This document shows, in pieces, positions 1 through 64,000 of a stretch of DNA of 64,000 bases. The stretch is from Propionigenium maris DSM 9537 (GTDB lineage: Bacteria > Fusobacteriota > Fusobacteriia > Fusobacteriales > Fusobacteriaceae). Position numbers and translations under genes: made by a program. Below the pieces are notes generated by a model, which saw nothing but the letters and a program-made list of their open reading frames with translations, made no database searches and had not been told where the DNA came from. Where the stretch lies: positions 62,001 to 126,000 of the forward strand of contig NZ_BSDY01000009.1 of the NCBI RefSeq assembly GCF_027925155.1, read 5' to 3'. Numbering within the stretch: the stretch's first letter is position 1; every line of letters begins with the position of its first letter.

Positions 1-735
1 AATCATGAGTTTAAGGCATACTTCCAGCCCAAGATCTATCTCAGAGAGAAAAGGATCGCTTTTGAAGCCCTGGTTAGGTGGGAACACCCTGAAAAGGGCT
101 TGATACCACCAAATATGTTTATTCCCCTTGCAGAGAAATCATTTCTTATAAATGAAATTACCAAGGTGGTTCTGGCGGATTCCCTTGAGCTTGCGGGAAT
201 CCTGGGAACCAGTATTTCAGTGAATCTTTCACTGATCTCCTTTGAAAACATTCAGTTTTTAAGGGAGTTAAAGGAAAAGCTTATAGCTTCCTCATACTCT
301 GAGTTTATTACCTTTGAGCTCACAGAAAGTGTAGCCATAAACGATTTTGAAAATACCCTTGTAAAGATGAATGAACTGAGGGAAGCAGGAGTCTCCTTCT
401 CCATAGATGATTTTGGAGCCGGGTACTCCTCCCTTCCATTCCTTGAGAAGCTACCTATAAATGAGATAAAGATAGACAGGTCCTTTATCAACAATATCAA
501 TGTCTCCACCATGAATGAGCTGGTAATTGAATTCGTGAACAAGATTGCCCATCTCAAGGGGTTCAAAGTTATCTGCGAGGGTACAGAGGAGGAGTCTCAG
601 ATAAAAAAACTCATCCACCTGGGAAACTACAGCTTTCAGGGGTATTACTTTGGAAGGCCTGAACCGGCCAGCCAGGTCATAGAGAAGTACACCAACAACT
701 TCTACCATAGGAAGATGGACAGCTTTACCCAGTAG
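1..735 (+). CDS. EAL-domain cyclic-di-GMP phosphodiesterase, C-terminal part (5' end outside window)
   Basis: The reading frame is already open at base 1, so the true start lies upstream. The visible 244 residues are essentially one EAL domain, the fold that hydrolyses c-di-GMP to pGpG. All expected active-site signatures are seen: the EAL motif at fragment residues 22-24 (FEALVRW), the Asn of SVNLS (75), the Glu of FELTES (106), the DDFG pair (136-137), the Lys of EIKIDR (157), a Glu in VICEG (193) and the Gln of SFQGYYFGRP (213). By family knowledge it should be an active phosphodiesterase. Whether sensor, PAS or GGDEF domains precede it cannot be seen. The next gene starts 67 bases downstream on the same strand. 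Confidence 0.93.
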   Translation, partial: NHEFKAYFQPKIYLREKRIAFEALVRWEHPEKGLIPPNMFIPLAEKSFLINEITKVVLADSLELAGILGTSISVNLSLISFENIQFLRELKEKLIASSYSEFITFELTESVAINDFENTLVKMNELREAGVSFSIDDFGAGYSSLPFLEKLPINEIKIDRSFINNINVSTMNELVIEFVNKIAHLKGFKVICEGTEEESQIKKLIHLGNYSFQGYYFGRPEPASQVIEKYTNNFYHRKMDSFTQ

Positions 736-802
736 AGATTTGAAAAGATTTAGGATTAATAGTATAATAACAGGGATTATTAATGTTACATTGAGGAGAA
801 GT

Positions 803-1660
803 ATGAAGTATTTTTTATTTTTAAATCACCCTAAAAGGGACACCCTTTCTATAGTCTCGCCAGAGAAGGAGGAGATGGCCAGAAAGTATTTTGACACAGC
901 AGATACCATAGAAACCACTGTGAAGATTAGAGGTATAGAGTATCCGGCTGTAGTAGATTTCGAGCTCTTTGCCAACATGGCAAACTTTGACTGCTTCAAC
1001 TGTGTTGAGCACTGTTGTGGGGATAATCCCTCCATCTATGAAGAGCAGACTAGGGATTTTATCCTGAAGAATATAGAGGAGTACAATAGGCTCACCAAAA
1101 ATAACGATATCCTTCAGTGGGAGGGATATTCCCAGAATGAGATAGAAAAAAGTATCTCTGAGGACCCACTTATGGTGCCAGAAAAGCACGTTGAGGAGGA
1201 GATCATCAACTGTACCTGTTCATTTAAGTGCAATAACAGCACCACCCTATGCTCTATCCACTCCATATGCCTAGACAAGGGAATGGATTCAGCTGAGATC
1301 ATCCATAGAAAGCCTGTTATATGTAGCCTGTGGCCAATAGAGATATTAGCAGAGGATGACCTCTCCATGCTCTATATAACCCTGCCAGATGATTTCACCA
1401 ACGGCTTTACCATAGAAAACTACTATACAAAGTCGTGTATCAATGAGGAGTATGCATCCAGTCCTATATTCAGAAGGGAAAATCCAGATGGCTTTTTAGA
1501 GGAGGAGTATGAACCCTTTATCACAGCATATAAGGACACTCTCATCTACGGTTTGGGAAAAAGGTGTTATGAAGATATAAAGAGCGCTCTTATTGAGTAT
1601 GAGGTGTTAGAGGAGGAGGACTTCCACATGGAGGTTCAGCAGATCCACAGTAAAATATAA
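803..1660 (+). CDS. Cys-rich YkgJ/DUF3109-like putative metal-binding protein
   Basis: This 285-residue cytoplasmic protein has two cysteine clusters. The first is CFNCVEHCC at residues 64-72, a CxxCxxxCC pattern typical of the YkgJ/DUF3109 family of putative zinc- or iron-binding proteins. The second has Cys137, 139, 143, 150 and 156. I chose ATG 803 because GAGGAGAAG precedes it by a few bases; an upstream in-frame TTG at 740 has no ribosome binding site. No catalytic motif is recognised and the physiological role is unknown. The gene follows the EAL gene and is followed by a terminator-like hairpin near 1720. Confidence 0.75.
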   Translation: MKYFLFLNHPKRDTLSIVSPEKEEMARKYFDTADTIETTVKIRGIEYPAVVDFELFANMANFDCFNCVEHCCGDNPSIYEEQTRDFILKNIEEYNRLTKNNDILQWEGYSQNEIEKSISEDPLMVPEKHVEEEIINCTCSFKCNNSTTLCSIHSICLDKGMDSAEIIHRKPVICSLWPIEILAEDDLSMLYITLPDDFTNGFTIENYYTKSCINEEYASSPIFRRENPDGFLEEEYEPFITAYKDTLIYGLGKRCYEDIKSALIEYEVLEEEDFHMEVQQIHSKI

Positions 1661-1707
1661 TCAAAGAGAACTCAGTAGATCTGAGAGCTCACTATCGTTA
1701 AAGAAGA

Positions 1708-1734
1708 GTCCCCAGGTATCTGGGGTCTTTTTAT
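1708..1734 (+). terminator. Rho-independent terminator after the YkgJ-like gene
   Basis: The inverted repeat CCCCAG-GTAT-CTGGGG is followed by TCTTTTT. It lies about 50 bases past the upstream stop codon. Confidence 0.7.
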
Positions 1735-1924
1735 TTACCATTGACACTTACGTAAAGTCATATTGTACATTGTGAATGATAAAGTCACATTTATACTTTT
1801 AATCAAGATAATCTTTCTGGGTTTATAGAAGGGCAAGGAAAAGACTCTTAAAGCTTTCTATAGAATGCTTAGAATATAAAAGTTATAGTGAAAATTGAAG
1901 TTTATATGCAAGGGGGAGAGCATT

Positions 1925-2224
1925 TTGTATTTGAATACACTGTTAAATATTGAAAAGGATTTCTATGGATACCTGAAGAGGGATTACGGTCTTTCCAGAA
2001 CCGATATCTTTATAATAATGACATCTGGAAGGTACGATAATATGACCGCCTACTCCCTGGCAAGTATGACTGGGTTTGACAGATCCCTTATCACTAAGCG
2101 TCTAAGGTACTTAGAGGAGAAGGAATTTATAATAAGGGAAGATCACTTGGGTAAAAAGATAATAAACCTTAAGGAAAAAGCCAGCATAGTTAATAGAGTG
2201 CTGGAAAAGATAACTTTAAATTAG
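1925..2224 (+). CDS. Small winged-helix (MarR-like) transcriptional regulator
   Basis: This 99-residue protein looks like a single winged helix-turn-helix domain. Residues about 45-70 (AYSLASMTGFDRSLITKRL) form a plausible recognition helix region, followed by a wing-like basic segment (EEKEFIIREDHLGKKI). TTG 1925 is preferred because AGGGGGAG lies 6-7 bases upstream; another TTG at 1895 has no such site. The gene ends only 9 bases before a type IV pilin-like gene and the next ribosome binding site overlaps its stop, so the two are probably co-transcribed. The natural hypothesis is local control of the pilin gene, but this is inference. No ligand-binding extension is present, and family assignment beyond winged HTH is tentative. 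Confidence 0.7.
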   Translation: MYLNTLLNIEKDFYGYLKRDYGLSRTDIFIIMTSGRYDNMTAYSLASMTGFDRSLITKRLRYLEEKEFIIREDHLGKKIINLKEKASIVNRVLEKITLN

Positions 2225-2233
2225 GAGGTTTCT

Positions 2234-2710
2234 ATGAAAAAGAGTGGATTTACCCTTATCGAACTCATGGTTGTTATAGTTATTATAGGGGGATTAGCAG
2301 CTATAACTTTACCAAAGTTTGAAGATATGAGAAAAGAGGCGGAAATAGCCCAGATACAAGCAAACACCAAAAATATAAGAACAGCCATTGCCATGTGGGA
2401 GGTAAAGCATGGGGATCACATGTTTAATCATAGAAGCTCTCCAGGCAATAAAGAGAGTCATATATTCACAAATGATGCGGATCTTGATTCAGATTTTCTG
2501 AAAATTTTAGGAAAAGATACACTTCCCAATCTACCAAACTACTCAGATAAACACAATTTCTATGTTCCTGTTACTAATTTTGATAAGTTTATGGAATATC
2601 ATTGCAGATATGGAGCTGTTGGATGGGCTGTTAATCAACAAGGTGAAATCTACCCAGCTGTAGACTTTGAAAGATATAAAAAATTTAATATCACTTGGAA
2701 GAGTTTCTAG
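2234..2710 (+). CDS. Type IV pilin-like / pseudopilin protein
   Basis: The N-terminus MKKSGFTLIELMVVIVIIGG is a prepilin leader: a short basic leader, cleavage and methylation site G5/F6, the conserved Glu at mature position 5, then a roughly 20-residue hydrophobic helix. The total of 158 residues fits minor pilins or type II secretion pseudopilins. The body starts with an amphipathic helix (residues 28-60) and ends in a domain with no recognised motif. AGGAGG precedes ATG 2234 at good spacing. No pilus ATPase, platform protein or prepilin peptidase is in the window, so assembly genes must be elsewhere. A strong terminator follows immediately. Confidence 0.88.
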   Translation: MKKSGFTLIELMVVIVIIGGLAAITLPKFEDMRKEAEIAQIQANTKNIRTAIAMWEVKHGDHMFNHRSSPGNKESHIFTNDADLDSDFLKILGKDTLPNLPNYSDKHNFYVPVTNFDKFMEYHCRYGAVGWAVNQQGEIYPAVDFERYKKFNITWKSF

Positions 2711-2724
2711 TAAAAAACAAAATC

Positions 2725-2752
2725 AATCAGAGCTTTGGCTCTGATTTTTTAT
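2725..2752 (+). terminator. Terminator of the HTH-pilin operon
   Basis: A perfect 9-bp stem AATCAGAGC-TTTG-GCTCTGATT is followed by a T tract, 15 bases after the pilin stop. Confidence 0.9.
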
Positions 2753-2890
2753 TGTATGCAATAATACATCATTGCTTAAAATCTATAAAAACCATATAAT
2801 AGATTTTTTATTTGAAAAACACTTCTTAAAATGTTAATATTTATCAATTTACATATTGGTATAAATGAATAAATATCTAGGAGGAATGCT

Positions 2891-3349
2891 ATGAGTATAG
2901 AAAGTGTTAAACAGTATTTTTTAGACAACGACCTTCCCCTTAAGGTGATAGAACCTGAAGCTGACACCTCAACTGTGGAAAAAGCTGCTATGGCTATAGG
3001 TGTAGAACCAGATATGATTGCTAAGACCTTGGCTTTTCAGCTGAAGGAAAAGTGTATCCTAATCCTTACCAAGGGTGGAGCCAGAACAGACAATAAAAAG
3101 TTCAAGAATTACTTCAAGGAGAAGGCAAAGTTTGTTCCCTTAGAGGATGTAGAGGGAGTTACAGGTCATCCTGTAGGTGGAGTGTGCCCCTTTGGATTAA
3201 CAAATGAACTAGAAATATACCTTGATATTTCTTTAAAGGAATTTAATACAGTATATCCAGCTGGAGGATCTCCAAACTCAGCTGTGAAGATAGATGTGGA
3301 TTATTTAGAGGAAGTTACTAAAGGAACATGGATTGATGTCAGTAAGTAA
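2891..3349 (+). CDS. YbaK/EbsC-family aminoacyl-tRNA deacylase
   Basis: This 152-residue single-domain protein belongs to the YbaK/ProX/EbsC trans-editing family, which hydrolyses mischarged tRNAs such as Cys-tRNA(Pro) or Ala-tRNA(Pro). Supporting motifs are the conserved Lys in AKTLAF (Lys45), the central strand LILTKGGARTD and the diagnostic TGHPVGGVCPFG loop (residues 91-102). Length is normal for the family. AGGAGGAATGCT precedes ATG 2891. It stands alone as a transcription unit, with no proline-tRNA synthetase nearby. The exact tRNA specificity cannot be read from the sequence. Confidence 0.92.
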   Translation: MSIESVKQYFLDNDLPLKVIEPEADTSTVEKAAMAIGVEPDMIAKTLAFQLKEKCILILTKGGARTDNKKFKNYFKEKAKFVPLEDVEGVTGHPVGGVCPFGLTNELEIYLDISLKEFNTVYPAGGSPNSAVKIDVDYLEEVTKGTWIDVSK

Positions 3350-3453
3350 TAGAGCTAGTCACAGCCTCTTATCACTTCAACTTTCAGGGAGAAAAGGCTC
3401 CCATAAATAGTTCAGTTTATATAGGATTGATTATATGAAAGGAGGATTATTAG

Positions 3454-3687
3454 ATGTTCAGTGAAAATATAAGCTTACTGGTGAAGTTGCTTCTGGATGC
3501 TAACTTTGAGAAGATTACAATAGAGGACTCTGTAGTAACTGCCAGTAGACTTTACCTCGATGAAAGAGATCTTCAGGAAGTTAAGTTCCACGTTGGCAAA
3601 CAATACGTTAAGTATCTTGCAAAGCATAGAGAACAAGATATTAGAATTGATTTAGCAGACCTTAAAAGCTATATCGAAAATTTATAA
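3454..3687 (+). CDS. Small protein of unknown function (77 aa)
   Basis: A 77-residue, acidic-to-neutral, probably all-helical cytoplasmic protein with no signal peptide or membrane segment. A textbook AAAGGAGG site precedes ATG 3454, which together with its codon use argues for a real gene. I recognise no family. It is the first of a run of three short genes (3454, 4010, 4267) separated by a candidate structured RNA; whether they are related is unknown. Confidence 0.7.
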   Translation: MFSENISLLVKLLLDANFEKITIEDSVVTASRLYLDERDLQEVKFHVGKQYVKYLAKHREQDIRIDLADLKSYIENL

Positions 3688-3710
3688 ATAGAAATAACCA
3701 TTTAAAAAAG

Positions 3711-3739
3711 TTGATATAAACCTTTTCATATGGTATAAA
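3711..3739 (+). promoter_or_regulatory. Sigma70-type promoter for the candidate RNA at 3746-3940
   Basis: TTGATA (3711-3716), 17 bases, then TATAAA (3734-3739): a near-consensus promoter in a region with no gene directly behind it. The predicted start is near 3746. Confidence 0.6.
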
Positions 3740-3745
3740 TATATC

Positions 3746-3940
3746 ATATAGCGAGCTGGAATTGGTGAAAGCCAGCAAAACTTTAAATTTGATATTAAAG
3801 ATATTAAGACTATAATTACTTTAAATATATTTTCTATGTATTCATTTGTGTTAATCATAATTGAAGAGAATTAGATGTTTTAAGGGAATTTAAGATCTCA
3901 GCCTGATATTCCCAGGCTTTGATTTTGAGTTCCCTTTTTT
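3746..3940 (+). ncRNA. Candidate structured leader RNA or small RNA with terminator platform
   Basis: This fills the 322-base gap between two small genes. It begins with hairpin GCTGG (3755-3759) / CCAGC (3772-3776) whose loop contains GGTGAAAG, reminiscent of the distal stem I of T-box leaders. It ends in a branched terminator: AAGGGAA (3882-3888) with TTCCCTT (3930-3936), inner CTCA/TGAG and GCCTG/CAGGC, then T6. A competing pair GGGAAT (3884-3889) with ATTCCC (3908-3913) would break that terminator. A promoter, a 5' hairpin and two mutually exclusive 3' folds suggest a riboswitch-like leader for the small genes at 4010 and 4267, or an independent sRNA. No T-box TGGNACCGCG sequence is present, so it is not a standard T-box. 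Confidence 0.45.
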
Positions 3941-4009
3941 AATATATTTCATAAAAAACAAGACTTTAAAAAGAAAAAATTTAATAATTTATTTTAAAGG
4001 GAGGAAAAG

Positions 4010-4204
4010 ATGAGCATTAGTGAAAATATTAAGGGGAATCTACCTAGAAATGAAATATTAGAAGAATTAACCAATGAAATAACTAGGCTGCATGGAAAAC
4101 TGGATAATTCAGATGCAGTTGGAGAATTTGATGAAATTAATGGCAGAATTAAAGGTCTCAATTTTGCCAGAAGTATTATTTCTTCTACAAATAACAGTCA
4201 GTAA
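4010..4204 (+). CDS. Small protein of unknown function (64 aa)
   Basis: A 64-residue soluble protein, rich in Asn, Glu and Ile, probably a helical hairpin, with no recognised domain. GGGAGG precedes ATG 4010. It lies 70 bases after the terminator of the candidate structured RNA, so its expression may depend on read-through of that terminator. A second short gene (4267) follows 62 bases later on the same strand. Confidence 0.65.
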   Translation: MSISENIKGNLPRNEILEELTNEITRLHGKLDNSDAVGEFDEINGRIKGLNFARSIISSTNNSQ

Positions 4205-4266
4205 ATTTAAATCACTACACAATGAATTAAAGTAGCAAAAGTAAGATATAAATAAAGGGGGCAATT

Positions 4267-4443
4267 ATGAGAAAAATCATTTACTACTACAACGGTAAAA
4301 AAATAGTCGGAACTAAGGATAGTAGGTTAGAAACTTTTCAGGTAGGTGGATGTGAAGAAGTTAGATATTTAATCGACGGAATCGAAGTATCGGAATATAT
4401 CTACAGAGAGGTAAAAAAAGCAATTAAAAGTTGGGAAGTTTAG
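4267..4443 (+). CDS. Small basic protein of unknown function (58 aa)
   Basis: A 58-residue open frame from ATG 4267 to TAG 4441-4443, with AAGGGGG at good spacing. It starts MRKIIYYYNGKKIVG, has a Tyr-rich N-terminus and a Lys-rich C-terminal helix, and contains no signal peptide. No family is recognised. The ribosome binding site, the compact fit between the neighbouring small gene and the strong bidirectional terminator at 4487, and normal codon use make it a plausible gene. Confidence 0.6.
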   Translation: MRKIIYYYNGKKIVGTKDSRLETFQVGGCEEVRYLIDGIEVSEYIYREVKKAIKSWEV

Positions 4444-4486
4444 ATTTCCTTTAAATTTTATAAAAACTCTGAATTTAATGAACATC

Positions 4487-4519
4487 AAAAAGGCTGGGAA
4501 TTTAATTCCCAGCCTTTTT
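4487..4519. terminator. Bidirectional terminator
   Basis: AAAGGCTGGGAA-TTTAA-TTCCCAGCCTTT is a perfect 12-bp stem flanked by A and T runs. It ends the small-gene unit on the plus strand and the GNAT gene on the minus strand. Confidence 0.93.
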
Positions 4520-4524
4520 AAACT

Positions 4525-5082
4525 TTAATCTCTATCAGTTCTCAACAAGCCATAGTTACTTCTTCCTATAAACTCCTCTCCAACCCTATAGTATCCTCTG
4601 AGTTCTCCCTCATAGGCAAATCCGCACTTCTCCAGTACCTTTTTAGATCCCCTGTTTGTGGAGTAGCAGTTAGCTTCTGCCCTATGACCCTTAAGGGTAT
4701 CAAATATGTAATCAAGAGCCATCTCACAGGCAAAGGTTCCAATCCCCCTTCCCCAGTACTCCTCCATCAGCTGATAACCTATCTCATAGACTCCCTCAAT
4801 CATTGGTACAGCCATTACACCGAACTGCCCTATGAAGTTGCCACTGCTTATCTCCCTAAGGATAAACACCATATTGGAGGGCTTCCTCCCCTCCTTTAAC
4901 TCCCCTTCCATCTGAGCAGCTATAGGTTCAAAGTATCCCCTATACACCTCCTCAGGGGCAGGAGCAAAGAAGAGATACCTGCATACCTCAGGATTTTTCA
5001 GCATCTCAACTATATCCTCTATATCCTCATATTTTAGAGGGCTTATCTCTATCTTCTCTAAATAATTTTTAACCTCTTCCAT
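4525..5082 (-). CDS. GNAT-family N-acetyltransferase (RimJ/RimL-like)
   Basis: A 185-residue acetyl-CoA-dependent acetyltransferase. Residues about 10-165 show the GNAT order, with the acetyl-CoA pyrophosphate loop YWGRGIGT at 109-116 and the motif-B region YSTNRGSKKVLEKCGF at 140-155, typical of the RimJ/RimL/SpeG-like branch acting on protein N-termini or small amines. The substrate is not predictable. Its ATG abuts the stop codon of the upstream aminopeptidase gene with no gap, so the two are translationally coupled. Confidence 0.88.
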   Translation of the reverse strand: MEEVKNYLEKIEISPLKYEDIEDIVEMLKNPEVCRYLFFAPAPEEVYRGYFEPIAAQMEGELKEGRKPSNMVFILREISSGNFIGQFGVMAVPMIEGVYEIGYQLMEEYWGRGIGTFACEMALDYIFDTLKGHRAEANCYSTNRGSKKVLEKCGFAYEGELRGYYRVGEEFIGRSNYGLLRTDRD

Positions 5083-6858
5083 CTACACCGCCTTTGTTCT
5101 CTCCTTAAGCCACTCCAGATCACTTCCCTGAAGCATAGGAGATAACTTCTCATATGTCTTTGCATGGTAGTCATTGAGCCATTCTCTCTGAGCCCTTGTA
5201 AGCTCATCCACAAGTATAGCCCTTGTATCTATAGGGAAGAAGGTTATAGTTTCCAGTTCATAAAACTCACCAAACTCTCCCTCCATAGATTTTCTCACAA
5301 ATACAGTATTCTCATGTCTTATTCCGTGCCTGTTTTCCTTGTATACTCCTGGTTCTATGGTAATAAGCATCCCCTCATCCAGTGGATTGTTGTAGGAAGG
5401 TCTCTGACCAAACCCGCAAGGACCCTCATGGATATTCAGGAAGAAACCTACCCCGTGCCCGGTACCACACTTATAGTCCAGTCCTGCATTCCACATAGGC
5501 CTTCTGCAGATGGCATCCAGGGCGTATCCCGTTGTCCCCTTGAGGAACCTTGTTGTAGACAGGTCTATGACTCCCTGAAGGGCCAGAGTGAAGTCCATCT
5601 TCTCCTCCTGGCTCAGCTCTCCCATTACAAGAGTTCTGGTTATATCAGTTGTCCCCTCTCTGTACTGTCCCCCTGAATCCACAAGGAAGAACCCCTTTCT
5701 CTCAAGCTTATAGGTATTCTCCTCAGTTGCCTTAAAGTGCATCATAGCAGCGTGATCTCTGTATCCTGCTATGGGATCAAAGGAATTGTAGTAGAAGCTT
5801 TCATCCTCTCTCCTGAATCCCTCCAATACCTTCTCAGCTTCTAGTTCAGTGAGGCCATTTCCTGCATTTTCCTCGATGTAGTTGAAGAATTTAACAAGGG
5901 CCACACAATCCTTCAGATATGCTGTTCTCGTGTGCTCCATCTCTACCTCATTCTTACGAGCCTTGGCCTTGGTTGTGTGATCCTGCTGATCGATCACCTT
6001 TCCACCCTCTAGGATACTGTAGATATATCTGCTTGTTCTCTCTGGATCGCAGATTATTCTCTTTCCCTCTACTCTCTCCCTTAGGTATTCACCGATCTCG
6101 TCATAACCCATTATATCTACCTCGGTGTTGTTTAACTCATCTTCCAGCTCCATGTCTACCTTGTCCATATCCACAAAGAGGACTGTATTCTCCTCCTCTA
6201 CCACCACATAGGAGTAGAATAACGGAGTATTCCTTACATCCTCTCCCCTCAGGTTCAGGAACCATGCTATATCATCCAGTGAGGAGAGTACATACATCTG
6301 GGCATTTTTATCCCTCATCTCCTCTCTGAGCTCCTCTATCTTCACCTCTCTATCCTTTCCAGCCCACTTGGAGTCGTGGTCAAAGATAGGAACCTTGGAA
6401 AGATTTGGTCTTCCATTCCAGGTCTTCTCCAGAGCATCCTCACAGATCTCATACTCTACCTCCATATTCACAAAGGCTTCATGGATCTTCCTGAATGTAC
6501 TCTCATTTATTACCCTTCCGTCAAAGGCTACCCTTACCTTTTCTCTCCCCTGAAGCTCCTGAGCAATCCACCTGTCATAGGCAGGGACACCCTCAACCCC
6601 CATCTTAAAGAGGTCGAAACCTGATTCCTCCAGCTGTCTCTCAGCCTGAATAAAGTATCTTCCGTCTGTCCATACTCCGGCCTTCTCTCCCAGTACTACA
6701 GCTGTACCTGCACTTCCTGTAAACCCTGTGAGCCACTTTCTTCCCTGGAAGTGGTCGGCTACATACTCCCCCTGATGAGCATCGCTGCTAGGTACAATAT
6801 AGGCATCTATACCTCTTTCATCCATGTATTCCCTTAAATCCATCAGTTCCCTTCTCAT
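5083..6858 (-). CDS. Xaa-Pro aminopeptidase, M24B family (three-domain aminopeptidase P)
   Basis: This 591-residue metallopeptidase removes an N-terminal residue preceding proline. It has two creatinase-like N-terminal domains (residues about 5-310) and a C-terminal pita-bread domain carrying the dimetal ligands: Asp in FLVDSGG and Asp in GTTDITRT, His in GHGVGFFLNIHEGP, and Glu in ITIEPGVY and RHENTVFV. The length matches the long cytosolic form rather than the roughly 440-residue PepP. The frame also offers ATG 6864, but the GAGGGGG site touches that codon and lies 6 bases from ATG 6858, so 6858 is chosen. It is coupled to the downstream GNAT gene, with proC upstream. Confidence 0.93.
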   Translation of the reverse strand: MRRELMDLREYMDERGIDAYIVPSSDAHQGEYVADHFQGRKWLTGFTGSAGTAVVLGEKAGVWTDGRYFIQAERQLEESGFDLFKMGVEGVPAYDRWIAQELQGREKVRVAFDGRVINESTFRKIHEAFVNMEVEYEICEDALEKTWNGRPNLSKVPIFDHDSKWAGKDREVKIEELREEMRDKNAQMYVLSSLDDIAWFLNLRGEDVRNTPLFYSYVVVEEENTVLFVDMDKVDMELEDELNNTEVDIMGYDEIGEYLRERVEGKRIICDPERTSRYIYSILEGGKVIDQQDHTTKAKARKNEVEMEHTRTAYLKDCVALVKFFNYIEENAGNGLTELEAEKVLEGFRREDESFYYNSFDPIAGYRDHAAMMHFKATEENTYKLERKGFFLVDSGGQYREGTTDITRTLVMGELSQEEKMDFTLALQGVIDLSTTRFLKGTTGYALDAICRRPMWNAGLDYKCGTGHGVGFFLNIHEGPCGFGQRPSYNNPLDEGMLITIEPGVYKENRHGIRHENTVFVRKSMEGEFGEFYELETITFFPIDTRAILVDELTRAQREWLNDYHAKTYEKLSPMLQGSDLEWLKERTKAV

Positions 6859-6881
6859 TGCCATCCCCCTCTTCTATTCCT

Positions 6882-7679
6882 TTATTTTTTAGACATCTCC
6901 TCAGACTTTTCCATGCACTTTATCATGGCTCCCACTACAGCAGCTTTCATTCCTCTCTTTTCTAGCTCAGTTACAGCTTCTATAGTGGTTCCCCCTGGGG
7001 AACATACCATGTCCTTCAGTTGCCCTGGATGCACTCCAGTTTCAAGGACCATCTTAGCTGCTCCCAATACCGCCTGACTGGCAAACTTATACGCTTTTTC
7101 CCTTGGCATTCCTTTTAATACTGCAGCATCTGCCATGGCCTCTATAAACATAAACACATATGCAGGAGCAGAACCGCTGGCACCGATTACCGCATGTATC
7201 ATCCTCTCCTCTACTTCCTCTACCTTACCAAATCCCTCTAGAAGGTATGCCACCTCCTTCTTCTCATCCTCCTCTATATTCCTGTTGGGAGTAAGAGATG
7301 TCATAGCTTCCCCAACACACGCTGGAGTATTTGGCATTATTCTTATTACCTTCTTGTCGTCTCCTATAATATCCTCGATGGCATCGATGGTCACCCCTGC
7401 AGCAACCGATACCAGTATCTTCCCGTCGAGCTTTTCCTTTATCTCTTCCAGAACTGAATAGCAGATATGCGGCTTTATTGCCAGGAATATTATCTTACAC
7501 TCCTCAGTCATCTCCTTCATATCCAGAGCTATATTTATCTTGTAGTTATCAATAAGCTCCTCCCTTCTCTTTAGGGAGTCTTCATATATCCATATATCAT
7601 TGGAGCTCAGTCTGGATTGAAGGATCCCTTCAAGCATTGCTCCACCCATACTTCCACATCCTATAAATCCTATCTTCAT
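6882..7679 (-). CDS. proC: Pyrroline-5-carboxylate reductase
   Basis: A 265-residue enzyme catalysing the last step of proline synthesis, NAD(P)H-dependent reduction of 1-pyrroline-5-carboxylate. The N-terminal Rossmann motif GFIGCGSMGGAM (residues 4-15) and the C-terminal dimer-domain signature ASGSAPAYVFMFIEAM followed by AVLKGMPREKA are clear. ATG 7679 follows AGAGGAGAGGATAGG and gives the usual family length; an upstream in-frame extension to 7754 has no support. It sits just upstream of the Xaa-Pro aminopeptidase, a suggestive proline-related pairing. Confidence 0.95.
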   Translation of the reverse strand: MKIGFIGCGSMGGAMLEGILQSRLSSNDIWIYEDSLKRREELIDNYKINIALDMKEMTEECKIIFLAIKPHICYSVLEEIKEKLDGKILVSVAAGVTIDAIEDIIGDDKKVIRIMPNTPACVGEAMTSLTPNRNIEEDEKKEVAYLLEGFGKVEEVEERMIHAVIGASGSAPAYVFMFIEAMADAAVLKGMPREKAYKFASQAVLGAAKMVLETGVHPGQLKDMVCSPGGTTIEAVTELEKRGMKAAVVGAMIKCMEKSEEMSKK

Positions 7680-7872
7680 CCTATCCTCTCCTCTCTGTTT
7701 TTTCTTGAGATGCTCCTCAGATACTATATTAGCTGACTTCTTTAAAAATCTCAATTTTTTTTATCTTTATATTCTATATATTTTTATCTTTTTTAACTTC
7801 TTTTAAAAAAATATTTTATATTAATCAATTATAGGACTTTATTGTGTTGTGAGATGAAGTTTTTTAATACAA

Positions 7873-7901
7873 TAAAAAAGGAGAACTTTTTAGCTCTCCT
7901 C
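7873..7901 (-). terminator. Terminator of the hybrid kinase / HD-GYP operon
   Basis: Read on the minus strand: AGGAGA stem, roughly 9-base loop, TCTCCT, then a U tract (the plus strand has AAAAAA). It lies 40 bases past the HD-GYP stop. Confidence 0.75.
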
Positions 7902-7940
7902 TCTATAAAACCTTATTTAGATTTTTATCTTTAAATCCTC

Positions 7941-8966
7941 TTAATCTTCAAACTCATTCTTTACCTCTACTATCTTATCCAGAGCCTTCACAAAGGCATC
8001 TACAACATCTGGATCAAACTGCCTACCGCTCTCACTCATAATATAATCCACTGTTTTTTCAACATCCCAGGCTTCCTTATAGGGCCTCCGGCTCACAAGG
8101 GCGTCAAACACATCTGAAATTGCCGCTATTCTGGCGAATATATTGATCTCCTCTCCCCTCAGCTTATTGGGATATCCCTCCCCATTCCACTTCTCGTGGT
8201 GTTCAGCTGCCACAGTGGCAGCCATCTGAAGGAGGTCACTCCTACTTCCCTTCATGATATTAAATCCCAGGGTGGGATGTGTATTTATTATCTCCCTCTC
8301 CCCTTCATCCAGCCTTCCGGGTTTCTGTAGAATATCATCTGAGATTCCGATCTTTCCTATATCGTGCATGGGAGCCACCTGTAGAAGAAGTTCAGCGTCT
8401 TTTTCAGAGAGTCCATACTCCTTGGCAATATAATAGCAGTACTTGCTCATACGGATTACATGCCTTCCCGTTTCATTGTCCTTATACTCTGCAGCCAGCC
8501 CCAGCTTCTTAATAATTTCCAGCCTTGTCTCATTTAGTTCCCTGGTCTTCTCCCTTACCAGCCTCTCCAGCTCTATTGTCTGATTGGAGAGGGCAAGGTG
8601 TGTTTTCACCCTTGCCCTCACTATCATAGCACTTACAGGCTTGGTGATATAGTCCACAGCTCCCAGTTCAAACCCCCTTGCCTCATCCACATCCTGGTCC
8701 TTGGCGGTAACAAAAATAACCGGGATATTCTTTGTTCTGGGATCCTCCTTCAGCCTTCTGCATACCTCAAATCCATCCATACCGGGCATCATTATATCCA
8801 GAAGAACTATGTCTGGGGGAGTCTTTGAAACTACCTTTAGAGCCATCTCACCACTTGTAGCAAAGATGACCTTATAGTACTCCCTGAGTATTCCCTTGAG
8901 CACATCTATATTTTCCAGGGTATCGTCCACCACAAGTACCGTCTGTCTCTTCTCTACACCTTCCAT
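7941..8966 (-). CDS. Response regulator with HD-GYP cyclic-di-GMP phosphodiesterase output
   Basis: This 341-residue protein has a receiver domain (residues 8-125; phosphoacceptor Asp57 in VLLDIMMPGMDG, Lys109), a linking helix and an HD-GYP domain (about 150-330). The HD pair is at 201-202 in MHDIGKIG, and HHEKWNGEGYP at 256-266 carries the second metal site and the GYP motif, so c-di-GMP hydrolysis is expected. RpfG is the model architecture. It starts 2 bases after the stop of the giant hybrid kinase and is almost certainly its cognate output. Confidence 0.95.
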   Translation of the reverse strand: MEGVEKRQTVLVVDDTLENIDVLKGILREYYKVIFATSGEMALKVVSKTPPDIVLLDIMMPGMDGFEVCRRLKEDPRTKNIPVIFVTAKDQDVDEARGFELGAVDYITKPVSAMIVRARVKTHLALSNQTIELERLVREKTRELNETRLEIIKKLGLAAEYKDNETGRHVIRMSKYCYYIAKEYGLSEKDAELLLQVAPMHDIGKIGISDDILQKPGRLDEGEREIINTHPTLGFNIMKGSRSDLLQMAATVAAEHHEKWNGEGYPNKLRGEEINIFARIAAISDVFDALVSRRPYKEAWDVEKTVDYIMSESGRQFDPDVVDAFVKALDKIVEVKNEFED

Positions 8967-8968
8967 GA

Positions 8969-11900
8969 CTACTCCTCCTCCAAACTTTCGACCTCTTCAG
9001 TGAGTTTTTCAAGGTGATCAAGGGCTCCTTCAAAATCATAGTTGTTGATACACCCCTCAACCCTTCTGAGGAGCTCATCCACTCCCCTTCCAGCAAGATG
9101 AGATTTGATCTCCTCCAGCTTCTCCTCGGCCTCTGTATCGTACTCTTCCAGGAGCTCCTTGAGGCCCTTCAGTTCCCTTCCTACTGTCTCTGGATCAATC
9201 TCAACTTTAACGGTAGTTTTTTCCTCCTTAGAGGTATCTGAGGTAAGTACCTCTATCTCTTCACAGATCTTCACTATCTCCTCATCTACTATACCTAGAA
9301 GAGAATCCACCTCCCCATTTTCCTTCAGTCTTCCCTCTAACTCCTTGGCAAGCTCATATAATCTCTTAGCCCCTATATTACCTGCCACTCCCTTGAGAGT
9401 ATGGGCACCTCTTATATTTTCATCCCTCTTACCTTCAGCCACTGCCTTTTTCAGGTCCTCTGCAAAGTTCAGGTTATTTTCTCTGAACTTTTTCAATATC
9501 TCCATATAGAGCTTGGTGTTTTCACCTACCCTCTTAAGGCCCTCGGTGGCATCTATATCCTTCAGAGTTTCCTTTATCTTTTTACCTATATCTTCCTTCC
9601 TCTCTTCCTCACCATCTCCTACAAAGATCTCTCGCCTTCCAGGCTCTATAAATTTTACAAGAGATTCATAGAGAAGGGTTTTATCTATGGGCTTGGTTAC
9701 ATAACCGTTCATTCCAACCTCCTCTACCCTCTTTTTTGTTCCAGACATGGCATCTGCACTGAGTGCTATTATAGGAAGTTCCCTGTATCTCTCTATCTTT
9801 CTCAATTCTGTTGTGGTCTCATACCCGTCCATTACAGGCATCTGCAGATCCATAAGGACCACGTCAAACTCCTTTCCAGCCGCCAGGGCTTCAATTGCTT
9901 TTTGACCGTTCTCCTCCACCTCTACATGAAATCCCTCGCCCTCCAGAATAGCCCGGATAACATCCTGATTTATAAGGTTATCCTCTACAACAAGTATCTT
10001 AGCTCCCCTGATCTCCTCAAAGCCTTCTGGGTACTCTCCGCTGCTCCTTCTGTGGTTGTCTATCATCTCCTCTACTCCAAAGACCTCCATTATATTATCA
10101 AAGAGAACCGACTGACTTACAGGCTTCATGAGAATTGTTTCGATACCCTCCCTTCTGGCCCTGTCAACTATATCTTCCCGTCCAAAGGCTGTTACCATTA
10201 TTATCTTAGGCAGAGTCTTTTTTCCTCTCTCCTTGATGAGCTTCCAGGCTTCAATTCCATCTATTCCTCCAAGCTTGAGATCCATGAGGATGAGGTCTAT
10301 CCCTTTCTCTTCACCAAGAGATGCTTCAAACTGAGACACACTCTCCTCTCCAGAGGAAACCAGTATTGTTTCAAAGGAGAAATCTGTAAGGTAGCTGTCC
10401 ATAACCCTTCTTGCGCTTTCATTGTCATCTACTACCATGACCCTCAGACCTTTGAGCTCTTTGGCTACGGCCTTCCTCTTGACTCCCTCTCCCCTCTTCA
10501 GAGTAATTGTAAAGAAGAAGTTACTTCCCTCTCCATACACACTCTCTACATCTATCTCTCCTCCCATTAAGCCTACAAGGTGTTTGGAGATACTCAGTCC
10601 AAGTCCAGTTCCTCCGTATTTTCTTGTGGTTGAAGCATCAGCTTGGGTAAATGCTGTAAAGAGTTTCTTTCTCTGCTCCTCTGTTAGTCCTATCCCTGTA
10701 TCCTTAACCTCAAACTTCAGCTCCACCCTTTCACTGTCTACATCCCTTGAGGTCACCCTCAGGAGAACCTCTCCCTTGTCGGTAAACTTAATTGCATTGT
10801 TGGTAAGGTTGAGTAGGATCTGTCCTATCCTCAGAGGGTCACCTATGAGGTAATCTGGAATGTGACTGCCCCTTTCAATAACAAATTCTATCCCCTTCTC
10901 TGCCGATTTAAATCCGCTTATATTGGAGAGTCCCTCTAGAACGTTGTCCAGACTAAAGGTTGTGTACTCAATATCCATCTTCCCGCTCTCAATCTTTGAG
11001 AAGTCCAGTATATCATTTATTATTCCCAGAAGGTTTGTAGCTGATCTCCCAACCTTGTCCACATAATCCCTCTGCTTACCAGAAAGATCGGTTCTCTTAA
11101 GGAGATCATTTAATCCCAGGATGGCATTCATGGGAGTTCTTATCTCATGACTCATATTAGCCAGGAATTCACTCTTAGCCTTTGTGGCACTCTCAGCCTT
11201 CTCCTTGGCTTCCTCCAGCTCCATATGAATACGCTTTATATCCTCTATATCTATCATAGTGATGATGTGAGCCTGCTTCTCCATATACTTTAAAAGGTGG
11301 GAGGAAAACAGGGTCCACCTTTTTTCTCCGCTGCCTATACGCCTTAGCTGAACTTCGTAGTTTTCAACTCCTGTCTTTCTCCGGAGCTCCCTCACCCTCT
11401 CGTCCCCCTCTACATATAGATCTATCATTCGGTGGTTATAGAGCTCCTCCTGGGAGATAAGGTTAAACTCAACCATGGCTTCATTGGCCCTCACTATCCT
11501 TTCAGTTGATGTATCTATTACAGCCATGGGAACCGGTGAGTTGTCTATAATCTTATTTGTAGTTTCCATGGTCTCAATAATCTTTCTTTCAGCTTCCTTT
11601 CTCTTCTTGATCTCCGAGACCAGTCTTCTGTTCCAGACAATTATTGAGGTAAAGATAGATCCCAATATCACCACTGCCAGTGTCCCCACCTTCCAGATGA
11701 ATACCCAGTCTATCTCCTTCTCTATTGGCATCTCCGTCCACTTGGTTTCTATAAGATGCTTTTCATCCTCGGTAAATGAGTAGAGGATCTTATCCAGTAT
11801 TGGAACTAGCTCTGGATGCCTCTTATTTACTCCCATGGATAGTTCCACTGTATATGGTGTGGTCAGGATAACCTCGATATTATCCAGTCCCATCCTTTTA

Positions 11901-13957
11901 CTGGAGTAGTTTATACTCATTATAGTATCCATCACTGCAAAGGCCCTTCCCTCAGCCACTGCCTTAACAGCTCCTGAAGTATCATCATATAGGAGCAGCT
12001 GGTATTCTGGGTAGTCCCTTTCTAAATAGTGCTCTACTATACTCCCCTCTACCACAGCTATCTTTCTCTCTTCAAGGGAATCGATATCAGCGACCATTGG
12101 AGAATCCTCTCTGGTAGCTATTACCACTGGCAGCTCCAGATAGGGATTGGTAAAGAGTAAAGTTTTCTCCCTCTCCTCGGTCCTGGCTAGTCCTGCCACA
12201 ACATCTATCCTGTCCTTTTCTACTCCTTCTAATACTTCCCTCCAGCTTAGATCTTTTTGAGGAACCATATCTATCTCAAGTTTTTCATTGATAATCTTTA
12301 TATACTCAGATATTACCCCTGAAAACTCATCTTCAGAGTTTAGATAGGAGTAGGGAGGCCAGCCCCTGAATATACCCAGGCTTAGTTGGCGATTCTCCTG
12401 CAGCCAGGATCTTTCATCCTCTGTGAGCTCTAATATATCTTCCCTTGCTGGTGTCAGCCACTTATTTATAAGATCGTTTTTTTCCTTTATGGTTATGGAG
12501 GCTATCCCCTTGTTTAGTATAGATAGGAGCTCCCTATTTTCAGGTTGGGTGGTTATATGCAGTTCCTCAAAACCCGGTTCCTTAAAGTCCACCCTCCCGG
12601 AGACAGCAACTCCAGAGATAAAGTTTATCCTTGTGAGGTAGTTTAAGGTTGCCAGCCTTCCAAGGGTGGCATCTGCATCTTCGTAGATAACTGCCTTTAT
12701 GGATTCCAGTGGATCATTGGTAAGGTGGAGCTGTATCTCTGGATAATCTCTTCTGAGAATCTCCTCCTGATAAAATCCCTTTGGAACAGATACTATCTTG
12801 CCACTCAATTCCTCTAAGTTTTTATACTGTTTCTCCTGCATGCTTAGGATTACATTTGGGTTGGTGGCAAAACTGTCTGAAAATGCCATATATTTCTCCC
12901 GTTCAGGGGTTTTTACAACTCCCAGAAGTACATCTACTCCCCCCTCCTTAAATATCTCCACAAACTCCTTCCATGTGGGACCTGTAATGTACTCCACCTT
13001 AAAACCGGCCTTGGAGGAAATTATATCCATATAATCCACTGCAAATCCCCTTGGCTCTCCCCCCTCGCTGAAATTAAAGGGTGGCCAGTTTGTTTCATTG
13101 TGCACACGGACTACTGGATTTTCCTTTATCCACCTTATCTCCTCATCTGTAAGCTCCAGGCCCTTTTCCGTTCCCACAGCCATCCACTTATCCATAAGCC
13201 TGTTTCTCTCCTCTACCGTCACCTGGGTGATCCCCTTATCCAGGATGGAGGCCAATATTCTATTATCCTTGTGGGTAGCAATAAAGAGATCATCTATATC
13301 GTGCCCCTTGAGCTTCAGCTCTCCAGAAATGGTAACCCCCGATATAAAGTTGGTCCTTACCAGGTAGTTTAATGGAGACAGCTCTCCCAAGGTAGCGTCT
13401 GCTTCCCCGTAGATAACTGCCTTTATGGAATCCAGCAGATCATCTGTGAGGTGAAGGTTTATATTGGGATACTCTGCTCTCAGGATCTCCTCCTGGTAAA
13501 ATCCCCTGAGCACCGATACTGTTTTCCCCTCTAACTCCTCTAAGCTACGATACTCCCTTCCCCTCATACTCAATATGACATTGGGATTCTTTACATAGGG
13601 CTGGGTATACCTGAGATAGGTCTGTCTTTCAGGTGTCTTCACTATATTCAGCATGACATCTATCTCACCAGACCTAATCATCTCCAGAAACTCACTCCAT
13701 GTAGGGCCGCTTACATACTCAACCTTAAGCCCTACATTTTCAGCCACACGATCCATAAACTCAATGGAAAATCCCTTTGGAACTCCCCCCTCATTGAAGT
13801 TAAAGGGAGCCCAGTTCATCTCATTGTGAACACGGATTACCGGATTTTCCTCTATCCACCTTACCTCCTCATCGGTCAGCTCTCCCTGGGTATAGACACA
13901 CGATCCTGCTATTATATATAGTATTCCCACTATAAGTGTAATAACTTGCTTCTTCAT
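8969..13957 (-). CDS. BvgS/EvgS-like hybrid sensor histidine kinase with three periplasmic SBP domains
   Basis: This 1662-residue membrane kinase starts with a signal-like segment (1-25). Three tandem family-3 solute-binding domains follow at about 28-265, 270-505 and 510-745, then one membrane helix (752-775), a PAS domain (800-905), HisKA with His937 in MSHEIRTPMN, an HATPase domain with NAIKF and GGTGLGLS (1035-1155), two receivers (Asp1226, Asp1370), an Hpt domain (His1519 in GAHTLKGVAG) and an acidic helical tail. This is a full His-Asp-Asp-His phosphorelay. GGAGGAAGG precedes the ATG. Domains 1 and 2 are so alike that they look like a tandem duplication; domain 3 is diverged. The downstream HD-GYP regulator implies control of c-di-GMP level. 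The ligand is unknown; amino acids are the family norm. Confidence 0.95.
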   Translation of the reverse strand: MKKQVITLIVGILYIIAGSCVYTQGELTDEEVRWIEENPVIRVHNEMNWAPFNFNEGGVPKGFSIEFMDRVAENVGLKVEYVSGPTWSEFLEMIRSGEIDVMLNIVKTPERQTYLRYTQPYVKNPNVILSMRGREYRSLEELEGKTVSVLRGFYQEEILRAEYPNINLHLTDDLLDSIKAVIYGEADATLGELSPLNYLVRTNFISGVTISGELKLKGHDIDDLFIATHKDNRILASILDKGITQVTVEERNRLMDKWMAVGTEKGLELTDEEIRWIKENPVVRVHNETNWPPFNFSEGGEPRGFAVDYMDIISSKAGFKVEYITGPTWKEFVEIFKEGGVDVLLGVVKTPEREKYMAFSDSFATNPNVILSMQEKQYKNLEELSGKIVSVPKGFYQEEILRRDYPEIQLHLTNDPLESIKAVIYEDADATLGRLATLNYLTRINFISGVAVSGRVDFKEPGFEELHITTQPENRELLSILNKGIASITIKEKNDLINKWLTPAREDILELTEDERSWLQENRQLSLGIFRGWPPYSYLNSEDEFSGVISEYIKIINEKLEIDMVPQKDLSWREVLEGVEKDRIDVVAGLARTEEREKTLLFTNPYLELPVVIATREDSPMVADIDSLEERKIAVVEGSIVEHYLERDYPEYQLLLYDDTSGAVKAVAEGRAFAVMDTIMSINYSSKRMGLDNIEVILTTPYTVELSMGVNKRHPELVPILDKILYSFTEDEKHLIETKWTEMPIEKEIDWVFIWKVGTLAVVILGSIFTSIIVWNRRLVSEIKKRKEAERKIIETMETTNKIIDNSPVPMAVIDTSTERIVRANEAMVEFNLISQEELYNHRMIDLYVEGDERVRELRRKTGVENYEVQLRRIGSGEKRWTLFSSHLLKYMEKQAHIITMIDIEDIKRIHMELEEAKEKAESATKAKSEFLANMSHEIRTPMNAILGLNDLLKRTDLSGKQRDYVDKVGRSATNLLGIINDILDFSKIESGKMDIEYTTFSLDNVLEGLSNISGFKSAEKGIEFVIERGSHIPDYLIGDPLRIGQILLNLTNNAIKFTDKGEVLLRVTSRDVDSERVELKFEVKDTGIGLTEEQRKKLFTAFTQADASTTRKYGGTGLGLSISKHLVGLMGGEIDVESVYGEGSNFFFTITLKRGEGVKRKAVAKELKGLRVMVVDDNESARRVMDSYLTDFSFETILVSSGEESVSQFEASLGEEKGIDLILMDLKLGGIDGIEAWKLIKERGKKTLPKIIMVTAFGREDIVDRARREGIETILMKPVSQSVLFDNIMEVFGVEEMIDNHRRSSGEYPEGFEEIRGAKILVVEDNLINQDVIRAILEGEGFHVEVEENGQKAIEALAAGKEFDVVLMDLQMPVMDGYETTTELRKIERYRELPIIALSADAMSGTKKRVEEVGMNGYVTKPIDKTLLYESLVKFIEPGRREIFVGDGEEERKEDIGKKIKETLKDIDATEGLKRVGENTKLYMEILKKFRENNLNFAEDLKKAVAEGKRDENIRGAHTLKGVAGNIGAKRLYELAKELEGRLKENGEVDSLLGIVDEEIVKICEEIEVLTSDTSKEEKTTVKVEIDPETVGRELKGLKELLEEYDTEAEEKLEEIKSHLAGRGVDELLRRVEGCINNYDFEGALDHLEKLTEEVESLEEE

Positions 13958-14028
13958 CCTTCCTCCCCCTTTGCCGCTATTCTCCTATGTCTACACTATA
14001 CTCAATACCTCTGATTTTTCTTTTTCAA

Positions 14029-14054
14029 CAAAAAAAGAGGGATAAGATCCCTCC
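14029..14054 (-). terminator. Terminator of the ravA-viaA operon
   Basis: GAGGGAT-AAG-ATCCCTC stem with seven A's on the plus strand before it, giving a U tract on the minus strand. It lies about 80 bases past the viaA stop. Confidence 0.85.
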
Positions 14055-14131
14055 CTTAATACTATTAACTTTTCTTTCCTATATAATTCCTAAAAACTCT
14101 TTAGGCAATACTTCACTGTTATTCAAGAATT

Positions 14132-15568
14132 CTACCCGTGATTTGTCAGGAAGCTTCTGTTATGAAACTGGTACTCCGATCCCCTATGGGTATCCTTTCT
14201 TCGCTTATACTCATAGTAGAGAACCTTGTCGCTGAAGAGATTCTCCACATTTTTGGAGTTTATAATCAGGGAATACACCTTAAATTTAAGCTTCCTCTTG
14301 ATCCTCTCCATATACTCTATAAAATCCTCTGGGACCTTTACTATACCATCACTTATCATAAGAAGATCTGCCTTCCTGTAGCTGCTTCTCTCTATAAGTT
14401 CAATACTTCTCCTCATAGGACTGAGGTAGTCCGTTCCCCCGTAGAACTCCCACTTAAAAAACTCCAGTGCTTTCTCTATACCATCCGAGCTCTGGGCCAG
14501 CTCAAACTCCCTGATAGATCCCTCCCCGGAAAAAGCAATTATATAGACCTTTCTTCCCCTCTTCTGGGCTTCCTTCAGGAGAAACAGGGTAGAACCCTTT
14601 GCCAGACTCTCTGGCAAGCCCTTCATACTGCTGGAGGTATCTATACAGAGGATAATTGGCCCCTCAGCCTCCCTATTGTTATTATCTCCAGGATCCAGGT
14701 CCTCATCCCTGTCCGAGAGGAGGTAGGTGGAGAGTCTGTTTTCTATATACTTGGCATGAAAGTAGCTCCTCAGGTGCTTGTTGTGCACCAGGGAAAGCTC
14801 CGAGGGAAGGAGTCTTACCAGATCATTGCTCAGATGTATCCCCAGAAGGTCCTTCTTATTGGGTGAGTTTTGAATCTCACTCATATCCAGGTCTGGATTT
14901 CTCTTTTTCTCTCTCTTCCCCAACATCTTAAGAAGATAGTGAAGCTTCTCGTCCTCCACTACAATCCTATCCAGCTCTCCCAGGTCAAAGAGAGTTTTCT
15001 TATCGATCCTAGACAGGTCCCATCCCATCTTATCCATCATAGAATCCCCAAGGATATCCCTCATCTTCCGCATCTTTTCATATTCCAGCTGAAAATGTTC
15101 GGTAACCTCTCCCTGGATATCCTTCCACATCTCCCTGTACTTCCCTACCTTTTTTCTGTAGGCCTTGTACTTAGCTTCCTTGAGGAATATATTTTCCATC
15201 CTCTTCTCCTTAGCCTCAAGAAACCTTTTTATCTCCATCTTGGTGAGAAGATCCATTACCCTCCTCTCCTCTCCTGCTACCTCGCTGTAGATCTCATTGT
15301 CATATCTTTCCTTGAGCTTTCCGAAGTACTCCCCTACAAGCTTATTGCAGAGGAGCTCATTTCCGCTACTCATCTCCTTAAAAGTGGAGAGCACCTGCAT
15401 ACTCTCCTCTAAGAAACCATTTACCTCCTGGAGTTCCCTCCCCTCATAGAGGGCCATCCACCACTTCTTGGCAATGGCCTCCCTTCTTATACGGGTTTCA
15501 GGGTAGTTTACCCATACATCCTTCATTACATCAAAGTTATTTTTTACCCTCTTATCAAATATATCCAT
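14132..15568 (-). CDS. viaA: VWA-domain protein, ViaA-like partner of the MoxR ATPase
   Basis: A 478-residue soluble protein with a long helical N-terminal region (1-300) and a von Willebrand factor A domain (about 305-470). The MIDAS motif IDTSSSMKG (DxSxS at 310-314) is intact, with a later conserved Asp in LLMISDGI. Size and organisation match ViaA (about 480 residues). The gene starts 4 bases after the stop of the MoxR-type ATPase gene. By family knowledge the RavA-ViaA pair acts as a chaperone-like complex linked to respiratory complexes and membrane or envelope stress; the target here is unknown. Confidence 0.88.
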   Translation of the reverse strand: MDIFDKRVKNNFDVMKDVWVNYPETRIRREAIAKKWWMALYEGRELQEVNGFLEESMQVLSTFKEMSSGNELLCNKLVGEYFGKLKERYDNEIYSEVAGEERRVMDLLTKMEIKRFLEAKEKRMENIFLKEAKYKAYRKKVGKYREMWKDIQGEVTEHFQLEYEKMRKMRDILGDSMMDKMGWDLSRIDKKTLFDLGELDRIVVEDEKLHYLLKMLGKREKKRNPDLDMSEIQNSPNKKDLLGIHLSNDLVRLLPSELSLVHNKHLRSYFHAKYIENRLSTYLLSDRDEDLDPGDNNNREAEGPIILCIDTSSSMKGLPESLAKGSTLFLLKEAQKRGRKVYIIAFSGEGSIREFELAQSSDGIEKALEFFKWEFYGGTDYLSPMRRSIELIERSSYRKADLLMISDGIVKVPEDFIEYMERIKRKLKFKVYSLIINSKNVENLFSDKVLYYEYKRRKDTHRGSEYQFHNRSFLTNHG

Positions 15569-15572
15569 GGCA

Positions 15573-17159
15573 CTACCTGTCTACCGATGCCTTTGCACTA
15601 TCGATCTTCCTGAGGACTTCATCCAGTTTCTCCAGAGAACCCCTCATTCCCTCATAGGTTTTCTCCACAAGGATTTTTAGCTCCTCCATCTCCTCTCCTG
15701 CTACCCATAGGTTTTCTGCTCCGAGGGATCTTCTCACATCTTCCAGGTAGTTGGAAACCTTTCTGATCTCCCTACTCTCCTCCTCTACATTTCTTCTGAT
15801 TCCCTCTATCTTAGGTATAAGGTCTGGGCTTGTCATCCTGTAGACCTCCATATACTCCTCATAGGACTCTATGGTAGCAGGTTTCAGGTTCCCCTTTACC
15901 AGAAGTTTCTCGTAGCCCTCTACCTCCCTTTCAGGGGATGTAAGAACTTCTACCGGAGAAAACTCATAGTTCCACACTATCCTTCCGTCATCGGTAACTA
16001 TTCCGCTGTCTATATATCCGTGGTCAAACTTCCCCAGTTCAGCCAGGACCTTTACATAGTCGGCATGTCCCTTAAAGTGGATATACTCTCCATACTTATC
16101 CCTCACATGGATATCTCCATAGGACAGGTTTACAAGCTGACCATCCATATCGTAGTAGAAAGGTTTCCCCTCCTCATCTATCCTCTGCTCCATGAAGAGT
16201 CCATTGAACTCCTGGGTCCACACATTGGATATATTTTCGTAGTTCTTTACATCCTCATCTGTAAGCTTGATTATCTCCTCGAATAGATACTTTTTGATTA
16301 CATCTCTGTTTTCCATCCTGTTCCAGTAGCAGTGAAGAAGAAGCAGGGTATCGGTTATACTGATCCTCTCCCTTCCATTGGTATGTGCACTTGTCTTAAG
16401 AAGCCCTATACTCTTTACCAGCTTTCTGTCTGAAACCTTCTCCTGTATCCTGCTTACCGACTCATCCCTAAAGTGCTCATCCAGCTTCTCCTTGAGGTTT
16501 AATATTATATTACTGATATGGGGTGGGATCTCTACTTTCCTACTCTCCCTAGCAACATCCTCCAGAATTTCCCTGTCCAGTTTAAGTTCCTGGGATATCC
16601 CTCTGTACTTATCTTCCAGAAGAAGGAGTTTTGCAGGTTCCCTCACGTAATCCACCACTACCCTTAAAAGAAATCTATCATAGAGAGCCATAAGCTCTCC
16701 TGAGTCTGTTGGAAGTTCATTGGAAGCAGATATAATGGAATATATATCCGTCTCCTCCTTGAGGTTTCCATTGTGGTACACCTTCTCATTTAATATTGTG
16801 AGAAGGGAGTTCAGGATAGATGAGTTTGATTTAAATATCTCATCCAGGAATACTATATTGGCATCCGACAGGTATCCCTCGGTCTTCCTACGGAAGTTAT
16901 CCCTCTCTAGCTCCCTTATGGATACAGGACCAAATAACTCCTCTGGTGTTGTAAACTTTGTCAGAAGGTACTCGAAGTACTTAGTATCAAATACCTCAGC
17001 CACTCTTCTGGAGATCTCACTCTTAGCTGTTCCCGGAGGTCCCACAAGTATCATATTTTCCCCTGCAAGGGCAGTAAGAAGAGCCAGCCTTGTATGGCTC
17101 TCCCTCTCCACAAGGGATATATTTAGTTCATCTATTATCTTTTCCAGTCTTTTCTTCAT
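15573..17159 (-). CDS. ravA: MoxR-family AAA+ ATPase, RavA-like
   Basis: A 528-residue AAA+ ATPase. Walker A is GPPGTAKS (residues 40-47), Walker B lies in IVFLDEIFKSNSSILNSLL with the adjoining sensor segment, and ISASNELP marks the sensor-1 region. A C-terminal insert and coiled regions follow, as in RavA (about 500 residues); simple MoxR proteins are near 320. Pairing with a ViaA-type VWA gene on the same strand with 4-base spacing is the standard ravA-viaA arrangement. It likely forms a hexamer that remodels client proteins in the cytoplasm or at the membrane. Confidence 0.88.
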   Translation of the reverse strand: MKKRLEKIIDELNISLVERESHTRLALLTALAGENMILVGPPGTAKSEISRRVAEVFDTKYFEYLLTKFTTPEELFGPVSIRELERDNFRRKTEGYLSDANIVFLDEIFKSNSSILNSLLTILNEKVYHNGNLKEETDIYSIISASNELPTDSGELMALYDRFLLRVVVDYVREPAKLLLLEDKYRGISQELKLDREILEDVARESRKVEIPPHISNIILNLKEKLDEHFRDESVSRIQEKVSDRKLVKSIGLLKTSAHTNGRERISITDTLLLLHCYWNRMENRDVIKKYLFEEIIKLTDEDVKNYENISNVWTQEFNGLFMEQRIDEEGKPFYYDMDGQLVNLSYGDIHVRDKYGEYIHFKGHADYVKVLAELGKFDHGYIDSGIVTDDGRIVWNYEFSPVEVLTSPEREVEGYEKLLVKGNLKPATIESYEEYMEVYRMTSPDLIPKIEGIRRNVEEESREIRKVSNYLEDVRRSLGAENLWVAGEEMEELKILVEKTYEGMRGSLEKLDEVLRKIDSAKASVDR

Positions 17160-17264
17160 AGTGTCACCTGCTTTAATTTATTTTCATTTGATTTCATAGG
17201 AATATTATATTATAGTTGACTTTAAAAGTAAATAAATATAGTAAAAGAATTAAGTCATAGTTAA

Positions 17265-17292
17265 CAAAAAAAGGAGCTTGAACAAAGCTCCC
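17265..17292 (-). terminator. Terminator of the sialic acid operon
   Basis: GGAGCTT-GAACA-AAGCTCC, a perfect 7-bp stem with a run of seven A's on its plus-strand left side, 55 bases past the nanE stop. Confidence 0.88.
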
Positions 17293-17346
17293 TCTAATTT
17301 TACTATATTATCCCCTTCTAAACCAACCTTTTCCTGCACTCACCTT

Positions 17347-17988
17347 TTAGAGTCCCTCAGTAGCCTCTACAAATTTTCTGGTTATCAGCTGGGGTCTCGT
17401 AATGGCACTGCCAACCACCACAGTATAGGCACCCATCTCCAGAGCCCACCTTACCTTCTCTGGGGTGTCAAAATTTCCCTCTGCCACCACCGGTACCCTA
17501 CAGCTGGATACAAGCTCCTTTAATACCTCAAAGTTGTTCAGATCCTTTGAGTGCTCCGTATATCCCACAAGGGTCAGACCTACATAATCAAATCCCAGCT
17601 CCTCAGCCCTTATCCCCTCCTCTACTGTTGATATATCCGCCATAAACTTTTGATCTGGATACTTCACCTTTAATGATTCCAGCAGCTCCATATCTGCATT
17701 CGTTGTAGCATCCAGGGCTATAACATCTACCCCCTCCTCTATAAGGAGTTCCAGCTCCCTCCTTGTGGGGGTTATATAGGATCTTATGTGATCATAGTCC
17801 CTCTTTATTATTCCGATTATGGGAAGATCCACCGCCCTTTTTATCTCCCTTATATCCTCTATACCGTTGGCCCTTATCCCCACAGCTCCTCCCTCTGCTG
17901 CTGCCCTGGCCATCCTTCCCATTATAAAGGGGCTATGCAGGGGCTCATGGGGCAGTGCCTGGCATGAAACTATCAATCCTCTTCTCAT
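17347..17988 (-). CDS. nanE: N-acetylmannosamine-6-phosphate 2-epimerase
   Basis: This 213-residue TIM-barrel enzyme converts ManNAc-6-P to GlcNAc-6-P. Family signatures are [11 protein letters not shown] near the N-terminus, [28 protein letters not shown] with the catalytic-region residues, MADIST and the phosphate-binding end [11 protein letters not shown] plus VVGSAITRP. The length is normal. AGGAGGAATAT precedes the ATG. It is the last gene of the sialate operon; no nagA or nagB is in the window, so GlcNAc-6-P is processed elsewhere. Confidence 0.95.
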
Positions 17989-18032
17989 ATATTCCTCCTA
18001 TTGAATATCTAATCCTCCAACCTTACCTCGTC

Positions 18033-18950
18033 TCAGTCTTCCCTAATCTCCTCCCTTAGAAGGTATAGGGCTCCCAGCATCCCAGCATCATTTTTTAGGG
18101 CCGCTCCCATGATATCCAGGTTTTCATAGAAGTTCTCCTGGAGCTTTGCCTTCAGATCCTCCCTGATCTTATCCAGCAGATACTCTCCCTGGGCAGACAC
18201 CCCTCCCCCAATAATTAGAGCTTCCGGATTAAATGACACTACAATATTTTTTAATCCGTCTCCAATATCCCTTATCCACTGGGAGACTATCCCTTTATAG
18301 GGTTCCACCCCAGCTTTTTCATACTGAAATATCTCCTCACCCGTTATATTCCTCTCACCAGTGACCTCCTTCACCAAGGATACCAGTGCCAGAGTTGATG
18401 CATGGGCTTCATAGCACCCCCTGTCTCCGCACCTGCATAGCCTTCCCTCGGTTCTTATCTTCATATGACCAAACTCTCCGGCCGAGTAGTGGGATCCTCG
18501 AAACAACCTTCGGTTCAAGATAATTCCTCCCCCTATCCCTGTTCCCAGGGCTATGGAGATAAAGTTATCCAGATCCCTTCCCGCACCCAGCCACATTTCA
18601 CCTAGAGCTACACAGTTTACATCGTTTTCCACTATAACAGGCAGATCATACTTGTCTTCAAAATACTTCTTCAGGTTAGTACCTACCCAACCTTTGATTA
18701 AATCCGTTGCTGCTGATATCCTTCCTGAGCTGTAATCCACCTGTCCAGTGGCACTTATACCTATTCCAGAGAGGGTATACTCTTTCATACAACTGTCTAC
18801 CCTCTCTCCCATCCTTCCTAGAAGATCATTAGATCCCCTCTCTGGCTGGGTGAAGAAGCTCTCCCTCACGAGAAACTTCCCATGAGCATCGGTCACCCCA
18901 TACTTGACCCCTGTACCTCCTATATCAAACAAGATAAACCTCTTATCCAT
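18033..18950 (-). CDS. nanK: N-acetylmannosamine kinase, ROK family
   Basis: A 305-residue ROK kinase that phosphorylates ManNAc released by NanA. The ATP phosphate-binding motif DIGGTGVKYG is at residues 9-18. The sugar-site segment GEFGHMKI and the zinc-binding motif CRCGDRGCYE follow, then a second nucleotide-site run IIGGGVS. ROK proteins include glucokinases, but the placement between the TRAP transporter and nanE makes ManNAc the likely substrate. AGGAAGG precedes ATG 18950. Confidence 0.92.
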   Translation of the reverse strand: MDKRFILFDIGGTGVKYGVTDAHGKFLVRESFFTQPERGSNDLLGRMGERVDSCMKEYTLSGIGISATGQVDYSSGRISAATDLIKGWVGTNLKKYFEDKYDLPVIVENDVNCVALGEMWLGAGRDLDNFISIALGTGIGGGIILNRRLFRGSHYSAGEFGHMKIRTEGRLCRCGDRGCYEAHASTLALVSLVKEVTGERNITGEEIFQYEKAGVEPYKGIVSQWIRDIGDGLKNIVVSFNPEALIIGGGVSAQGEYLLDKIREDLKAKLQENFYENLDIMGAALKNDAGMLGALYLLREEIRED

Positions 18951-18995
18951 TATCCTTCCTGCCTCCCTTTCTCATTGGATTTCATCTCTCTTCCT

Positions 18996-20276
18996 CTAGC
19001 CCAGCAGGTTTGGCAGGAACATTATAATCTGCGGGAAGAGGGTCAGTATAACCAGAGTTATGAGTAGTGGTATAAGGAAGGGGATTATCCCCTTTATTAT
19101 CACATGGGACGGTATATTCCCCACCCGGGATACTACAAATAGCGCTGTCCCCATTGGTGGAGTCAGGATCCCTATCATGAGGTTAAATATAACCATTACC
19201 CCGAAGAATATAGGGTCTATACCTACACTTACCACAGCTGGTACAAAGATAGGCACCACCAGGATTATAAGGGGCAGTGCATCTACAAACATCCCTAAAA
19301 ATAACAGGGTTAGATTTATCATTACCAGCAACATCAGGGGACTGTTGGACACAGAGATAAAGTATTCAGCCACCTTTATAGCCGTCTGCTCCCTGGCAAT
19401 AACCTGACCAAAGATCCCCACTCCCATTATCATTAGACAGGTCACCCCGGAAACCTTTACTGCCTCAATAAAGTCCTCAAACAACTTCTTCAGGGTGAGC
19501 TCCTTAAAGAAGAAGACCCCCAGAAGGATAGAGTAAACAGTAGCTATTACCGAAGCTTCCGTTGGAGTAAAGAACCCGGAGAATATCCCACCTATAATAA
19601 TTATAGGAGTCAGCAGGGCCCAAAAGGATTCCTTGAAAGCTTTCTTTTTCTGGGCAAATGTTGCTTTGGGAGCCTTCTTATACCCCCTCTTTCTGGCCAG
19701 AAGATAAGCCATCACCATGAGAAGGGCAGCTGTAAGCATTCCAGGCAGAAATCCAGCCAGAAAAAGCTTGGATATAGACTGGTTTGCCACTACTCCATAT
19801 ATAACCATTATAGAGCTCGGAGGAACTAGGGGACCTATGATACATGAAGCTGCCGTAAGTCCTCCGCTGTAATCGTCGTCATACCCCTCATCCCTCATAG
19901 ACTTTATCTCAAGCTGCCCAAGGCCCCCTGCATCTGCAAGGGCGGAACCACTCATTCCGGAAAATAACAGGCTCGCTGCTACATTTACATGCCCCATCCC
20001 CCCTGTATAGTGCCCCAAAAGTGATTTGGCAAAGTTAAAGATCCTATCTGTTATTCCCGAGCTGTTCATAAGGATACCCGTTAAGATAAAAAATGGAACT
20101 GCCAGTAAGCTGAAGCTGTTTAACTGGTCTATAAACTGACTTCCTGCAAAGTAAACCAGGTTCCAGTCTCCGCTTATAAAGAAAAAGAAGAGTGCTGATA
20201 TAATAAGGGAAAAGCCCACTGGAAAGCCTATTGCAAGTAAAAGGAGCCATACTCCAAACATTATTCCTACATACAT
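18996..20276 (-). CDS. siaM: TRAP transporter large permease subunit (sialic acid, SiaM-like)
   Basis: A 426-residue DctM/SiaM-type integral membrane protein with about 11-12 hydrophobic segments starting at residue 3. Typical family stretches are [16 protein letters not shown] near the first half and [11 protein letters not shown] after it, plus GVIFTGI-like repeats in the second half. It forms the Na+-driven translocation channel with the small subunit. Its ATG directly abuts the siaQ stop (zero gap). The substrate, N-acetylneuraminate, is inferred from the operon. Confidence 0.93.
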
Positions 20277-20756
20277 CTAATTCACCTCTACTTCCTTCAG
20301 TTCTTTTACCCTCACCCTTCTATAGATTCCCTCTGCATACCTGATAAACATCATTACTCCCCCTATTGGAAGAGCCGCATAGAGGTACCCCGAGGATATC
20401 CCCAGGGATATGAGATCCAGGGAAGCCTTTCTTTTTGTTATCTCAAGGCCTATAACTATAAGTAGGATAATAATTATCCCTGTGAGTATAATCTTTACTA
20501 GATCCACTACCTTAGCCACCCCTGGGGAAAACTTATCTGAGAGAACCTCTATTCCCACATGCTGGTCATACTTTATCCCCAGAGTAACTCCTATCATAGC
20601 TATATATACAAACACAAGCCTTGCCAGCTCCTCCGTCCATATAAGGGGGCTGTTCAATACCTGCCTGGAAAAGATCTGTGCTACCAGAGTAATAAACATT
20701 ACTGAAAACAAGATTCCTCCAAGATACTCCTCGTAATACCTTATTATTTTTTTCAT
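20277..20756 (-). CDS. siaQ: TRAP transporter small permease subunit (SiaQ-like)
   Basis: A 159-residue DctQ-family protein with four predicted membrane helices (about residues 15-35, 48-68, 86-110 and 125-145) and the typical small-subunit segment SPLIWTEELARLVFVYIAMIG. It scaffolds the large permease and docks the binding protein. In some organisms siaQ and siaM are fused; here they are separate but contiguous. A hairpin in the gap behind siaP may lower its expression relative to the binding protein. Confidence 0.92.
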   Translation of the reverse strand: MKKIIRYYEEYLGGILFSVMFITLVAQIFSRQVLNSPLIWTEELARLVFVYIAMIGVTLGIKYDQHVGIEVLSDKFSPGVAKVVDLVKIILTGIIIILLIVIGLEITKRKASLDLISLGISSGYLYAALPIGGVMMFIRYAEGIYRRVRVKELKEVEVN

Positions 20757-20778
20757 ATAATACTCCTTATGGTAGAAT

Positions 20779-20803
20779 AAAAGGCCAATGCTATTGGCCC
20801 CTT
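20779..20803 (-). terminator. Intra-operon attenuating hairpin between siaP and siaQ
   Basis: On the minus strand GGCCAAT-AGC-ATTGGCC is followed by TTTTATT. A partial terminator here would make the binding protein more abundant than the permease. Confidence 0.6.
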
Positions 20804-20811
20804 ATTGATTA

Positions 20812-21813
20812 TTATCTGGCTGAATCTATAGCTTCCAGGAGCTTTCTTCCTGCTTCTCCGTTTTCACTTACATACTCATTGTGTACAGGCTTCAGTGCAG
20901 ACTTGAATGCTTCTAGGTCAGGATTAGTTATGGTAACCCCCTTCTCCTGGAAGTAATCTATTAAGCTCTTTTCATCTCCCATAAACATCTCTGTATGAGA
21001 TCTGCCAGCTGCTTCCACTCCCTCAGCTAATACTTTCTGAAGGTCTTCAGGAAGCTTATCCCAGCTGCTCTTACCTACGATGTAGTTCTGATCGTTTATT
21101 ATGTGGCTTGTCATAGCAATATAACTCTGCACCTCATAGAACTTTGAGCTCTTTATAGCTGAAAGGGGATTTTCCTGTCCGTCCACTGCATTTGTCTGAA
21201 GTGCCAGGTATACCTCTGTAAAAGCCATAGGTGTAGGTGAAGCTCCTACAGATCTTGCATAGTCAAGATTTGCCTGGGCATTTGGCACTCTCAGCTTCAT
21301 CCCTCTCATATCGGCCATAGACTCAATCGCCTTGTTGGAGCTTGTCTGTCTAGATCCATTGTAGGCATTGGCTAATATCTTCCAGTTATTCTCCTCCTCA
21401 AACTTTTTCAGCAGATCCTTTCCCTCAGAAGTTTCATAGAGGCTTCTTCTTAGGTGGTCGTAGCTGTCAAATACATATGGCAGCTGGAATATCTCTGCTT
21501 CCTTTACCCACAATCCCAGACGCCCAGTCTCAGCAAGAGTAAGGTCTAAAGACCCCTCCTTCACCTGGGATATCATCTCCCTGTCATCTCCCAGCTGTGA
21601 GTCAGGATAGATCCTTATGGTCAACCTCCCCTCACTCTTTTCAGCTACATAGTCCGCCAGCTCCTTTACAGCCTTGTACTCATTGGACTGCACTCCCGGT
21701 GTCAGACCGAATTTCAGTTCGTGCTTTTCCGACTTTCCCTCATTGCTTCCTCCGCACCCTACTAAAGTTAAAACCATTACTAAAGTTGATAGTAGACCCA
21801 TTATTCTTTTCAT
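20812..21813 (-). CDS. siaP: TRAP transporter solute-binding lipoprotein (SiaP-like)
   Basis: A 333-residue DctP-family binding protein. Residues 1-20 form a lipoprotein signal ending in LTLVGC, so Cys20 is probably lipidated and the protein tethered rather than free in the periplasm, unlike the soluble SiaP of Haemophilus. The family core is clear: LKFGLTPGVQSNEYKA, IYPDSQLGDDREM, the ligand-carboxylate Arg region MKLRVPNAQ and AVDGQENPL. It delivers sialic acid to SiaQM. It sits between nanA and siaQ. Confidence 0.93.
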   Translation of the reverse strand: MKRIMGLLSTLVMVLTLVGCGGSNEGKSEKHELKFGLTPGVQSNEYKAVKELADYVAEKSEGRLTIRIYPDSQLGDDREMISQVKEGSLDLTLAETGRLGLWVKEAEIFQLPYVFDSYDHLRRSLYETSEGKDLLKKFEEENNWKILANAYNGSRQTSSNKAIESMADMRGMKLRVPNAQANLDYARSVGASPTPMAFTEVYLALQTNAVDGQENPLSAIKSSKFYEVQSYIAMTSHIINDQNYIVGKSSWDKLPEDLQKVLAEGVEAAGRSHTEMFMGDEKSLIDYFQEKGVTITNPDLEAFKSALKPVHNEYVSENGEAGRKLLEAIDSAR

Positions 21814-21830
21814 TACTCTCCCCCTTTATA

Positions 21831-22715
21831 TTAGTTTCCTATGTATTTTTTAGAGAGCTCCCTTGCTCTCTCTATCTTCTCCGAAGACAGCCTCTTCATT
21901 GGCTGCTTTGTATATCCTGCATCTACTCCCTGATCCTTCAGGATCTCTTTTAGGGTCTGATATAACCCGTTATCCAGTATCCCCTCGATGAGGTCATTGG
22001 TAGTATGCTGTATCTCCCTGGCCTCATCTACTCTTCCCTCTTTAGCCAGTTCAAATATCTTCTTAGCTCTTACACCATTCACATTAAAGGTGCTTCCTAT
22101 TGCTCCGTCTACTCCCAGTACTGTTGCCGAAAGCATCATCTCATCAAAACCGGCATAGAGAAGGTGCTGTGGGAAGGACTTTCTCATCCTCTCCAAGAGG
22201 AAGAAGTCTCCAGCTGTAAACTTAACACCGATTATATATTTATTTTCAAACAGCTCTGCAAACTGATCTATATTAATATTTACCCCAGTAAGAAATGGAA
22301 TAGAATAAACTATCATATCCATCTCTGTGGCTTCAGTTATGGCGTTGTAGTAGTGCTTAATCTCCTCAAAATCAAACTTATAGTAGAATGGTGTTACCGC
22401 TGACAGAGAATCATACCCAAGCTCCTTGGCATATCTTCCAAGCTCTATGGCTTCCTGAAGGTTAAGGGATCCCACCTGGGCAATTAACTTTACCTTCCCC
22501 TTAGCTTCCTCCACTGCTATCTCAAAGACTCTCATCTTCTCCTCAGTAGCCAGCATAAAGTTTTCCCCGGTACTTCCCCCTACATAGAGACCATCTACAC
22601 CCATAACATCGATATTATGTCTTATTATCTCCCTTGTTCCCCTCTCATTGATTCCTCCCTTTTCATTAAAAGCTACCATCAATGCACTGAATATTCCGCC
22701 TAGTTCCTTCCTCAT
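21831..22715 (-). CDS. nanA: N-acetylneuraminate lyase
   Basis: A 294-residue TIM-barrel aldolase of the DHDPS/NanA family that cleaves N-acetylneuraminate to ManNAc and pyruvate. The carboxylate-binding GGSTGE loop is at 46-51, the catalytic Tyr is Tyr137 in VYSIPFLTG, and the Schiff-base Lys is Lys165 in IIGVKFTAGD. The KFT context and length are those of NanA rather than DapA. GGGGGAAAAGGA precedes ATG 22715. It is the first enzyme gene of the operon after the regulator. Confidence 0.96.
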   Translation of the reverse strand: MRKELGGIFSALMVAFNEKGGINERGTREIIRHNIDVMGVDGLYVGGSTGENFMLATEEKMRVFEIAVEEAKGKVKLIAQVGSLNLQEAIELGRYAKELGYDSLSAVTPFYYKFDFEEIKHYYNAITEATEMDMIVYSIPFLTGVNINIDQFAELFENKYIIGVKFTAGDFFLLERMRKSFPQHLLYAGFDEMMLSATVLGVDGAIGSTFNVNGVRAKKIFELAKEGRVDEAREIQHTTNDLIEGILDNGLYQTLKEILKDQGVDAGYTKQPMKRLSSEKIERARELSKKYIGN

Positions 22716-22726
22716 TCCTTTTCCCC

Positions 22727-23773
22727 CTACAGTATATTAAAGTTCTTAAATATGTCCTTCTCATGATTTGCCTCTATCTGACCTATATTCTCCTTAAACA
22801 CCACCTCAGATTTTGTCTTGTAATCTATATGAGTCCTGTCTCCGCTCAGTTTATTGAAGACTACCTTCCCTGCCAGGTATCCCTGTAAAAAATAGTTTTC
22901 CTTTGTGGCCACTACTATCCTATCATCCCTCAGAAGCTCTATCGTGTCCCTGTCTATCCCGTTGGAGATTATCTTTATTTCCTCTAACTCTATATCCCTT
23001 AAAAAACTCGCTACCTTACTTACATGCCTTGTAGTATAGATATATTGTGCTTCCCTTATCCCCTCTATATTGGCTATCTCATCCAGGTTATTGTTGAGGT
23101 CCTCTATGTAGCTTACCTCTACCCCCTCTCTTCTGTTGAGATTAAGCTGCTCCATAAAACCTTCCAGGTAATCCCTTGAGGAGATCTTATCCTCATCTGA
23201 ATCCAGGACTATTATCCTGTCATCCTCCCTGGAGAGCTTGCTATAGATCCCCCCTACTATCCTTCCGGAGCTTTTATAGTCGGAACCTATAAATGAGATC
23301 CTGTCATTGATCTTCTTATCCAGAGTCACCACGTGAACCTCCGAGTATTCCTCCAGAGCTTCTTCTATCTCATCCTGAAGAAGAGGTATTATTATAATTC
23401 CGTCTACATCACTGTACTTCAGCACCGTTCTTACCTTCATGAGCTGATCCTCTGGCTTGTCTATATCCGTTACTATGAGCTCCAGGTTCACATTGTACTT
23501 GGTTATCTCCTCCTGAAGGATCTCCAGCCCCTCCACTATCCCATTGAGATAGTTTTCATTCTTAGACCTTATAAGAAAAGCATATATATTTTTCTTCCTC
23601 TGATTTTTATTGGCCAGAACACTGCTTATGTAGTTTTTCTTGTATCCAACCTCCTCACAGAGATCCAATACCCTCCTTCTTGTCTCAGGTTTTATATTTT
23701 CATCACCCTTTAAGGCTCTTGCCACTGTAGCCCTGGATATCCCCAAGATTGCTGCTATCTCCTTCTGTGTCAT
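22727..23773 (-). CDS. LacI-family transcriptional regulator of the sialic acid operon
   Basis: A 348-residue LacI-type regulator. The N-terminal HTH (MTQKEIAAILGISRATVARAL, hinge to about residue 55) is followed by a periplasmic-binding-protein-like effector domain (60-335). ATG 23773 is chosen: GGGG lies at proper spacing, while the upstream GTG 23782 overlaps that site. It is the first gene of the operon, 11 bases from nanA. A perfect palindrome just after its promoter's -10 is the probable operator, so autoregulated repression relieved by a sialate-pathway sugar is likely. NanR (GntR) or RpiR-type regulators are the better-known solutions in other bacteria. Confidence 0.9.
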   Translation of the reverse strand: MTQKEIAAILGISRATVARALKGDENIKPETRRRVLDLCEEVGYKKNYISSVLANKNQRKKNIYAFLIRSKNENYLNGIVEGLEILQEEITKYNVNLELIVTDIDKPEDQLMKVRTVLKYSDVDGIIIIPLLQDEIEEALEEYSEVHVVTLDKKINDRISFIGSDYKSSGRIVGGIYSKLSREDDRIIVLDSDEDKISSRDYLEGFMEQLNLNRREGVEVSYIEDLNNNLDEIANIEGIREAQYIYTTRHVSKVASFLRDIELEEIKIISNGIDRDTIELLRDDRIVVATKENYFLQGYLAGKVVFNKLSGDRTHIDYKTKSEVVFKENIGQIEANHEKDIFKNFNIL

Positions 23774-23812
23774 ACCATTCACCCCGTTTGTAAAAATTAA
23801 ACTTCACTCACT

Positions 23813-23863
23813 TAATGTACCCGTGTACATTATGAGTTTAGGATGCTTTTTTGCCCTTGTCAA
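23813..23863 (-). promoter_or_regulatory. Promoter and operator of the sialic acid operon
   Basis: On the minus strand: TTGACA (23858-23863), 17 bases, TAAACT (23835-23840), then the inverted repeat AATGTAC-CCGT-GTACATT (23814-23831) over the expected transcription start. A LacI-type repressor bound here would block initiation. Confidence 0.8.
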
Positions 23864-24118
23864 ATTTTTTTCTTAGATTTTTTAGTGGTATTTACGTCGT
23901 TTAAGAACAGAAAAGGTACATGACGCCCTGAAACAAAAGAGTAAGATACCTCACTATGTTCCCGTGTAACATTTAAAAATTAAGGTATTTAATACTTATT
24001 TAAGAGATCCCCCTATGAACCTCATCTTTCATAACCCAGATGATTTTTTCCCTCAATATTTACTCTCAGATAATTTGACGTTATACTTCAATATCACAGC
24101 TCTTAGTAAGGAGGCACT
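23864..24118. promoter_or_regulatory. Intergenic region between the nan operon and the DUF389 gene, with a second operator-like site
   Basis: A divergent intergenic stretch. ATGTT-CCCGTGT-AACAT at 23956-23972 shares the core CCCGTGTA and flanking ATGT/ACAT with the main operator, and may be an auxiliary LacI-family site for looping. AAGGAGG for the DUF389 gene ends the region. No ORF is convincing. Confidence 0.4.
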
Positions 24119-25123
24119 ATGAAGAAGATACTCAGAATACTCTGTAAGGATCCAAGTGAGGAGGAACTGCTGGTTTTTTTAAAGAGTTTAAATTTAGAGA
24201 TTATTGCTAACTATCCTTCAATAAAGGGGGAAAGGAGTATAGAGATAGTACTGAAGGAGGAGTATGTGGAAGAGGTAGTCTACTACCTGAAGAAGCACTT
24301 TGGTCCTGCCAGATTAAAGGTCTTTACCCAGGAAACTCACATAGACTTTGGTAAGATCAATACAGATATTAACTTAGAGCGATATAAGATACTTGTAAAT
24401 GCCCACAAAACAACTACCCCATTCAAAAGAAAATCCCTCACAGCCATAGATGGTGCAGTACGGGATGGACTCTCCAATATAAGCTACTACTACGCCATGA
24501 TAATCCTGTCCAGCATAGTGGCTGGAGCGGGCTTGATCGGCAACAGTCCCGCTGTCATTATAGGATCCATGGTAATCGCCCCGCTACTGGGGCCCAATGT
24601 AGCCCTGGCATTCAGTATAAGTGTGGGAGATGTGAATTTATTTAAGGAATCCATAAAACACTTCCTTTTTGGGGTTCTCATAGCCCTCTCATTGGGTATA
24701 GTTCAGGGCTTGGTCATTCAGTTTCCTGAAAACACCCATGAACTCCTTTCCAGGACAAATATAGGATTCCTGGATCTCCTCCTGGCATTTTGCTCGGGAA
24801 TAGCCGGAGTATTGTCCCTGGTAATTGGTGCAAATTCAACCCTGGTTGGTGTCATGATTGCAGTGGCTCTCATGCCTCCCCTTGTCTCCTTTGGAATACT
24901 CCTTGGAAGGGGAGACGGAGTGCTCGCCCTCAGTGCTTTTCTGCTGTTTTTAGCCAATGTTATCGTTATAAACCTTGCTGGTATACTTACCTTTAGGCTG
25001 GAGGAGGTGGAACCAAGGCAATACTTCCACCAGCAGGTTACAAGGAAGCAGGCCAAGATGCTTATCAGAATCTGGCTCATAGCCTTGGCCTTTATATCGG
25101 TGATTATATTTTTAAAAAAATAA
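24119..25123 (+). CDS. DUF389 family membrane protein
   Basis: A 334-residue protein with a cytoplasmic alpha/beta N-terminal domain (1-95) and five to six membrane helices (about 125-330). The diagnostic DUF389 stretch is present: DGLSNISYYYAMIILSSIVA, followed by GNSPAVIIGSMVIAPLLGP, LVIGANSTLVGVMIAVALMPP and a long hydrophobic end. Family members are common in bacteria but have no established function. AAGGAGG precedes the ATG. It is divergent from the sialate operon and monocistronic. Confidence 0.9.
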   Translation: MKKILRILCKDPSEEELLVFLKSLNLEIIANYPSIKGERSIEIVLKEEYVEEVVYYLKKHFGPARLKVFTQETHIDFGKINTDINLERYKILVNAHKTTTPFKRKSLTAIDGAVRDGLSNISYYYAMIILSSIVAGAGLIGNSPAVIIGSMVIAPLLGPNVALAFSISVGDVNLFKESIKHFLFGVLIALSLGIVQGLVIQFPENTHELLSRTNIGFLDLLLAFCSGIAGVLSLVIGANSTLVGVMIAVALMPPLVSFGILLGRGDGVLALSAFLLFLANVIVINLAGILTFRLEEVEPRQYFHQQVTRKQAKMLIRIWLIALAFISVIIFLKK

Positions 25124-25257
25124 TCCTTAAATTTTAAAGATGTGGTCTTTGCAACATTATTATATAGTTATCTGTGATATCATATCTGTAGAGAGTATAG
25201 ATAAAAGATGTTTTAAGGGAGAGACTTTTCTATTAGGTTTAAGTATTGGGAGGTCAT

Positions 25258-25518
25258 ATGAAGTTAAACATTTCTGTTCCTCAGAAACAGAAAAAAAATT
25301 TAAGGCTTATTCTAAATGAATTGAGAAATAAGAAGATATTAAATGGTTACTATTGTAGAAAAAGCTGTGCAGACTGCGGACTTAAAACCTTTGATGAGGA
25401 TAGGGAAATCTCCATAAGCGACTTAAGTAGAAAAGAGTGCATTAGATATAATCTGAATGAACCCATTTTTTCTCTTAAGTTAGAGTTAAATGAGGTAGAG
25501 GAAGTGATGATACTCTAG
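25258..25518 (+). CDS. Small Cys-containing protein of unknown function (86 aa)
   Basis: An 86-residue soluble protein starting MKLNISVPQKQKKN. It has four cysteines, three of them in YCRKSCADCGL (residues about 32-42) and one in KECIRY, compatible with a metal or Fe-S site. GGGAGGT precedes ATG 25258; a TTG at 25246 overlaps the ribosome binding site. No family is recognised. A bidirectional terminator follows. Confidence 0.65.
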   Translation: MKLNISVPQKQKKNLRLILNELRNKKILNGYYCRKSCADCGLKTFDEDREISISDLSRKECIRYNLNEPIFSLKLELNEVEEVMIL

Positions 25519-25572
25519 TTGAATCTGCCTATAATCAATATTGAAATGAAATTTAATCAAAATTACTTAATA

Positions 25573-25607
25573 AAAGAGGTGCCCTCAGGATCTGAGAGCA
25601 CCTCTTT
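25573..25607. terminator. Bidirectional terminator
   Basis: AAAGAGGTGC and GCACCTCTTT arms with an inner CTCAG/CTGAG extension. It serves both the small Cys protein (plus) and the YczE-like gene (minus), whose stop codon overlaps the right end. Confidence 0.88.
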
Positions 25608-26262
25608 ATCTTTTAAATATATACCTCTTCACTGAAACTGCTTCACCCCTTATATCCCTGTGAACAACCGACTTCACATCAAAGTTAAAGAGTCTGAAAA
25701 CTCCCTGGATAAAGGACCCTGTAAATAAGGCTGCTATTACCGTCCCAACCCCTGCATATCCCCCCAGAAGATATCCACAGACCAAAACACTTATCTCAAT
25801 TGTATTTCTCACAGCTCTCACTGAAAAGTTAGTCTTTTTAGTCAGGGCAACCATAAGGGCATCCCTTGGGCCGCATCCTAGGCCAGTGGAGATATAGAGA
25901 TAACACCCCACACTGAAGACAGATAATCCCAGAAACATCATGAAAACTCCCATAACCATATTACTACTTAGGGGAACTATATCTAAAAATAAGATCAGAT
26001 CCATAAAACTTCCTATAAAGAGGATATTTAGTATGGTGCCGCTTCCTATCTGTTCTCCCAGAAAAAGATCTAAGGTTATAACTCCCATCCCCACCAGGAT
26101 ACTTGCCTGACCTATTGTAATCCCCCCTACCTTGGATATCCCCTGGTGTAGTACATCCCAGGGAGAGAATCCCAGGTCGGACTTTATAACTATAATCACT
26201 CCCAGGGAACAGATAAAAAATCCTAAAAACAACTTTAAATATTTAAGTATCTCATCCTTCAT
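25606..26262 (-). CDS. YczE/YitT-like five-helix membrane protein
   Basis: A 218-residue integral membrane protein with five hydrophobic helices (about 9-30, 50-70, 78-98, 105-128 and 163-190). The conserved YczE-family segments are SDLGFSPWDVLHQGI and STGLGCGPRDALMVAL. Members are annotated as BCR/YitT-type membrane proteins without a fixed substrate; the Bacillus yczE gene accompanies surfactin genes. It is a single gene, divergent from the hydrolase at 26470. Confidence 0.85.
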   Translation of the reverse strand: MKDEILKYLKLFLGFFICSLGVIIVIKSDLGFSPWDVLHQGISKVGGITIGQASILVGMGVITLDLFLGEQIGSGTILNILFIGSFMDLILFLDIVPLSSNMVMGVFMMFLGLSVFSVGCYLYISTGLGCGPRDALMVALTKKTNFSVRAVRNTIEISVLVCGYLLGGYAGVGTVIAALFTGSFIQGVFRLFNFDVKSVVHRDIRGEAVSVKRYIFKR

Positions 26263-26469
26263 TACCTTCCCGCCTTTTATTAAAAATTTAAATTGAAAAT
26301 ATCCTCTACCCTATCATATGTGGTCAGAAATGTTAATCATAAATAATAGTCTGACTCATATCCGATAAGATTTTTTATAATTTTTTCAGAGACCTGAAAG
26401 ATATAGTAATATCTTATTGAATAGCTTAGAGAAGGAGGATATAAACTACAGAAATAGGAGGACAGAAAA

Positions 26470-27594
26470 ATGGTCGTTAACTTAGTTGAATTAATCGATA
26501 TGATAAAGGATACTGTAAAATCCATACCTATGAGTATCAAGATACAGGAAAAGGTCATAGAGGATGTTATCGATTTTAAATATACTATGACTGGAGTTTT
26601 ATCTGGAAGAGGAGAAGCTCTCAGAACCATAGGAAGAGTTCTAGATGATATGAAAAAATTCAAGTTTGGTAAGCCCGACACCTCACCCACCAGAGAAGCT
26701 GTTGAGGAGATAACCTCTAGGATGGTAAAGCCCTTTATTACAGTGAGCTGTAGAGGTAGTCTTCACCATGAAAATGATCATCCATCCTTTAAGATACATG
26801 GAAGAGTAGATTCCATTATTGGCGATCTCAAGAGGTGCAGAGATAGGGAACTAATAATCTATGTCCACGGGTATAATGTGGATAATCACCTTGCCTTAAA
26901 GGAGGCTCAGGATATATTTACAAAGCTCCAGAGGTCCCTGATAGAAAATGGCAAGGAGCTGGAGGATTATGAATTTATGCTCTTTACCTGGCCTGGAGAT
27001 GCAGGGGTTGTCAAGTTCAGTGAAGCACAGCTCTATGCCCAATACTCTGGAAATGCTCTCTACGACTTCCTTCTCAAGTTAAAGAGGGAGTGGGGGGTAA
27101 AGGATATAAACCTCCTGGCCCACTCCCTGGGAGCCCATGTAGTTCTAAGAAGTGCTGACCTTATGGAAAAACACCTTACTTCAGGTAGAGATGAATTTTC
27201 CTATAAAAATGTTATCCTAATGGGAGCAGCTGTTGAGGAAGATATCTTTGAGGGAAGTCCCTCAAAACGCTACCACTTTCCCAGAGCTCCCTATGCAATG
27301 GACAGCCTCTATATCATAACCTCCAGAGCCGACCTTCCCCTGAAGATTGCCTTTAATATCATGGAGCAGGAAAACGCCCTGGGGTGCAGAGGCATAAATG
27401 GAGGGGAGAAAATTGCCAAAGTTCCAGGAGTAGGGGAAGAAGTCCACTCAGAACTGCACGACCTGAGTCCACTCTTAGAGGAGAAGAACTCCTCAAAACC
27501 CCTGGTCTATGGCCACATAAGGTATTGGGAAACCCAGAAACACACAGATTACTATGTCCATCTCATGTATGGAAGGGAAGCTATTAACAAATAA
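26470..27594 (+). CDS. Alpha/beta hydrolase, DUF900-like
   Basis: A 374-residue protein with a helical N-terminal region (1-70) followed by an alpha/beta hydrolase core. Motifs seen are IIYVHGYNVDNHLA (oxyanion-hole strand and loop), FTWPGDAG and the nucleophile elbow LLAHSLGAHVV (AHSLG, a GxSxG variant with Ala first), with a likely catalytic His near the C-terminus in HTDYYVHLMYG. Esterase or lipase activity is probable; the substrate is unknown. There is no signal peptide. AGGAGG lies about 9 bases before the ATG. Confidence 0.82.
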   Translation: MVVNLVELIDMIKDTVKSIPMSIKIQEKVIEDVIDFKYTMTGVLSGRGEALRTIGRVLDDMKKFKFGKPDTSPTREAVEEITSRMVKPFITVSCRGSLHHENDHPSFKIHGRVDSIIGDLKRCRDRELIIYVHGYNVDNHLALKEAQDIFTKLQRSLIENGKELEDYEFMLFTWPGDAGVVKFSEAQLYAQYSGNALYDFLLKLKREWGVKDINLLAHSLGAHVVLRSADLMEKHLTSGRDEFSYKNVILMGAAVEEDIFEGSPSKRYHFPRAPYAMDSLYIITSRADLPLKIAFNIMEQENALGCRGINGGEKIAKVPGVGEEVHSELHDLSPLLEEKNSSKPLVYGHIRYWETQKHTDYYVHLMYGREAINK

Positions 27595-27596
27595 AA

Positions 27597-27644
27597 AAAG
27601 GCCGTTACCCCCTCTAGATTCCTAGAATACTGTAACGGCCTTAA
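27597..27644. terminator. Bidirectional terminator
   Basis: AAGGCCGTTAC pairs with GTAACGGCCTT, with an inner TCTAG/CTAGA stem, and A and T runs outside. It lies between the hydrolase and the permease. Confidence 0.88.
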
Positions 27645-27672
27645 CTATAATCTTCTCTATTCCCTTACCACT

Positions 27673-29106
27673 CTAAGCTTTTTTCAGCTCTGAAGCATCC
27701 TCCTCTTCCTTGAACTTTATCCTCTTAATCACTGCTCCAATCACCAGGAACATCGCCAGTCCCCCATAATATAACTTGATTACATCCATCTGCTCTCCCA
27801 GTGGAACACTTAAATCATACCCGGCAAATATAATAGCTGCTATATTAATCAGAACTACCAGTCCTCCTATAATACAAGCTAAGGTGTCACTTTTACACAA
27901 CTGAAATGGTGACCTGCAGCCGTCCTTTCTGAACTTTATATAAGCTATGCTCAAGAACAGATATGGCAGTGTAAAGGCCATAGTAGACATATCGTAGATC
28001 TTGTAGTAAAGATCCCCTGCTGATTCCCCACCAAATGTAGTTATAAGTATAAACAGAAATGAAAGTGTGGTCTGAAATATAAGTGCATTTTTTAGGATCC
28101 CCCCCTTTGTCTTTCGTGTCATCCATGCAGGAAATGTTCCCCTAGGTGCTTCACTAAATACTGCTTTAGAAAGAGCCTGCGACCACAGTACCAGTGCTAC
28201 AAGGGTAATTATTGTATAAACAAGCCCTATCACCTTAATAAACCATACCCCAAGTCCAAAAGCACTTCCCATGAAAGCATAACCACTTATTACAGCATTT
28301 ACAAGAGAAACTTCACCATATGCTTCAGGAGTACCAAAGGCAGCTATAGATATTACTCCCAGTACATATAAGATACCAATTAATAGCGCCGAAAGAAGAA
28401 GCCCCCTGGAAAAATCTCTTTCTGGTTTTTCTACCCTGTCCACATAGGTTCCCACCAGCTCAGATCCCGCATAAGCAAATATTATCCATGCAAAGGTACT
28501 TAGAAAACTTCCTAAATGCTCCCTGGTATCTACAGGCATTACAAGAGATTTCATTGTCAGCTCAGTTGCCGGCTCCCCAAAGAAACCCATATATGTTCCT
28601 ATCCCTCCTACTAAAAATACACCAGCTATAATTAAAGATATATAACCTGTAATGGTAGAGATCTTGCTAAACTTCTCCTCATACTTTATACCTATAAGAA
28701 GTGCAACAAGAAGAGATATAGCCGACATAATAGCCATAGGAAGATCTCCAATATTTGCATCTCCAGTAAGGGTAAAGGATAGATATGTAGGTACCCTTGA
28801 AGCTAAAGTAGGCAGATAAAATATGTTTGCTACAAAATATGACCATAGAGCGTAGTAAGCTACATTTTTTCCCAGGCCGATATCGATCCATGAATAAATT
28901 CCTCCAGTTCTGTCCTTAGCATAGGACGCAAACTCAGACATAATTAAACACATAGGTAAAAAATAGATAATAGCTCCCATTATAAACATTGATGTAGATT
29001 GAGTTCCACTGGCCTTAAAGTTGTTAGCTATGTTTCCAAAACCAAAAACTCCTACAAAGATAATCATTACCATTGCCGTTACCGATAAATACTTCTTTTC
29101 CCTCAT
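27673..29106 (-). CDS. APC-family amino acid permease
   Basis: A 477-residue transporter with about 12 hydrophobic helices. Near the N-terminus VGVFGFGNIANNFKASG corresponds to the unwound substrate-binding helix 1 of APC carriers (usually with a GSGIF-like pattern), and AWIIFAYAGSELVGTYVDRVEKPERDF is the helix 6 region typical of the YjeM/glutamate-GABA antiporter branch. The substrate is probably an amino acid, but not predictable. A good promoter lies about 110 bases upstream. The gene is monocistronic. Confidence 0.88.
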   Translation of the reverse strand: MREKKYLSVTAMVMIIFVGVFGFGNIANNFKASGTQSTSMFIMGAIIYFLPMCLIMSEFASYAKDRTGGIYSWIDIGLGKNVAYYALWSYFVANIFYLPTLASRVPTYLSFTLTGDANIGDLPMAIMSAISLLVALLIGIKYEEKFSKISTITGYISLIIAGVFLVGGIGTYMGFFGEPATELTMKSLVMPVDTREHLGSFLSTFAWIIFAYAGSELVGTYVDRVEKPERDFSRGLLLSALLIGILYVLGVISIAAFGTPEAYGEVSLVNAVISGYAFMGSAFGLGVWFIKVIGLVYTIITLVALVLWSQALSKAVFSEAPRGTFPAWMTRKTKGGILKNALIFQTTLSFLFILITTFGGESAGDLYYKIYDMSTMAFTLPYLFLSIAYIKFRKDGCRSPFQLCKSDTLACIIGGLVVLINIAAIIFAGYDLSVPLGEQMDVIKLYYGGLAMFLVIGAVIKRIKFKEEEDASELKKA

Positions 29107-29446
29107 CTTTCCCCCTCTAAACCTTTTATTTGCTTCTCATTTAATAAACCTTTATCCCCTATTGCTTGTTTTAAAAAGTAGCACTTTGAATCAAAAAGTA
29201 CCTTTTATCAATATAGATATACCTCGATATTTTTACTCTGTCAATCATTTTTCGAAATTTTTGTTCCTTTTTAAAAACCTTTTATATCTTATTCAAATTG
29301 GATTTAGTCAATAAAGAAAGAGCCATATGGCTCTTTCTTCATTATCTCTTTAGTCTTTAATCGTTCCTTCTTCTTAGACCTTTAATCTTCTAAGTATCTT
29401 CTGCAACTTTAGAAAGATTTCGGAAATAATATAAACTTAGATAATT
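29107..29446. promoter_or_regulatory. Intergenic region: APC permease promoter and a 26-bp palindrome
   Basis: On the minus strand TTGACA (29239-29244), 17 bases, TATATC (29216-29221) forms a promoter for the permease, giving a leader of about 100 nt. At 29314-29339 there is a perfect 26-bp palindrome centred on CCATATGG. It has only a weak T run on either side, so it may be a poor terminator for the GGDEF gene or a protein-binding site. No gene is seen. Confidence 0.6.
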
Positions 29447-30223
29447 TTATAGACTGTTCCTATTTCTTCCGCCCTCCTTAGCCCTGTAGAGAGCCCTGTC
29501 AGCTCTTCTCAGAAAATCCTCTGAATTTTCTTCTACAGAGGGCTGTCCACTATTTATTCCCACACTTAACGTTATCTCTCCAAAGGGAGAATCTCTGTGC
29601 TCTAAACTGCAGAGGCCCAGCCTCCTCCTGAATTCCTTAATCAGAGAAAGCGTATCCTCTAAAGATGTTTGATAGAGGACTACCACAAACTCCTCCCCTC
29701 CATATCTGCTCACAACATCCCCGTCCCTTTTAAAGACCTCCTTCAAAAGACCTCCCACTACCTTTAAAACCCGATCTCCCTCCAGGTGCCCATACCTGTC
29801 ATTGTATTTTTTAAAGTAATCCAGATCCATCATCAGGAGGGTAAGTACTCCATTGGACCTTTTAGCACTTTCAAACAACAGTACATACTTCTCATCTAAA
29901 AGTCTTCTTGTCGCTAGCCCTGTGAGATAATCTACATATGCAAGCTTTTCCAGCTCCCTCTGATTATACTCTAATTCAGCCAGAGTATTCTTCAGCTGCC
30001 TGTCCAGACTTTCAATCTTCGAATAGCTATTTTGAATAAGCTTAAACAATATAAATGAAGTCAGAAGGATGAAGAATGATCCCTTATAAGTTTGAAGTAT
30101 CCTATGGGACTCTGGATCTTGAACCAGAAGAAATAGAAGCTTGTCTGAAAACAATATCCACACAAATGAAAAAAACATATAATACCCTACAATTTTAAGT
30201 GATTCCTTTAACTTTATATTCAC
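29447..30223 (-). CDS. Membrane-anchored diguanylate cyclase (GGDEF)
   Basis: A 258-residue protein with two N-terminal membrane helices (about 10-32 and 47-65), a short coiled coil (66-95) and a GGDEF domain (95-255) that makes c-di-GMP from GTP. The active-site loop is GGEEF, and the inhibitory I-site RDGD (RxxD) sits exactly five residues before it, so product inhibition should be intact. MMDLDYFKKYNDRYGH carries the metal and substrate residues. It starts with GTG 30223 behind AAAGGAG. The short N-terminus offers no recognisable periplasmic sensor. Confidence 0.94.
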   Translation of the reverse strand: MNIKLKESLKIVGYYMFFSFVWILFSDKLLFLLVQDPESHRILQTYKGSFFILLTSFILFKLIQNSYSKIESLDRQLKNTLAELEYNQRELEKLAYVDYLTGLATRRLLDEKYVLLFESAKRSNGVLTLLMMDLDYFKKYNDRYGHLEGDRVLKVVGGLLKEVFKRDGDVVSRYGGEEFVVVLYQTSLEDTLSLIKEFRRRLGLCSLEHRDSPFGEITLSVGINSGQPSVEENSEDFLRRADRALYRAKEGGRNRNSL

Positions 30224-30383
30224 AGTATCTCCTTTACTTTATTCTTTCTATAGATATTATACTTCTTTTTTATAACCATATACAAGCTTCTTTAACCATC
30301 ATTGAAACATATGGCTTCCTACTTTAGAGGTTCTTTATACTCTTAAATATTCCTTCAACTTAAGATAATATCTTTAAAGTAAA

Positions 30384-30410
30384 CTAAAAGAGGCCTTGAT
30401 AGCCTCTTTC
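30384..30410 (-). terminator. Terminator of the carboxymuconolactone decarboxylase-like gene
   Basis: AAAGAGGC and GCCTCTTT arms around a 7-base loop, with an A-rich plus-strand left side. It lies immediately past the stop on the minus strand. Confidence 0.75.
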
Positions 30411-30413
30411 AGT

Positions 30414-30734
30414 TTATTTTATAGGTGTGAATAATCCCTTATATACCGAATAGGCCTCCATAAAGGTGGGAAATCCAGCGGTAGAGATAAGTAGAAGAAG
30501 GGTGTGTTTTATTTCCTCCTCTGTAGCCCCTGCTTCCTGAGCCTTCTTAATATGTACTTCCAGCGACCTCAGATGCCCCGCAGCTCCAGATATAGCTATC
30601 TTCATCAGCCACCTCTCCCTCTCCTTGAGGGGCCCCCCCTCCTCGTGAACAGCCCTCCCAAGCTCCTCACACTTCAAATCTACCAGAGGAAACTCCTCCT
30701 TAAACTGTTTAAAAAGATCATGTATATCCCTCAT
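30414..30734 (-). CDS. Carboxymuconolactone decarboxylase / AhpD-like family protein
   Basis: A 106-residue, all-helical protein with the CMD/AhpD fold: ERERWLMKIAISGAAGH, then HIKKAQEAGATEEEIKHTLLLLISTAGFP, a pattern very typical of the family. The CxxC redox pair of AhpD is absent; the equivalent segment reads AAGHLRSLEVH, so alkylhydroperoxidase activity is unlikely and it resembles the decarboxylase-like or structural branch. The function is unknown. Confidence 0.8.
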   Translation of the reverse strand: MRDIHDLFKQFKEEFPLVDLKCEELGRAVHEEGGPLKERERWLMKIAISGAAGHLRSLEVHIKKAQEAGATEEEIKHTLLLLISTAGFPTFMEAYSVYKGLFTPIK

Positions 30735-30801
30735 ATAAATACTCCCTTCATCCCCTCTATAGTAAAGGTATTATTATTTAGTAAGTTCCAGTGACTTTTC
30801 C

Positions 30802-31044
30802 TCACTCACTTCCCACAAGCCTGTTGTTTAACTTAGTTATAGCATGTCCCAGAGCAATAAGCTCCCTTCTTATCAGCCGATTTTTAGAGTAGAGATGCTT
30901 ATAGTAGTCATACTCCTCTCCATATATGGAAATAGCATCCTCTATATTAGACCTGGTAAGGGTCTTATCCTCAGCCACCGTATCTGCCATAACTTTTAAT
31001 TGATTTAGGTGTCTAAATATCCTGCCAAACTCCTCTTCCGTCAC
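30802..31044 (-). CDS. Small helical protein of unknown function (80 aa)
   Basis: An 80-residue soluble, charged, probably two- to three-helix protein with no signal peptide or recognised family. It begins MTEEEFGRIFRHLNQLK and ends in a basic-to-acidic helix. A GGGGGGAAATG-like Shine-Dalgarno region precedes the start. It lies upstream of the CMD-like gene on the same strand, with a 67-base gap. Confidence 0.6.
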   Translation of the reverse strand: MTEEEFGRIFRHLNQLKVMADTVAEDKTLTRSNIEDAISIYGEEYDYYKHLYSKNRLIRRELIALGHAITKLNNRLVGSE

Positions 31045-31140
31045 CTCATTTCCCCCCTTCCCTTGATCAAACCTTCTTCCTTTTTTTAAGTATACATCCT
31101 TTTCTTCATAAGTAAATAACCACAGCGAAAGAAATTGATG

Positions 31141-31827
31141 CTACTCTATGTTTTCTGGGAGTACAGAAACTTCTGTCCCCTCCCCTTCACTACTCTCATC
31201 ATTATTATCAAATTCTGTATACTCTTTTCCTTCTCCTAACCCCTCTAGGAAAGTGCAATATTTTTCAACGGCACTATACATCTTGGCTAATGATTTCTCA
31301 TCAACTTCTCCTTCTAGTTCACACCCCGCCACATCAGGGTTCCCAATATAATAGTCTACCCAGTCTTCAAAGAAATCCTCTCCTTTTGCCTCATCTGGTA
31401 AATCTGGCAAAGAATCCTTATACTTTCTCAGCTCCCTTCGAACAACCTTCTCTACCTTAATAGCTTCCTTTATCTCCTTATCATTAAATTCACTAACATC
31501 TTTTGAAAGTTCATCTACTCCAAAAAATTCCTTGAGCTCCTCTTCATTATAGCTACCATCCTCATCCTTAAGTTCCTTTTTTAATTGCCCCCAGTTTCTC
31601 TTAGCATCCAGTGATTTTTGATTTTTTTCCGTGCTATACTCTTTGCTTTCTGAATTTCTACTTTCGCCTCTTTCCGACTTTTCATTTCCTCCTCTATTGT
31701 TATCCCTCTCAGATTTCTCACTACGCCCTCTATTCTCTCCCTTACTCTTATCAGACTTTCCGTAAACACTCTCATTGATGATTGCAAGGGAAAACACAGC
31801 TGTTACCACTAATAATAACTTTTTCAT
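31141..31827 (-). CDS. Secreted low-complexity protein of unknown function
   Basis: A 228-residue protein with a clear signal peptide (MKKLLLVVTAVFSLAIINESVYG, residues 1-23). A strongly charged region rich in Ser, Lys, Glu, Arg and Asn follows (24-75), then an acidic helical domain (80-190) with two Cys residues (near 165 and 190), and a Glu/Ser-rich tail. It is likely periplasmic or exported. GGAGGAGAAG precedes the ATG. No family is recognised; the repeats of GxSEKSERxxNR type suggest an intrinsically disordered segment. Confidence 0.75.
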   Translation of the reverse strand: MKKLLLVVTAVFSLAIINESVYGKSDKSKGENRGRSEKSERDNNRGGNEKSERGESRNSESKEYSTEKNQKSLDAKRNWGQLKKELKDEDGSYNEEELKEFFGVDELSKDVSEFNDKEIKEAIKVEKVVRRELRKYKDSLPDLPDEAKGEDFFEDWVDYYIGNPDVAGCELEGEVDEKSLAKMYSAVEKYCTFLEGLGEGKEYTEFDNNDESSEGEGTEVSVLPENIE

Positions 31828-32067
31828 AATCTTCTCCTCCCTCTACTCACAGTGCTCCTTCATCATTAAAATCTATACTTCACCTAATAACTTTTTCTGT
31901 CTCCACTCAAAAACCCCTTCTTTTTGTTTCAGTATCTTCCCACGTCATTGTTTCATCGATCTTTTATAGAGTTACTTTCCCAACTTCCCTTAGATACTAC
32001 TATCCTCTTTTCAGAATTTGAATCCTGACTTACCTTGGGTTAAAATACAATAAGGGAGGCGAATCAT

Positions 32068-32316
32068 ATGATTGATTATAACAAGAAAAAAGGTAAACAG
32101 CTCCAGGAGGAGATACGAGAACTGACAGTACTTGTAAGGACCGATATCGAAAATGCCGATATCTCAAAAAGGGAGATCTTAGACCGGATCTCATTTCACG
32201 AGGAAAAATACGAGGGCTTCAAGGTACTTCTTTTAGACCCCTCCATATGCCCAGACCTTATCCACTATAAAGATGAAATTTTAAAGTTAAAGGATCAGTT
32301 AAGGAAGTCCATCTAG
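32068..32316 (+). CDS. Small helical protein of unknown function (82 aa)
   Basis: An 82-residue charged protein, probably a helical hairpin, starting MIDYNKKKGKQLQEE, with one Cys (SICPD). GGGAGG precedes ATG 32068. Its TAG stop lies inside the loop of the terminator hairpin, a very compact end. Its size and character resemble the other short genes in the window (4010, 30802), but I see no alignable similarity. Confidence 0.65.
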   Translation: MIDYNKKKGKQLQEEIRELTVLVRTDIENADISKREILDRISFHEEKYEGFKVLLLDPSICPDLIHYKDEILKLKDQLRKSI

Positions 32317-32329
32317 GACTTCCTTTTTT
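32301..32329 (+). terminator. Terminator overlapping the end of the 82-aa gene
   Basis: AAGGAAGTCC-ATCTA-GGACTTCCTTTTTT is a 10-bp stem with U tract; the stop codon sits at the loop. Confidence 0.92.
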
Positions 32330-32527
32330 AATTTCCCCTTCTAAGCCATCCAATAATAATCCCACTCTATTCTATATCTTATCTGCTCCTCCTAACTCCT
32401 AACCTCTCCGCCATCTGTCGCCTTCACCCAATCACTCTGCCTATCAACATCTTTTCATATAACGTAAGAAAGGTACAATAAAATATAGATAGTATAGAAA
32501 TATAAGTCTAAAACCCGGAGGGAGCTA

Positions 32528-32947
32528 ATGAAAAAATTAATACTATTAGGTGCTTTATTGATTGTCTTTTCAGGATGTACTGAGGAGCTAAATCCTGAAA
32601 ATATATTTGAGAAGGGTCTCAACCCCTATAGGGAGTATCAGATCAACGACACAAAGGTAGCCAAACTTGTAGAGGATGGCATCTTAGAAACCGAGTCCGC
32701 AACCAAGGGACTGGACCTAAAAAAATCCTCTGCCCACCTCATAAGCTATACTAAACTGGGACAGTATGGTAGCGGTGAGATAAGAATATTAGCTTACTTT
32801 ACCGATGAGGGCTTAAAGAGGGTTAACGACAATATCACCTATGGAACCAGGGTTACCAACAAGATTATTAACTTTACCTGTAAATTCGAGTACAGCTATA
32901 AAAATGGTCAGTATACTTGGACTACAAACTTTCCCTATGACCTTTAA
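32528..32947 (+). CDS. Putative lipoprotein (139 aa)
   Basis: The N-terminus is a lipoprotein signal (MKKLILLGALLIVFSGC), with Cys17 as the likely lipidated residue. The remaining 120 residues form an uncharacterised domain with a Tyr-rich C-terminus (FEYSYKNGQYTWTTNFPYDL). GGAGGGAGCTA precedes the ATG. It should be attached to the inner or outer membrane facing the periplasm. No family is recognised. Confidence 0.75.
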   Translation: MKKLILLGALLIVFSGCTEELNPENIFEKGLNPYREYQINDTKVAKLVEDGILETESATKGLDLKKSSAHLISYTKLGQYGSGEIRILAYFTDEGLKRVNDNITYGTRVTNKIINFTCKFEYSYKNGQYTWTTNFPYDL

Positions 32948-32982
32948 TCACTTCTCAGACTACAGAACTCCTTTTATAAATC

Positions 32983-33007
32983 AAAATAAAAAGGAGCGTG
33001 ACGCTCC
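32983..33007 (-). terminator. Minus-strand terminator-like hairpin
   Basis: GGAGCG-TCA-CGCTCC on the minus strand, followed by TTTTTATTTT. It lies downstream of the 41-aa gene and its first terminator, so it may act as a back-up. Confidence 0.6.
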
Positions 33008-33080
33008 ACCCTTTCTAACCTCATGTAACTGTTTTTTATCAAGGTCAATAACTTATAATTCTATACTTTCCTCAATAATA

Positions 33081-33110
33081 AAAAAAGGATATCATCAGAT
33101 ATCCTTTTTT
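33081..33110. terminator. Bidirectional terminator
   Basis: AAAAAAGGATATC-ATCA-GATATCCTTTTTT is a perfect 13-bp stem. It can stop the lipoprotein transcript (plus) and the 41-aa gene transcript (minus), whose stop is 13 bases away. Confidence 0.93.
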
Positions 33111-33122
33111 TAATACTTTCTC

Positions 33123-33248
33123 TTAGTTTATCTTCACATTGAGCTTCCATGCCAAGTTAATCAAAGCCTCATTGCTGTCTGCCCAATATGTATATCCATC
33201 TATAGTTGCATACCACAAACTTTTTTCTCTATCAAATTGCATCCTCAT
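33123..33248 (-). CDS. Very small protein of unknown function (41 aa)
   Basis: A 41-codon frame on the minus strand from ATG 33246-33248 to TAA 33123-33125. GGGGAGG sits exactly 6 bases before the ATG and a strong terminator lies 13 bases past the stop, so it has the full form of a gene despite its size. It starts MRMQFDREKSLWYATIDG, is Trp/Tyr-rich (three Trp) and has no membrane helix. It has no known family. It lies between the parAB pair and a candidate small RNA transcribed divergently. Confidence 0.55.
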   Translation of the reverse strand: MRMQFDREKSLWYATIDGYTYWADSNEALINLAWKLNVKIN

Positions 33249-33261
33249 ACCATGCCTCCCC

Positions 33262-33291
33262 TTGACTTTTAGGGACTCGCAGTGTTATACT
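33262..33291 (+). promoter_or_regulatory. Promoter of the candidate small RNA beside parB
   Basis: TTGACT (33262-33267), 18 bases, TATACT (33286-33291): both hexamers are five of six to consensus. Confidence 0.6.
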
Positions 33292-33297
33292 TCAATT

Positions 33298-33355
33298 GAC
33301 CATAGGGTATAACCCTGCTGGGTTTCTCACTTGCCAGGTGAGGAGCCCCTTTTTT
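33298..33355 (+). ncRNA. Candidate small RNA (about 58 nt)
   Basis: Downstream of a good promoter, this short segment folds into a small hairpin AGGGT-ATA-ACCCT (33304-33316). An 11-bp terminator stem follows: GGGTTTCTCAC (33320-33330) with GTGAGGAGCCC (33338-33348), including G-U pairs, then CTTTTTT. There is no ORF inside. It runs convergently toward parB and divergently from the 41-aa gene. It could regulate a target in trans or, if the 41-aa gene has a long leader, act as its antisense RNA. Confidence 0.5.
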
Positions 33356-33361
33356 ATACCT

Positions 33362-33383
33362 AAAAACCCGCCGCGGGTTTTTT
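33362..33383. terminator. Terminator of parAB
   Basis: AAAAACCCG-CCG-CGGGTTTTTT, overlapping the parB stop codon; functional in both directions. Confidence 0.88.
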
Positions 33384-34299
33384 AACCTTCCCTACTCATG
33401 AGTACCTTAATATACTCCTCCAGCTCCTTCATGCTCTCTTCAGAAAGGCTCCTTGCTATCTTAACTGTAGTGGTATTACGCCCAGCCTTAAACTCAACTT
33501 CCTTTCTTACTATGCCTTTTTTTATTCTTTTAATCTCTGCCCTAATTTCATCTCTGGTAAGGTCTCTATACTCCTCTATTATATCTACAACACTCTTCTC
33601 AGAATTCAGAAGCTTTATTAGTTTATTCATCTCCTCAGCCTTGCTGATACCTACCTCATCCAGTATCCCCTTGAGTTCCTTGGGATAACTCAGTGCTTTA
33701 GCCAGCCTCTGAGTCTGACTGGAACTGAGGTTATACCTCTCCGCTGCATCCTCTAAGGTCTTCCTCTCCTTACTGCAGTAGGTATGTATCCTGTAGGCAA
33801 GCTCCAGTATATTTAAATCCTTTCTGTGGGTATTCTCATTTACCTGAAGAACCTCAAGCTCCTCCCTGGTATAGTCTTCAGGAATAATAACTACCTTCCC
33901 CTCTACCTCAAATTCATCTCCATACTGGTCGTATCCATAGTGAATAGCACAGCTTCTTCTATACCCCGAGACTATCCTGTATCCTCCCTCTACTTCCTGA
34001 AGGTAGATGGGGTTTATAAGGCCCACCTCATGTATACTAATAGCAAGAGCCTGTACCGTCTCCTCCCCTACCATCTTTTCCAGGCCATCCTCCCTCAGGA
34101 TATATTTCCTGTCGCCAAAGTCCACCCTTTGAAAAAACTCTCTGTTAAACTCAGTGAGGAACGCTCCTGGAAGGTTCTGAAGTTCCGTCATCCCCCTATA
34201 GGCCATATTGGCCATTGCATTCTTCCTTACCTCATCTCCCGTTTTCTGGTATTGATCGTAGCTGTAGTTTGTCCCGTCTAATAGGTCCTTAACACTCAT
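33382..34299 (-). CDS. parB: ParB-like partition protein (plasmid/secondary-replicon type)
   Basis: A 305-residue ParB/Srx-fold protein. The N-terminal ParB core spans about 80-165, with EVGLINPIYLQEVEGGYRIVSGYRRSCAI in place of the chromosomal GERRxRA box, then VNENTHRKDLNILELAYRIHTY. An HTH segment follows (TLEDAAERYNLSSSQTQRLAKALS, about 180-205), and the C-terminal part would dimerise. The divergence of the arginine box is common in plasmid-type proteins. It overlaps parA by 11 bases, so translation is coupled. No parS sequence could be identified by eye. Confidence 0.85.
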   Translation of the reverse strand: MSVKDLLDGTNYSYDQYQKTGDEVRKNAMANMAYRGMTELQNLPGAFLTEFNREFFQRVDFGDRKYILREDGLEKMVGEETVQALAISIHEVGLINPIYLQEVEGGYRIVSGYRRSCAIHYGYDQYGDEFEVEGKVVIIPEDYTREELEVLQVNENTHRKDLNILELAYRIHTYCSKERKTLEDAAERYNLSSSQTQRLAKALSYPKELKGILDEVGISKAEEMNKLIKLLNSEKSVVDIIEEYRDLTRDEIRAEIKRIKKGIVRKEVEFKAGRNTTTVKIARSLSEESMKELEEYIKVLMSREG

Positions 34300-35233
34300 T
34301 GGACTCGGCTCCTTCCTCTCTCTCTAGAATCTCATCCACAAGATCCCTGTAGTCCCTTGCTCCGTTGGAGCTTGATGCATAATCAAATATATTTTGTCTC
34401 TTTATAGGTGCCTCAGCCACCTTTACATTGTCCCTGATCTTAGTTTTAAGAAGCTTCCCTTCAAAAACCTCCTCTATCTTTCCCAGAACAGATTTATCCA
34501 GGTTTCTTCTTGCATCATACATCGTTGCAAAGACCCCTTTGATCTCTAGCTCCTCATTTCCATACACCATCTTTCCAGTTTCCACAGTCTGAATAAGCTG
34601 AGCTATTCCCTCCATAGCATAGTACTCCGTCTGAATGGGAACATAGATAGACCTCGTCATAGACAGGGCATTTAAATTTAACTTTCCAAAAGATGGTGCA
34701 CAGTCAAATATCACATAGTCAAACTTACTGAAATCAAAGTCCTTTGTTCTTATCTTTAATAAGTTATCCTTTCCTGGTATATCTAGGAACTCAAATTGCG
34801 ACAGTCTCAGGTCAGCAGGTATTACATTTATCCCCTGTACCTCTACCATGGCATCTCTCGGATGCACCTCTCCCTTAAGTACCTCATATATAGATGGAGC
34901 CTCTGGATTATAAGCTCCCATACCCTTGGTAAAGTTTCCCTGGGGATCCAGGTCTATTACAAGGACCTTCCTTCCCTTTCTGGCCATTCCAGTGGCAACA
35001 TTCTGTACAGATGTTGTCTTCCCTACTCCACCCTTTTGGTTTAAAAACGAAAGAAATTTCGTACTGGCCTGCTTAGCCAGGTACTCTCCCAGCGCCTTAT
35101 TTATAAGTTCAGATTTACTGTTAGGACCATCTCCCTGTTCCTTCAGCACCCTCTGCATCGCTTCCTCTTTATCTTGGTCTAGCATTACATTTCTTCTTAT
35201 TTTTGTTTTCTTCTTTAGTTGTTTTACCGCCAT
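34289..35233 (-). CDS. parA: ParA-family partition ATPase with N-terminal RHH-like extension
   Basis: A 314-residue ParA/MinD-type ATPase. The deviant Walker A KGGVGKTTS (near residue 68) and the Walker B regions VIDLDPQGN and YVIFDCAPSFG are intact. An N-terminal basic segment (1-55, with SKSELINKALGEYLAKQ) resembles a ribbon-helix-helix DNA-binding domain, which plasmid ParA proteins use for autoregulation; chromosomal Soj proteins lack it. ATG 35233 is chosen, 8 bases after AGGAG; GTG 35242 overlaps that site. Together with parB it should segregate a large replicon. Confidence 0.88.
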   Translation of the reverse strand: MAVKQLKKKTKIRRNVMLDQDKEEAMQRVLKEQGDGPNSKSELINKALGEYLAKQASTKFLSFLNQKGGVGKTTSVQNVATGMARKGRKVLVIDLDPQGNFTKGMGAYNPEAPSIYEVLKGEVHPRDAMVEVQGINVIPADLRLSQFEFLDIPGKDNLLKIRTKDFDFSKFDYVIFDCAPSFGKLNLNALSMTRSIYVPIQTEYYAMEGIAQLIQTVETGKMVYGNEELEIKGVFATMYDARRNLDKSVLGKIEEVFEGKLLKTKIRDNVKVAEAPIKRQNIFDYASSSNGARDYRDLVDEILEREEGAESNEC

Positions 35234-35266
35234 GGGAATCACTCCTCTGTATTTTCTCTATATCTA

Positions 35267-35318
35267 TTCTTACATTTTAGTGTGTAAAAAGTCAATAAGA
35301 TTTTAAAAAAAGTGTGTA
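35267..35318 (-). promoter_or_regulatory. parAB promoter with AGTGTGTA direct repeats
   Basis: On the minus strand TTGACT (35290-35295), 17 bases, TAAGAA (35267-35272). The 8-bp repeat AGTGTGTA occurs at 35279-35286, inside the spacer, and at 35311-35318, three helical turns apart. These are plausible operator sites for autorepression by the ParA RHH segment. Confidence 0.6.
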
Positions 35319-35344
35319 TAGATTATATAACCATATTTCCCATT

Positions 35345-35370
35345 AAAAAAGGAGGCCCTCAGATCTCCTA
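35345..35370 (-). terminator. Terminator of the CatB-like gene
   Basis: AGGAG/CTCCT stem with six A's on the plus-strand left, about 10 bases past the stop. Confidence 0.6.
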
Positions 35371-35378
35371 AATAACTG

Positions 35379-36041
35379 CTACCCCCTCTTAATTATCCTA
35401 TACCTATTATATAGACCCTCTATATCATCGCTGCATATATAATCCATATTTTCATCTATGGTCTCCACATCCCACTCCCACCACTTTATCTCAAGGAGCA
35501 TCTCTATTTCCCTGTGGCGAAACCTCTTTTTGATCTCTTTTGCTGGATTTCCTCCTACTATACTATAAGCTTCCACATCCTTGGTTACAAGAGCCCTTGA
35601 GCCTATCACAGCTCCGTCTCCTATCATCACTCCAGGCATTATCACAGCTTCCGCACCTATCCACACATCATTTCCCACAACAGTGTCCCCTGCTCTCTGA
35701 AATCCATCTACAGCCCGTGGAAACTCCCTTTTTCCAGCAAAGGGGTAGGTTGATATCCACCTATGGTTGTGTCCCTGGTTTCCTGCCATAATAAAGGCAG
35801 CTCCCGAACCAATGGAACAAAACTTACCAATCCTTAATCTGTCAAACTCAAAGTCCTCTCCAAGGATCTCCTTGTAGTTCCTTGTGCTCCCATCCCCTAA
35901 AAGATATCTTACACACTGGTCCTCAAACTCCTTCTCGTGATAGTATCCCGAATAGTAGGTAAACTCTCCTACCTCTATATTTGGGTTAGTTACCCTGTTC
36001 CTTAAATAATGTGATTCCATCCAGTTTTTCATCTTCTTCAT
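35379..36041 (-). CDS. CatB/Vat-type xenobiotic O-acetyltransferase
   Basis: A 220-residue left-handed beta-helix (hexapeptide repeat) acetyltransferase. It matches the type B chloramphenicol/streptogramin acetyltransferase family closely: NPNIEVGEFTYYSGYYH, RIGKFCSIGSGAAFIMAGNQGHNHRWIS (with the catalytic His of GHNH), GNDVWIGAEAVIMPGV, GAVIGSRALVTKDVEAYSIVGGNPAK and the C-terminal KWWEWDVETI. It is cytoplasmic and probably trimeric. Whether it confers drug resistance cannot be inferred; many chromosomal homologues have other acceptors. AGGAG lies 7 bases before the ATG. Confidence 0.9.
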   Translation of the reverse strand: MKKMKNWMESHYLRNRVTNPNIEVGEFTYYSGYYHEKEFEDQCVRYLLGDGSTRNYKEILGEDFEFDRLRIGKFCSIGSGAAFIMAGNQGHNHRWISTYPFAGKREFPRAVDGFQRAGDTVVGNDVWIGAEAVIMPGVMIGDGAVIGSRALVTKDVEAYSIVGGNPAKEIKKRFRHREIEMLLEIKWWEWDVETIDENMDYICSDDIEGLYNRYRIIKRG

Positions 36042-36468
36042 CTCTCTTCTCCTTACTGATCCTATAATTTATTTCATCTTTCCATCAGTAAGGTTACTAC
36101 ACCGTTCTAACCATCTTCTCCTCCACTCAGCCATCAACTTTCCTCTTCAGTATACCATATCTTCCTAAAAAATTTTTTACCAAATTTATTAAAACCTCTA
36201 ACTTTTATAATTACTCCACACAATAAAAATTATTTTTTAAAAATAATAATTTCAACTTTATCTACAGAATTATAACTAACAGGATTACTAAGTCAAATTT
36301 AAGTTTTTACCACTCAAAACCCCTCTAATTCTCTTTTTCACCCTTGCTTTTGTCAAAAACCTAACTATCAATCTAAAATACTTAAAAAATCTTCATATAG
36401 ACACTTTCCCACAATTAGTATAAAATTATCTAAGACTAATTAATGATTTTTATATTGAGGTGTAACTA
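36042..36468. other. Gene-free AT-rich stretch
   Basis: A 427-base divergent intergenic region, very AT-rich, with no convincing ORF, hairpin terminator or repeat. It presumably holds the promoters of the acetyltransferase (minus) and the small lipoprotein (plus). Confidence 0.5.
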
Positions 36469-36705
36469 ATGAAAAATATTATAATTCTTTCCATGCTTAT
36501 TATCCTTACCGCCTGCACAAGTAAAGAGGTCAGAATGACCGACCCCAACTTGGAGATGAAAGGCTTCGAGCTCTACTATAAGGAGGAGCCATTTACAGGA
36601 ACCGTCATCCAGCAGATACCATTAACAGACTCAGAGTTGAGAATCAAGTATAAAAATGGTATTCCGACAGCTCAGGACTTTGATCAGCTGCCAACTCCTG
36701 AATAA
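36469..36705 (+). CDS. Small lipoprotein (78 aa)
   Basis: A 78-residue protein with a lipoprotein signal (MKNIIILSMLIILTAC, lipidated Cys16). It has a short mature part containing one MORN-like stretch (ELYYKEEPFTGTVIQQIP ... ELRIKYKNGIP), as seen in toxin-antitoxin-like or fusobacterial MORN lipoproteins. GAGGTG precedes the ATG. The function is unknown. Confidence 0.7.
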   Translation: MKNIIILSMLIILTACTSKEVRMTDPNLEMKGFELYYKEEPFTGTVIQQIPLTDSELRIKYKNGIPTAQDFDQLPTPE

Positions 36706-36735
36706 GCAAAGGATTAGTAAATTCAGTGCAAGTTA

Positions 36736-36773
36736 GGAGCAGGGAGGAAACTTTCCCTGCTCTTAATATTTTT
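36736..36773 (+). terminator. Terminator of the small lipoprotein gene
   Basis: GAGCAGGGA and TCCCTGCTC arms around a short loop, followed by TTAATATTTTT. Confidence 0.75.
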
Positions 36774-36841
36774 GATCTGCCTTATATCACACCATGAACA
36801 CACTTTAACAGTCAGGTTACAATCTACCCTAGGAGGTTTAC

Positions 36842-37687
36842 ATGAAAAAAGATATTACCCTACTTCACATAGCAGTCTTCCTCTTTGGCCTCTCAGGCCT
36901 CTTTGGAAAGCTTATCTCATCTCCAGCCGAGATAATCGTAAGCGGAAGAGTTATCTCGGCTACTATATTTATATATATAGTATTAAAAATAAAAAAGGAG
37001 AAGATTGAACTTTTCTCCCCAGAATCTCTAAAGATAATTGGAGTACAGGGAACCCTCCTATTTCTTCACTGGTTCTCCTTCTTTCAATCTATAAAACTAT
37101 CCACTGTTGCTCTGGGGCTTCTGTCATTTTCAACTTTCCCCGTGTTCACTACTTTTATGGAGCCATTATTTCTTAGGCTTCCCCTGGACAAAAAAAAGGT
37201 AGTAATAGCTCTTATCACACTTATGGGAGTAGCCGTTGTTGCTCCCATAGGAAACATGGACTCCCATATGACAAGGGGCATCCTTCTTGGATTTTTTTCA
37301 GGTTTTTCCTTTGCTCTTCTGGCGGTCATCAATAAAAAGCTGTCGGTAGCAACCTCGGGAATAAAACTGACATTCTACCAGTGTTTTGGAGCTTCCCTCT
37401 GCTCTATACCTGTTTTGCTCTCAAACATATCAACACTTCCCTCTGGGAGGGAGCTGGGCCTTTTAATAAGCCTGGGAGTTATCTTTACAGGAATTGCCCA
37501 CGCCCTCTTCGTTTCATCTCTGAGGAGTGTCAGCGCTTCCACCGTCAGTGTAACTACCTGTCTGGAGCCCGTTTACGGAATAGCCTTTGCTGCTGTAATC
37601 TTAGGGGAGATACCTACTATGAAGATCTTTTTAGGCTGTTCCCTCATCCTTATGGCAGCCTTCTCCTCAGCTAGGATAGAAGAGTAG
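36842..37687 (+). CDS. EamA/DMT-family transporter
   Basis: A 281-residue protein with ten predicted membrane helices in two EamA repeats (about 5-130 and 145-275). Typical features are the early FGLSGLFGKL helix, FFQSIKLSTVALGLLSFSTFPVF at the end of the first repeat and SASTVSVTTCLEPVYGIAFAAVILGEIP in the second. Members export metabolites or amino acids; the substrate is unknown. TAGGAGGTTTAC precedes the ATG. The gene is monocistronic. Confidence 0.9.
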   Translation: MKKDITLLHIAVFLFGLSGLFGKLISSPAEIIVSGRVISATIFIYIVLKIKKEKIELFSPESLKIIGVQGTLLFLHWFSFFQSIKLSTVALGLLSFSTFPVFTTFMEPLFLRLPLDKKKVVIALITLMGVAVVAPIGNMDSHMTRGILLGFFSGFSFALLAVINKKLSVATSGIKLTFYQCFGASLCSIPVLLSNISTLPSGRELGLLISLGVIFTGIAHALFVSSLRSVSASTVSVTTCLEPVYGIAFAAVILGEIPTMKIFLGCSLILMAAFSSARIEE

Positions 37688-37727
37688 GTTTTCCTATAAA
37701 GACCGTTAACACTTACCCTTACCCTTT

Positions 37728-37757
37728 AAAAAAAGCCCTGGATTCCAGGGCTTTTTT
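37728..37757. terminator. Bidirectional terminator
   Basis: GCCCTGG-ATT-CCAGGGC flanked by A7 and T6, between the EamA gene and the YgdR-like lipoprotein. Confidence 0.93.
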
Positions 37758-37761
37758 CATT

Positions 37762-38115
37762 CTACTCTACCGTCTCCTCTTCCACTACCTCCGTTACTGC
37801 ATCCTCCTTAGTAGCAGCTTCAGGCTCTGCTACAGGAGCCTCAACAGGTTCTGCTACTACCTCCTCTTTTTGTTCCTCTGCAATTATGCCTTCAGGAATC
37901 TCAGCTCCCTCTGGCTGAATAAGCTTCACACTCTTGGAGTTTACACTTCCTCTATTCCCCTCAACATCTTCATACTCATAGTACTTGGTTCTCTTGTTAA
38001 ATTTAGGTTCATCCTTTGTCTTTATCACACTTCCGTCATTCAATACAATAGTCTGGGGACTGCTGCAGCTTATAATCACCAGACTCATTAATCCTGCTAT
38101 GATTATCTTTTTCAT
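37762..38115 (-). CDS. YgdI/YgdR-like lipoprotein with acidic tail
   Basis: A 117-residue lipoprotein: signal MKKIIIAGLMSLVIISC with the lipidated Cys17. A small beta-domain (19-70) follows, with the YgdI/YgdR pattern TIVLNDGSVIKTKDEPKFNK ... YYEYEDVEGNRGSVNSKSVKLI, and then a Glu/Val/Ala/Pro-rich acidic tail (80-117) that is probably disordered. The start at 38115 follows AAGGAGGATGAA; the longer open frame to 38214 lacks a ribosome binding site and would bury the signal peptide. The function is unknown. Confidence 0.8.
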   Translation of the reverse strand: MKKIIIAGLMSLVIISCSSPQTIVLNDGSVIKTKDEPKFNKRTKYYEYEDVEGNRGSVNSKSVKLIQPEGAEIPEGIIAEEQKEEVVAEPVEAPVAEPEAATKEDAVTEVVEEETVE

Positions 38116-38256
38116 TTCATCCTCCTTTTTATATGAAAATATATACCGCTTTATTCCACTGTTCTCCCTGAAATCCTCTTTTACCGCAATTAGCAGCCCA
38201 TTCACCTCTAACAATTAAAAGTCTCTCATTTATCTTGAATTAGGTTTTCATCCATA

Positions 38257-38280
38257 CAAAAAGCCGGAATCCTCCGGCTC
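38257..38280 (-). terminator. Terminator of the ilv operon
   Basis: AGCCGGA-ATCC-TCCGGCT with A's on the plus-strand left (U tract on the minus strand), 15 bases past the ilvC stop. Confidence 0.85.
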
Positions 38281-38293
38281 ACTCCTTCTATTC

Positions 38294-39241
38294 TTAGACC
38301 ATCATCCCTCTCAGTCTCTCTCCTACCACCTCCATCTGATGCTTACTCTTCTCCTCCCTTGTACCCTTGAGGTTTTTCATTCCGTTCTTGTATTCGGTGC
38401 AGAACTTATCAGCAAAGGTACCGTCCTGGATCTCCTCTAAAACCTTTTTCATCTCCCTCTTGGTGTCCTCAGTTACAATCCTCTTTCCTACCTCATAGTC
38501 TCCATATTCAGCTGTATTGGAGATGGAACTTCTCATAGATGTAAATCCTCCCTCTACCACCATATCAACTATAAGCTTCATCTCGTGTACACACTCAAAG
38601 TAAGCGCTTTCTGGAGAGTAACCAGCCTCTACAAGAGTTTCATACCCTGCCCTCATTAGTTCACTTACTCCTCCACACAATACAGCCTGTTCTCCAAATA
38701 AATCCGTTTCCGTCTCTTCTTTAAAGGTTGTTTCAAGGATTCCTGCTCTTCTTCCGCCAATTCCAGCGGCCCATGCCATAGCTACATCCTTGGTATCTCC
38801 AGTTACATCTCTGTATACCGCCACAAGGCACGGAGTCCCCTTACCCTCTGTATAAGTCCTCCTAACCATATGTCCCGGTCCCTTGGGAGCTACCATGAAT
38901 ACATTAACCTCCTGGTGAGGCTCTACCTTATTGTAGTGGATATTAAATCCGTGACCAAACCCCAGATAAGCTCCCTTCCTTAGGTTAGGTGCTACGCTTT
39001 TCTCATATACTTCCGGCTGAACCTCATCTGGCACCAGCATCATCACTACATCCGATCCCTTTACTGCATCCTCCACAGAAGCAACCTTCAGCCCGGCCTC
39101 CTCTGCCCTGCTCCAGTTTGCCGATCCCTCTCTCAGCCCCACAGTTACATCTGCTCCAGAATCCATCAGATTCAGTGCATGGGCATGTCCCTGAGATCCA
39201 TATCCTACTACTGCTACTCTTTTATTTAATAACTTCTCCAT
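38294..39241 (-). CDS. ilvC: Ketol-acid reductoisomerase (class I)
   Basis: A 315-residue enzyme that isomerises and reduces acetolactate or acetohydroxybutyrate with NADPH and Mg2+. The Rossmann motif GYGSQGHA is at residues 13-20 and the C-terminal metal-binding knot starts at [14 protein letters not shown]. The N-terminus lacks the usual roughly 13 residues (KIYYDxDAD type) before the nucleotide-binding strand. GAGGAGGAG lies at correct spacing before ATG 39241 and no upstream start fits, so the short form appears genuine. It is the last gene of ilvE-D-B-H-C. Confidence 0.96.
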
Positions 39242-39256
39242 CTTAACTCCTCCTCT

Positions 39257-39739
39257 TTAGAGACCTAAGCCCCTATGCATACTCGTTACTCCTGTTCTCG
39301 CCACTTCAAGAACCCCAAACTCCTCAGCTACCTCAAGATATCCCTCTATCTTCTCTCGCCCACCAGTGAGCTCCACAATTACATTATTCTTAGATGTATC
39401 TATTATGCTCCCCCTGTATAGCCTTGTCAACTCCACCACCTGGGATCTGTTTTCATTATCAACTCCTATCTTTATAAGGGCCAGCTCCCTCTCTACACTG
39501 CTATCTGTAAACTCCTTTACCACAGTTACGTCGTAGAGCTTTCTGGCCTGGGATATTACCTGGTTAACTGTATATTCATTCCAGCTCCCAGATATGGTCA
39601 TTCTTACCCTGTTATCCTCACTGGTTCTCCCAGCTGTTATAGTATCTATATTTATCCCCCTCTTCTGAAAGAGGCCCGATACCTTACTCAGTACCCCAGA
39701 GTTATCCTTCATTATGATCAAAATATTACGCTTCTCCAT
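39257..39739 (-). CDS. ilvH: Acetolactate synthase small (regulatory) subunit
   Basis: A 160-residue protein with an N-terminal ACT domain (residues 3-75; IIMKDNSGVLSKVSGLFQKRGINIDTI) and the C-terminal ALS regulatory domain. It activates the catalytic subunit and mediates valine feedback inhibition. It overlaps ilvB by 14 bases, which implies coupled translation and fixed stoichiometry. ilvC follows 15 bases later. Confidence 0.95.
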   Translation of the reverse strand: MEKRNILIIMKDNSGVLSKVSGLFQKRGINIDTITAGRTSEDNRVRMTISGSWNEYTVNQVISQARKLYDVTVVKEFTDSSVERELALIKIGVDNENRSQVVELTRLYRGSIIDTSKNNVIVELTGGREKIEGYLEVAEEFGVLEVARTGVTSMHRGLGL

Positions 39740-41420
39740 CTCTCCTCCCCTCTATGGTTTCTCCTACAGACCTTCCAGCAGGAATAATCGGATATACATT
39801 ATCTCCCCTTGGAACCACCACCTCAACAATTAGTGGCTCATCATCTAGGAGCTCCCCCTGGATCTCTCTTAACTCCTCCATACTCTCCACTCTTCTTCCC
39901 CTCAGGCCATAGGCCCTTCCAAGGGTTAAGAAATCCGGGTTATATTCCAGTTCCACATGGGAAAATCTTTTGTCATTAAATAACTCCTGCCACTGCCTTA
40001 CCATCCCCAGGGAGCTGTTATTAAAGATAAAGACCTTTACCGGTAGCCTGTATTGTGCCAGGAGCATAAGCTCCTGCTGATTCATCTGAAAACCTCCATC
40101 TCCGGAAATAGCCACCACACGGCTATCAGGTTTGGCTACCTGAGCTCCGATTGCTGAGGGAAGTCCATATCCCATGGTTCCAGCTCCTCCAGATGTACAC
40201 AGGGTATACTCCCTCTTAAACCCATAGGTCTGGGCTGTAAACATCTGGTGCTGTCCCACATCCGTTGTCACGATGGTATCCTCTGGCATAATTTCACTGA
40301 GATACTTTAGCATCCTCTTTGAAAGGAGCTCCTCGGTCCCAACTCTTCCACAAGGTCCATCCTTCCACTTACTTCTCCAGCCACTGTGCTCCCCTAGGTC
40401 CCTGTGCTCCAATACCTTTTGCAGCACCTCCCTTGCATCTCCCACAACAGCCAGATCAGCTCTCACACTCTTATTGATCTCAGCTTCATCTATATCCACA
40501 TGGATCTTTTTGGCATTGGGTGCAAACCTTGTGGCATCTCCCACAATCCTGTCATCAAACCTCATTCCCAGGCTTATGAAGAGATCACATTCATCCACAC
40601 AGGTATTTGCCCTCTTAGATCCATGCATACCTATCATCCCCAGATATCCAGGTGTACCCTCTGCTATACTTCCGAGTCCCATAAGTGTTGAAACACTTGG
40701 CACTCCGCTTCTTTCCACTACCTCCTGCAGTTCTCTGGCAGCACCACTTCTCACCACGCCACCACCAGCTACTATAAGCGGCCTTTTAGCCTCCTTCAGC
40801 ATCTTCACAAACTCCTCTACACTTCCATCCTCTATGGAGATGCTGTACTTCTCCTCCAGGTATATATTTTCCTTCCCGTATATCTCTTCAAATCTTTCAT
40901 ATGAGATGGAATCCATCTGCACATCCTTAGGAATATCCACAAGTACGGGCCCATGCCTTCCAACTCTCGTTAACCTGTATGCTTCCTTCAGTATCCTCGG
41001 TAGCTCCTCTATGCTGTCCACCAGATAGTTATGCTTGGTTATAGGAGATGTTATCCCCAGTACATGAGATTCCTGAAAGGAGTCCTTTCCCAGGTAGCTG
41101 CTTCCTACCTGACCTGTAATGGCCAAAAGAGGGATGGAATCCATATAAGCTGTCATTATTCCTGTGACCAGGTTTGTTGCCCCGGGACCCGATGTAGCCA
41201 GACACACTCCCACACTTCCACTCTTCACTCTGGCATAACCGTCAGCCATATGGCTTGCTCCCTGTTCATGTCTCACAAGGTAATGATTTATCTCGTGGTC
41301 ATCGTAGAGAGCATCATAGATTGGTATCACTGCTCCCCCCGGATAACCAAATATATCCTTTACTCCCATCCTCTTTAGTACTTCCAGTACAATCTGGGCT
41401 CCCTTTATTCTTCTCTTCAT
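39726..41420 (-). CDS. ilvB: Acetolactate synthase large (catalytic) subunit
   Basis: A 564-residue ThDP/FAD enzyme that condenses pyruvate with pyruvate or 2-oxobutyrate. Motifs are GYPGGAVIPIYDAL with the catalytic Glu in RHEQGASHMADGYAR, the FAD-domain regions, and the ThDP-Mg motif GDGGFQMNQQELMLLAQY ... FNN near the C-terminus. The length is standard. AGAGG precedes the ATG and ilvD ends 13 bases upstream. Confidence 0.96.
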   Translation of the reverse strand: MKRRIKGAQIVLEVLKRMGVKDIFGYPGGAVIPIYDALYDDHEINHYLVRHEQGASHMADGYARVKSGSVGVCLATSGPGATNLVTGIMTAYMDSIPLLAITGQVGSSYLGKDSFQESHVLGITSPITKHNYLVDSIEELPRILKEAYRLTRVGRHGPVLVDIPKDVQMDSISYERFEEIYGKENIYLEEKYSISIEDGSVEEFVKMLKEAKRPLIVAGGGVVRSGAARELQEVVERSGVPSVSTLMGLGSIAEGTPGYLGMIGMHGSKRANTCVDECDLFISLGMRFDDRIVGDATRFAPNAKKIHVDIDEAEINKSVRADLAVVGDAREVLQKVLEHRDLGEHSGWRSKWKDGPCGRVGTEELLSKRMLKYLSEIMPEDTIVTTDVGQHQMFTAQTYGFKREYTLCTSGGAGTMGYGLPSAIGAQVAKPDSRVVAISGDGGFQMNQQELMLLAQYRLPVKVFIFNNSSLGMVRQWQELFNDKRFSHVELEYNPDFLTLGRAYGLRGRRVESMEELREIQGELLDDEPLIVEVVVPRGDNVYPIIPAGRSVGETIEGRRDGEA

Positions 41421-41433
41421 TCTACACCTCTTT

Positions 41434-43080
41434 CTAGTATGACATTACCGCACCCTCGCTGGCCGAAGATACCAGTTTCATATATTTTTTGAGGAATCTG
41501 CTCCTCACCTCCCTGTGGGGGTGTACCAGCTTTTCTCTTCTTCTCTCGAGCTCCTCCTCATCTACCTCCACATCTATCCTCCCTCCTGGGATATCTACGG
41601 ATATCATATCTCCATCCCTTACAAGGGCTATATTCCCTCCCTCTCTGGCCTCTGGAGATACATGTCCAATGGCTGCTCCCTTGGAACCTCCAGAAAACCT
41701 TCCGTCTGTAATAAGGGCACAACTGCTGTCTAAGCCCATTCCTACAAGTACCGATGTTGGGGAGAGCATCTCCCTCATTCCTGGACCTCCCTTGGGCCCC
41801 TCATATCTGATTACTATCACATCCCCCTTAACTATCTCCTTATTTAAAAGGGCTTCCACAGCGTCCTCCTCACAGTCGTATACCTTTGCAGGACCTCTGT
41901 GTATCAGCATCCTCTCATCTACAGCCCCTGATTTAACAATTGACCCCTTAGGTGCCAGGTTCCCCTTGAGCACTGCCAGCCCCCCGTTGTTATAGTGGGG
42001 GTTATCAAATCCTCTTATTACCTCTCTGTCCCTTACAGAAACCTCCTCCACCTCTAATTTAATGTCCTCTCCATAGATGGTCGGTGTCCCCTTTATAAGA
42101 TTATTTCTATGTAACTCACTCATCACTCCGTAGATCCCACCGGCTCTGTCCAGATCCTCTATATATGATCTTCCAGCAGGAGAGAGCTTCACTATCTGCT
42201 TCACCCTTTGGGAAAGATCATGGAAATCATCCAGCCTGAGGTCAACTCCCGCCTCATAGGCTATGGCAGGAAGGTGAAGAGCTGTATTGGTAGATCCCCC
42301 CAGGGCCATATCCACAGCCACAGCATTTTCAAAAGCTTCCCTTGTAAGGATCTCACCTATGTTTTTCTTCTCCTCCAGAAGCTCCATCACTCTAATTCCA
42401 GATTCCTTTCCAAGTCTCAGCCTCTTACTGTATACCGCCGGTACTGTCCCATTCCCCTTGAGAGCAACTCCCAGAGCCTCCGTCATACAGTTCATGGTAT
42501 TTGCAGTATACATCCCTGCACAGGAACCACAGGTAGGACATGCTTCGTTTTCTAGCTCTGCTAGCTCCTCCTCACTACCATCTCTCCCAGCTGCTTCAAA
42601 TACATCTGTAAGAGCCACTCTTCTGTCCCCCACTCTTCCAGCCAGCATGGGACCCCCGCTCACAAAGACACTTGGAAGGTTCAGCCTTGCTGCTGCCATA
42701 AGCATCCCCGGTACTACCTTGTCGCAACTGGGAATAAAGACCAGTGCATCAAAGGGCATAGCTGTAGCTGAAGCCTCTATGGAGTCTGCTATTATCTCTC
42801 TTGTAGGCAAAGAGGACCTCATCCCCTCATGGTTCATTGCTATCCCGTCGCATACAGCAATGGTATTTACCTCCATGGGGACTCCTCCCCCAAGCCTTAT
42901 TCCGCTCTTTACACTTTCTGCCACCATCTTCAGGTGCATATGTCCCGGAACCACCTCATTGAAGGAGTTTACCACTCCCACCTTGGGAAGCTCCATCTCC
43001 CTGTCTGTAAGCCCCAGAGCTTTAAAAAGAGATCTGTGTGGTGCTCTTAACTTTCCTTCTGTAACTTGTCTGCTTCTCAA
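41434..43080 (-). CDS. ilvD: Dihydroxy-acid dehydratase
   Basis: A 548-residue Fe-S dehydratase that converts dihydroxyvalerates to 2-keto acids. The cluster cysteines lie in PSCDKVVPG and CPTCGSCAGMYTANTMN; CDGIAMNHEGMRSSLPTREIIADS and PGGPGMREMLSPTS-like segments (here EGPKGGPGMREML) are characteristic. It starts with TTG 43080: AGAGGAGG lies 7-8 bases upstream and the reading begins MRSRQVTEG, as in homologues. It follows ilvE by 62 bases. Confidence 0.95.
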   Translation of the reverse strand: MRSRQVTEGKLRAPHRSLFKALGLTDREMELPKVGVVNSFNEVVPGHMHLKMVAESVKSGIRLGGGVPMEVNTIAVCDGIAMNHEGMRSSLPTREIIADSIEASATAMPFDALVFIPSCDKVVPGMLMAAARLNLPSVFVSGGPMLAGRVGDRRVALTDVFEAAGRDGSEEELAELENEACPTCGSCAGMYTANTMNCMTEALGVALKGNGTVPAVYSKRLRLGKESGIRVMELLEEKKNIGEILTREAFENAVAVDMALGGSTNTALHLPAIAYEAGVDLRLDDFHDLSQRVKQIVKLSPAGRSYIEDLDRAGGIYGVMSELHRNNLIKGTPTIYGEDIKLEVEEVSVRDREVIRGFDNPHYNNGGLAVLKGNLAPKGSIVKSGAVDERMLIHRGPAKVYDCEEDAVEALLNKEIVKGDVIVIRYEGPKGGPGMREMLSPTSVLVGMGLDSSCALITDGRFSGGSKGAAIGHVSPEAREGGNIALVRDGDMISVDIPGGRIDVEVDEEELERRREKLVHPHREVRSRFLKKYMKLVSSASEGAVMSY

Positions 43081-43142
43081 ATACCTTCCTCCTCTTTACT
43101 TTGGGTTCCCTAGACCGTCCCCTGTATCTCCTCTACCTCTAT

Positions 43143-44102
43143 CTACCCTACATCAGAGATCCTCTCTTCAGAGCATACCTCCTCCTCATCCTCTACAAAG
43201 GTAAGCCAGGACTCATCATATGTTACCCTTCCATTTACTATATCAAAGTACTCCTGCTGGATTCTCTTTGTCACCTCTCCTACATATCCATCTCCTATTA
43301 CCTGGTGATCCACCTGAGTCACCCCTGTAAGCTCAGCTGCTGTTCCAGTAAAGAATACCTCATCCGCCATATACAGGAACTCCCTAGGCAGAGTCTGCTC
43401 CACAACTCTATATCCAAACTTTTCACAGATCTTCATAACAGTGTCCCTTGTAATACCACATAGGATACTTGAGCTTATTGGTGTGGTGTAGATCACTCCG
43501 TCCTTTACTATGAATAGATTTTCTCCGCTTCCCTCAGCCAGATTACCATTTACATCCAGTGCTATCCCCTCATCAAACCCAAGCTCTAATGCCTCCATCT
43601 TGATAAGCTGTCCCGAAAGATAGTTACCACAAGCCTTTACCATGGTTGGGAAGGTATTAGGTGCCGATCTTGTCCAGGAAGAGATCTTAGCCTTAATTCC
43701 CTTTTCAATTGCTTCATCCCCAAGGTATGCTCCCCACTCCCAGGCAGCTATCAGAGCATCTACCGGGCACGGCTTGGGATTTACCCCAAGGGAGTTCATC
43801 CCTCTGTAGTATAGAGGTCTGATATAGGCACTCTTTAGTTTATTTGCCCTTAGAGTATCCAGCACAGCCTTCTTGTACTCCTCCTGTGTATAGGGAGCTT
43901 CCATCCTGTATACCTTGATTCCCTCATATAATCTCTTAATGTGGTCATCCAGTCTGAATATAGCTGCTTTGCCATTTACTGTATAGGCTCTCATCCCCTC
44001 AAATACACCGCTTCCGTAGTGAACTACATGGGATAGTACATGGATCTTCGCCTCATCAAATGCCACCATCTCACCATTCATCCAAATATAATCTGCTTTC
44101 AT
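43143..44102 (-). CDS. ilvE: Branched-chain amino acid aminotransferase
   Basis: A 319-residue fold-type IV PLP enzyme that transfers the amino group to 2-oxo acids of Val, Ile and Leu. The catalytic Lys is Lys156 in TMVKACGNY. SHVVHYGSGVFEGMRAY, the cofactor-phosphate region SSSILCGITRDTV and FFTGTAAELTGV fit the family. GGGAGGAGACGG precedes ATG 44102. As the first structural gene it lies about 60 bases behind the attenuator that controls the operon. A short acidic tail (after 295) is slightly longer than usual. Confidence 0.95.
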   Translation of the reverse strand: MKADYIWMNGEMVAFDEAKIHVLSHVVHYGSGVFEGMRAYTVNGKAAIFRLDDHIKRLYEGIKVYRMEAPYTQEEYKKAVLDTLRANKLKSAYIRPLYYRGMNSLGVNPKPCPVDALIAAWEWGAYLGDEAIEKGIKAKISSWTRSAPNTFPTMVKACGNYLSGQLIKMEALELGFDEGIALDVNGNLAEGSGENLFIVKDGVIYTTPISSSILCGITRDTVMKICEKFGYRVVEQTLPREFLYMADEVFFTGTAAELTGVTQVDHQVIGDGYVGEVTKRIQQEYFDIVNGRVTYDESWLTFVEDEEEVCSEERISDVG

Positions 44103-44163
44103 AACCGTCTCCTCCCTTAATCTATCTGTATTTTAATAAATTGCTTGCAACTAATATCTGTAA

Positions 44164-44197
44164 TAAAAAAAGCTCAAACCGTAAATGGTCTGAGCTT
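44164..44197 (-). terminator. Attenuator (intrinsic terminator) of the ilv leader
   Basis: On the minus strand AGCTCAGACC-ATTTAC-GGTTTGAGCT followed by TTTTTTTATT, between the leader peptide and ilvE. Its left arm can instead pair with an identical GGTTTGAGC copy at 44219-44227, forming an antiterminator. Confidence 0.88.
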
Positions 44198-44218
44198 CCA
44201 TCAATCTATACTTCCTCT

Positions 44219-44227
44219 GCTCAAACC
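44219..44227 (-). promoter_or_regulatory. Antiterminator strand of the ilv leader
   Basis: GGTTTGAGC (minus strand), an exact duplicate of the terminator's right arm; it can pair over nine bases (one G-U) with the attenuator's left arm GCTCAGACC. A competing CCTTAT/ATAAGG hairpin just upstream could free or trap it. Confidence 0.7.
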
Positions 44228-44289
44228 TTATCAACTGTATCAAAATAAGGCGTGAACACTAGGAAAGTTTTTAATAAACTTATAATTTC

Positions 44290-44355
44290 CTATTCTTCAA
44301 GCCTGCCGCTAATAATTATTGAAATGAGGACGTATCTATTTACTACATTTATCAT
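44290..44355 (-). CDS. ilvL: ilv operon leader peptide (21 aa, Ile/Val/Leu-rich)
   Basis: A 21-codon frame starting MINVVNRYVLISIII: 10 of its 21 residues are Ile (5), Val (3) or Leu (2), with three consecutive Ile codons at positions 13-15. GGAGG lies 8 bases before ATG 44353-44355. It sits between a consensus promoter and an intrinsic attenuator ahead of ilvE. This is the classic arrangement for ribosome-mediated attenuation: stalling at Ile/Val/Leu codons when charged tRNA is scarce should favour the antiterminator. The symbol ilvL is used by analogy with enterobacteria; homology is not implied. Confidence 0.85.
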   Translation of the reverse strand: MINVVNRYVLISIIISGRLEE

Positions 44356-44395
44356 TATTCCTACCTCCGAAAACCGTACATTTTTATTGCTAAGG

Positions 44396-44424
44396 ATTAT
44401 ATGACAATTCTGTACGCATGTCAA
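44396..44424 (-). promoter_or_regulatory. Consensus promoter of the ilv operon
   Basis: On the minus strand TTGACA (44419-44424), exactly 17 bases, TATAAT (44396-44401). This perfect sigma70 consensus gives a start near 44390 and a leader of about 290 nt before ilvE. Confidence 0.93.
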
Positions 44425-44797
44425 CAACAATAATGCTATTTTTTCATTAAAAAATCTTCATCTTTTATTTAGACCTTGAATCTACTGGTCTAAATAAAGG
44501 TTTATTTTTATTTCTTTTTAACCACATTCCTCTTAAAATTGACTCCTCTCTGCCATTTAAACTTTCTGAACTCCCGTTTAAAACATTCCCCTAGGATACT
44601 TCCCCTTCAAAAAGAAAATTCTCCCCTCCTCCTTCTTTTTTATGCAAGATTTTAATATAACATTATTTAAGAACACAAGAGACAACTTACTATCAGACCG
44701 GTTTTAAATTCTTGCTATTTTATTAGCCATCTATTTAAATAAAAAATTCCCCCTAAAGGTTTTTAACTGCTATAAAGCTAGATCAAAGGAATATCTC
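44425..44797. other. Gene-free AT-rich stretch between ilv promoter and decayed signalling gene
   Basis: No ORF, terminator or repeat that I can support. It lies upstream of both the ilv promoter (minus) and the pseudogene (plus). Confidence 0.5.
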
Positions 44798-47048
44798 ATG
44801 TCCAACAGGAAAATATAAGATCTTATTTTTAACTAAGAACATCCCCTCTTCTATAAAACAAATAGAAGATTTAAGAAAAATAAACTATCAGGTAATACAC
44901 TCTCTCACTCCTAGAAAGGCTAAAAGCCTTTGTGGAAGTGAGAGAGGAATAAAATTAATTGTAGTGGATATCGATTCTGTTCCAGATTTCCTCCCATTTA
45001 TTAATGAGATATCCCACTATATAGATCTTCCTATTCTATATACAACACTCCAGGAGGAGGAAGTGATAAATATGAAAAATCTTTCTCAGTACTTCCATGG
45101 ATACCTCTCCAAGGGTGCAGAGATCTTTGACCTTAAGCACACTATCTCAACTACCATGACCCTCTTTTATTCAAATAGAAAGATGAAAAATGAACTCAGT
45201 TGCCTCCAATTGGCTGAAAGAATCTCAAACTTTGGGTACTGGACATTGAACCTTCCAGAGGGCACCGTCTACCTCTCAGAGGGAACCAGGAAGATCTGTG
45301 GCTTCTCAGAGGATAGATATCCCCTTAAGTATCTCCATAGCTTTCCACTGCCTAAATACAGAGATATGCTGGATACATCTCTCAAAGATCTCATCCAGGG
45401 GAAGCTTCCCTATGATGTTGAATTTAAAATTAAAAACAAGATCACAGGAAGGATTATTCCAATCCACTCTGTGGCCCTCTACGATCCCATAGGCAACACC
45501 ATAACAGGGACCCTCTACGATATATCCAAACAAAAAAATCCGAGGAGAGAGCTCTGAGAAGGGAGGAGGTCAGGGAAAGGATGAAGTCTGCAAGAAGCCA
45601 GAAAAATAATGTCTTTTCCTTTAAACACCGGCTGGCAGATGGAGAGATTAAAGATGTCCAGGTGTTTTCAGGTCCTATCACCTATGAGGATAAGGGCTGT
45701 CTCTTCTCTGTAATCCACGATGTTACCGACCGTGAGAAAGCCTATAAACAGATCGAACATCAGGCTTACTATGATTCCCTTACCGCTCTTCCAAACAGGG
45801 AGAGATTCTCTAAAACCCTAAAAAATCTAACTACCTCCCCTGGAAGGGTTTCTTCTGGCTTTGCCCTCCTTCATATAGACCTGGATCACTTTAAGGATAT
45901 AAATGATAACTTTGGCCACGATATAGGCGACCTCCTCTTAATAAAGGCAGCAGAGCGTCTTCAGAGGATAGCAGACCTAAACAGCACCATCTACCGACTG
46001 GAAGGAGATGAGTTTGCAGTTATTTTAAAAATAGGATGGAGATATCCTCCCTCTGTAATAAAATTTTAAGGACCCTGAAAAGTTCCTTTAAAATCAATGG
46101 TAATGAACTCTTTATCTCTGCAAGTATTAGAGTAGCAACCTATCCCAAGGATGGAAGTAGTTCCAGAGAACTTTTTAAAAACTCAGATCTGGCAATGTAT
46201 AGAGCCAAAACCGAGGGGAAAACAGGTATTCCTTCTTCGACACAGACCTCAGAAGTGTCTTTAAAAGAAAGGTCTGGATAGAGAGAGAACTTCGTAGGGC
46301 ACTGAAGAACGATAATCTTTCCCTGCACTATCAGCCTAGAGTTGCTGTAGATCAAAACAAAATTATTAGTTCAGAGACATTTATCCACTGGAAAACTAGC
46401 GAAGAGGAACCTATCGCTCCCGCTGAATTCCTTCCCATAGCTGAATCCTCAGGGCTTATCCTGGAAGTTGACAGGTGACTTCTCCTTACAGCTTTCAAGC
46501 AGGCCAAGGAGTGGGAGGTCAAGGGAATCGGAGAACACATTATTTCAGTTAGAATCTCTAATCTCCACTTCAGGTACAACCGGATACTGAAGACCCTCTT
46601 AGACCTGGCCCTTGTCACACCTATCCTTCCGGGAAGGGTAGAGATTGAAATCACCGAGGAACTATTTGCAAATAGTCTAAAGGAACTCCTACCCTTTCTC
46701 ATGGAATTAAGAGCAATGGGAGTAGGCATCTCTATCGATGGTTTCGGAACAGGGTTTCACTCCCTGAGCTTTATAAAAAACCTTTCCATCGACAGGATAA
46801 AGATAGACAAGAGGTTTATATTGAATCTCTCAGTGGATCCATGTGATGCCACTATCATTAAAACTATTATAACCATGGGAGAACTTTTAAATCTAAAGGT
46901 TACAGCAGAGGGGATTGAGACAAATGAGCAGTTAGAGGCATTAAGAAAATTGGACTGTGATGAAATCCAGGGAAGCTACTTCACCCCTCCCATATGTTCA
47001 GCGGAATATGAGAATTTCTACTTTTCATGGTCCCACTCTCTAGAGTAA
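44798..47048 (+). pseudogene. Decayed REC-PAS-GGDEF-EAL signalling protein
   Basis: The conceptual product is a receiver-like domain (KILFLTKN ... IKLIVVDIDSVPDF), a PAS/PAC segment, a degenerate GGDEF (EGDEF, with the following GKTG context) and an EAL domain. The ATG at 44798, with AAAGGA upstream, runs out of frame within six codons at an AAAA run. Further shifts occur at an A7 tract near 45537 and near 46030 and 46210. An in-frame TGA at 46476-46478 replaces a Trp expected in the EAL domain. Catalytic residues are also lost: EAL reads ETF, the metal Asn of SVNLS is Arg (SVRIS), and DDFG is DGFG. The locus is therefore dead for both synthesis and hydrolysis, although shorter open pieces remain. 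Confidence 0.88.
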
Positions 47049-47060
47049 AAATTAAATCTT

Positions 47061-47105
47061 AAAAAAAAAGTCGAGGTTAGCCACGCTGCTAACTTCGACT
47101 TTTTA
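47061..47105. terminator. Bidirectional terminator
   Basis: AAAAAGTCGA and TCGACTTTTT arms with inner GTTAGC/GCTAAC stem and CACGCT loop, between the pseudogene and the DUF1847 gene. Confidence 0.92.
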
Positions 47106-47152
47106 TTCAACTATCCCTTAGAAGTTTACTCCACAAACTCCCCATAGCTATT

Positions 47153-47707
47153 CTAAAGGTTCTTCAGGGCTTCAATTGGGTTATGTGAGTTTATTCTATC
47201 CTTTACAATTAAAGTTGTCACAGGAGCCTCAGAATATTTACTAAAGAGCATATCGTGTCCCACACAGAGACCCACTGCTATATTTATTTCCGTCTTCAGC
47301 TTATTAAGTACACTTCCCTGCCCAAGGGGATTACAGCTTATCTCAAAGACATCCGAGTTCTTCTTAATTCCTACCTCTCCCCTATCTATTCCTCCATTTC
47401 CACAGACTACGGAGTAAACCTCTATCCCTCTATCCTCTAAGAACTTGTGGATCACCCTTCCCTCCTTATGGAGTCCCTTGCAGAAAGCCACTCCCACTCT
47501 TTCTATACTCATATTTTCTATATACCTGGCAACCTCCTCCAGCCTTGGGATATTCTTTGGGACAGATGCACTTGCTTCCATTATTCCCATGTCCTCCTTA
47601 TCTTCAAGGTATGCCTCTATATTCTTCCTTCTATCATTGAAAGTACTTAGCTCCCTGCACTCCTCTCCTCTCAGGCACCTCTTATCCTCACATATAGCAC
47701 ACTTCAT
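47153..47707 (-). CDS. DUF1847 Cys-rich metal-binding-like protein
   Basis: A 184-residue protein with an N-terminal Cys cluster (MKCAICEDKRCLRGEECREL; Cys3, 6, 11 and 17) that would bind zinc or an Fe-S centre. A second domain has GVAFCKGLHKEG, SVVCGNGGIDR, SCNPLGQGSVLN and NIAVGLCVGHDMLF, all hallmarks of DUF1847, a family found in anaerobes with no assigned function. AGGAGG precedes the ATG. Monocistronic. Confidence 0.88.
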   Translation of the reverse strand: MKCAICEDKRCLRGEECRELSTFNDRRKNIEAYLEDKEDMGIMEASASVPKNIPRLEEVARYIENMSIERVGVAFCKGLHKEGRVIHKFLEDRGIEVYSVVCGNGGIDRGEVGIKKNSDVFEISCNPLGQGSVLNKLKTEINIAVGLCVGHDMLFSKYSEAPVTTLIVKDRINSHNPIEALKNL

Positions 47708-48528
47708 ATCTCATACCTCCTAAATAACAAAAATTCTACCATACTCTTAAAAAATATTATAAATACATATTTCCTATACTTAACATAAGTGTTTACCTAT
47801 CCATCCTTAAAGCGACTCCAGATACCAGCAGATAAAATCTATCTTCAAACTTTCTCCCATTTAAACAAAAAGCTTTTTCATTTTTTTGAAAAAATAAAAA
47901 AGAAGTAGGTGAATCTACAGTATAGAGTATGAGCAGTGTAAAGGTTTACATCTAGAAGGAGAGCATCATCCAGAGGGAGGGATGATGCCTTAACACCATT
48001 GCAGCAGAGGTCAATAGATCTATCTTCACAGGAAAAGGAATATCTAAAAGATAATTTTATTACAAGCTCCCGTTTGAAATATTAATTTTAAAAAAATAAA
48101 ATTTTTATTTTTACCCCTATGAATTCAATGGGAAGATATTTTTTTCTGAGATAACTCTCCTTTCTTGGAGACCTTCAGATGGAACCTTCAAAAAAATAAT
48201 GTTCAAATAAAGAACTCGCAGACCTTAAACTGTATGCATTGTAAGTTTAGAACCGAGATCACTATACCCATTTTGAAGTTAAGTTATTTTAGGTGGGAAC
48301 ACTTGTTTTTCTCAAAAATTTAAAATTTGACTTATTCAAGATTAAAAAAACATTAAAGAAAAATTAATTTCACTATTTTATGTCAACTGTCATTTGACAA
48401 CCGTTTAATAATGTTATAGACTTCTGAAGTCAAGTTGATTTTAAGGTTTTTAACTTTAAAATTTCAAAGTGAATGAGGTCCATAGATCTCCTAAATACGT
48501 TTTAAAATTTTTTATATAGGAGGTAGTT
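47708..48528. other. Long AT-rich intergenic region with riboswitch-like element and inverted repeat
   Basis: An 821-base stretch without a supported gene. It contains the glycine-riboswitch-like segment (47945-48050, listed separately). It also has the inverted repeat TGTCAA-CTGTCAT-TTGACA at 48381-48399, which overlaps a possible -35 for the exchanger operon and may be a regulator site. The remainder (48060-48370) shows no clear ORF and could be decayed sequence. Confidence 0.5.
47945..48050 (+). ncRNA. Glycine-riboswitch-like RNA segment (tentative)
   Basis: Ordered elements resemble one glycine aptamer. GGAGAG (47958-47963) is followed by a long hairpin GCATCATCC/GGATGATGC, then AACACC (47992-47997), a small AGGTC-AATA-GATCT hairpin, and ACAGGAAAAGGA (48028-48039), comparable to the CAGG-N-GGAC end of the aptamer. 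TAGA and TCTA outside could close P1. The expected CCGAAGG core is not conserved (CACCATTGCAGC) and no terminator or gene follows closely, so it is either a variant or a decayed copy. Confidence 0.35.
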
Positions 48529-49548
48529 ATGATTTATTTACTACTATTACTTTCCTTTGTTATTCTTATCAAAGGAGCGGACGTTTTTATCGAGGCTTCT
48601 GCAAAGGTTGCCAAGGCTTTTAAGATTCCAGAGCTTATAATAGGAATCGTTATTGTGGGATTCGGTACATCCCTTCCTGAATTTGCTGTAAATATGGCAG
48701 CCGTTACTCAAGGCTCCAATGATATGGCTGTAGGAAACGTTGTAGGTTCCAATGTATTCAATATCCTGTTTATAGTGGGAGCAATTGCCCTCTTTAAGCC
48801 TATGATTATTGATGACAAGCTTGCACTCTTCGACTTCCCTATAGCTATCGTTGCTGCTGCCCTTCTGCCATTCTTTGCCTTAGATGGAAGGCTTCTGGCA
48901 ATGGACAACAACCTTACCAGGGTAGACGGACTTATTCTGATCCTTGTATTTGCATACTTCTGTAAGGAGACTATTAGAAGGTCCCTGGAGGATCAGAAGC
49001 TTCACGACAAGAAGATGCTTATCTATGAGATTGCTGAAGGTACATTTTCCCTCAATAAGCACCTTTTAAAAAAGAGCGGTAAGGACAAGCCTCACATGAA
49101 GCATCTCTTCAAGGAGTTTATCCTTATTGCAGTGGGACTAACTGCCGTTGTAAAGGGTGGGGACATGGTTATCGAGTACGCTTCTCAGATTGCAGAGAGC
49201 TTTGGTATGAGTAAGCACCTTGTAGGTCTTACCATTGTAGGTGTAGGTACATCCCTTCCCGAGTTTGTGGTTTGTATCATGGCTGCAAAGAGAGGTCAGC
49301 AGGGGATCGTTGTAGGAAATGTAGTTGGTTCCAATACATTTAATATCCTCTTTACTCTGGGAATTTCAATGTTTGTAAAACCAATTACCGTGGATCACGC
49401 TATGATCCTAGATTCGGTCAATGTTGGAATAGCTACTGTTATCGTTGGTTCCGTAGCAATACTTAATAAGAAGATAGGAAGATTTGCCGGAGCGATCTTT
49501 ATCGCTGTTTATGCACTTTACATGTACTCTGTTGTTACAGGGGCTTAA
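48529..49548 (+). CDS. CaCA-family Na+/Ca2+ (cation) exchanger, YrbG-like
   Basis: A 339-residue integral membrane protein with ten helices in two inverted halves. Each half carries an alpha-repeat: IVGFGTSLPEFAVN ... GNVVGSNVFNILFIVG in the first and IVGVGTSLPEFVVC ... GNVVGSNTFNILFTLG in the second, with the ion-binding Glu and Asn. The central loop (about 150-200) is basic. By family knowledge it exchanges Ca2+ (or another cation) for Na+ or H+ across the inner membrane. AGGAGG precedes the ATG. It is co-transcribed with a IIA-Glc-like gene 17 bases downstream. Confidence 0.93.
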   Translation: MIYLLLLLSFVILIKGADVFIEASAKVAKAFKIPELIIGIVIVGFGTSLPEFAVNMAAVTQGSNDMAVGNVVGSNVFNILFIVGAIALFKPMIIDDKLALFDFPIAIVAAALLPFFALDGRLLAMDNNLTRVDGLILILVFAYFCKETIRRSLEDQKLHDKKMLIYEIAEGTFSLNKHLLKKSGKDKPHMKHLFKEFILIAVGLTAVVKGGDMVIEYASQIAESFGMSKHLVGLTIVGVGTSLPEFVVCIMAAKRGQQGIVVGNVVGSNTFNILFTLGISMFVKPITVDHAMILDSVNVGIATVIVGSVAILNKKIGRFAGAIFIAVYALYMYSVVTGA

Positions 49549-49565
49549 ATTAGAGGAGGTAGAAC

Positions 49566-50054
49566 ATGAATTTAGGAATATTTAAAAGAAGCAAGGAGAT
49601 TATCATAAATTCACCTCTAAGGGGTGAGATAAAGAGGGTAGAAGATGCTCCCCATGAGGTTTTTACCAGTAACGTTATAGGAGATGGTTGTGCAATAGAG
49701 CCCACCGACGGAATCATCCATGCTCCTGTTTCATCTAAGGTTGAGATCTTTAAGACAAATCACCTGCTTATCTTCGAGCCTAAGAAGGGAGTTTATGTAG
49801 TAATTCACTTCGGGGTGGGTACATCTCCCCTTAAGGGTGAAGGATTTACAAGACTTCCAAAGGGAGAGTTAAAGGAGGTTGTAGTAGGGGATGAACTGGT
49901 TTCATGTGACCTTGACTATATAGCTTCCAAGGCAAAGTCACTTATGACCCCAATCATCGTAAGTAACGATAATGTCCAGAGCTTAGAACTTCTGGTAAAG
50001 CCTGGAGATCTTGTAGAGGTTGGAACTCCTCTTATGAAGGTAAAAGTTAAATAA
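49566..50054 (+). CDS. PTS IIA-Glc-like phosphocarrier protein, paralogue 1
   Basis: A 162-residue IIA-glucose fold protein with an amphipathic N-terminus (MNLGIFKRSK). Both active-site histidines are present: His66 in KTNHLL (equivalent to E. coli His75) and His81 in VIHFGVGT (His90). The HFGIDT motif has Gly in place of the usual Asp. No IIB or IIC domain is nearby. It shares an operon with the cation exchanger, so a regulatory IIA-to-transporter relation, or PTS-linked control of cation flux, is possible. It differs clearly from the second copy at 54293-54790. Confidence 0.9.
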   Translation: MNLGIFKRSKEIIINSPLRGEIKRVEDAPHEVFTSNVIGDGCAIEPTDGIIHAPVSSKVEIFKTNHLLIFEPKKGVYVVIHFGVGTSPLKGEGFTRLPKGELKEVVVGDELVSCDLDYIASKAKSLMTPIIVSNDNVQSLELLVKPGDLVEVGTPLMKVKVK

Positions 50055-50055
50055 A

Positions 50056-50091
50056 TAAAAAAAGGCTTACGGCTGTGCCGTAAGCTTTTTT
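50056..50091. terminator. Bidirectional terminator
   Basis: GCTTACGGC-TGT-GCCGTAAGC flanked by A7 and T6, directly after the IIA gene. Confidence 0.93.
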
Positions 50092-50099
50092 ATTTAACT

Positions 50100-50504
50100 C
50101 TATATGACTCCTAGTTTGTAAGGGTTACCTTTAAATCCAATGGAAAGCCCCTTAATTCTCTCCTCTAGCTTTAATGCAATCTCCTTCTCATACCTCTTCA
50201 GGATATTTGAATAGGTTTCCTTTAACTCCAGGTCATTCATGGTGTTCTCAAAACTTCTGTTTAATTTAACCAGATGTTTTAGCTCTGCTTTCTTTGCATT
50301 TCTGAGAATCTGCTTACAAAGAATCCAATAATCTGCAACCTTCTCATGTACGATGGAAAGTCTTTTCTTTGACGGCTCGATTGTAAAACTCTGAACTGAA
50401 AGCACCAGCTCTAAACCTGTTTTCTTAGTCTTTTCAAATTGGTTTTCAAATCCCTCAGCCTTATATATTATATCTATTCTCTTCTCACTGTTCTTCGTTA
50501 TCAC
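50100..50504 (-). CDS. Protein of unknown function (134 aa)
   Basis: A 134-residue basic, mostly helical soluble protein starting with GTG 50504 behind AGGAGGAG. No signal peptide, no recognised motif; one Cys (ILCKQI). It stands between the exchanger-IIA operon terminator and the MATE gene and is monocistronic as far as can be seen. Confidence 0.65.
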   Translation of the reverse strand: MITKNSEKRIDIIYKAEGFENQFEKTKKTGLELVLSVQSFTIEPSKKRLSIVHEKVADYWILCKQILRNAKKAELKHLVKLNRSFENTMNDLELKETYSNILKRYEKEIALKLEERIKGLSIGFKGNPYKLGVI

Positions 50505-50669
50505 TTTTTCTCCTCCTACTATAAGTGTATCTCTTCATAAACTGTATAATGTCTAGTATCAATCTTTAGACACAGTTTGTACGAAAAAAGTTTAATTTTT
50601 TTTAATTTCCTTAGTAGTTTATCAGGGCTTTCATCTTATAGATACGTCATATTACGTTTTCTCCTTTTT
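50505..50669. other. Short intergenic region without clear terminator
   Basis: A T-rich stretch between the MATE stop and the 134-aa gene. No perfect hairpin is seen, so the end of the MATE transcript is not defined by an obvious intrinsic terminator. Confidence 0.4.
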
Positions 50670-52031
50670 TTATGACGGCATTTTTTGTGGGGTCAATTGT
50701 TTTTTTATGGATAGCTCCTTTAGTTCATTTTTCATAAAGGCAGAAGCAAGGAGTGCTGCACATCCGTCGGATATTGGAAAAGCTATTAAAATTCCCAGCA
50801 TCCCAAACCAGTTTGGCAGGATGAATAAAAGAGGAATATTTAATACAAGAAGTCTGACTGTAAGGAGCTTTGTAGTTACCCCTCCCTTCCCCACAGCCTG
50901 AAAGTAGTTGGCACAGGTCAGATAGAGAGCTGTTGCCACCATTAGAAAGAGGTGTCTTCTGATAGCCCAGGTGGTAAACTCAATAAGCTTCTCGTCATTA
51001 TCTAGGAAAAATGTACTTATACCCTCTGCCCCTATGACCACCAGGATCACCAGAGTTAAGGAGATCGATAGAATGATCTTAGAGGAAAGTATGAAGGTTT
51101 CCTTTACCCTTTTGAAGTTAGCAGCCCCATAGTTAAAGGACAGAATAGGCTGTCTTCCATGATTAAATCCTATAAAGCTTGTGTTTATAAAGGACCTTAC
51201 GGTAGTTATTATTCCTATTGCAGCTAGAGCCAGATCTCCTCCATATACCAGAAGCTGCCTGTTCATAATAAAAACCATTACTCCATTTAACATCTGATTG
51301 AAGAAGGCTGAGCTACCTATGGACAGTATCCTCTTTATAATTGAGATATTAGGTAAAAGGTTTCCCCTTCTTAACCGAAGGAGTCTAGATCTGGAGAAGT
51401 AAATCAGAAGATAGACTGCCGGTAGTGTAGTTGCAATGGCTGTGGCCATAGCAGCTCCCTTCATCCCCATGGAAAACTTCACAATGAAGGTATAGTCTAA
51501 TATCATATTAAGGAGAGCACTTCCCAGGTTCATCCACATGGAGTAGCTTGGTCTCCCCTCTGTTCTAAGAAATGCACAGAGGACCACATAGAGCATCTGG
51601 GCTGTAATTGCCGGAAAGAGCCACCTCGAGTACTCAAGAGCATAGCTTAGATTCCCCTCTGTTCCGCCCATAACTCCCAGAATTGGTCTTAGAAGGGTGA
51701 GAATTAACAGGGTATATATAATACCCACTACAGCTACCCAGAAAACTGTAGTTCCAAGAACTTTTTCAGCTTCTTCCTCCCTTCTCTCCCCCAGCTTTAT
51801 GCCAGCCAGGGCTCCCCCTCCCACGCTAAACATGAGTCCAGTACCATTTATTAGCAGTATCAGGGGGAAGACTATAGAGAGAGCACTCATCCCATAACGA
51901 CCAATAGCCTGCCCAATAAAGTACCTGTCCGTTATATTGTAGATTATATTGATGAGCACAGCTATGGTAGAGGGAATAGAAAACTTTATAAGAAGTGGAA
52001 GTAGGGCTCCCTTATCTAAATTTTTATTCAA
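50670..52031 (-). CDS. MATE-family multidrug/Na+ efflux protein
   Basis: A roughly 453-residue exporter with 12 helices in two MATE halves. Family stretches are PLLIKFSIPSTIAVLINIIYNITDRYFIG at the start, the first-half GTGLMFSVGGGALAGIKLG and the second-half SFIGFNHGRQPILSFNYGAANF, which place it in the DinF/NorM-like prokaryotic group. ATG 52040 directly touches the AGGAG site, whereas TTG 52031 is 9 bases away, so 52031 is preferred. It is divergent from a Crp/Fnr regulator gene that may control it. Confidence 0.92.
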   Translation of the reverse strand: MNKNLDKGALLPLLIKFSIPSTIAVLINIIYNITDRYFIGQAIGRYGMSALSIVFPLILLINGTGLMFSVGGGALAGIKLGERREEEAEKVLGTTVFWVAVVGIIYTLLILTLLRPILGVMGGTEGNLSYALEYSRWLFPAITAQMLYVVLCAFLRTEGRPSYSMWMNLGSALLNMILDYTFIVKFSMGMKGAAMATAIATTLPAVYLLIYFSRSRLLRLRRGNLLPNISIIKRILSIGSSAFFNQMLNGVMVFIMNRQLLVYGGDLALAAIGIITTVRSFINTSFIGFNHGRQPILSFNYGAANFKRVKETFILSSKIILSISLTLVILVVIGAEGISTFFLDNDEKLIEFTTWAIRRHLFLMVATALYLTCANYFQAVGKGGVTTKLLTVRLLVLNIPLLFILPNWFGMLGILIAFPISDGCAALLASAFMKNELKELSIKKQLTPQKMPS

Positions 52032-52144
52032 AAGAATCATCTCCTGTATATTAATTCAATTATTATACCATTTTTTCTAAAGAAATGCCCCTACTCTTAC
52101 ATAAAATATACCTTAAAATATAGGGTAGACTCCCCTGTAGTTCT

Positions 52145-52156
52145 CGACATATGTCG
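52145..52156. promoter_or_regulatory. Palindromic site between MATE and Crp/Fnr genes
   Basis: CGACATATGTCG, a perfect 12-bp palindrome in the divergent intergenic region; a possible binding site of the adjacent Crp/Fnr-type regulator. Confidence 0.4.
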
Positions 52157-52258
52157 TTTTTTTTATCTCCAGTTAGGCTACAATATTTATTAGTCCATTA
52201 CTTGACATTATATTTTTATCCAGTTAAGTTTAAATATAACTAGACAGGAGGAGATCAC

Positions 52259-52912
52259 ATGAATATAGAAAGACTGCCCCATCTGCTTCCCAGGCTTCGT
52301 AGGGAAGAGGTTGAATTCATAAAAGATAATGGTCTGAATGACTACTTCTTTCTTCACAATATAGCCGAGGAGACGTTCTTTACCCCAAAAGCCGGAAGCC
52401 TCTACATGGTAAAGGAGGGAGGTATAATCGTTTACGGCTATGTGGACGATCATCTCGAGTTTAACATGGATTTTGATATAGGTGACTGCATCGGTCAGGC
52501 CGATCTCTTTCACCGGGAAAATATCGATTTTATCATAAGGGGAAAGCCCACTGCTATTATCCTGGAGATACCAGCGAAGAAGATTATGGAGAAGGGTGAC
52601 ATCAAGTTTCTAAACTTTATCTATGAGAAGATGTTAAACAAGATGGTTACAAATATAATCAAACTCTTTAAAACCTATGCTGCTAAAGTAAACTTCTCCA
52701 ATGAACAGTACTTTATAAATTTTTTATTGAATAACGGCGGAAGTTTTACCTTTACCTCCACTGAAGACTTAGCTTACATCCTTCATATAGAGCTTAGAAC
52801 AGTCCAGAGGGTCATAAAAAAGCTCATCGGTCAGGGGATTATAGAAAAATCAAAGAAGACTATCTGTATTACCGATGAAGAAGCTGCGAGGGATCTCATT
52901 TCACCAAAATAA
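52259..52912 (+). CDS. Crp/Fnr-family transcriptional regulator
   Basis: A 217-residue protein with an N-terminal cNMP-binding-like beta-roll (about 30-115) and a C-terminal winged HTH (about 150-210; STEDLAYILHIELRTVQRVIKKLIGQGIIEK). The roll lacks the Cys ligands of FNR and the RES cAMP signature of CRP, so the effector is unknown. AGGAGG precedes ATG 52259. It is divergent from the MATE exporter, a common arrangement for a local regulator. Confidence 0.9.
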   Translation: MNIERLPHLLPRLRREEVEFIKDNGLNDYFFLHNIAEETFFTPKAGSLYMVKEGGIIVYGYVDDHLEFNMDFDIGDCIGQADLFHRENIDFIIRGKPTAIILEIPAKKIMEKGDIKFLNFIYEKMLNKMVTNIIKLFKTYAAKVNFSNEQYFINFLLNNGGSFTFTSTEDLAYILHIELRTVQRVIKKLIGQGIIEKSKKTICITDEEAARDLISPK

Positions 52913-52941
52913 AAAGTAGCCGCTTAATTGCGGCTTTTTTT
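52913..52941 (+). terminator. Terminator of the Crp/Fnr gene
   Basis: AGCCGC-TTAATT-GCGGCT followed by seven T's, directly upstream of the IS91-like element. Confidence 0.9.
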
Positions 52942-54160
52942 GTTCTTAAAAATTTCATATCATATAGGTATGACTTCTTTAAATAAACCTTTAAAAGAAA
53001 TAATTTCCAGATACTTCTTTACATACTGGAGAACTAATAATTATAAGTTTCCTAGCTTTTTAAGGCATAATATTCTTAAAAATGTTAACGCTTTTCTTGA
53101 ATGTGGCGATCCTGATATAGGTTTTACTTCCTTCATATGCTTAAAATGCAAAACTATACATAAAACTCCCTTTTCATGCAAATTACGATTTTGTTCATCA
53201 TGCGGTAAAATCTATGCTGAAAAATGGGCTAACAATGTTTCTGATAACTTAATCGACTGTCACCACAGGCACGCTGTCTTCTCACTTCCTAAGGGATGGA
53301 TAAGAATTTTTTTCTTCAAAAACAGACAGCTTCTAAAGAAATTAGCAGAAGCTTCGTACCTCGCGCTGAAATATTCCTTTAAAAAGCTTGGTATTATTCA
53401 TTTTGGTGCTATTGCTACTATCCATACATTCTCTAGAAAAATAGAGTGGAACCCTCATATACATTGTTTAGTTACCTTTGGTGGAATGACTAAAAATAGT
53501 CAGTGGAAAAATATAAACAACTTACCATGGCAGGTTTTAAGAAGGTCCTGGCAAAAGTGCGCCCTGGATATCATTGCTGAATATGCCAAAATAAATAATC
53601 TTCCTCATCTAAAAAATAAGATTTCTTTATCCTACAAAAGGTATCCTAAAGGTTTCTTTGTTAATGCTGAATCTAGGGTTGGGAATTCTAAAAATATTGC
53701 TAAATATCTCGGAAGGTATTTAGCCCGGCCAGCTATAGCTGAGTATCGGATCATTTCCTTTAATGATAAAATCGTCAAATTTTGGTTTAAAGAAACTGAT
53801 TCCAATAGAAGAAAGCACCTTACCCTAACTATGGATATTTTTCTTGGCAGAATACTTTCCCATATTCCCCCTAAAAACTTCAAGATGGTAAGGCGGTTTG
53901 GACTATATTCAAGAAGGTCAAAAAATAAAATCCCCAGGAAGAAGAAGTTATTTAAAACTAAGCCTTCCTGGAGTGAGCGCTTCTTTAAAGCATTTGGTAT
54001 TAACCCTTTAATTTGTCGTAAGTGCAGTTCTAAACTGCACTTACTTGAAATCTTTCATGTTAAGTACGGCACTATCCAGTACAACGATTACTCTCCATGA
54101 TGCTACGCGCATATTAAAGTTACAAACCGTACCCGCCTGTACGGTATTTTGTAATGCTTA
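52942..54160 (+). mobile_element. IS91-family (HUH Y2) insertion element
   Basis: The element is defined by a single Y2-transposase gene (52970-54100). IS91 elements have no terminal inverted repeats and transpose by a rolling-circle mechanism. A GTTC tetranucleotide at 52943, just before the gene, matches the known IS91 target preference. A stable hairpin ACCGTAC-CCGCCT-GTACGGT (54126-54145) behind the gene is a candidate element end. Exact ends are not resolved. It sits between the terminator of the Crp/Fnr gene and the terminator of the IIA gene, so it disrupts nothing. Confidence 0.6.
52970..54100 (+). CDS. IS91-family Y2 transposase
   Basis: A 376-residue transposase. Order: N-terminal zinc finger (FICLKCKTIHKTPFSCKLRFCSSCG, about 50-75), the HUH metal motif in WNPHIHCLVTFGG (about 160), the two catalytic tyrosines in KYLGRYLARP (Y-x3-Y, about 235-242), and a C-terminal zinc ribbon-like INPLICRKCSSKLHLLEIF. 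All catalytic residues look intact and the frame is unbroken, so the element may be active. ATG 52970 is chosen; a TTG at 52928 is possible but less likely. Base composition is more AT-rich than neighbouring genes. Confidence 0.92.
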   Translation: MTSLNKPLKEIISRYFFTYWRTNNYKFPSFLRHNILKNVNAFLECGDPDIGFTSFICLKCKTIHKTPFSCKLRFCSSCGKIYAEKWANNVSDNLIDCHHRHAVFSLPKGWIRIFFFKNRQLLKKLAEASYLALKYSFKKLGIIHFGAIATIHTFSRKIEWNPHIHCLVTFGGMTKNSQWKNINNLPWQVLRRSWQKCALDIIAEYAKINNLPHLKNKISLSYKRYPKGFFVNAESRVGNSKNIAKYLGRYLARPAIAEYRIISFNDKIVKFWFKETDSNRRKHLTLTMDIFLGRILSHIPPKNFKMVRRFGLYSRRSKNKIPRKKKLFKTKPSWSERFFKAFGINPLICRKCSSKLHLLEIFHVKYGTIQYNDYSP

Positions 54161-54256
54161 AATATATGCGACAGATCTATTCTATACTATATTTGAAGAT
54201 TTTTCCAATTCTATGCCTATAAAATATGAGTTTTTAATTCTATACTTTCCTTAACA

Positions 54257-54290
54257 ATAAAAAGTCCTGTTAATATTAACAGGACTTTTA
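54257..54290. terminator. Terminator of the IIA-Glc paralogue 2 gene
   Basis: AAAAGTCCTGTTAAT and ATTAACAGGACTTTT form a perfect 30-base palindrome with A/T tracts, three bases past the gene's stop. Confidence 0.9.
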
Positions 54291-54292
54291 TA

Positions 54293-54790
54293 CTACTTAA
54301 GCTTTACTCTCATTAGAAGGTCTCCCACCGATACATCTCCAGTAGCTACAACCTCTAACTTTTCAACATCATCCATATTATTGATGATTACTGGTGTCAT
54401 AGTTGATTTTGCATTCTTTGAAATGTAAGCCAGGTCATACTTTACAAGCTCGTCTCCCTTGGAAACCTCTGTACCTGCTTCACCTACTCTTTCAAATCCC
54501 TGCCCTCCCAGGGCCACTGTATCGATACCAAAGTGAACTATCATCTCAAGCTCATCCTTTGTTTCAAAGCTTACAGCGTGGTTTGTTTCAAAGATGTCAA
54601 TTTCAGCATCTGCTATTGCATGAATAGATCCCTCATTTGGGTCTATAGCACAACCGTCTCCAATCATCCTTCCAGCAAAAGCCTCATCAGGTACTTCCTC
54701 TAGAGGTATTACCTTTCCATTAAGGGGTGAATAGATATTAATCCAGTTTTCCTCTTCTTTTTTCTTCTTAAAAAAATCAAATAATCCCAT
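54293..54790 (-). CDS. crr: PTS IIA-Glc-like phosphocarrier protein, paralogue 2
   Basis: A 165-residue stand-alone IIA-Glc protein, the closer match to E. coli Crr: amphipathic N-terminus MGLFDFFKKKK, active-site His71 in ETNHAV and His86 in VHFGIDTVALGGQGF, and AKSTMTPVI near the end. It accepts phosphate from HPr, donates it to sugar IIBC proteins and can act as a carbon-status signal. ATG 54790 follows GGAGGAAGAG; the open frame extends to a GTG at 54802 that overlaps the ribosome binding site. Monocistronic. Confidence 0.92.
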   Translation of the reverse strand: MGLFDFFKKKKEEENWINIYSPLNGKVIPLEEVPDEAFAGRMIGDGCAIDPNEGSIHAIADAEIDIFETNHAVSFETKDELEMIVHFGIDTVALGGQGFERVGEAGTEVSKGDELVKYDLAYISKNAKSTMTPVIINNMDDVEKLEVVATGDVSVGDLLMRVKLK

Positions 54791-54930
54791 CTCTTCCTCC
54801 ACTTTATGTTTAATTTTTGAATTAAAATTTCACCTTTATTTAATTAAAGTGATTTTTATATCCATAGATTAACATTTTTTATTGTCTAAATCAAGTGTTT
54901 CTTCCATGAAAAATCTCAAATTAAATTAGG

Positions 54931-54951
54931 AAGGGAGTTTTTAACTCCCTC
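54931..54951 (-). terminator. Terminator-like hairpin after the OmpA-type gene
   Basis: GGGAGTT-TTT-AACTCCC with an AT-rich plus-strand left side; the U tract is weak. Confidence 0.55.
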
Positions 54952-54965
54952 CCTCTAAAGTTCAT

Positions 54966-55970
54966 CTACTCCATATCTTTTGCTGGTTCCCAGAATACTT
55001 CTACCCTTCTGTTTGCTCTCCTGTTTTCTATAGTATCATTAGGGAATGCCGGGTTGTTCTCTCCGAATCCCTGGGACTCAACAGTGATGTTTTCACCTTC
55101 AAGCTGGGTTCTGAATTCCTCAGCAACTGATTCTGCCCTCTTCTCAGATAGGGTCTGGTTATAGGAAGCTGCTCCAGTAGTATCTGTATGTCCCTCTACA
55201 GACAGCTTACCGTCAAATCCTCTGAGTTTCTCTGCAACCTCGCCGATCTCCGCTCTACCAGCTTCACTCAACTCAAAACTGTTGAGTTCAAAGACCTCTT
55301 GGAACTTGATTCCCTCAAGTGGAATTGGTGGTCCCACAGGTTCCATAACTACTGGTTCTGGTTCAGGCTCCACTACCATAACTGGTTCAGGCTCAGGCTC
55401 TGCCATTACCACAGGAGCTGGCGATGGTCCGCCAAACTTATAACCAAACTTGATGGCAAATCCATGGTAGTATCCATCCTCATTGGTATTAAAGTCTGTA
55501 TCATAGTCATACTCTGCTACTTCATACATAAACTCAACGTTAAATCTCTCATCGTAGAACTCCTTACCTATACCAAGAGCTCCGTAGATTCCTCCATTAG
55601 CGTCGTCTACATTATCTGCTCCACCAGAGTAGGCTTCAGCATATCCTAACCTACCTACTGCATATAGGGTGTCTGCAAAGTCATACTTACCTACTGCGTA
55701 GATTGGGAATGAGTAGTGACCATCATATCCGCCACTTGCATGGAACTTACTCTTGGCTTCTGCACCAATACCAAATCTGAATGGCGAATCCTCATTGAAC
55801 AATACCTCAGCACCTATCGATGCACCTGGATAACCCTTTACAGGGTTATGTCCTGTAGCGTCCTTGGTAGCGTTTCTGTAAAGGTCGGCTCCTAACTTCA
55901 ATTCCAGTTCAGCAGCACTTGCAGCCACTGCAACAAGTATAAATGCTCCTAAAATCATTGCCTTTTTCAT
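54966..55970 (-). CDS. OmpA-type outer membrane protein with peptidoglycan-binding domain
   Basis: A 334-residue outer membrane protein. Signal peptide 1-20 (cleavage near ASA-AE), a beta-barrel with alternating aromatic/Gly strands (about 20-195), a Pro/Glu-rich linker with repeats of EPEPEPV type (200-225), and a C-terminal OmpA/MotB domain (about 230-330) with VEGHTDTTGAASYNQTLSEKRAESV and ENRRANRRVEV, the diaminopimelate-binding motif. ATG 55970 follows GGGAGG and gives a proper signal peptide; the open frame to 56006 does not. It anchors the outer membrane to the wall. Confidence 0.94.
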   Translation of the reverse strand: MKKAMILGAFILVAVAASAAELELKLGADLYRNATKDATGHNPVKGYPGASIGAEVLFNEDSPFRFGIGAEAKSKFHASGGYDGHYSFPIYAVGKYDFADTLYAVGRLGYAEAYSGGADNVDDANGGIYGALGIGKEFYDERFNVEFMYEVAEYDYDTDFNTNEDGYYHGFAIKFGYKFGGPSPAPVVMAEPEPEPVMVVEPEPEPVVMEPVGPPIPLEGIKFQEVFELNSFELSEAGRAEIGEVAEKLRGFDGKLSVEGHTDTTGAASYNQTLSEKRAESVAEEFRTQLEGENITVESQGFGENNPAFPNDTIENRRANRRVEVFWEPAKDME

Positions 55971-56002
55971 ATATTTTCCTCCCTTATAGCTAACTAGTTG
56001 TA

Positions 56003-56044
56003 TCACTCTTGTGTCTCTTTAATTGATATACTACAAGCGATCAT
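56003..56044 (-). CDS. Short upstream ORF in the ompA leader (13 codons)
   Basis: A 13-codon frame, MIACSISIKETQE, with an excellent AGGAGG 6 bases before its ATG, ending 32 bases before the OmpA start. It may be a leader peptide that affects ompA translation or mRNA stability, or a chance ORF behind a strong ribosome binding site. Confidence 0.35.
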   Translation of the reverse strand: MIACSISIKETQE

Positions 56045-56185
56045 TATTTCCTCCTAAACCTGCAAAAATATACCAATATTCCATATAAAATAGAGGTTTT
56101 TATGGTTTTTTATTGTAATAGCCTATTATAAATGTTATTATGTAAGGTAGTATTATTTTTAACAGTCCAATTTAAGGAGAAAATC

Positions 56186-57385
56186 ATGAATATTAGTAAA
56201 AAAGATGCAATTGAATGGTTTAAATACCTTGCAGACATCCCTTCAGACAATGAGGAGATATTTAAGAAATATGATGTAATTATACGTTCAACTCTAAGAC
56301 AGATAGAGAGATCATATATGGATAGGATTAAGAGGATGCAGGAGGAGATCTCTTCCCTTGAAAACTTCAAGGGAAGGACCTTCTTCCTGGGAGACAAGGA
56401 GAAGTTTCCCAAGGGATGTATCTCGTGCCTTTTCGGAGATGGTTTAGGAGGTGTTAGAAAGACTCATACCTGCAACCTTACCTGTAAGTTCTGCTACTAC
56501 CACGACACAATGGATGAGGTGGAAGTAATTCCCGATGGAATGTGGGATATTGGAGATACCCTCTATGAGGAGGAGGATATAGACCTTCTTCTCTCCACTC
56601 AGAAGAAACCTTCAGGTATTGCCTATGTATACCTAGAGCCCTTTATGGAGATCGAAAAGTACTATGGAATAGTAAAAAAATTCAGTGATGCAGGAGTCCA
56701 CCAGCATATGTATACCAATGGTACTCTCTCCACCGAGGAAAATCTCAAAGCCCTTGCTGAAGCAGGCTTAGACGAGCTTAGGTTCAACCTGGGAGCCACT
56801 AACTGCAGCGACAAGGTTATAGAGGCTATGAAAATTGCCAGAAAATACTTTAAATCTGTTGGTATCGAAACTCCTATGACACCGGAGTTCTATGAGGCCT
56901 TTATGAAAAAGAAGGATGAGATACTTGCTATCGGTCTGGATTTCATCAACTGTGCTGAGTTCCACCTGGGGCCGGACAATATAAATAACTACAGTGGTGA
57001 AAAGTTCTATACATATAGAAATGGATACCTTTCTCCTACTTGGTCTAGAGAGATTACATATAAGATTATGAAGATGGCAGCTGAGGAGGGATGGGAGATG
57101 CTTGTCCACGACTGCTCAAACCACACCAAGTATGCTAGGGAGATCAACAAGGCTTCCAAACAGGGTAATCCCTTTGGAGCTCACAACTATGTTTCTGAGT
57201 TCGAGAGAACCCTCCCCCACCTGTTCCTTCCAATCCTTGAGGATGAGGAGTTTATCTTCCTGAAGGAGGAGGAGCTACCGGCAGACCTAAAGCTGGAAAA
57301 CTGCAAGGAGCATATACAGGAACTTATAGAGGACTACAACAACGACGACTTCTATGAGGACTTTGAGGAATATTTAGAGGATTAA
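56186..57385 (+). CDS. Radical SAM protein of unknown function
   Basis: A 399-residue radical SAM enzyme. A helical N-terminal region (1-70) precedes extra cysteines (KGCISCLFG, about 76-79) and the canonical 4Fe-4S motif CNLTCKFCYY (CxxxCxxC, about 95-102). A TIM-barrel half follows with YLEPFMEIEKYYGIVKKFSDAG, MYTNGTLSTEEN and LDELRFNLGATN. An acidic tail ends the protein. The additional CxxC could hold an auxiliary cluster. The substrate is unknown. ATG 56186 has AAGGAG upstream. Monocistronic. Confidence 0.9.
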   Translation: MNISKKDAIEWFKYLADIPSDNEEIFKKYDVIIRSTLRQIERSYMDRIKRMQEEISSLENFKGRTFFLGDKEKFPKGCISCLFGDGLGGVRKTHTCNLTCKFCYYHDTMDEVEVIPDGMWDIGDTLYEEEDIDLLLSTQKKPSGIAYVYLEPFMEIEKYYGIVKKFSDAGVHQHMYTNGTLSTEENLKALAEAGLDELRFNLGATNCSDKVIEAMKIARKYFKSVGIETPMTPEFYEAFMKKKDEILAIGLDFINCAEFHLGPDNINNYSGEKFYTYRNGYLSPTWSREITYKIMKMAAEEGWEMLVHDCSNHTKYAREINKASKQGNPFGAHNYVSEFERTLPHLFLPILEDEEFIFLKEEELPADLKLENCKEHIQELIEDYNNDDFYEDFEEYLED

Positions 57386-57415
57386 AAAAAGGAGCTGATA
57401 TCAGCTCCTTTTTTA
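57384..57415. terminator. Bidirectional terminator
   Basis: AAAAAAAGGAGCTGAT-ATCAGCTCCTTTTTT, a near-perfect palindrome shared by the radical SAM gene and the Crp/Fnr gene. Confidence 0.92.
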
Positions 57416-57416
57416 T

Positions 57417-58073
57417 TTAAAACTTTTCCGTCTGGCTTATGAGGGCTGCTTCAAACTTTTCCTTATCCACTACCCATATTTCATTTCTGCTCTTTTCGAT
57501 AACCCCATCTTCCCTTAGCTTTCTTATTATCCTCTGAAGTGTACGAAGATTGGTATTTAAAAGCTCAGATAGCTCTCTTGTATTTGTAAACCTTATCCTC
57601 ATATTATTTTGGGACAGATACTTGAGGAAGTACCCCTCATTGGAGAGCACTGCCTTAGCAAGGGTTCCTCCCAGTACTCTTACAAACTCAAGGGCCGATC
57701 CCTTGGCTATCTTCTCCCACAGATGTTGCATAACTTCTGGATGATTTCTTATCATCTCCGTTAATGGAATAACAATAACCTTTGTTTTCTTCTTTGCCTC
57801 TATATCCACTGTCCCCACAAGATCTATGAGGCAGGCGGCAACTCCCATCCACTCTCCAGTGGTAAAATCACCGTAATACTCTCCTCCGTGCTCCATGTAG
57901 ATAGTCATCTTGGCCTGCCCCTCCAAGATCTTCCACACCTTTCCGCTCTGAAAGGCCTCCATCTCCATGATATCTCCCTTTTCATACTCCTCTACCTTTA
58001 TCTTCCTTACGAGGTCATCTGAAAGTATATCATCAAGTCCTATATCCCTTAAGTAATCTAATTTCGTTTTCAT
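57417..58073 (-). CDS. Crp/Fnr-family transcriptional regulator, second copy
   Basis: A 218-residue paralogue of the regulator at 52259, with a cNMP-binding-like domain (about 20-120: FQSGKVWKILEGQAKMTIYMEHGGEYYGDFTTGEWMG) and a winged HTH (about 150-205: FTNTRELSELLNTNLRTLQRIIRKLREDGVIEK). The two share size and HTH arrangement but differ in the effector domain. No FNR-type Cys ligands. Its stop lies next to a bidirectional terminator, and it is co-oriented with the TPR lipoprotein gene 15 bases upstream. Confidence 0.9.
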   Translation of the reverse strand: MKTKLDYLRDIGLDDILSDDLVRKIKVEEYEKGDIMEMEAFQSGKVWKILEGQAKMTIYMEHGGEYYGDFTTGEWMGVAACLIDLVGTVDIEAKKKTKVIVIPLTEMIRNHPEVMQHLWEKIAKGSALEFVRVLGGTLAKAVLSNEGYFLKYLSQNNMRIRFTNTRELSELLNTNLRTLQRIIRKLREDGVIEKSRNEIWVVDKEKFEAALISQTEKF

Positions 58074-58088
58074 AAACTCCCGCTCCTG

Positions 58089-59252
58089 TTAAATATTATT
58101 TCTTATATCTCTTCCAAGCTTATCGGTGGCTTCAACGATTGCCTCACTTATAATGGTCTCTCCGCTTTTTATCTCCCTTTCTACACCGCTCATAACACCA
58201 GCTGGAGCTCTTCCCCTTATGACGCTCCACCTGTAACGATCTCCAGAGTTCCCTTCAAATACTCCGCTTCCAATGGTACGCCCATCTTCAAGGTCTATCA
58301 TCTCATATGACAACACTATCCTGCTGCTGTTTCTCTTATCAAATACTATCTCTGTGTAGGATCTCTCCCTGTACTTAGCCACCTTTACATTGTTTTCAAT
58401 AACATAGTATTTTTCCGTCCAGTATCTGGTATAGTAGTCCCTTGTTACCCTTGTTGGATTGTAGGTGAAGGAATCTATATTTATCTTCACCACTGTATTC
58501 AGGTCCTTGAGACTTTCCTCCGATAGATTCCCTGCCCCTCTCAGAGCCTCACGCAGCTCTCCCTGAGGGATATCCTTAAAGATAGTTATCTTAGACAGCT
58601 TCGGGTCCTCCAATACACGATTTTTTATCCTTCCTATTCCCTCCCTTTCTATCTGGTGTTTTCTGGAGGGATCCCCTGTTACCTCTGTGAAAGCTGCAAC
58701 AACCCTAGCTTCCTCCAGAGATCTCGCAGTCCGCTCACCAATATCCCTATACCTGGGATAGAGCTCCTGCCCCCTGTCATAGAGGAAGAACTTCTCCCTT
58801 CTCCTATATCTGTCAAGTTTCAACCCCTCAAAGGTATTTCCTGCATTGTAGTAGGAGACCCCTGCATCCATCTTCAGCTCCTCTATCTCATTGTACTGGG
58901 GAATATTCAGGCTGAGCCCAAGCTTATTGTGAACTATGGGATCCATGGTGTAGAGACCTTTCTTTAGGGAAAGCATATTTTCATAGGTAGAAGCTTCCCT
59001 CACATAGTCCTCATTTTGATTGTAGAGATCTATCTTGGACTGGGTATCATCTACAGCCCTTGGATAGACATTCCTGTAGTTCACCATCCCCTCCAGGTAA
59101 TCTGGGTTCAGTTTTACTGCCTCCTGCAATAATAGAGCAGCCTGGGTAAATCTTCCCCTCTCTATCTCCTCCATTGCCTGGGTATTTATCTTCTCTTCAG
59201 CAGAGCTGCACCCTGCCAAGATCAAGAGGACAATCAGTAGTAACTTCTTCAT
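58089..59252 (-). CDS. TPR-containing lipoprotein of unknown function (387 aa)
   Basis: A 387-residue lipoprotein: signal MKKLLLIVLLILAGC with lipidated Cys15. At least one TPR-like helix pair follows (IERGRFTQAALLLQEAVKLNPDYLEG, about 30-56), then a long uncharacterised region with a C-terminal beta-rich domain (about 240-385; SRIVLSYEMIDLEDGRTIGSGVFEG), as seen in LPS-assembly or penicillin-binding-protein activator type lipoproteins. It probably faces the periplasm. It precedes the Crp/Fnr gene by 15 bases, so the two may be co-transcribed. Confidence 0.78.
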   Translation of the reverse strand: MKKLLLIVLLILAGCSSAEEKINTQAMEEIERGRFTQAALLLQEAVKLNPDYLEGMVNYRNVYPRAVDDTQSKIDLYNQNEDYVREASTYENMLSLKKGLYTMDPIVHNKLGLSLNIPQYNEIEELKMDAGVSYYNAGNTFEGLKLDRYRRREKFFLYDRGQELYPRYRDIGERTARSLEEARVVAAFTEVTGDPSRKHQIEREGIGRIKNRVLEDPKLSKITIFKDIPQGELREALRGAGNLSEESLKDLNTVVKINIDSFTYNPTRVTRDYYTRYWTEKYYVIENNVKVAKYRERSYTEIVFDKRNSSRIVLSYEMIDLEDGRTIGSGVFEGNSGDRYRWSVIRGRAPAGVMSGVEREIKSGETIISEAIVEATDKLGRDIRNNI

Positions 59253-59414
59253 CTTCTATCAACTCCTTCCCATTAATTCTATACTAAAATCTGGTCAAGT
59301 TGAAGTCATTTTATACTTTGTTGGTGTCAAAGATAGGATAACATTGATCATTGGATATATTCAACCATTTTTTAAGTATATTCCTTAACAAGGAATTATT
59401 TTTAAGGACTATAA

Positions 59415-59443
59415 ATAAAAGGGAGAGGTGTCTTCCTCTCCCT
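59415..59443 (-). terminator. Terminator of the galactokinase-like gene
   Basis: GGGAGAGG-TGTCTT-CCTCTCCC with an A-rich plus-strand left side, right behind the stop. Confidence 0.85.
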
Positions 59444-59449
59444 AATTCT

Positions 59450-59893
59450 CTAAGATGCCATTCTGAATATCTTCAGTGTATCAGCCTGGAATCCCTCTAT
59501 CCTGTTAAATGCCTGAGCTGTTGCATATTTCAGAGACCCTATTGCTGAATAACCCTCCTCATTGGGTACATCCAACTGATATACAATATCTAATCCCTTC
59601 TTTATTGAGTAACCACACGACTTATATGCTTCCACCACGCTGGCTATAAACTCAAGGTCCACTTCCTTATCCAGGTTATCCAGTGGCAGGGTCCATTTAT
59701 TCTCTCCCATACTCACAGATATCATCCCGTCATTTCTGGCTCTGGCAGCTGCATATGTTCCGTAAGCTTCGGTATTCTCTATGACTCTCTCCTCTGAAAG
59801 ACGGCACGTTCTGGCTGTTGCAAAAAAACTTTCTCTACTTTCTTCCCCAAAAATTTTCTTGAAATTCTCGTGTAACTTTCTTAACATCTCCAT
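59450..59893 (-). CDS. Galactokinase-like half-protein lacking catalytic motifs
   Basis: A 147-residue protein whose whole length resembles the N-terminal domain of GalK (GHMP kinase superfamily). LHENFKKIFGEE parallels the GalK start, TARTCRLSEERVIENTEAYGTYAAARARND parallels the APGRVNLIGEHTDYNGG region, and GLDIVYQLDVPNEEGYSAIGSLKYATA parallels the PxGAGLSSSASLE ATP loop. The sugar-binding and P-loop residues are replaced and the C-terminal half is absent, so it cannot be a working kinase. Yet the frame is clean, with a terminator behind. It may be a retained regulatory or binding pseudoenzyme, or a late-stage relic. This reading is by eye and needs a profile search. Confidence 0.55.
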   Translation of the reverse strand: MEMLRKLHENFKKIFGEESRESFFATARTCRLSEERVIENTEAYGTYAAARARNDGMISVSMGENKWTLPLDNLDKEVDLEFIASVVEAYKSCGYSIKKGLDIVYQLDVPNEEGYSAIGSLKYATAQAFNRIEGFQADTLKIFRMAS

Positions 59894-60122
59894 CCCCCCT
59901 AAAAACTATGTTGTATTTTCTAATAAGGATTATAGTCTATATTTACCAATAAATCCATAGGTTTAAAGGTGAATTTCTGTTGTTTTTTTTATACATCATT
60001 AATTTTTATAGTTTTTTAACAGTTAGCTTAAAGAAAATTTTCCTTTACTTCCCCTAACTTTTATAAATCCCAGAAAGGAATCTCTTCACCCTTTGCAAAT
60101 AATATTAATATGGAGGTGTTCT

Positions 60123-60245
60123 ATGAGTAAAAGAGGAATCATGAGCAAAAGAGAGATGAAGGATATTATGGATGATTTAAAGGAAACTAAGGAGAAGCCC
60201 CCTAAGGATGAGAAGGAGTCACCTAAGGAGGAAAATAAAAAATAG
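60123..60245 (+). CDS. Very small charged protein (40 aa)
   Basis: A 40-codon frame, ATG 60123 to TAG 60245, with GGAGG 6 bases upstream and a terminator whose left arm contains the stop. It begins MSKRGIMSKREMKDIMDD and ends in a Lys/Glu/Pro-rich tail, so it is highly charged and probably disordered. Unknown family. Confidence 0.55.
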   Translation: MSKRGIMSKREMKDIMDDLKETKEKPPKDEKESPKEENKK

Positions 60246-60268
60246 GCTGATTACCCAGCCTATTTTTT
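60237..60268. terminator. Bidirectional terminator
   Basis: AAAAAATAGGCTG-ATTACC-CAGCCTATTTTTT, a 13-bp stem that overlaps the ends of both the 40-aa gene and rnmV. Confidence 0.92.
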
Positions 60269-60814
60269 ATCTACTTTCTCTATAGCTTTCAGAAACTCTT
60301 CCCTGCTTATTCCAAAGTGGTTCAGCTTAGACAGGAACTGCTTGGCATTGGCATAGCCTATTCCCAAGATAACTCCTACCTCCTGCCTTCTTACCTTGGA
60401 TTCTCCCCCACCGCTAAGACCATACTCTATCATATCCCCAGAGGTAAAGTTTTCAATTCTATCCACCATCTTGCACTTGGCTTTGGCAAGGGCTTCTATG
60501 ATAACCTCCGGCTTGGCATTTTCTATCCCTACATTTCCGTCACGGGCCCTTGTCCCGTCCTTTCTTCCAATATAGGCATGCTTCACCCCTGGAACATAGT
60601 CCTCTATAGTTTTTCTTATCTTTTCACCGGCAAAATCCGGGTCTGTAAATACTATTACCCCGGTTCTCTCCTGGGCAACTCTTATCTTTTCTAGGGTAGT
60701 TCTCTTTCTTACAGCAAATCCATTTACTATAATTAGCTCTGCGTCAACTGCAGCCTTTACTGCAGTTACATCGTCTCTTCCCTCTACCACTATGGTTTCC
60801 ATTATCTTCTTCAT
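60260..60814 (-). CDS. rnmV: Ribonuclease M5 (5S rRNA maturation)
   Basis: A 184-residue TOPRIM nuclease that trims 5S rRNA precursor. The TOPRIM signatures are IVVEGRDD (residues 8-15) and the DxD-type region VFTDPDFAGEKIRKTIEDYVP (about 55-75), followed by VKHAYIGRKDG and a C-terminal RNA-binding part (VGVILGIGYANAKQFLSKLNHFGISREEF). Its family is typical of Firmicutes and Fusobacteria. It is often next to ksgA/rsmA, but here it follows an unknown gene on the same strand (34 bases apart). Confidence 0.93.
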   Translation of the reverse strand: MKKIMETIVVEGRDDVTAVKAAVDAELIIVNGFAVRKRTTLEKIRVAQERTGVIVFTDPDFAGEKIRKTIEDYVPGVKHAYIGRKDGTRARDGNVGIENAKPEVIIEALAKAKCKMVDRIENFTSGDMIEYGLSGGGESKVRRQEVGVILGIGYANAKQFLSKLNHFGISREEFLKAIEKVDKK

Positions 60815-60848
60815 CTGTCCAATCTCCTGCCTGTATTTTTATAGTTGT

Positions 60849-61571
60849 CTATTCATACAACTCTTTCATCGTCATATCTGGGCTGTACTTGGTCCCTGCC
60901 ATGAGAAGTTCATTGTAGTCCTTCTTGGCCAGAAACTCTCCATATCCCCTGTCATAGTAGATAAACTTTACTTCCTCAAAGAGATAGCTCTCCATGGAGC
61001 TCTTGAATCTTTCCTGAGTTTCCTCATCTCCACCAGACACCTTGTATCTGAACTTTTCTACTCCAACCTCCTTAAGTATCTCAAACTTATTCAGCAAGGG
61101 ATAGAATATTTCCATAAACTCCCTTACATTCTTGTCCTCCTTGAGGTCAGTTGCAATATACCCCTTGGCAAACTTTGGAAAGAGGCTGTATTCCAGAGCC
61201 TTGAGTTTCTCCTCAGGAAGCACTCCCAGTCTCTTTACCTCTGTAAAGGTAAGAGCTTCAAGCATACTGTTTCCTCTCATGGAAAGGTGTAGCTCCACGT
61301 CCTCTCCCAGCTCAAGAACCTCTCCCTCTAAATAACCGTCTAGGTTAAGGTGGGTAATATAGTTTCCTTTAGTATCTGCCACATACTCTGTATCTATCTC
61401 TTCCTCTTCATCCTCTACATAGAAGGTTGCTTCCCAGTTTAGCCTGGTCTGCCCCTTAATGGTATTGGATCTGATTGCTGCCTTATATGAATTGTCGTAA
61501 AATTTTTCGAAATCCTTGGTTTCCTTCCCAGGATCATCTTCTAATCTTACTTCCTTTAATCTTATCTCCAT
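60849..61571 (-). CDS. Protein of unknown function (240 aa)
   Basis: A 240-residue acidic soluble protein without signal peptide, membrane helix or recognised domain. Its N-terminal part looks beta-rich, its C-terminal part (about 120-240) helical with several Tyr/Phe. AAAGGATGG precedes the ATG. It is upstream of rnmV by 34 bases and probably in the same operon, which hints at RNA metabolism but proves nothing. Confidence 0.7.
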   Translation of the reverse strand: MEIRLKEVRLEDDPGKETKDFEKFYDNSYKAAIRSNTIKGQTRLNWEATFYVEDEEEEIDTEYVADTKGNYITHLNLDGYLEGEVLELGEDVELHLSMRGNSMLEALTFTEVKRLGVLPEEKLKALEYSLFPKFAKGYIATDLKEDKNVREFMEIFYPLLNKFEILKEVGVEKFRYKVSGGDEETQERFKSSMESYLFEEVKFIYYDRGYGEFLAKKDYNELLMAGTKYSPDMTMKELYE

Positions 61572-62031
61572 AAAACCATCCTTTCATAACATAATAGCTT
61601 TATATTATAGCATTTATTTTATCTTTTTAAAAGATTTTATATCAATAAATTATAGGTCTTTTTGATTAGGTGTTTGATTTTTTATATTGCTAGATTGCAT
61701 AATTAAATATAGCTATTTATTCTTTTTTTTAGCTAATTTCTCCTACTATAATTTATTTGATATTTTTAAAGGGAATGATCTAATGATCAGAGTGTTTCTT
61801 TTACTTTACTTCTTAATTATTTATAACTCTTGTTATTAGTAAACTCACAAAAATAGAAACTGCTAATAAAGCCTCTTTAATAGTTTCTTCACTCTTTACT
61901 GCAGCACTCCTCATGGTAGTTACTTTTCTTATTAATTCTCTTTGGATTGTTCAATGAATTAGATTTATTTTTTAACAACAAAAATCCAGGAGGCAACTCC
62001 TGGATTTTTATATACCTTAATAACAATTATA
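61572..62031. other. AT-rich intergenic region with a possible broken small membrane-protein gene
   Basis: No intact gene. From ATG 61783 (AAAGGGA upstream) a hydrophobic frame (MIRVFLLLYFLIIY) stops at TAG after 18 codons. The +1 frame immediately continues with a second hydrophobic stretch (LIVSSLFTAALLMVVTFL) to TGA 61957. This may be a frameshifted two-helix membrane protein. A bidirectional terminator follows at 61980. Confidence 0.3.
61980..62009. terminator. Bidirectional terminator
   Basis: AAAAATCCAGGAG-GCAA-CTCCTGGATTTTT, 13-bp stem, 22 bases past the Pal-like gene's stop on the minus strand. Confidence 0.92.
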
Positions 62032-62676
62032 TTAATTCCCCACTATCTGAATCTCAACCCTCCTGTTTTGTGCCCTTCCATCCTTAGTGGAGTTGTCTGC
62101 TATAGGTTGAGCCGATCCATATCCCCTAGAAGACATCCTTGCTTTAGCTACTCCCCTTCCATTTAGGTAGTAGTATACTGCATCTGCCCTCTCCTGTGAA
62201 AGGGCATCATTTATATTGTCGCTTCCTGTGTTGTCTGTATGTCCTCCAATTGCAATACTTGTCTCATCAAACTCCTCCAGTACCTTTGAGATGGAGTTTA
62301 GCACCTCATAGGATCCTGGAGCTATAGCTGAGCTTCCAGATTTAAAGGTAAGGTTTCCAGGCATAATAAGCTCCAGTCTGTCCTCTCCCACCCTTCGCAC
62401 TCCTACACCTGTTCTTGCAAGCTCCTCCCTTAGAGCTGCCTCCTGCCTGTCAAAGTAGTATCCAATCCCAGCTCCAGCTGCTGATCCAGCTGCTGCCCCT
62501 ATGAGGGTACTCTTGGTGTCCTTACCTGCCAGCTGACCAACCACAGCCCCTGCCACTGCTCCCCCCACAGCCCCCTTAGTAGTACTGCTCACCTTCTCCT
62601 CTCCAGTATAGGGGTCTGTACTCCTGCAGGATATTAGCACCAGCATAAGACTTGATAAAGCTATAATTTTTTTCAT
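62032..62676 (-). CDS. Pal/OmpA-family lipoprotein with glycine-zipper segment
   Basis: A 214-residue lipoprotein: signal MKKIIALSSLMLVLISC with lipidated Cys17. A glycine-zipper hydrophobic stretch follows (GAVGGAVAGAVVGQLAG ... GAAAGSAAGAGIG, about 35-72), then an OmpA-like domain (about 95-212) with IGGHTDNTGSDNINDALSQERADAV and QNRRVEIQI, the peptidoglycan-binding motif. This is the YiaD/OmpA-lipoprotein architecture rather than classical Pal. It tethers the outer membrane to the wall. Confidence 0.93.
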   Translation of the reverse strand: MKKIIALSSLMLVLISCRSTDPYTGEEKVSSTTKGAVGGAVAGAVVGQLAGKDTKSTLIGAAAGSAAGAGIGYYFDRQEAALREELARTGVGVRRVGEDRLELIMPGNLTFKSGSSAIAPGSYEVLNSISKVLEEFDETSIAIGGHTDNTGSDNINDALSQERADAVYYYLNGRGVAKARMSSRGYGSAQPIADNSTKDGRAQNRRVEIQIVGN

Positions 62677-62806
62677 AATCTACCTCCTGATCCTTTATTA
62701 AAAAGCTTCTACATAATTCTTTATAAAAAAAGTAAAGTTTTTTACATAAAAAATAGATATATTATTACAACTGTGATATAATTATTCTATAAAGGAGGTA
62801 TCACAG

Positions 62807-63436
62807 ATGAAAAAATATTCGCATATGGAAGAATACCTGAACTCAATTAGTCACTACCTTGGAGCAGGAATGGCAGTTGTTGGACTAGGATTTCTTGTTA
62901 TGAGAGCTGTACGTCTGGGAGATATAAACCATGTGGTCAGCTTCACTATCTTTGGTAGCGCACTTATTCTATTATATACTATGTCTGGAACCTATCACCT
63001 TCTATATCCTGGAAGAACTAAGGACATATTTAAAATATTGGATCATTCAGCTATATATATATTAATATCGGGATCATATACCCCCTACCTGCTAACTGTT
63101 GTAGAGGGAAGATCCGCTATTATTCTCTTGGTTATACAGTGGGGACTTACCCTTGCCGGAATTATCTTTAAGTTAAAGTTTACAGGAAGGTTTACCCTTG
63201 TTTCCACCCTGATCTATCTCTTTATGGGTTGGATGGTAATGTTTATCTTCAAGAACCTTAAGATGAACCTGGATCCCCTGTCACTTAAACTGCTTATTGC
63301 AAGTGGAATAACCTACACTGTGGGAGCTGTATTTTATCTTATGAAGAATGTAAGGTATACCCATGTAGTTTGGCACCTATTTGTAGTGGGAGGAAGTGTT
63401 CTAAACTACCTTTCCATCTACTATTCAGTATCTTAA
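62807..63436 (+). CDS. Haemolysin III / PAQR-family membrane protein
   Basis: A 209-residue protein with seven membrane helices. Family residues are present: EEYLNSISHYLGAG at the N-terminus, SGTYHLLY in the second helix region, KILDHSAIYILISGSYTPYLL and YTHVVWHLFVVGGSVLNYLSI near the C-terminus, giving the Ser, Asp and His set of the presumed zinc site of PAQR/HlyIII proteins. Bacterial members are widespread; true haemolytic function is rarely shown. AAAGGAGG precedes the ATG. Confidence 0.92.
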   Translation: MKKYSHMEEYLNSISHYLGAGMAVVGLGFLVMRAVRLGDINHVVSFTIFGSALILLYTMSGTYHLLYPGRTKDIFKILDHSAIYILISGSYTPYLLTVVEGRSAIILLVIQWGLTLAGIIFKLKFTGRFTLVSTLIYLFMGWMVMFIFKNLKMNLDPLSLKLLIASGITYTVGAVFYLMKNVRYTHVVWHLFVVGGSVLNYLSIYYSVS

Positions 63437-63447
63437 AAAAATAACTT

Positions 63448-63480
63448 TAGAGGAACCTATAGAGGTTCCTCTTTTTTTAT
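63448..63480 (+). terminator. Terminator of the haemolysin III gene
   Basis: AGAGGAACCT-ATAG-AGGTTCCTCT followed by a run of T's. Confidence 0.93.
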
Positions 63481-63784
63481 CCCCACTTCTTTCCATATGC
63501 GAACTCAAGACTTTTATTTGCGATCACAGACCGTTTAAGAGACTATAACTCCCCCTCTACTTCCGTACTAATATAAAGTTATTATAAGCTCATTAGTGCT
63601 ATTTTATTAGAATCGATATGACCTCATTCTTCAGAATTTTAGATTAAAATTCAGTATTATATTTTTACTACTAACTTAAAAAATGGTGCATAAAAAAAGT
63701 ATTGTTTTTTTATAAAAATATGTTGTTTTTTTCTTCACAATATGTTATAAATCCATATAACTTAATTTAAGAGGAGGGATCAGG
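63481..63784. other. Gene-free AT-rich stretch
   Basis: A 304-base intergenic region; no ORF, repeat or hairpin of note. It ends in GAGGAGGG, the ribosome binding site of the next gene. Confidence 0.5.
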
Positions 63785-64000
63785 ATGATTACAGCTGCTG
63801 TTGTTCTAGTTGTGTTTATGGCTGCTTCGTATTGTGCAAAAAATTGTGACGGGATTGGATACCAGAGTAGAGGTATTGGAATATTAGAGGACATCAAGCT
63901 GATGTATTGCTTTGATTCCAATGGATACAATGCCAAAGGGTATGACAAGAACGGATACGACAAAGACGGATACAATGAGTTCGGTTATGACAAGTTCGGA
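63785..64000 (+). CDS. GYDxx-pentapeptide-repeat protein (3' end outside window)
   Basis: ATG 63785 follows GAGGAGGGATCAGG and the frame is open to the window's end (72 residues). Residues 1-18 form a hydrophobic signal or anchor (MITAAVVLVVFMAASYC). A linker follows, and from about residue 48 a tandem five-residue repeat: GYNAK, GYDKN, GYDKD, GYNEF, GYDKF. Gly-Tyr-Asp/Asn is invariant and positions 4-5 vary. Such Gly-Tyr-Asp repeats suggest an extracellular or cell-surface, perhaps cation-binding, domain. Repeat number and C-terminus are unseen. The opposite strand's open frame in this region is a shadow of the repeats. Confidence 0.75.
   Translation, partial: MITAAVVLVVFMAASYCAKNCDGIGYQSRGIGILEDIKLMYCFDSNGYNAKGYDKNGYDKDGYNEFGYDKFG

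Follow-up and report, generated by a model that had tools for sequence, protein, structure and literature searches.

Transcription attenuators of the enterobacterial his type, including the leader of the Escherichia coli ilvGMEDA operon, combine control codons for the products of the operon with a chain of alternative hairpins and a terminator, whereas branched-chain amino acid genes are under T-box control in many Firmicutes. This contrast, which framed an earlier annotation of the present locus made without database searches (the sequence-only reading), is softened both by the occurrence of T-box matches in the order studied here and by the ilv-leu attenuator of Staphylococcus aureus, which uses a Leu-rich leader peptide with additional control by CodY (available text of PMC5794164). 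An upstream ORF rich in Ile, Leu and Val, with a terminator and an antiterminator, also precedes ilvB in the Corynebacterium ilvB-II system (PMC10272879, as described in the available text of PMC11109978). The same text presents the trpB motif of Firmicutes and Fusobacteria as a riboswitch candidate, its authors leaving a classic attenuator possible. No report of leader-peptide attenuation in Fusobacteriota was found among the top-ranked papers in searches of the open-licence literature. The term Fusobacter(i) is absent from the available main text of two surveys (PMC2965389, PMC3766115), a third refers to Fusobacteria as a group represented by few genomes (PMC4833913, available portion), and a fourth mentions them in connection with its choice of genomes (PMC8632094, available portion).

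The locus described here lies in a 64 kb stretch of DNA (the window), where the minus-strand region 44424-44165 is very probably a ribosome-mediated transcription attenuator, one that would raise ilv transcription when the supply of tRNA charged with Ile, Val or Leu runs low. Like the his-type and ilvGMEDA attenuators, it has a leader ORF, control codons matching the operon's products, a predicted hairpin chain and an intrinsic terminator. Unlike them, it belongs to another phylum, precedes an operon with another gene order, has no Rfam match at gathering score, and contains a control-codon region that is itself predicted to pair with the antiterminator strand. With the S. aureus system it shares a leader rich in branched-chain amino acids and a terminator outside the Proteobacteria, the S. 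aureus attenuator standing before ilvD, although the likeness is one of description and the peptide there is Leu-rich and accompanied by CodY (PMC5794164, in the text available). Corynebacterium ilvB-II, likened to the window by description, differs in belonging to the Actinobacteria and in its two-stem model, while the trpB motif, likened in the same manner, is also a 5'-UTR element that includes Fusobacteria, at other genes (both from the available text of PMC11109978).

Table 1. Features of the ilv leader and operon in the window, and of the tyrS leader in the same genome
Feature	Coordinates	Strand	Basis or detail
Sigma-70-type promoter TTGACA-N17-TATAAT	44396..44424	-	12/12 consensus; TTGACA 44424-44419, TATAAT 44401-44396
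Shine-Dalgarno GGAGG of leader ORF	44364..44368	-	sequence
Leader ORF MINVVNRYVLISIIISGRLEE*, 21 codons	44290..44355	-	translation; detector match
Strand W, control-codon region	44308..44340	-	predicted pairing with B when ribosome absent
Strand X, leader ORF end and stop codon	44287..44304	-	predicted pairing with A
Strand A, GCCTTATTTT just 3'	44244..44265	-	predicted pairing with X or B
Strand B, core GGTTTGAGC at 44227-44219	44203..44235	-	predicted pairing with A, W or C
Strand C, GCTCAGACC, part of terminator left arm and antiterminator 3' side	44187..44195	-	B:C 9 bp
Strand D, GGTTTGAGC, terminator right arm	44172..44180	-	sequence
Intrinsic terminator	44165..44199	-	stem 44199-44168, T7 44171-44165; about -18 kcal/mol
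ilvE, branched-chain aminotransferase	43143..44102	-	TIGR01122 416.5 bits, cut-off 245.55
ilvD, dihydroxy-acid dehydratase	41434..43080	-	TIGR00110 744.1 bits, cut-off 618.15
ilvB, acetolactate synthase large subunit	39726..41420	-	TIGR00118 675.3 bits, cut-off 538.35
ilvH (ilvN), acetolactate synthase small subunit	39257..39739	-	TIGR00119 146.3 bits, cut-off 56.9
ilvC, ketol-acid reductoisomerase	38294..39241	-	TIGR00465 442.2 bits, cut-off 226.15
Own-genome Tyr-run leader MKKNFTLGNRYYYYYL, strong terminator, before tyrS	L311 (G000 contig C8) 244-294	+	

The sequence-only reading had named the downstream genes as ilvE-D-B-H-C, and all five exceed the curated NCBIfam cut-offs; they are separated by gaps of 62, 13, -14 and 15 nt, in that order, and a hairpin resembling a terminator (38280-38261) lies 3' of ilvC. 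The promoter it had called perfect indeed matches the consensus at every position, and no second 12/12 promoter with 16-18 nt spacing occurs anywhere else in the 64 kb. Within 110 nt upstream of each of 17 leaders, the best promoter-like match agreed at 9-12 of 12 positions, with a spacing of 17 in 13 cases and 18 in four, in a scan made without a shuffle control. Between the window's promoter and ilvE sits the short ORF with its ribosome-binding site, and translation confirmed the 21-codon leader with GGAGG that had been reported: ten of its 21 residues are Ile, Val or Leu, including three consecutive Ile at positions 13, 14 and 15, such that the control codons agree with the products of the ilvEDBHC operon. 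The intrinsic terminator precedes the first structural gene, and the described repetition of its right arm, next to a run of seven T, is present in the sequence, with GGTTTGAGC found both at 44227-44219 and at 44180-44172. A perfect 12-bp inverted repeat, TTTATTTAGACC/GGTCTAAATAAA, lies some 40 nt before the -35 box (44498-44464, minus strand) and may represent an operator or, alternatively, mark where another transcript ends.

The assembly to which the window belongs has 60 contigs and totals 4.1 Mb (completeness 100, contamination 7.64). A relative listed in the same family, G025, matches plasmid pILYOP01 of Ilyobacter polytropus DSM 2926 at 100% over 3125 bases, and the window is therefore assigned to the Fusobacteriaceae, in keeping with the Fusobacteriota placement first suggested. 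A ParA gene and a gene that by eye is ParB-like lie at 33382-35242 (minus strand). Among plasmid records, the window's ParA lists pILYOP01 first (46.9% identity, 204 bits; a Geobacter record is slightly higher, at 214), hence the contig may be part of a secondary replicon. At 44964-47048 (plus strand), several short ORFs appear by eye to be fragments of one sensor/GGDEF/EAL-type gene, seemingly split by frame changes.

In the mechanism proposed for this leader, transcription would start at the consensus promoter, the leader ORF would be translated, and strands X, A, B, C and D would form a chain in which adjacent strands are able to pair. If a ribosome stalls on the Val, Leu or Ile codons, it would cover W and leave X free, such that X would pair with A, B with C, and C:D would form too late, allowing RNA polymerase to continue. 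A ribosome reaching the stop codon would instead cover X, whereupon A:B and C:D would form and transcription would end. Were there no translation, W:B and X:A would be expected to form together with C:D, again resulting in termination.

Folding of the RNA is consistent with this scheme. The leader transcript (44390-44103) has a z score of -5.0, and none of 200 shuffles folded equally well. When computed on transcripts ending before the terminator right arm, the lowest-energy folds in the three ribosome states agree with the chain model. Firstly, with no ribosome, W (44340-44308) is predicted to pair with B, through 44340-44319 with 44224-44203 and 44315-44308 with 44235-44228, while X pairs with A. 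Secondly, with a ribosome at Ile13, the same 15-bp X:A helix (44304-44287 with 44265-44248) is predicted alongside a 9-bp B:C antiterminator (44227-44219 with 44195-44187) that excludes the terminator. Thirdly, with a ribosome at the stop codon, a 14-bp A:B helix is predicted. Folding thereby yields the mutually exclusive structures anticipated for the minus strand, and the duplicated strand is predicted to pair with the terminator left arm, as originally suggested; what had been presented as a switch made by that strand is, however, better described as a chain of five strands plus the codon region.

The fold adopted in silico by the window's leader is set by the position of the ribosome. With a footprint of +12, upstream RNA is predicted to sequester the terminator left arm with a probability of 0.73-0.75 when the A site is at any of codons 6-14; the value is 0.47 at codon 5, 0.09-0.22 at codons 2-4 and 15-22, and 0.13 without a ribosome. 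Footprints of +9, +12, +15 and +18 place the upper edge at codons 15, 14, 13 and 12 respectively, and Ile15 would therefore be effective only with the shortest. The difference between stall and end states, 0.57, compares with 0.003 +/- 0.128 in spacer shuffles, none of 400 reaching 0.57, for codon sets that were picked after the first sequestration profile was seen. On the full-length RNA, each of the four computed states, including the stall, has the terminator as its lowest-energy fold, hence the switch must be kinetic; known attenuators are likewise modelled as kinetic. Applied to 17 ilv attenuators, the ribosome-position calculation predicts that sequestration falls by at least 0.19 once the ILV run is passed in 11 but not in the remaining six, two of which (L006 and L151) change in the wrong direction by more than 0.1. 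In most of the 16 other than the window's, the left arm is predicted to be largely sequestered without a ribosome (0.27-0.92, against 0.13 in the window), and in some, such as L157 and L158 (about 0.8), this is so with the ribosome at the stop codon as well. Hence the clean three-state logic is predicted for the window only.

The elements of the leader are conserved in relatives. A pattern derived from the window and its relatives, GCCTTATTTT-N-AAGGYTTGAGC, occurs at 15 places in nine of the 96 genomes of the order, with none for the reversed control: once in the window's own genome (G000), and 14 times in eight genomes of g4, another genus of the family. Together with L138, these places form a 16-copy alignment (A2), in which every copy has an Ile-rich leader with a Shine-Dalgarno sequence upstream, and the downstream gene, judged by printed N-termini, is ilvE in nine and ilvD in seven. 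Pairing is retained in 130/144 cells for X:A, 157/160 for A:B, 144/144 for B:C and 151/160 for C:D. In this register the window pairs at four of the nine X:A positions and fails at five, and its own X:A helix therefore rests on folding. Five of the nine B:C pairs vary, with one double change, located in the window; this covariation is modest, as shuffles of A2 reach the observed values in 30 of 500 cases. Hence, of the features put forward as shared with relatives, the leader ORF and the B:C pairing are kept, whereas the exact nine-base duplication of GGTTTGAGC is lost. Both the exclusive folds and this conservation support the interpretation as leader-peptide attenuation.

A covariance model built from these copies (R1) extended the family: of 98 genomes of the phylum, 16 gave matches at E <= 0.1. 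There were 33 such matches, comprising the window, 15 g4 copies before ilvE or ilvD, and 14 further copies that were inspected. The remaining three, which had no loci, were dropped, two being antisense to known copies and one unexplained; later matches were likewise discarded in L165 (antisense) and L255 (unexplained). In g4, four genomes have a further copy ahead of a BASS-family transporter gene (with leaders such as MNTNKKTLATLILIIIICSVV); in g14, copies stand ahead of ilvA and of ilvB, with three genomes for each. A single g12 genome has a copy before tyrS (leader MKFDNNQTYYYYY), and three g13 genomes have one before the gene of a family-5 solute-binding protein. One downstream protein per group was checked by HMM. 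On pILYOP01, the ilvB copy of G025 falls within the 406 nt that separate pyrE from ilvB, a gap without annotation. The BASS-family transporter passes the Pfam SBF model and is below the NCBIfam cut-off; the homologous Ile-run attenuator before its gene (L272, L268, L273, L274) hints at a branched-chain-related substrate. Before the family-5 solute-binding protein gene (L258, L259, L260), the attenuator-like match has the leader MVSNTLKTVIYIHILLIS or similar.

Across 25 of the matches (alignment A5, with L163, L172, L175, L176 and L255 left out), double changes occur in 13 of the 21 model pairs (four in A:B, six in C:D and three in a small upstream helix), a result reached by 0 of 500 shuffles in an alignment that is fitted to the very helices whose double changes are counted. 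B:C, which is absent from R1, nevertheless pairs in 95.7% of cells on the alignment made by R1, against 4-63% for slid versions. Its covariation does not surpass that of shuffles of A5, of which 40, 168 and 188 in 500 reach the values observed for B:C in cells paired, score and double changes respectively, and double changes are more numerous when the helix is slid by -1 (three versus one). The helix is complete in the window, in the g4 copies before ilvE, ilvD and the transporter gene, and in the g14 ilvB copies; it is partial in the g14 ilvA copies (8/9), the g13 copies (6-8/9) and the tyrS copy (3/9). The homology of the tyrS copy is therefore tentative, its support consisting of the leader and the model score (E 4.8e-4 for one genome, with 98 searched).

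Ile-rich frames arise easily in A+T-rich DNA, and the binomial p for the window's single ORF is only 0.024, against an assumed background. Such a frame could thus result from base composition, with the hairpin being a constitutive weak terminator or a stability element of an ordinary 5' UTR. Leaders of other sequence bear on this explanation, and were sought with a detector combining a Shine-Dalgarno sequence, a short ORF rich in chosen residues, a terminator and a following gene, with backgrounds and cut-offs assumed and chosen by the analyst; 80 loci titled as other groups (L052-L131) were excluded from every count. At p < 0.001 the detector found five leaders and missed the window's own, and it was loosened to p < 0.06. 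At this threshold, 80 loci from the order gave 22 matches, which correspond to 18 distinct places. All of them lie before ilvE or ilvD, and they span eight of the family's 14 genera, including g1 and g4; outside the family, there were six matches among 20 ilvD loci (from 28 of 35 genomes). The same threshold missed nine of 16 ilvE loci (L002-L017, a set in which L005 and L013 belong to other families), every one of the 14 ilvE-like loci in family f4 (L018-L031), 15 of 30 ilvD loci (L132-L161) and all 20 T-box loci. Five of the ilvD misses, all in g4, do have a leader on inspection, and at several other missed loci ilvE or ilvD is positioned behind another gene.

The residues enriched in these leaders also correspond to the genes that follow them. 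Under fixed, stricter cut-offs, at which the window's own leader falls out, the ILV detector fires in 10 of 46 ilvE/ilvD loci (44 from the family and two others) and five of 20 further ilvD loci. In leuA loci, Leu leaders are found in 11 of 17 and ILV leaders in nine of 17; His leaders are found in 12 of 16 hisG loci, Tyr leaders in 14 of 42 tyrS loci, and neither in any other set. The strays were one Leu match in the ilv set and one ILV match in the tyrS set, and none of the four residue detectors fires in the 20 T-box loci. The leuA, hisG and tyrS loci were sought in the family's 61 genomes, and the gene after the leader was checked by HMM for His at L227 (hisZ), Tyr at L257 and L311, and Leu at L197. 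At hisG loci, His-run leaders such as MLNKMIITFHHHHHS are accompanied by terminators (L227, L229-L239).

In the window's own genome, the predicted sequestration of the tyrS leader drops only after the first Tyr codon, and ten other tyrS leaders, of 13 found, yielded a clear predicted switch in two (L312, L314). Ahead of leuA, the same genome has a leader that contains Leu and is followed by a terminator, but it escapes the detector cut-offs; this leader (MKILTTMLLILLTRLF...) has the opposite predicted profile, at 0.07-0.15 for Leu8-Leu12 and high later. Within the window, the ILV detector produced two matches, the ilv leader and an ILV-rich ORF at 11147-11293 (plus strand), which has a weak hairpin and a 102-aa ORF next to it and was judged spurious. 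This one spurious match in 64 kb accords with an origin in base composition. Yet such an origin is very improbable, given the confinement of the 22 detector matches to ilvE and ilvD, the runs of Leu, His and Tyr that match the leuA, his and tyrS genes behind them, and the failure of 400 shuffles to reproduce the switch.

A T-box, or another riboswitch sensing a tRNA or metabolite, might alternatively govern the terminator and leave the short ORF incidental. T-boxes (RF00230) share with the ilv leader a termination switch for amino-acid genes, and have matches in the order at 20 places in 13 of 61 genomes, all under the Rfam gathering score and including one in the genome to which the window belongs; they differ in sensing tRNA without translation. 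However, that match precedes asnS, and the gene was asnS, asnB or aspartate--tRNA(Asn) ligase in every one of the seven T-box loci, of 20, at which it was tested. No Rfam family, amino-acid operon leaders included, reached gathering score in the 64 kb window, and a search of 44050-44500 with E up to 5 returned no T-box, only four unrelated matches (E 0.19-3.4) far below their gathering scores. A T-box reading of the ilv leader was rejected on these covariance searches of the window and of 44050-44500, and as the leader residues fit the operon, here and in other operons, control by any riboswitch is extremely improbable. Just as improbable is action through translational coupling or as a trans peptide rather than transcription termination, for which there is precedent in a Sinorhizobium meliloti leader peptide acting in trans (available text of PMC7298713), as 187 nt and a strong terminator separate the leader stop from the ilvE start, and leader sequences vary between genera except in the control run.

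Ribosome-mediated attenuation in response to the supply of branched-chain amino acids is therefore the preferred reading of the ilv leader. The mechanism itself is textbook leader-peptide attenuation; the novelty appears to lie in its breadth within Fusobacteriota, and in the reuse of one scaffold at several genes. It is a tentative proposal, which we give somewhat less than an even chance as a whole, that leader-peptide attenuation is the chief means of amino-acid sensing in Fusobacteriota, and that an ancestral X-A-B-C-D scaffold with GCCTTATTTT was copied between genes and recoded from Ile to Tyr. The copying of the scaffold, in this joint proposal, would involve at least ilvE, ilvD, ilvB, ilvA, the BASS-family transporter gene and tyrS. 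These leaders would extend a classic bacterial control logic to Fusobacteriota, provide candidate switches that can be tested at the genes for isoleucine/valine, leucine, histidine and tyrosine, and suggest how genomes with few T-boxes may sense amino acids, while the homologous series of attenuators would make the scaffold and the sensor codons separable by experiment. If the joint proposal is true, the phylum has, in place of the T-boxes of Firmicutes, an attenuator module that can be transferred and recoded.
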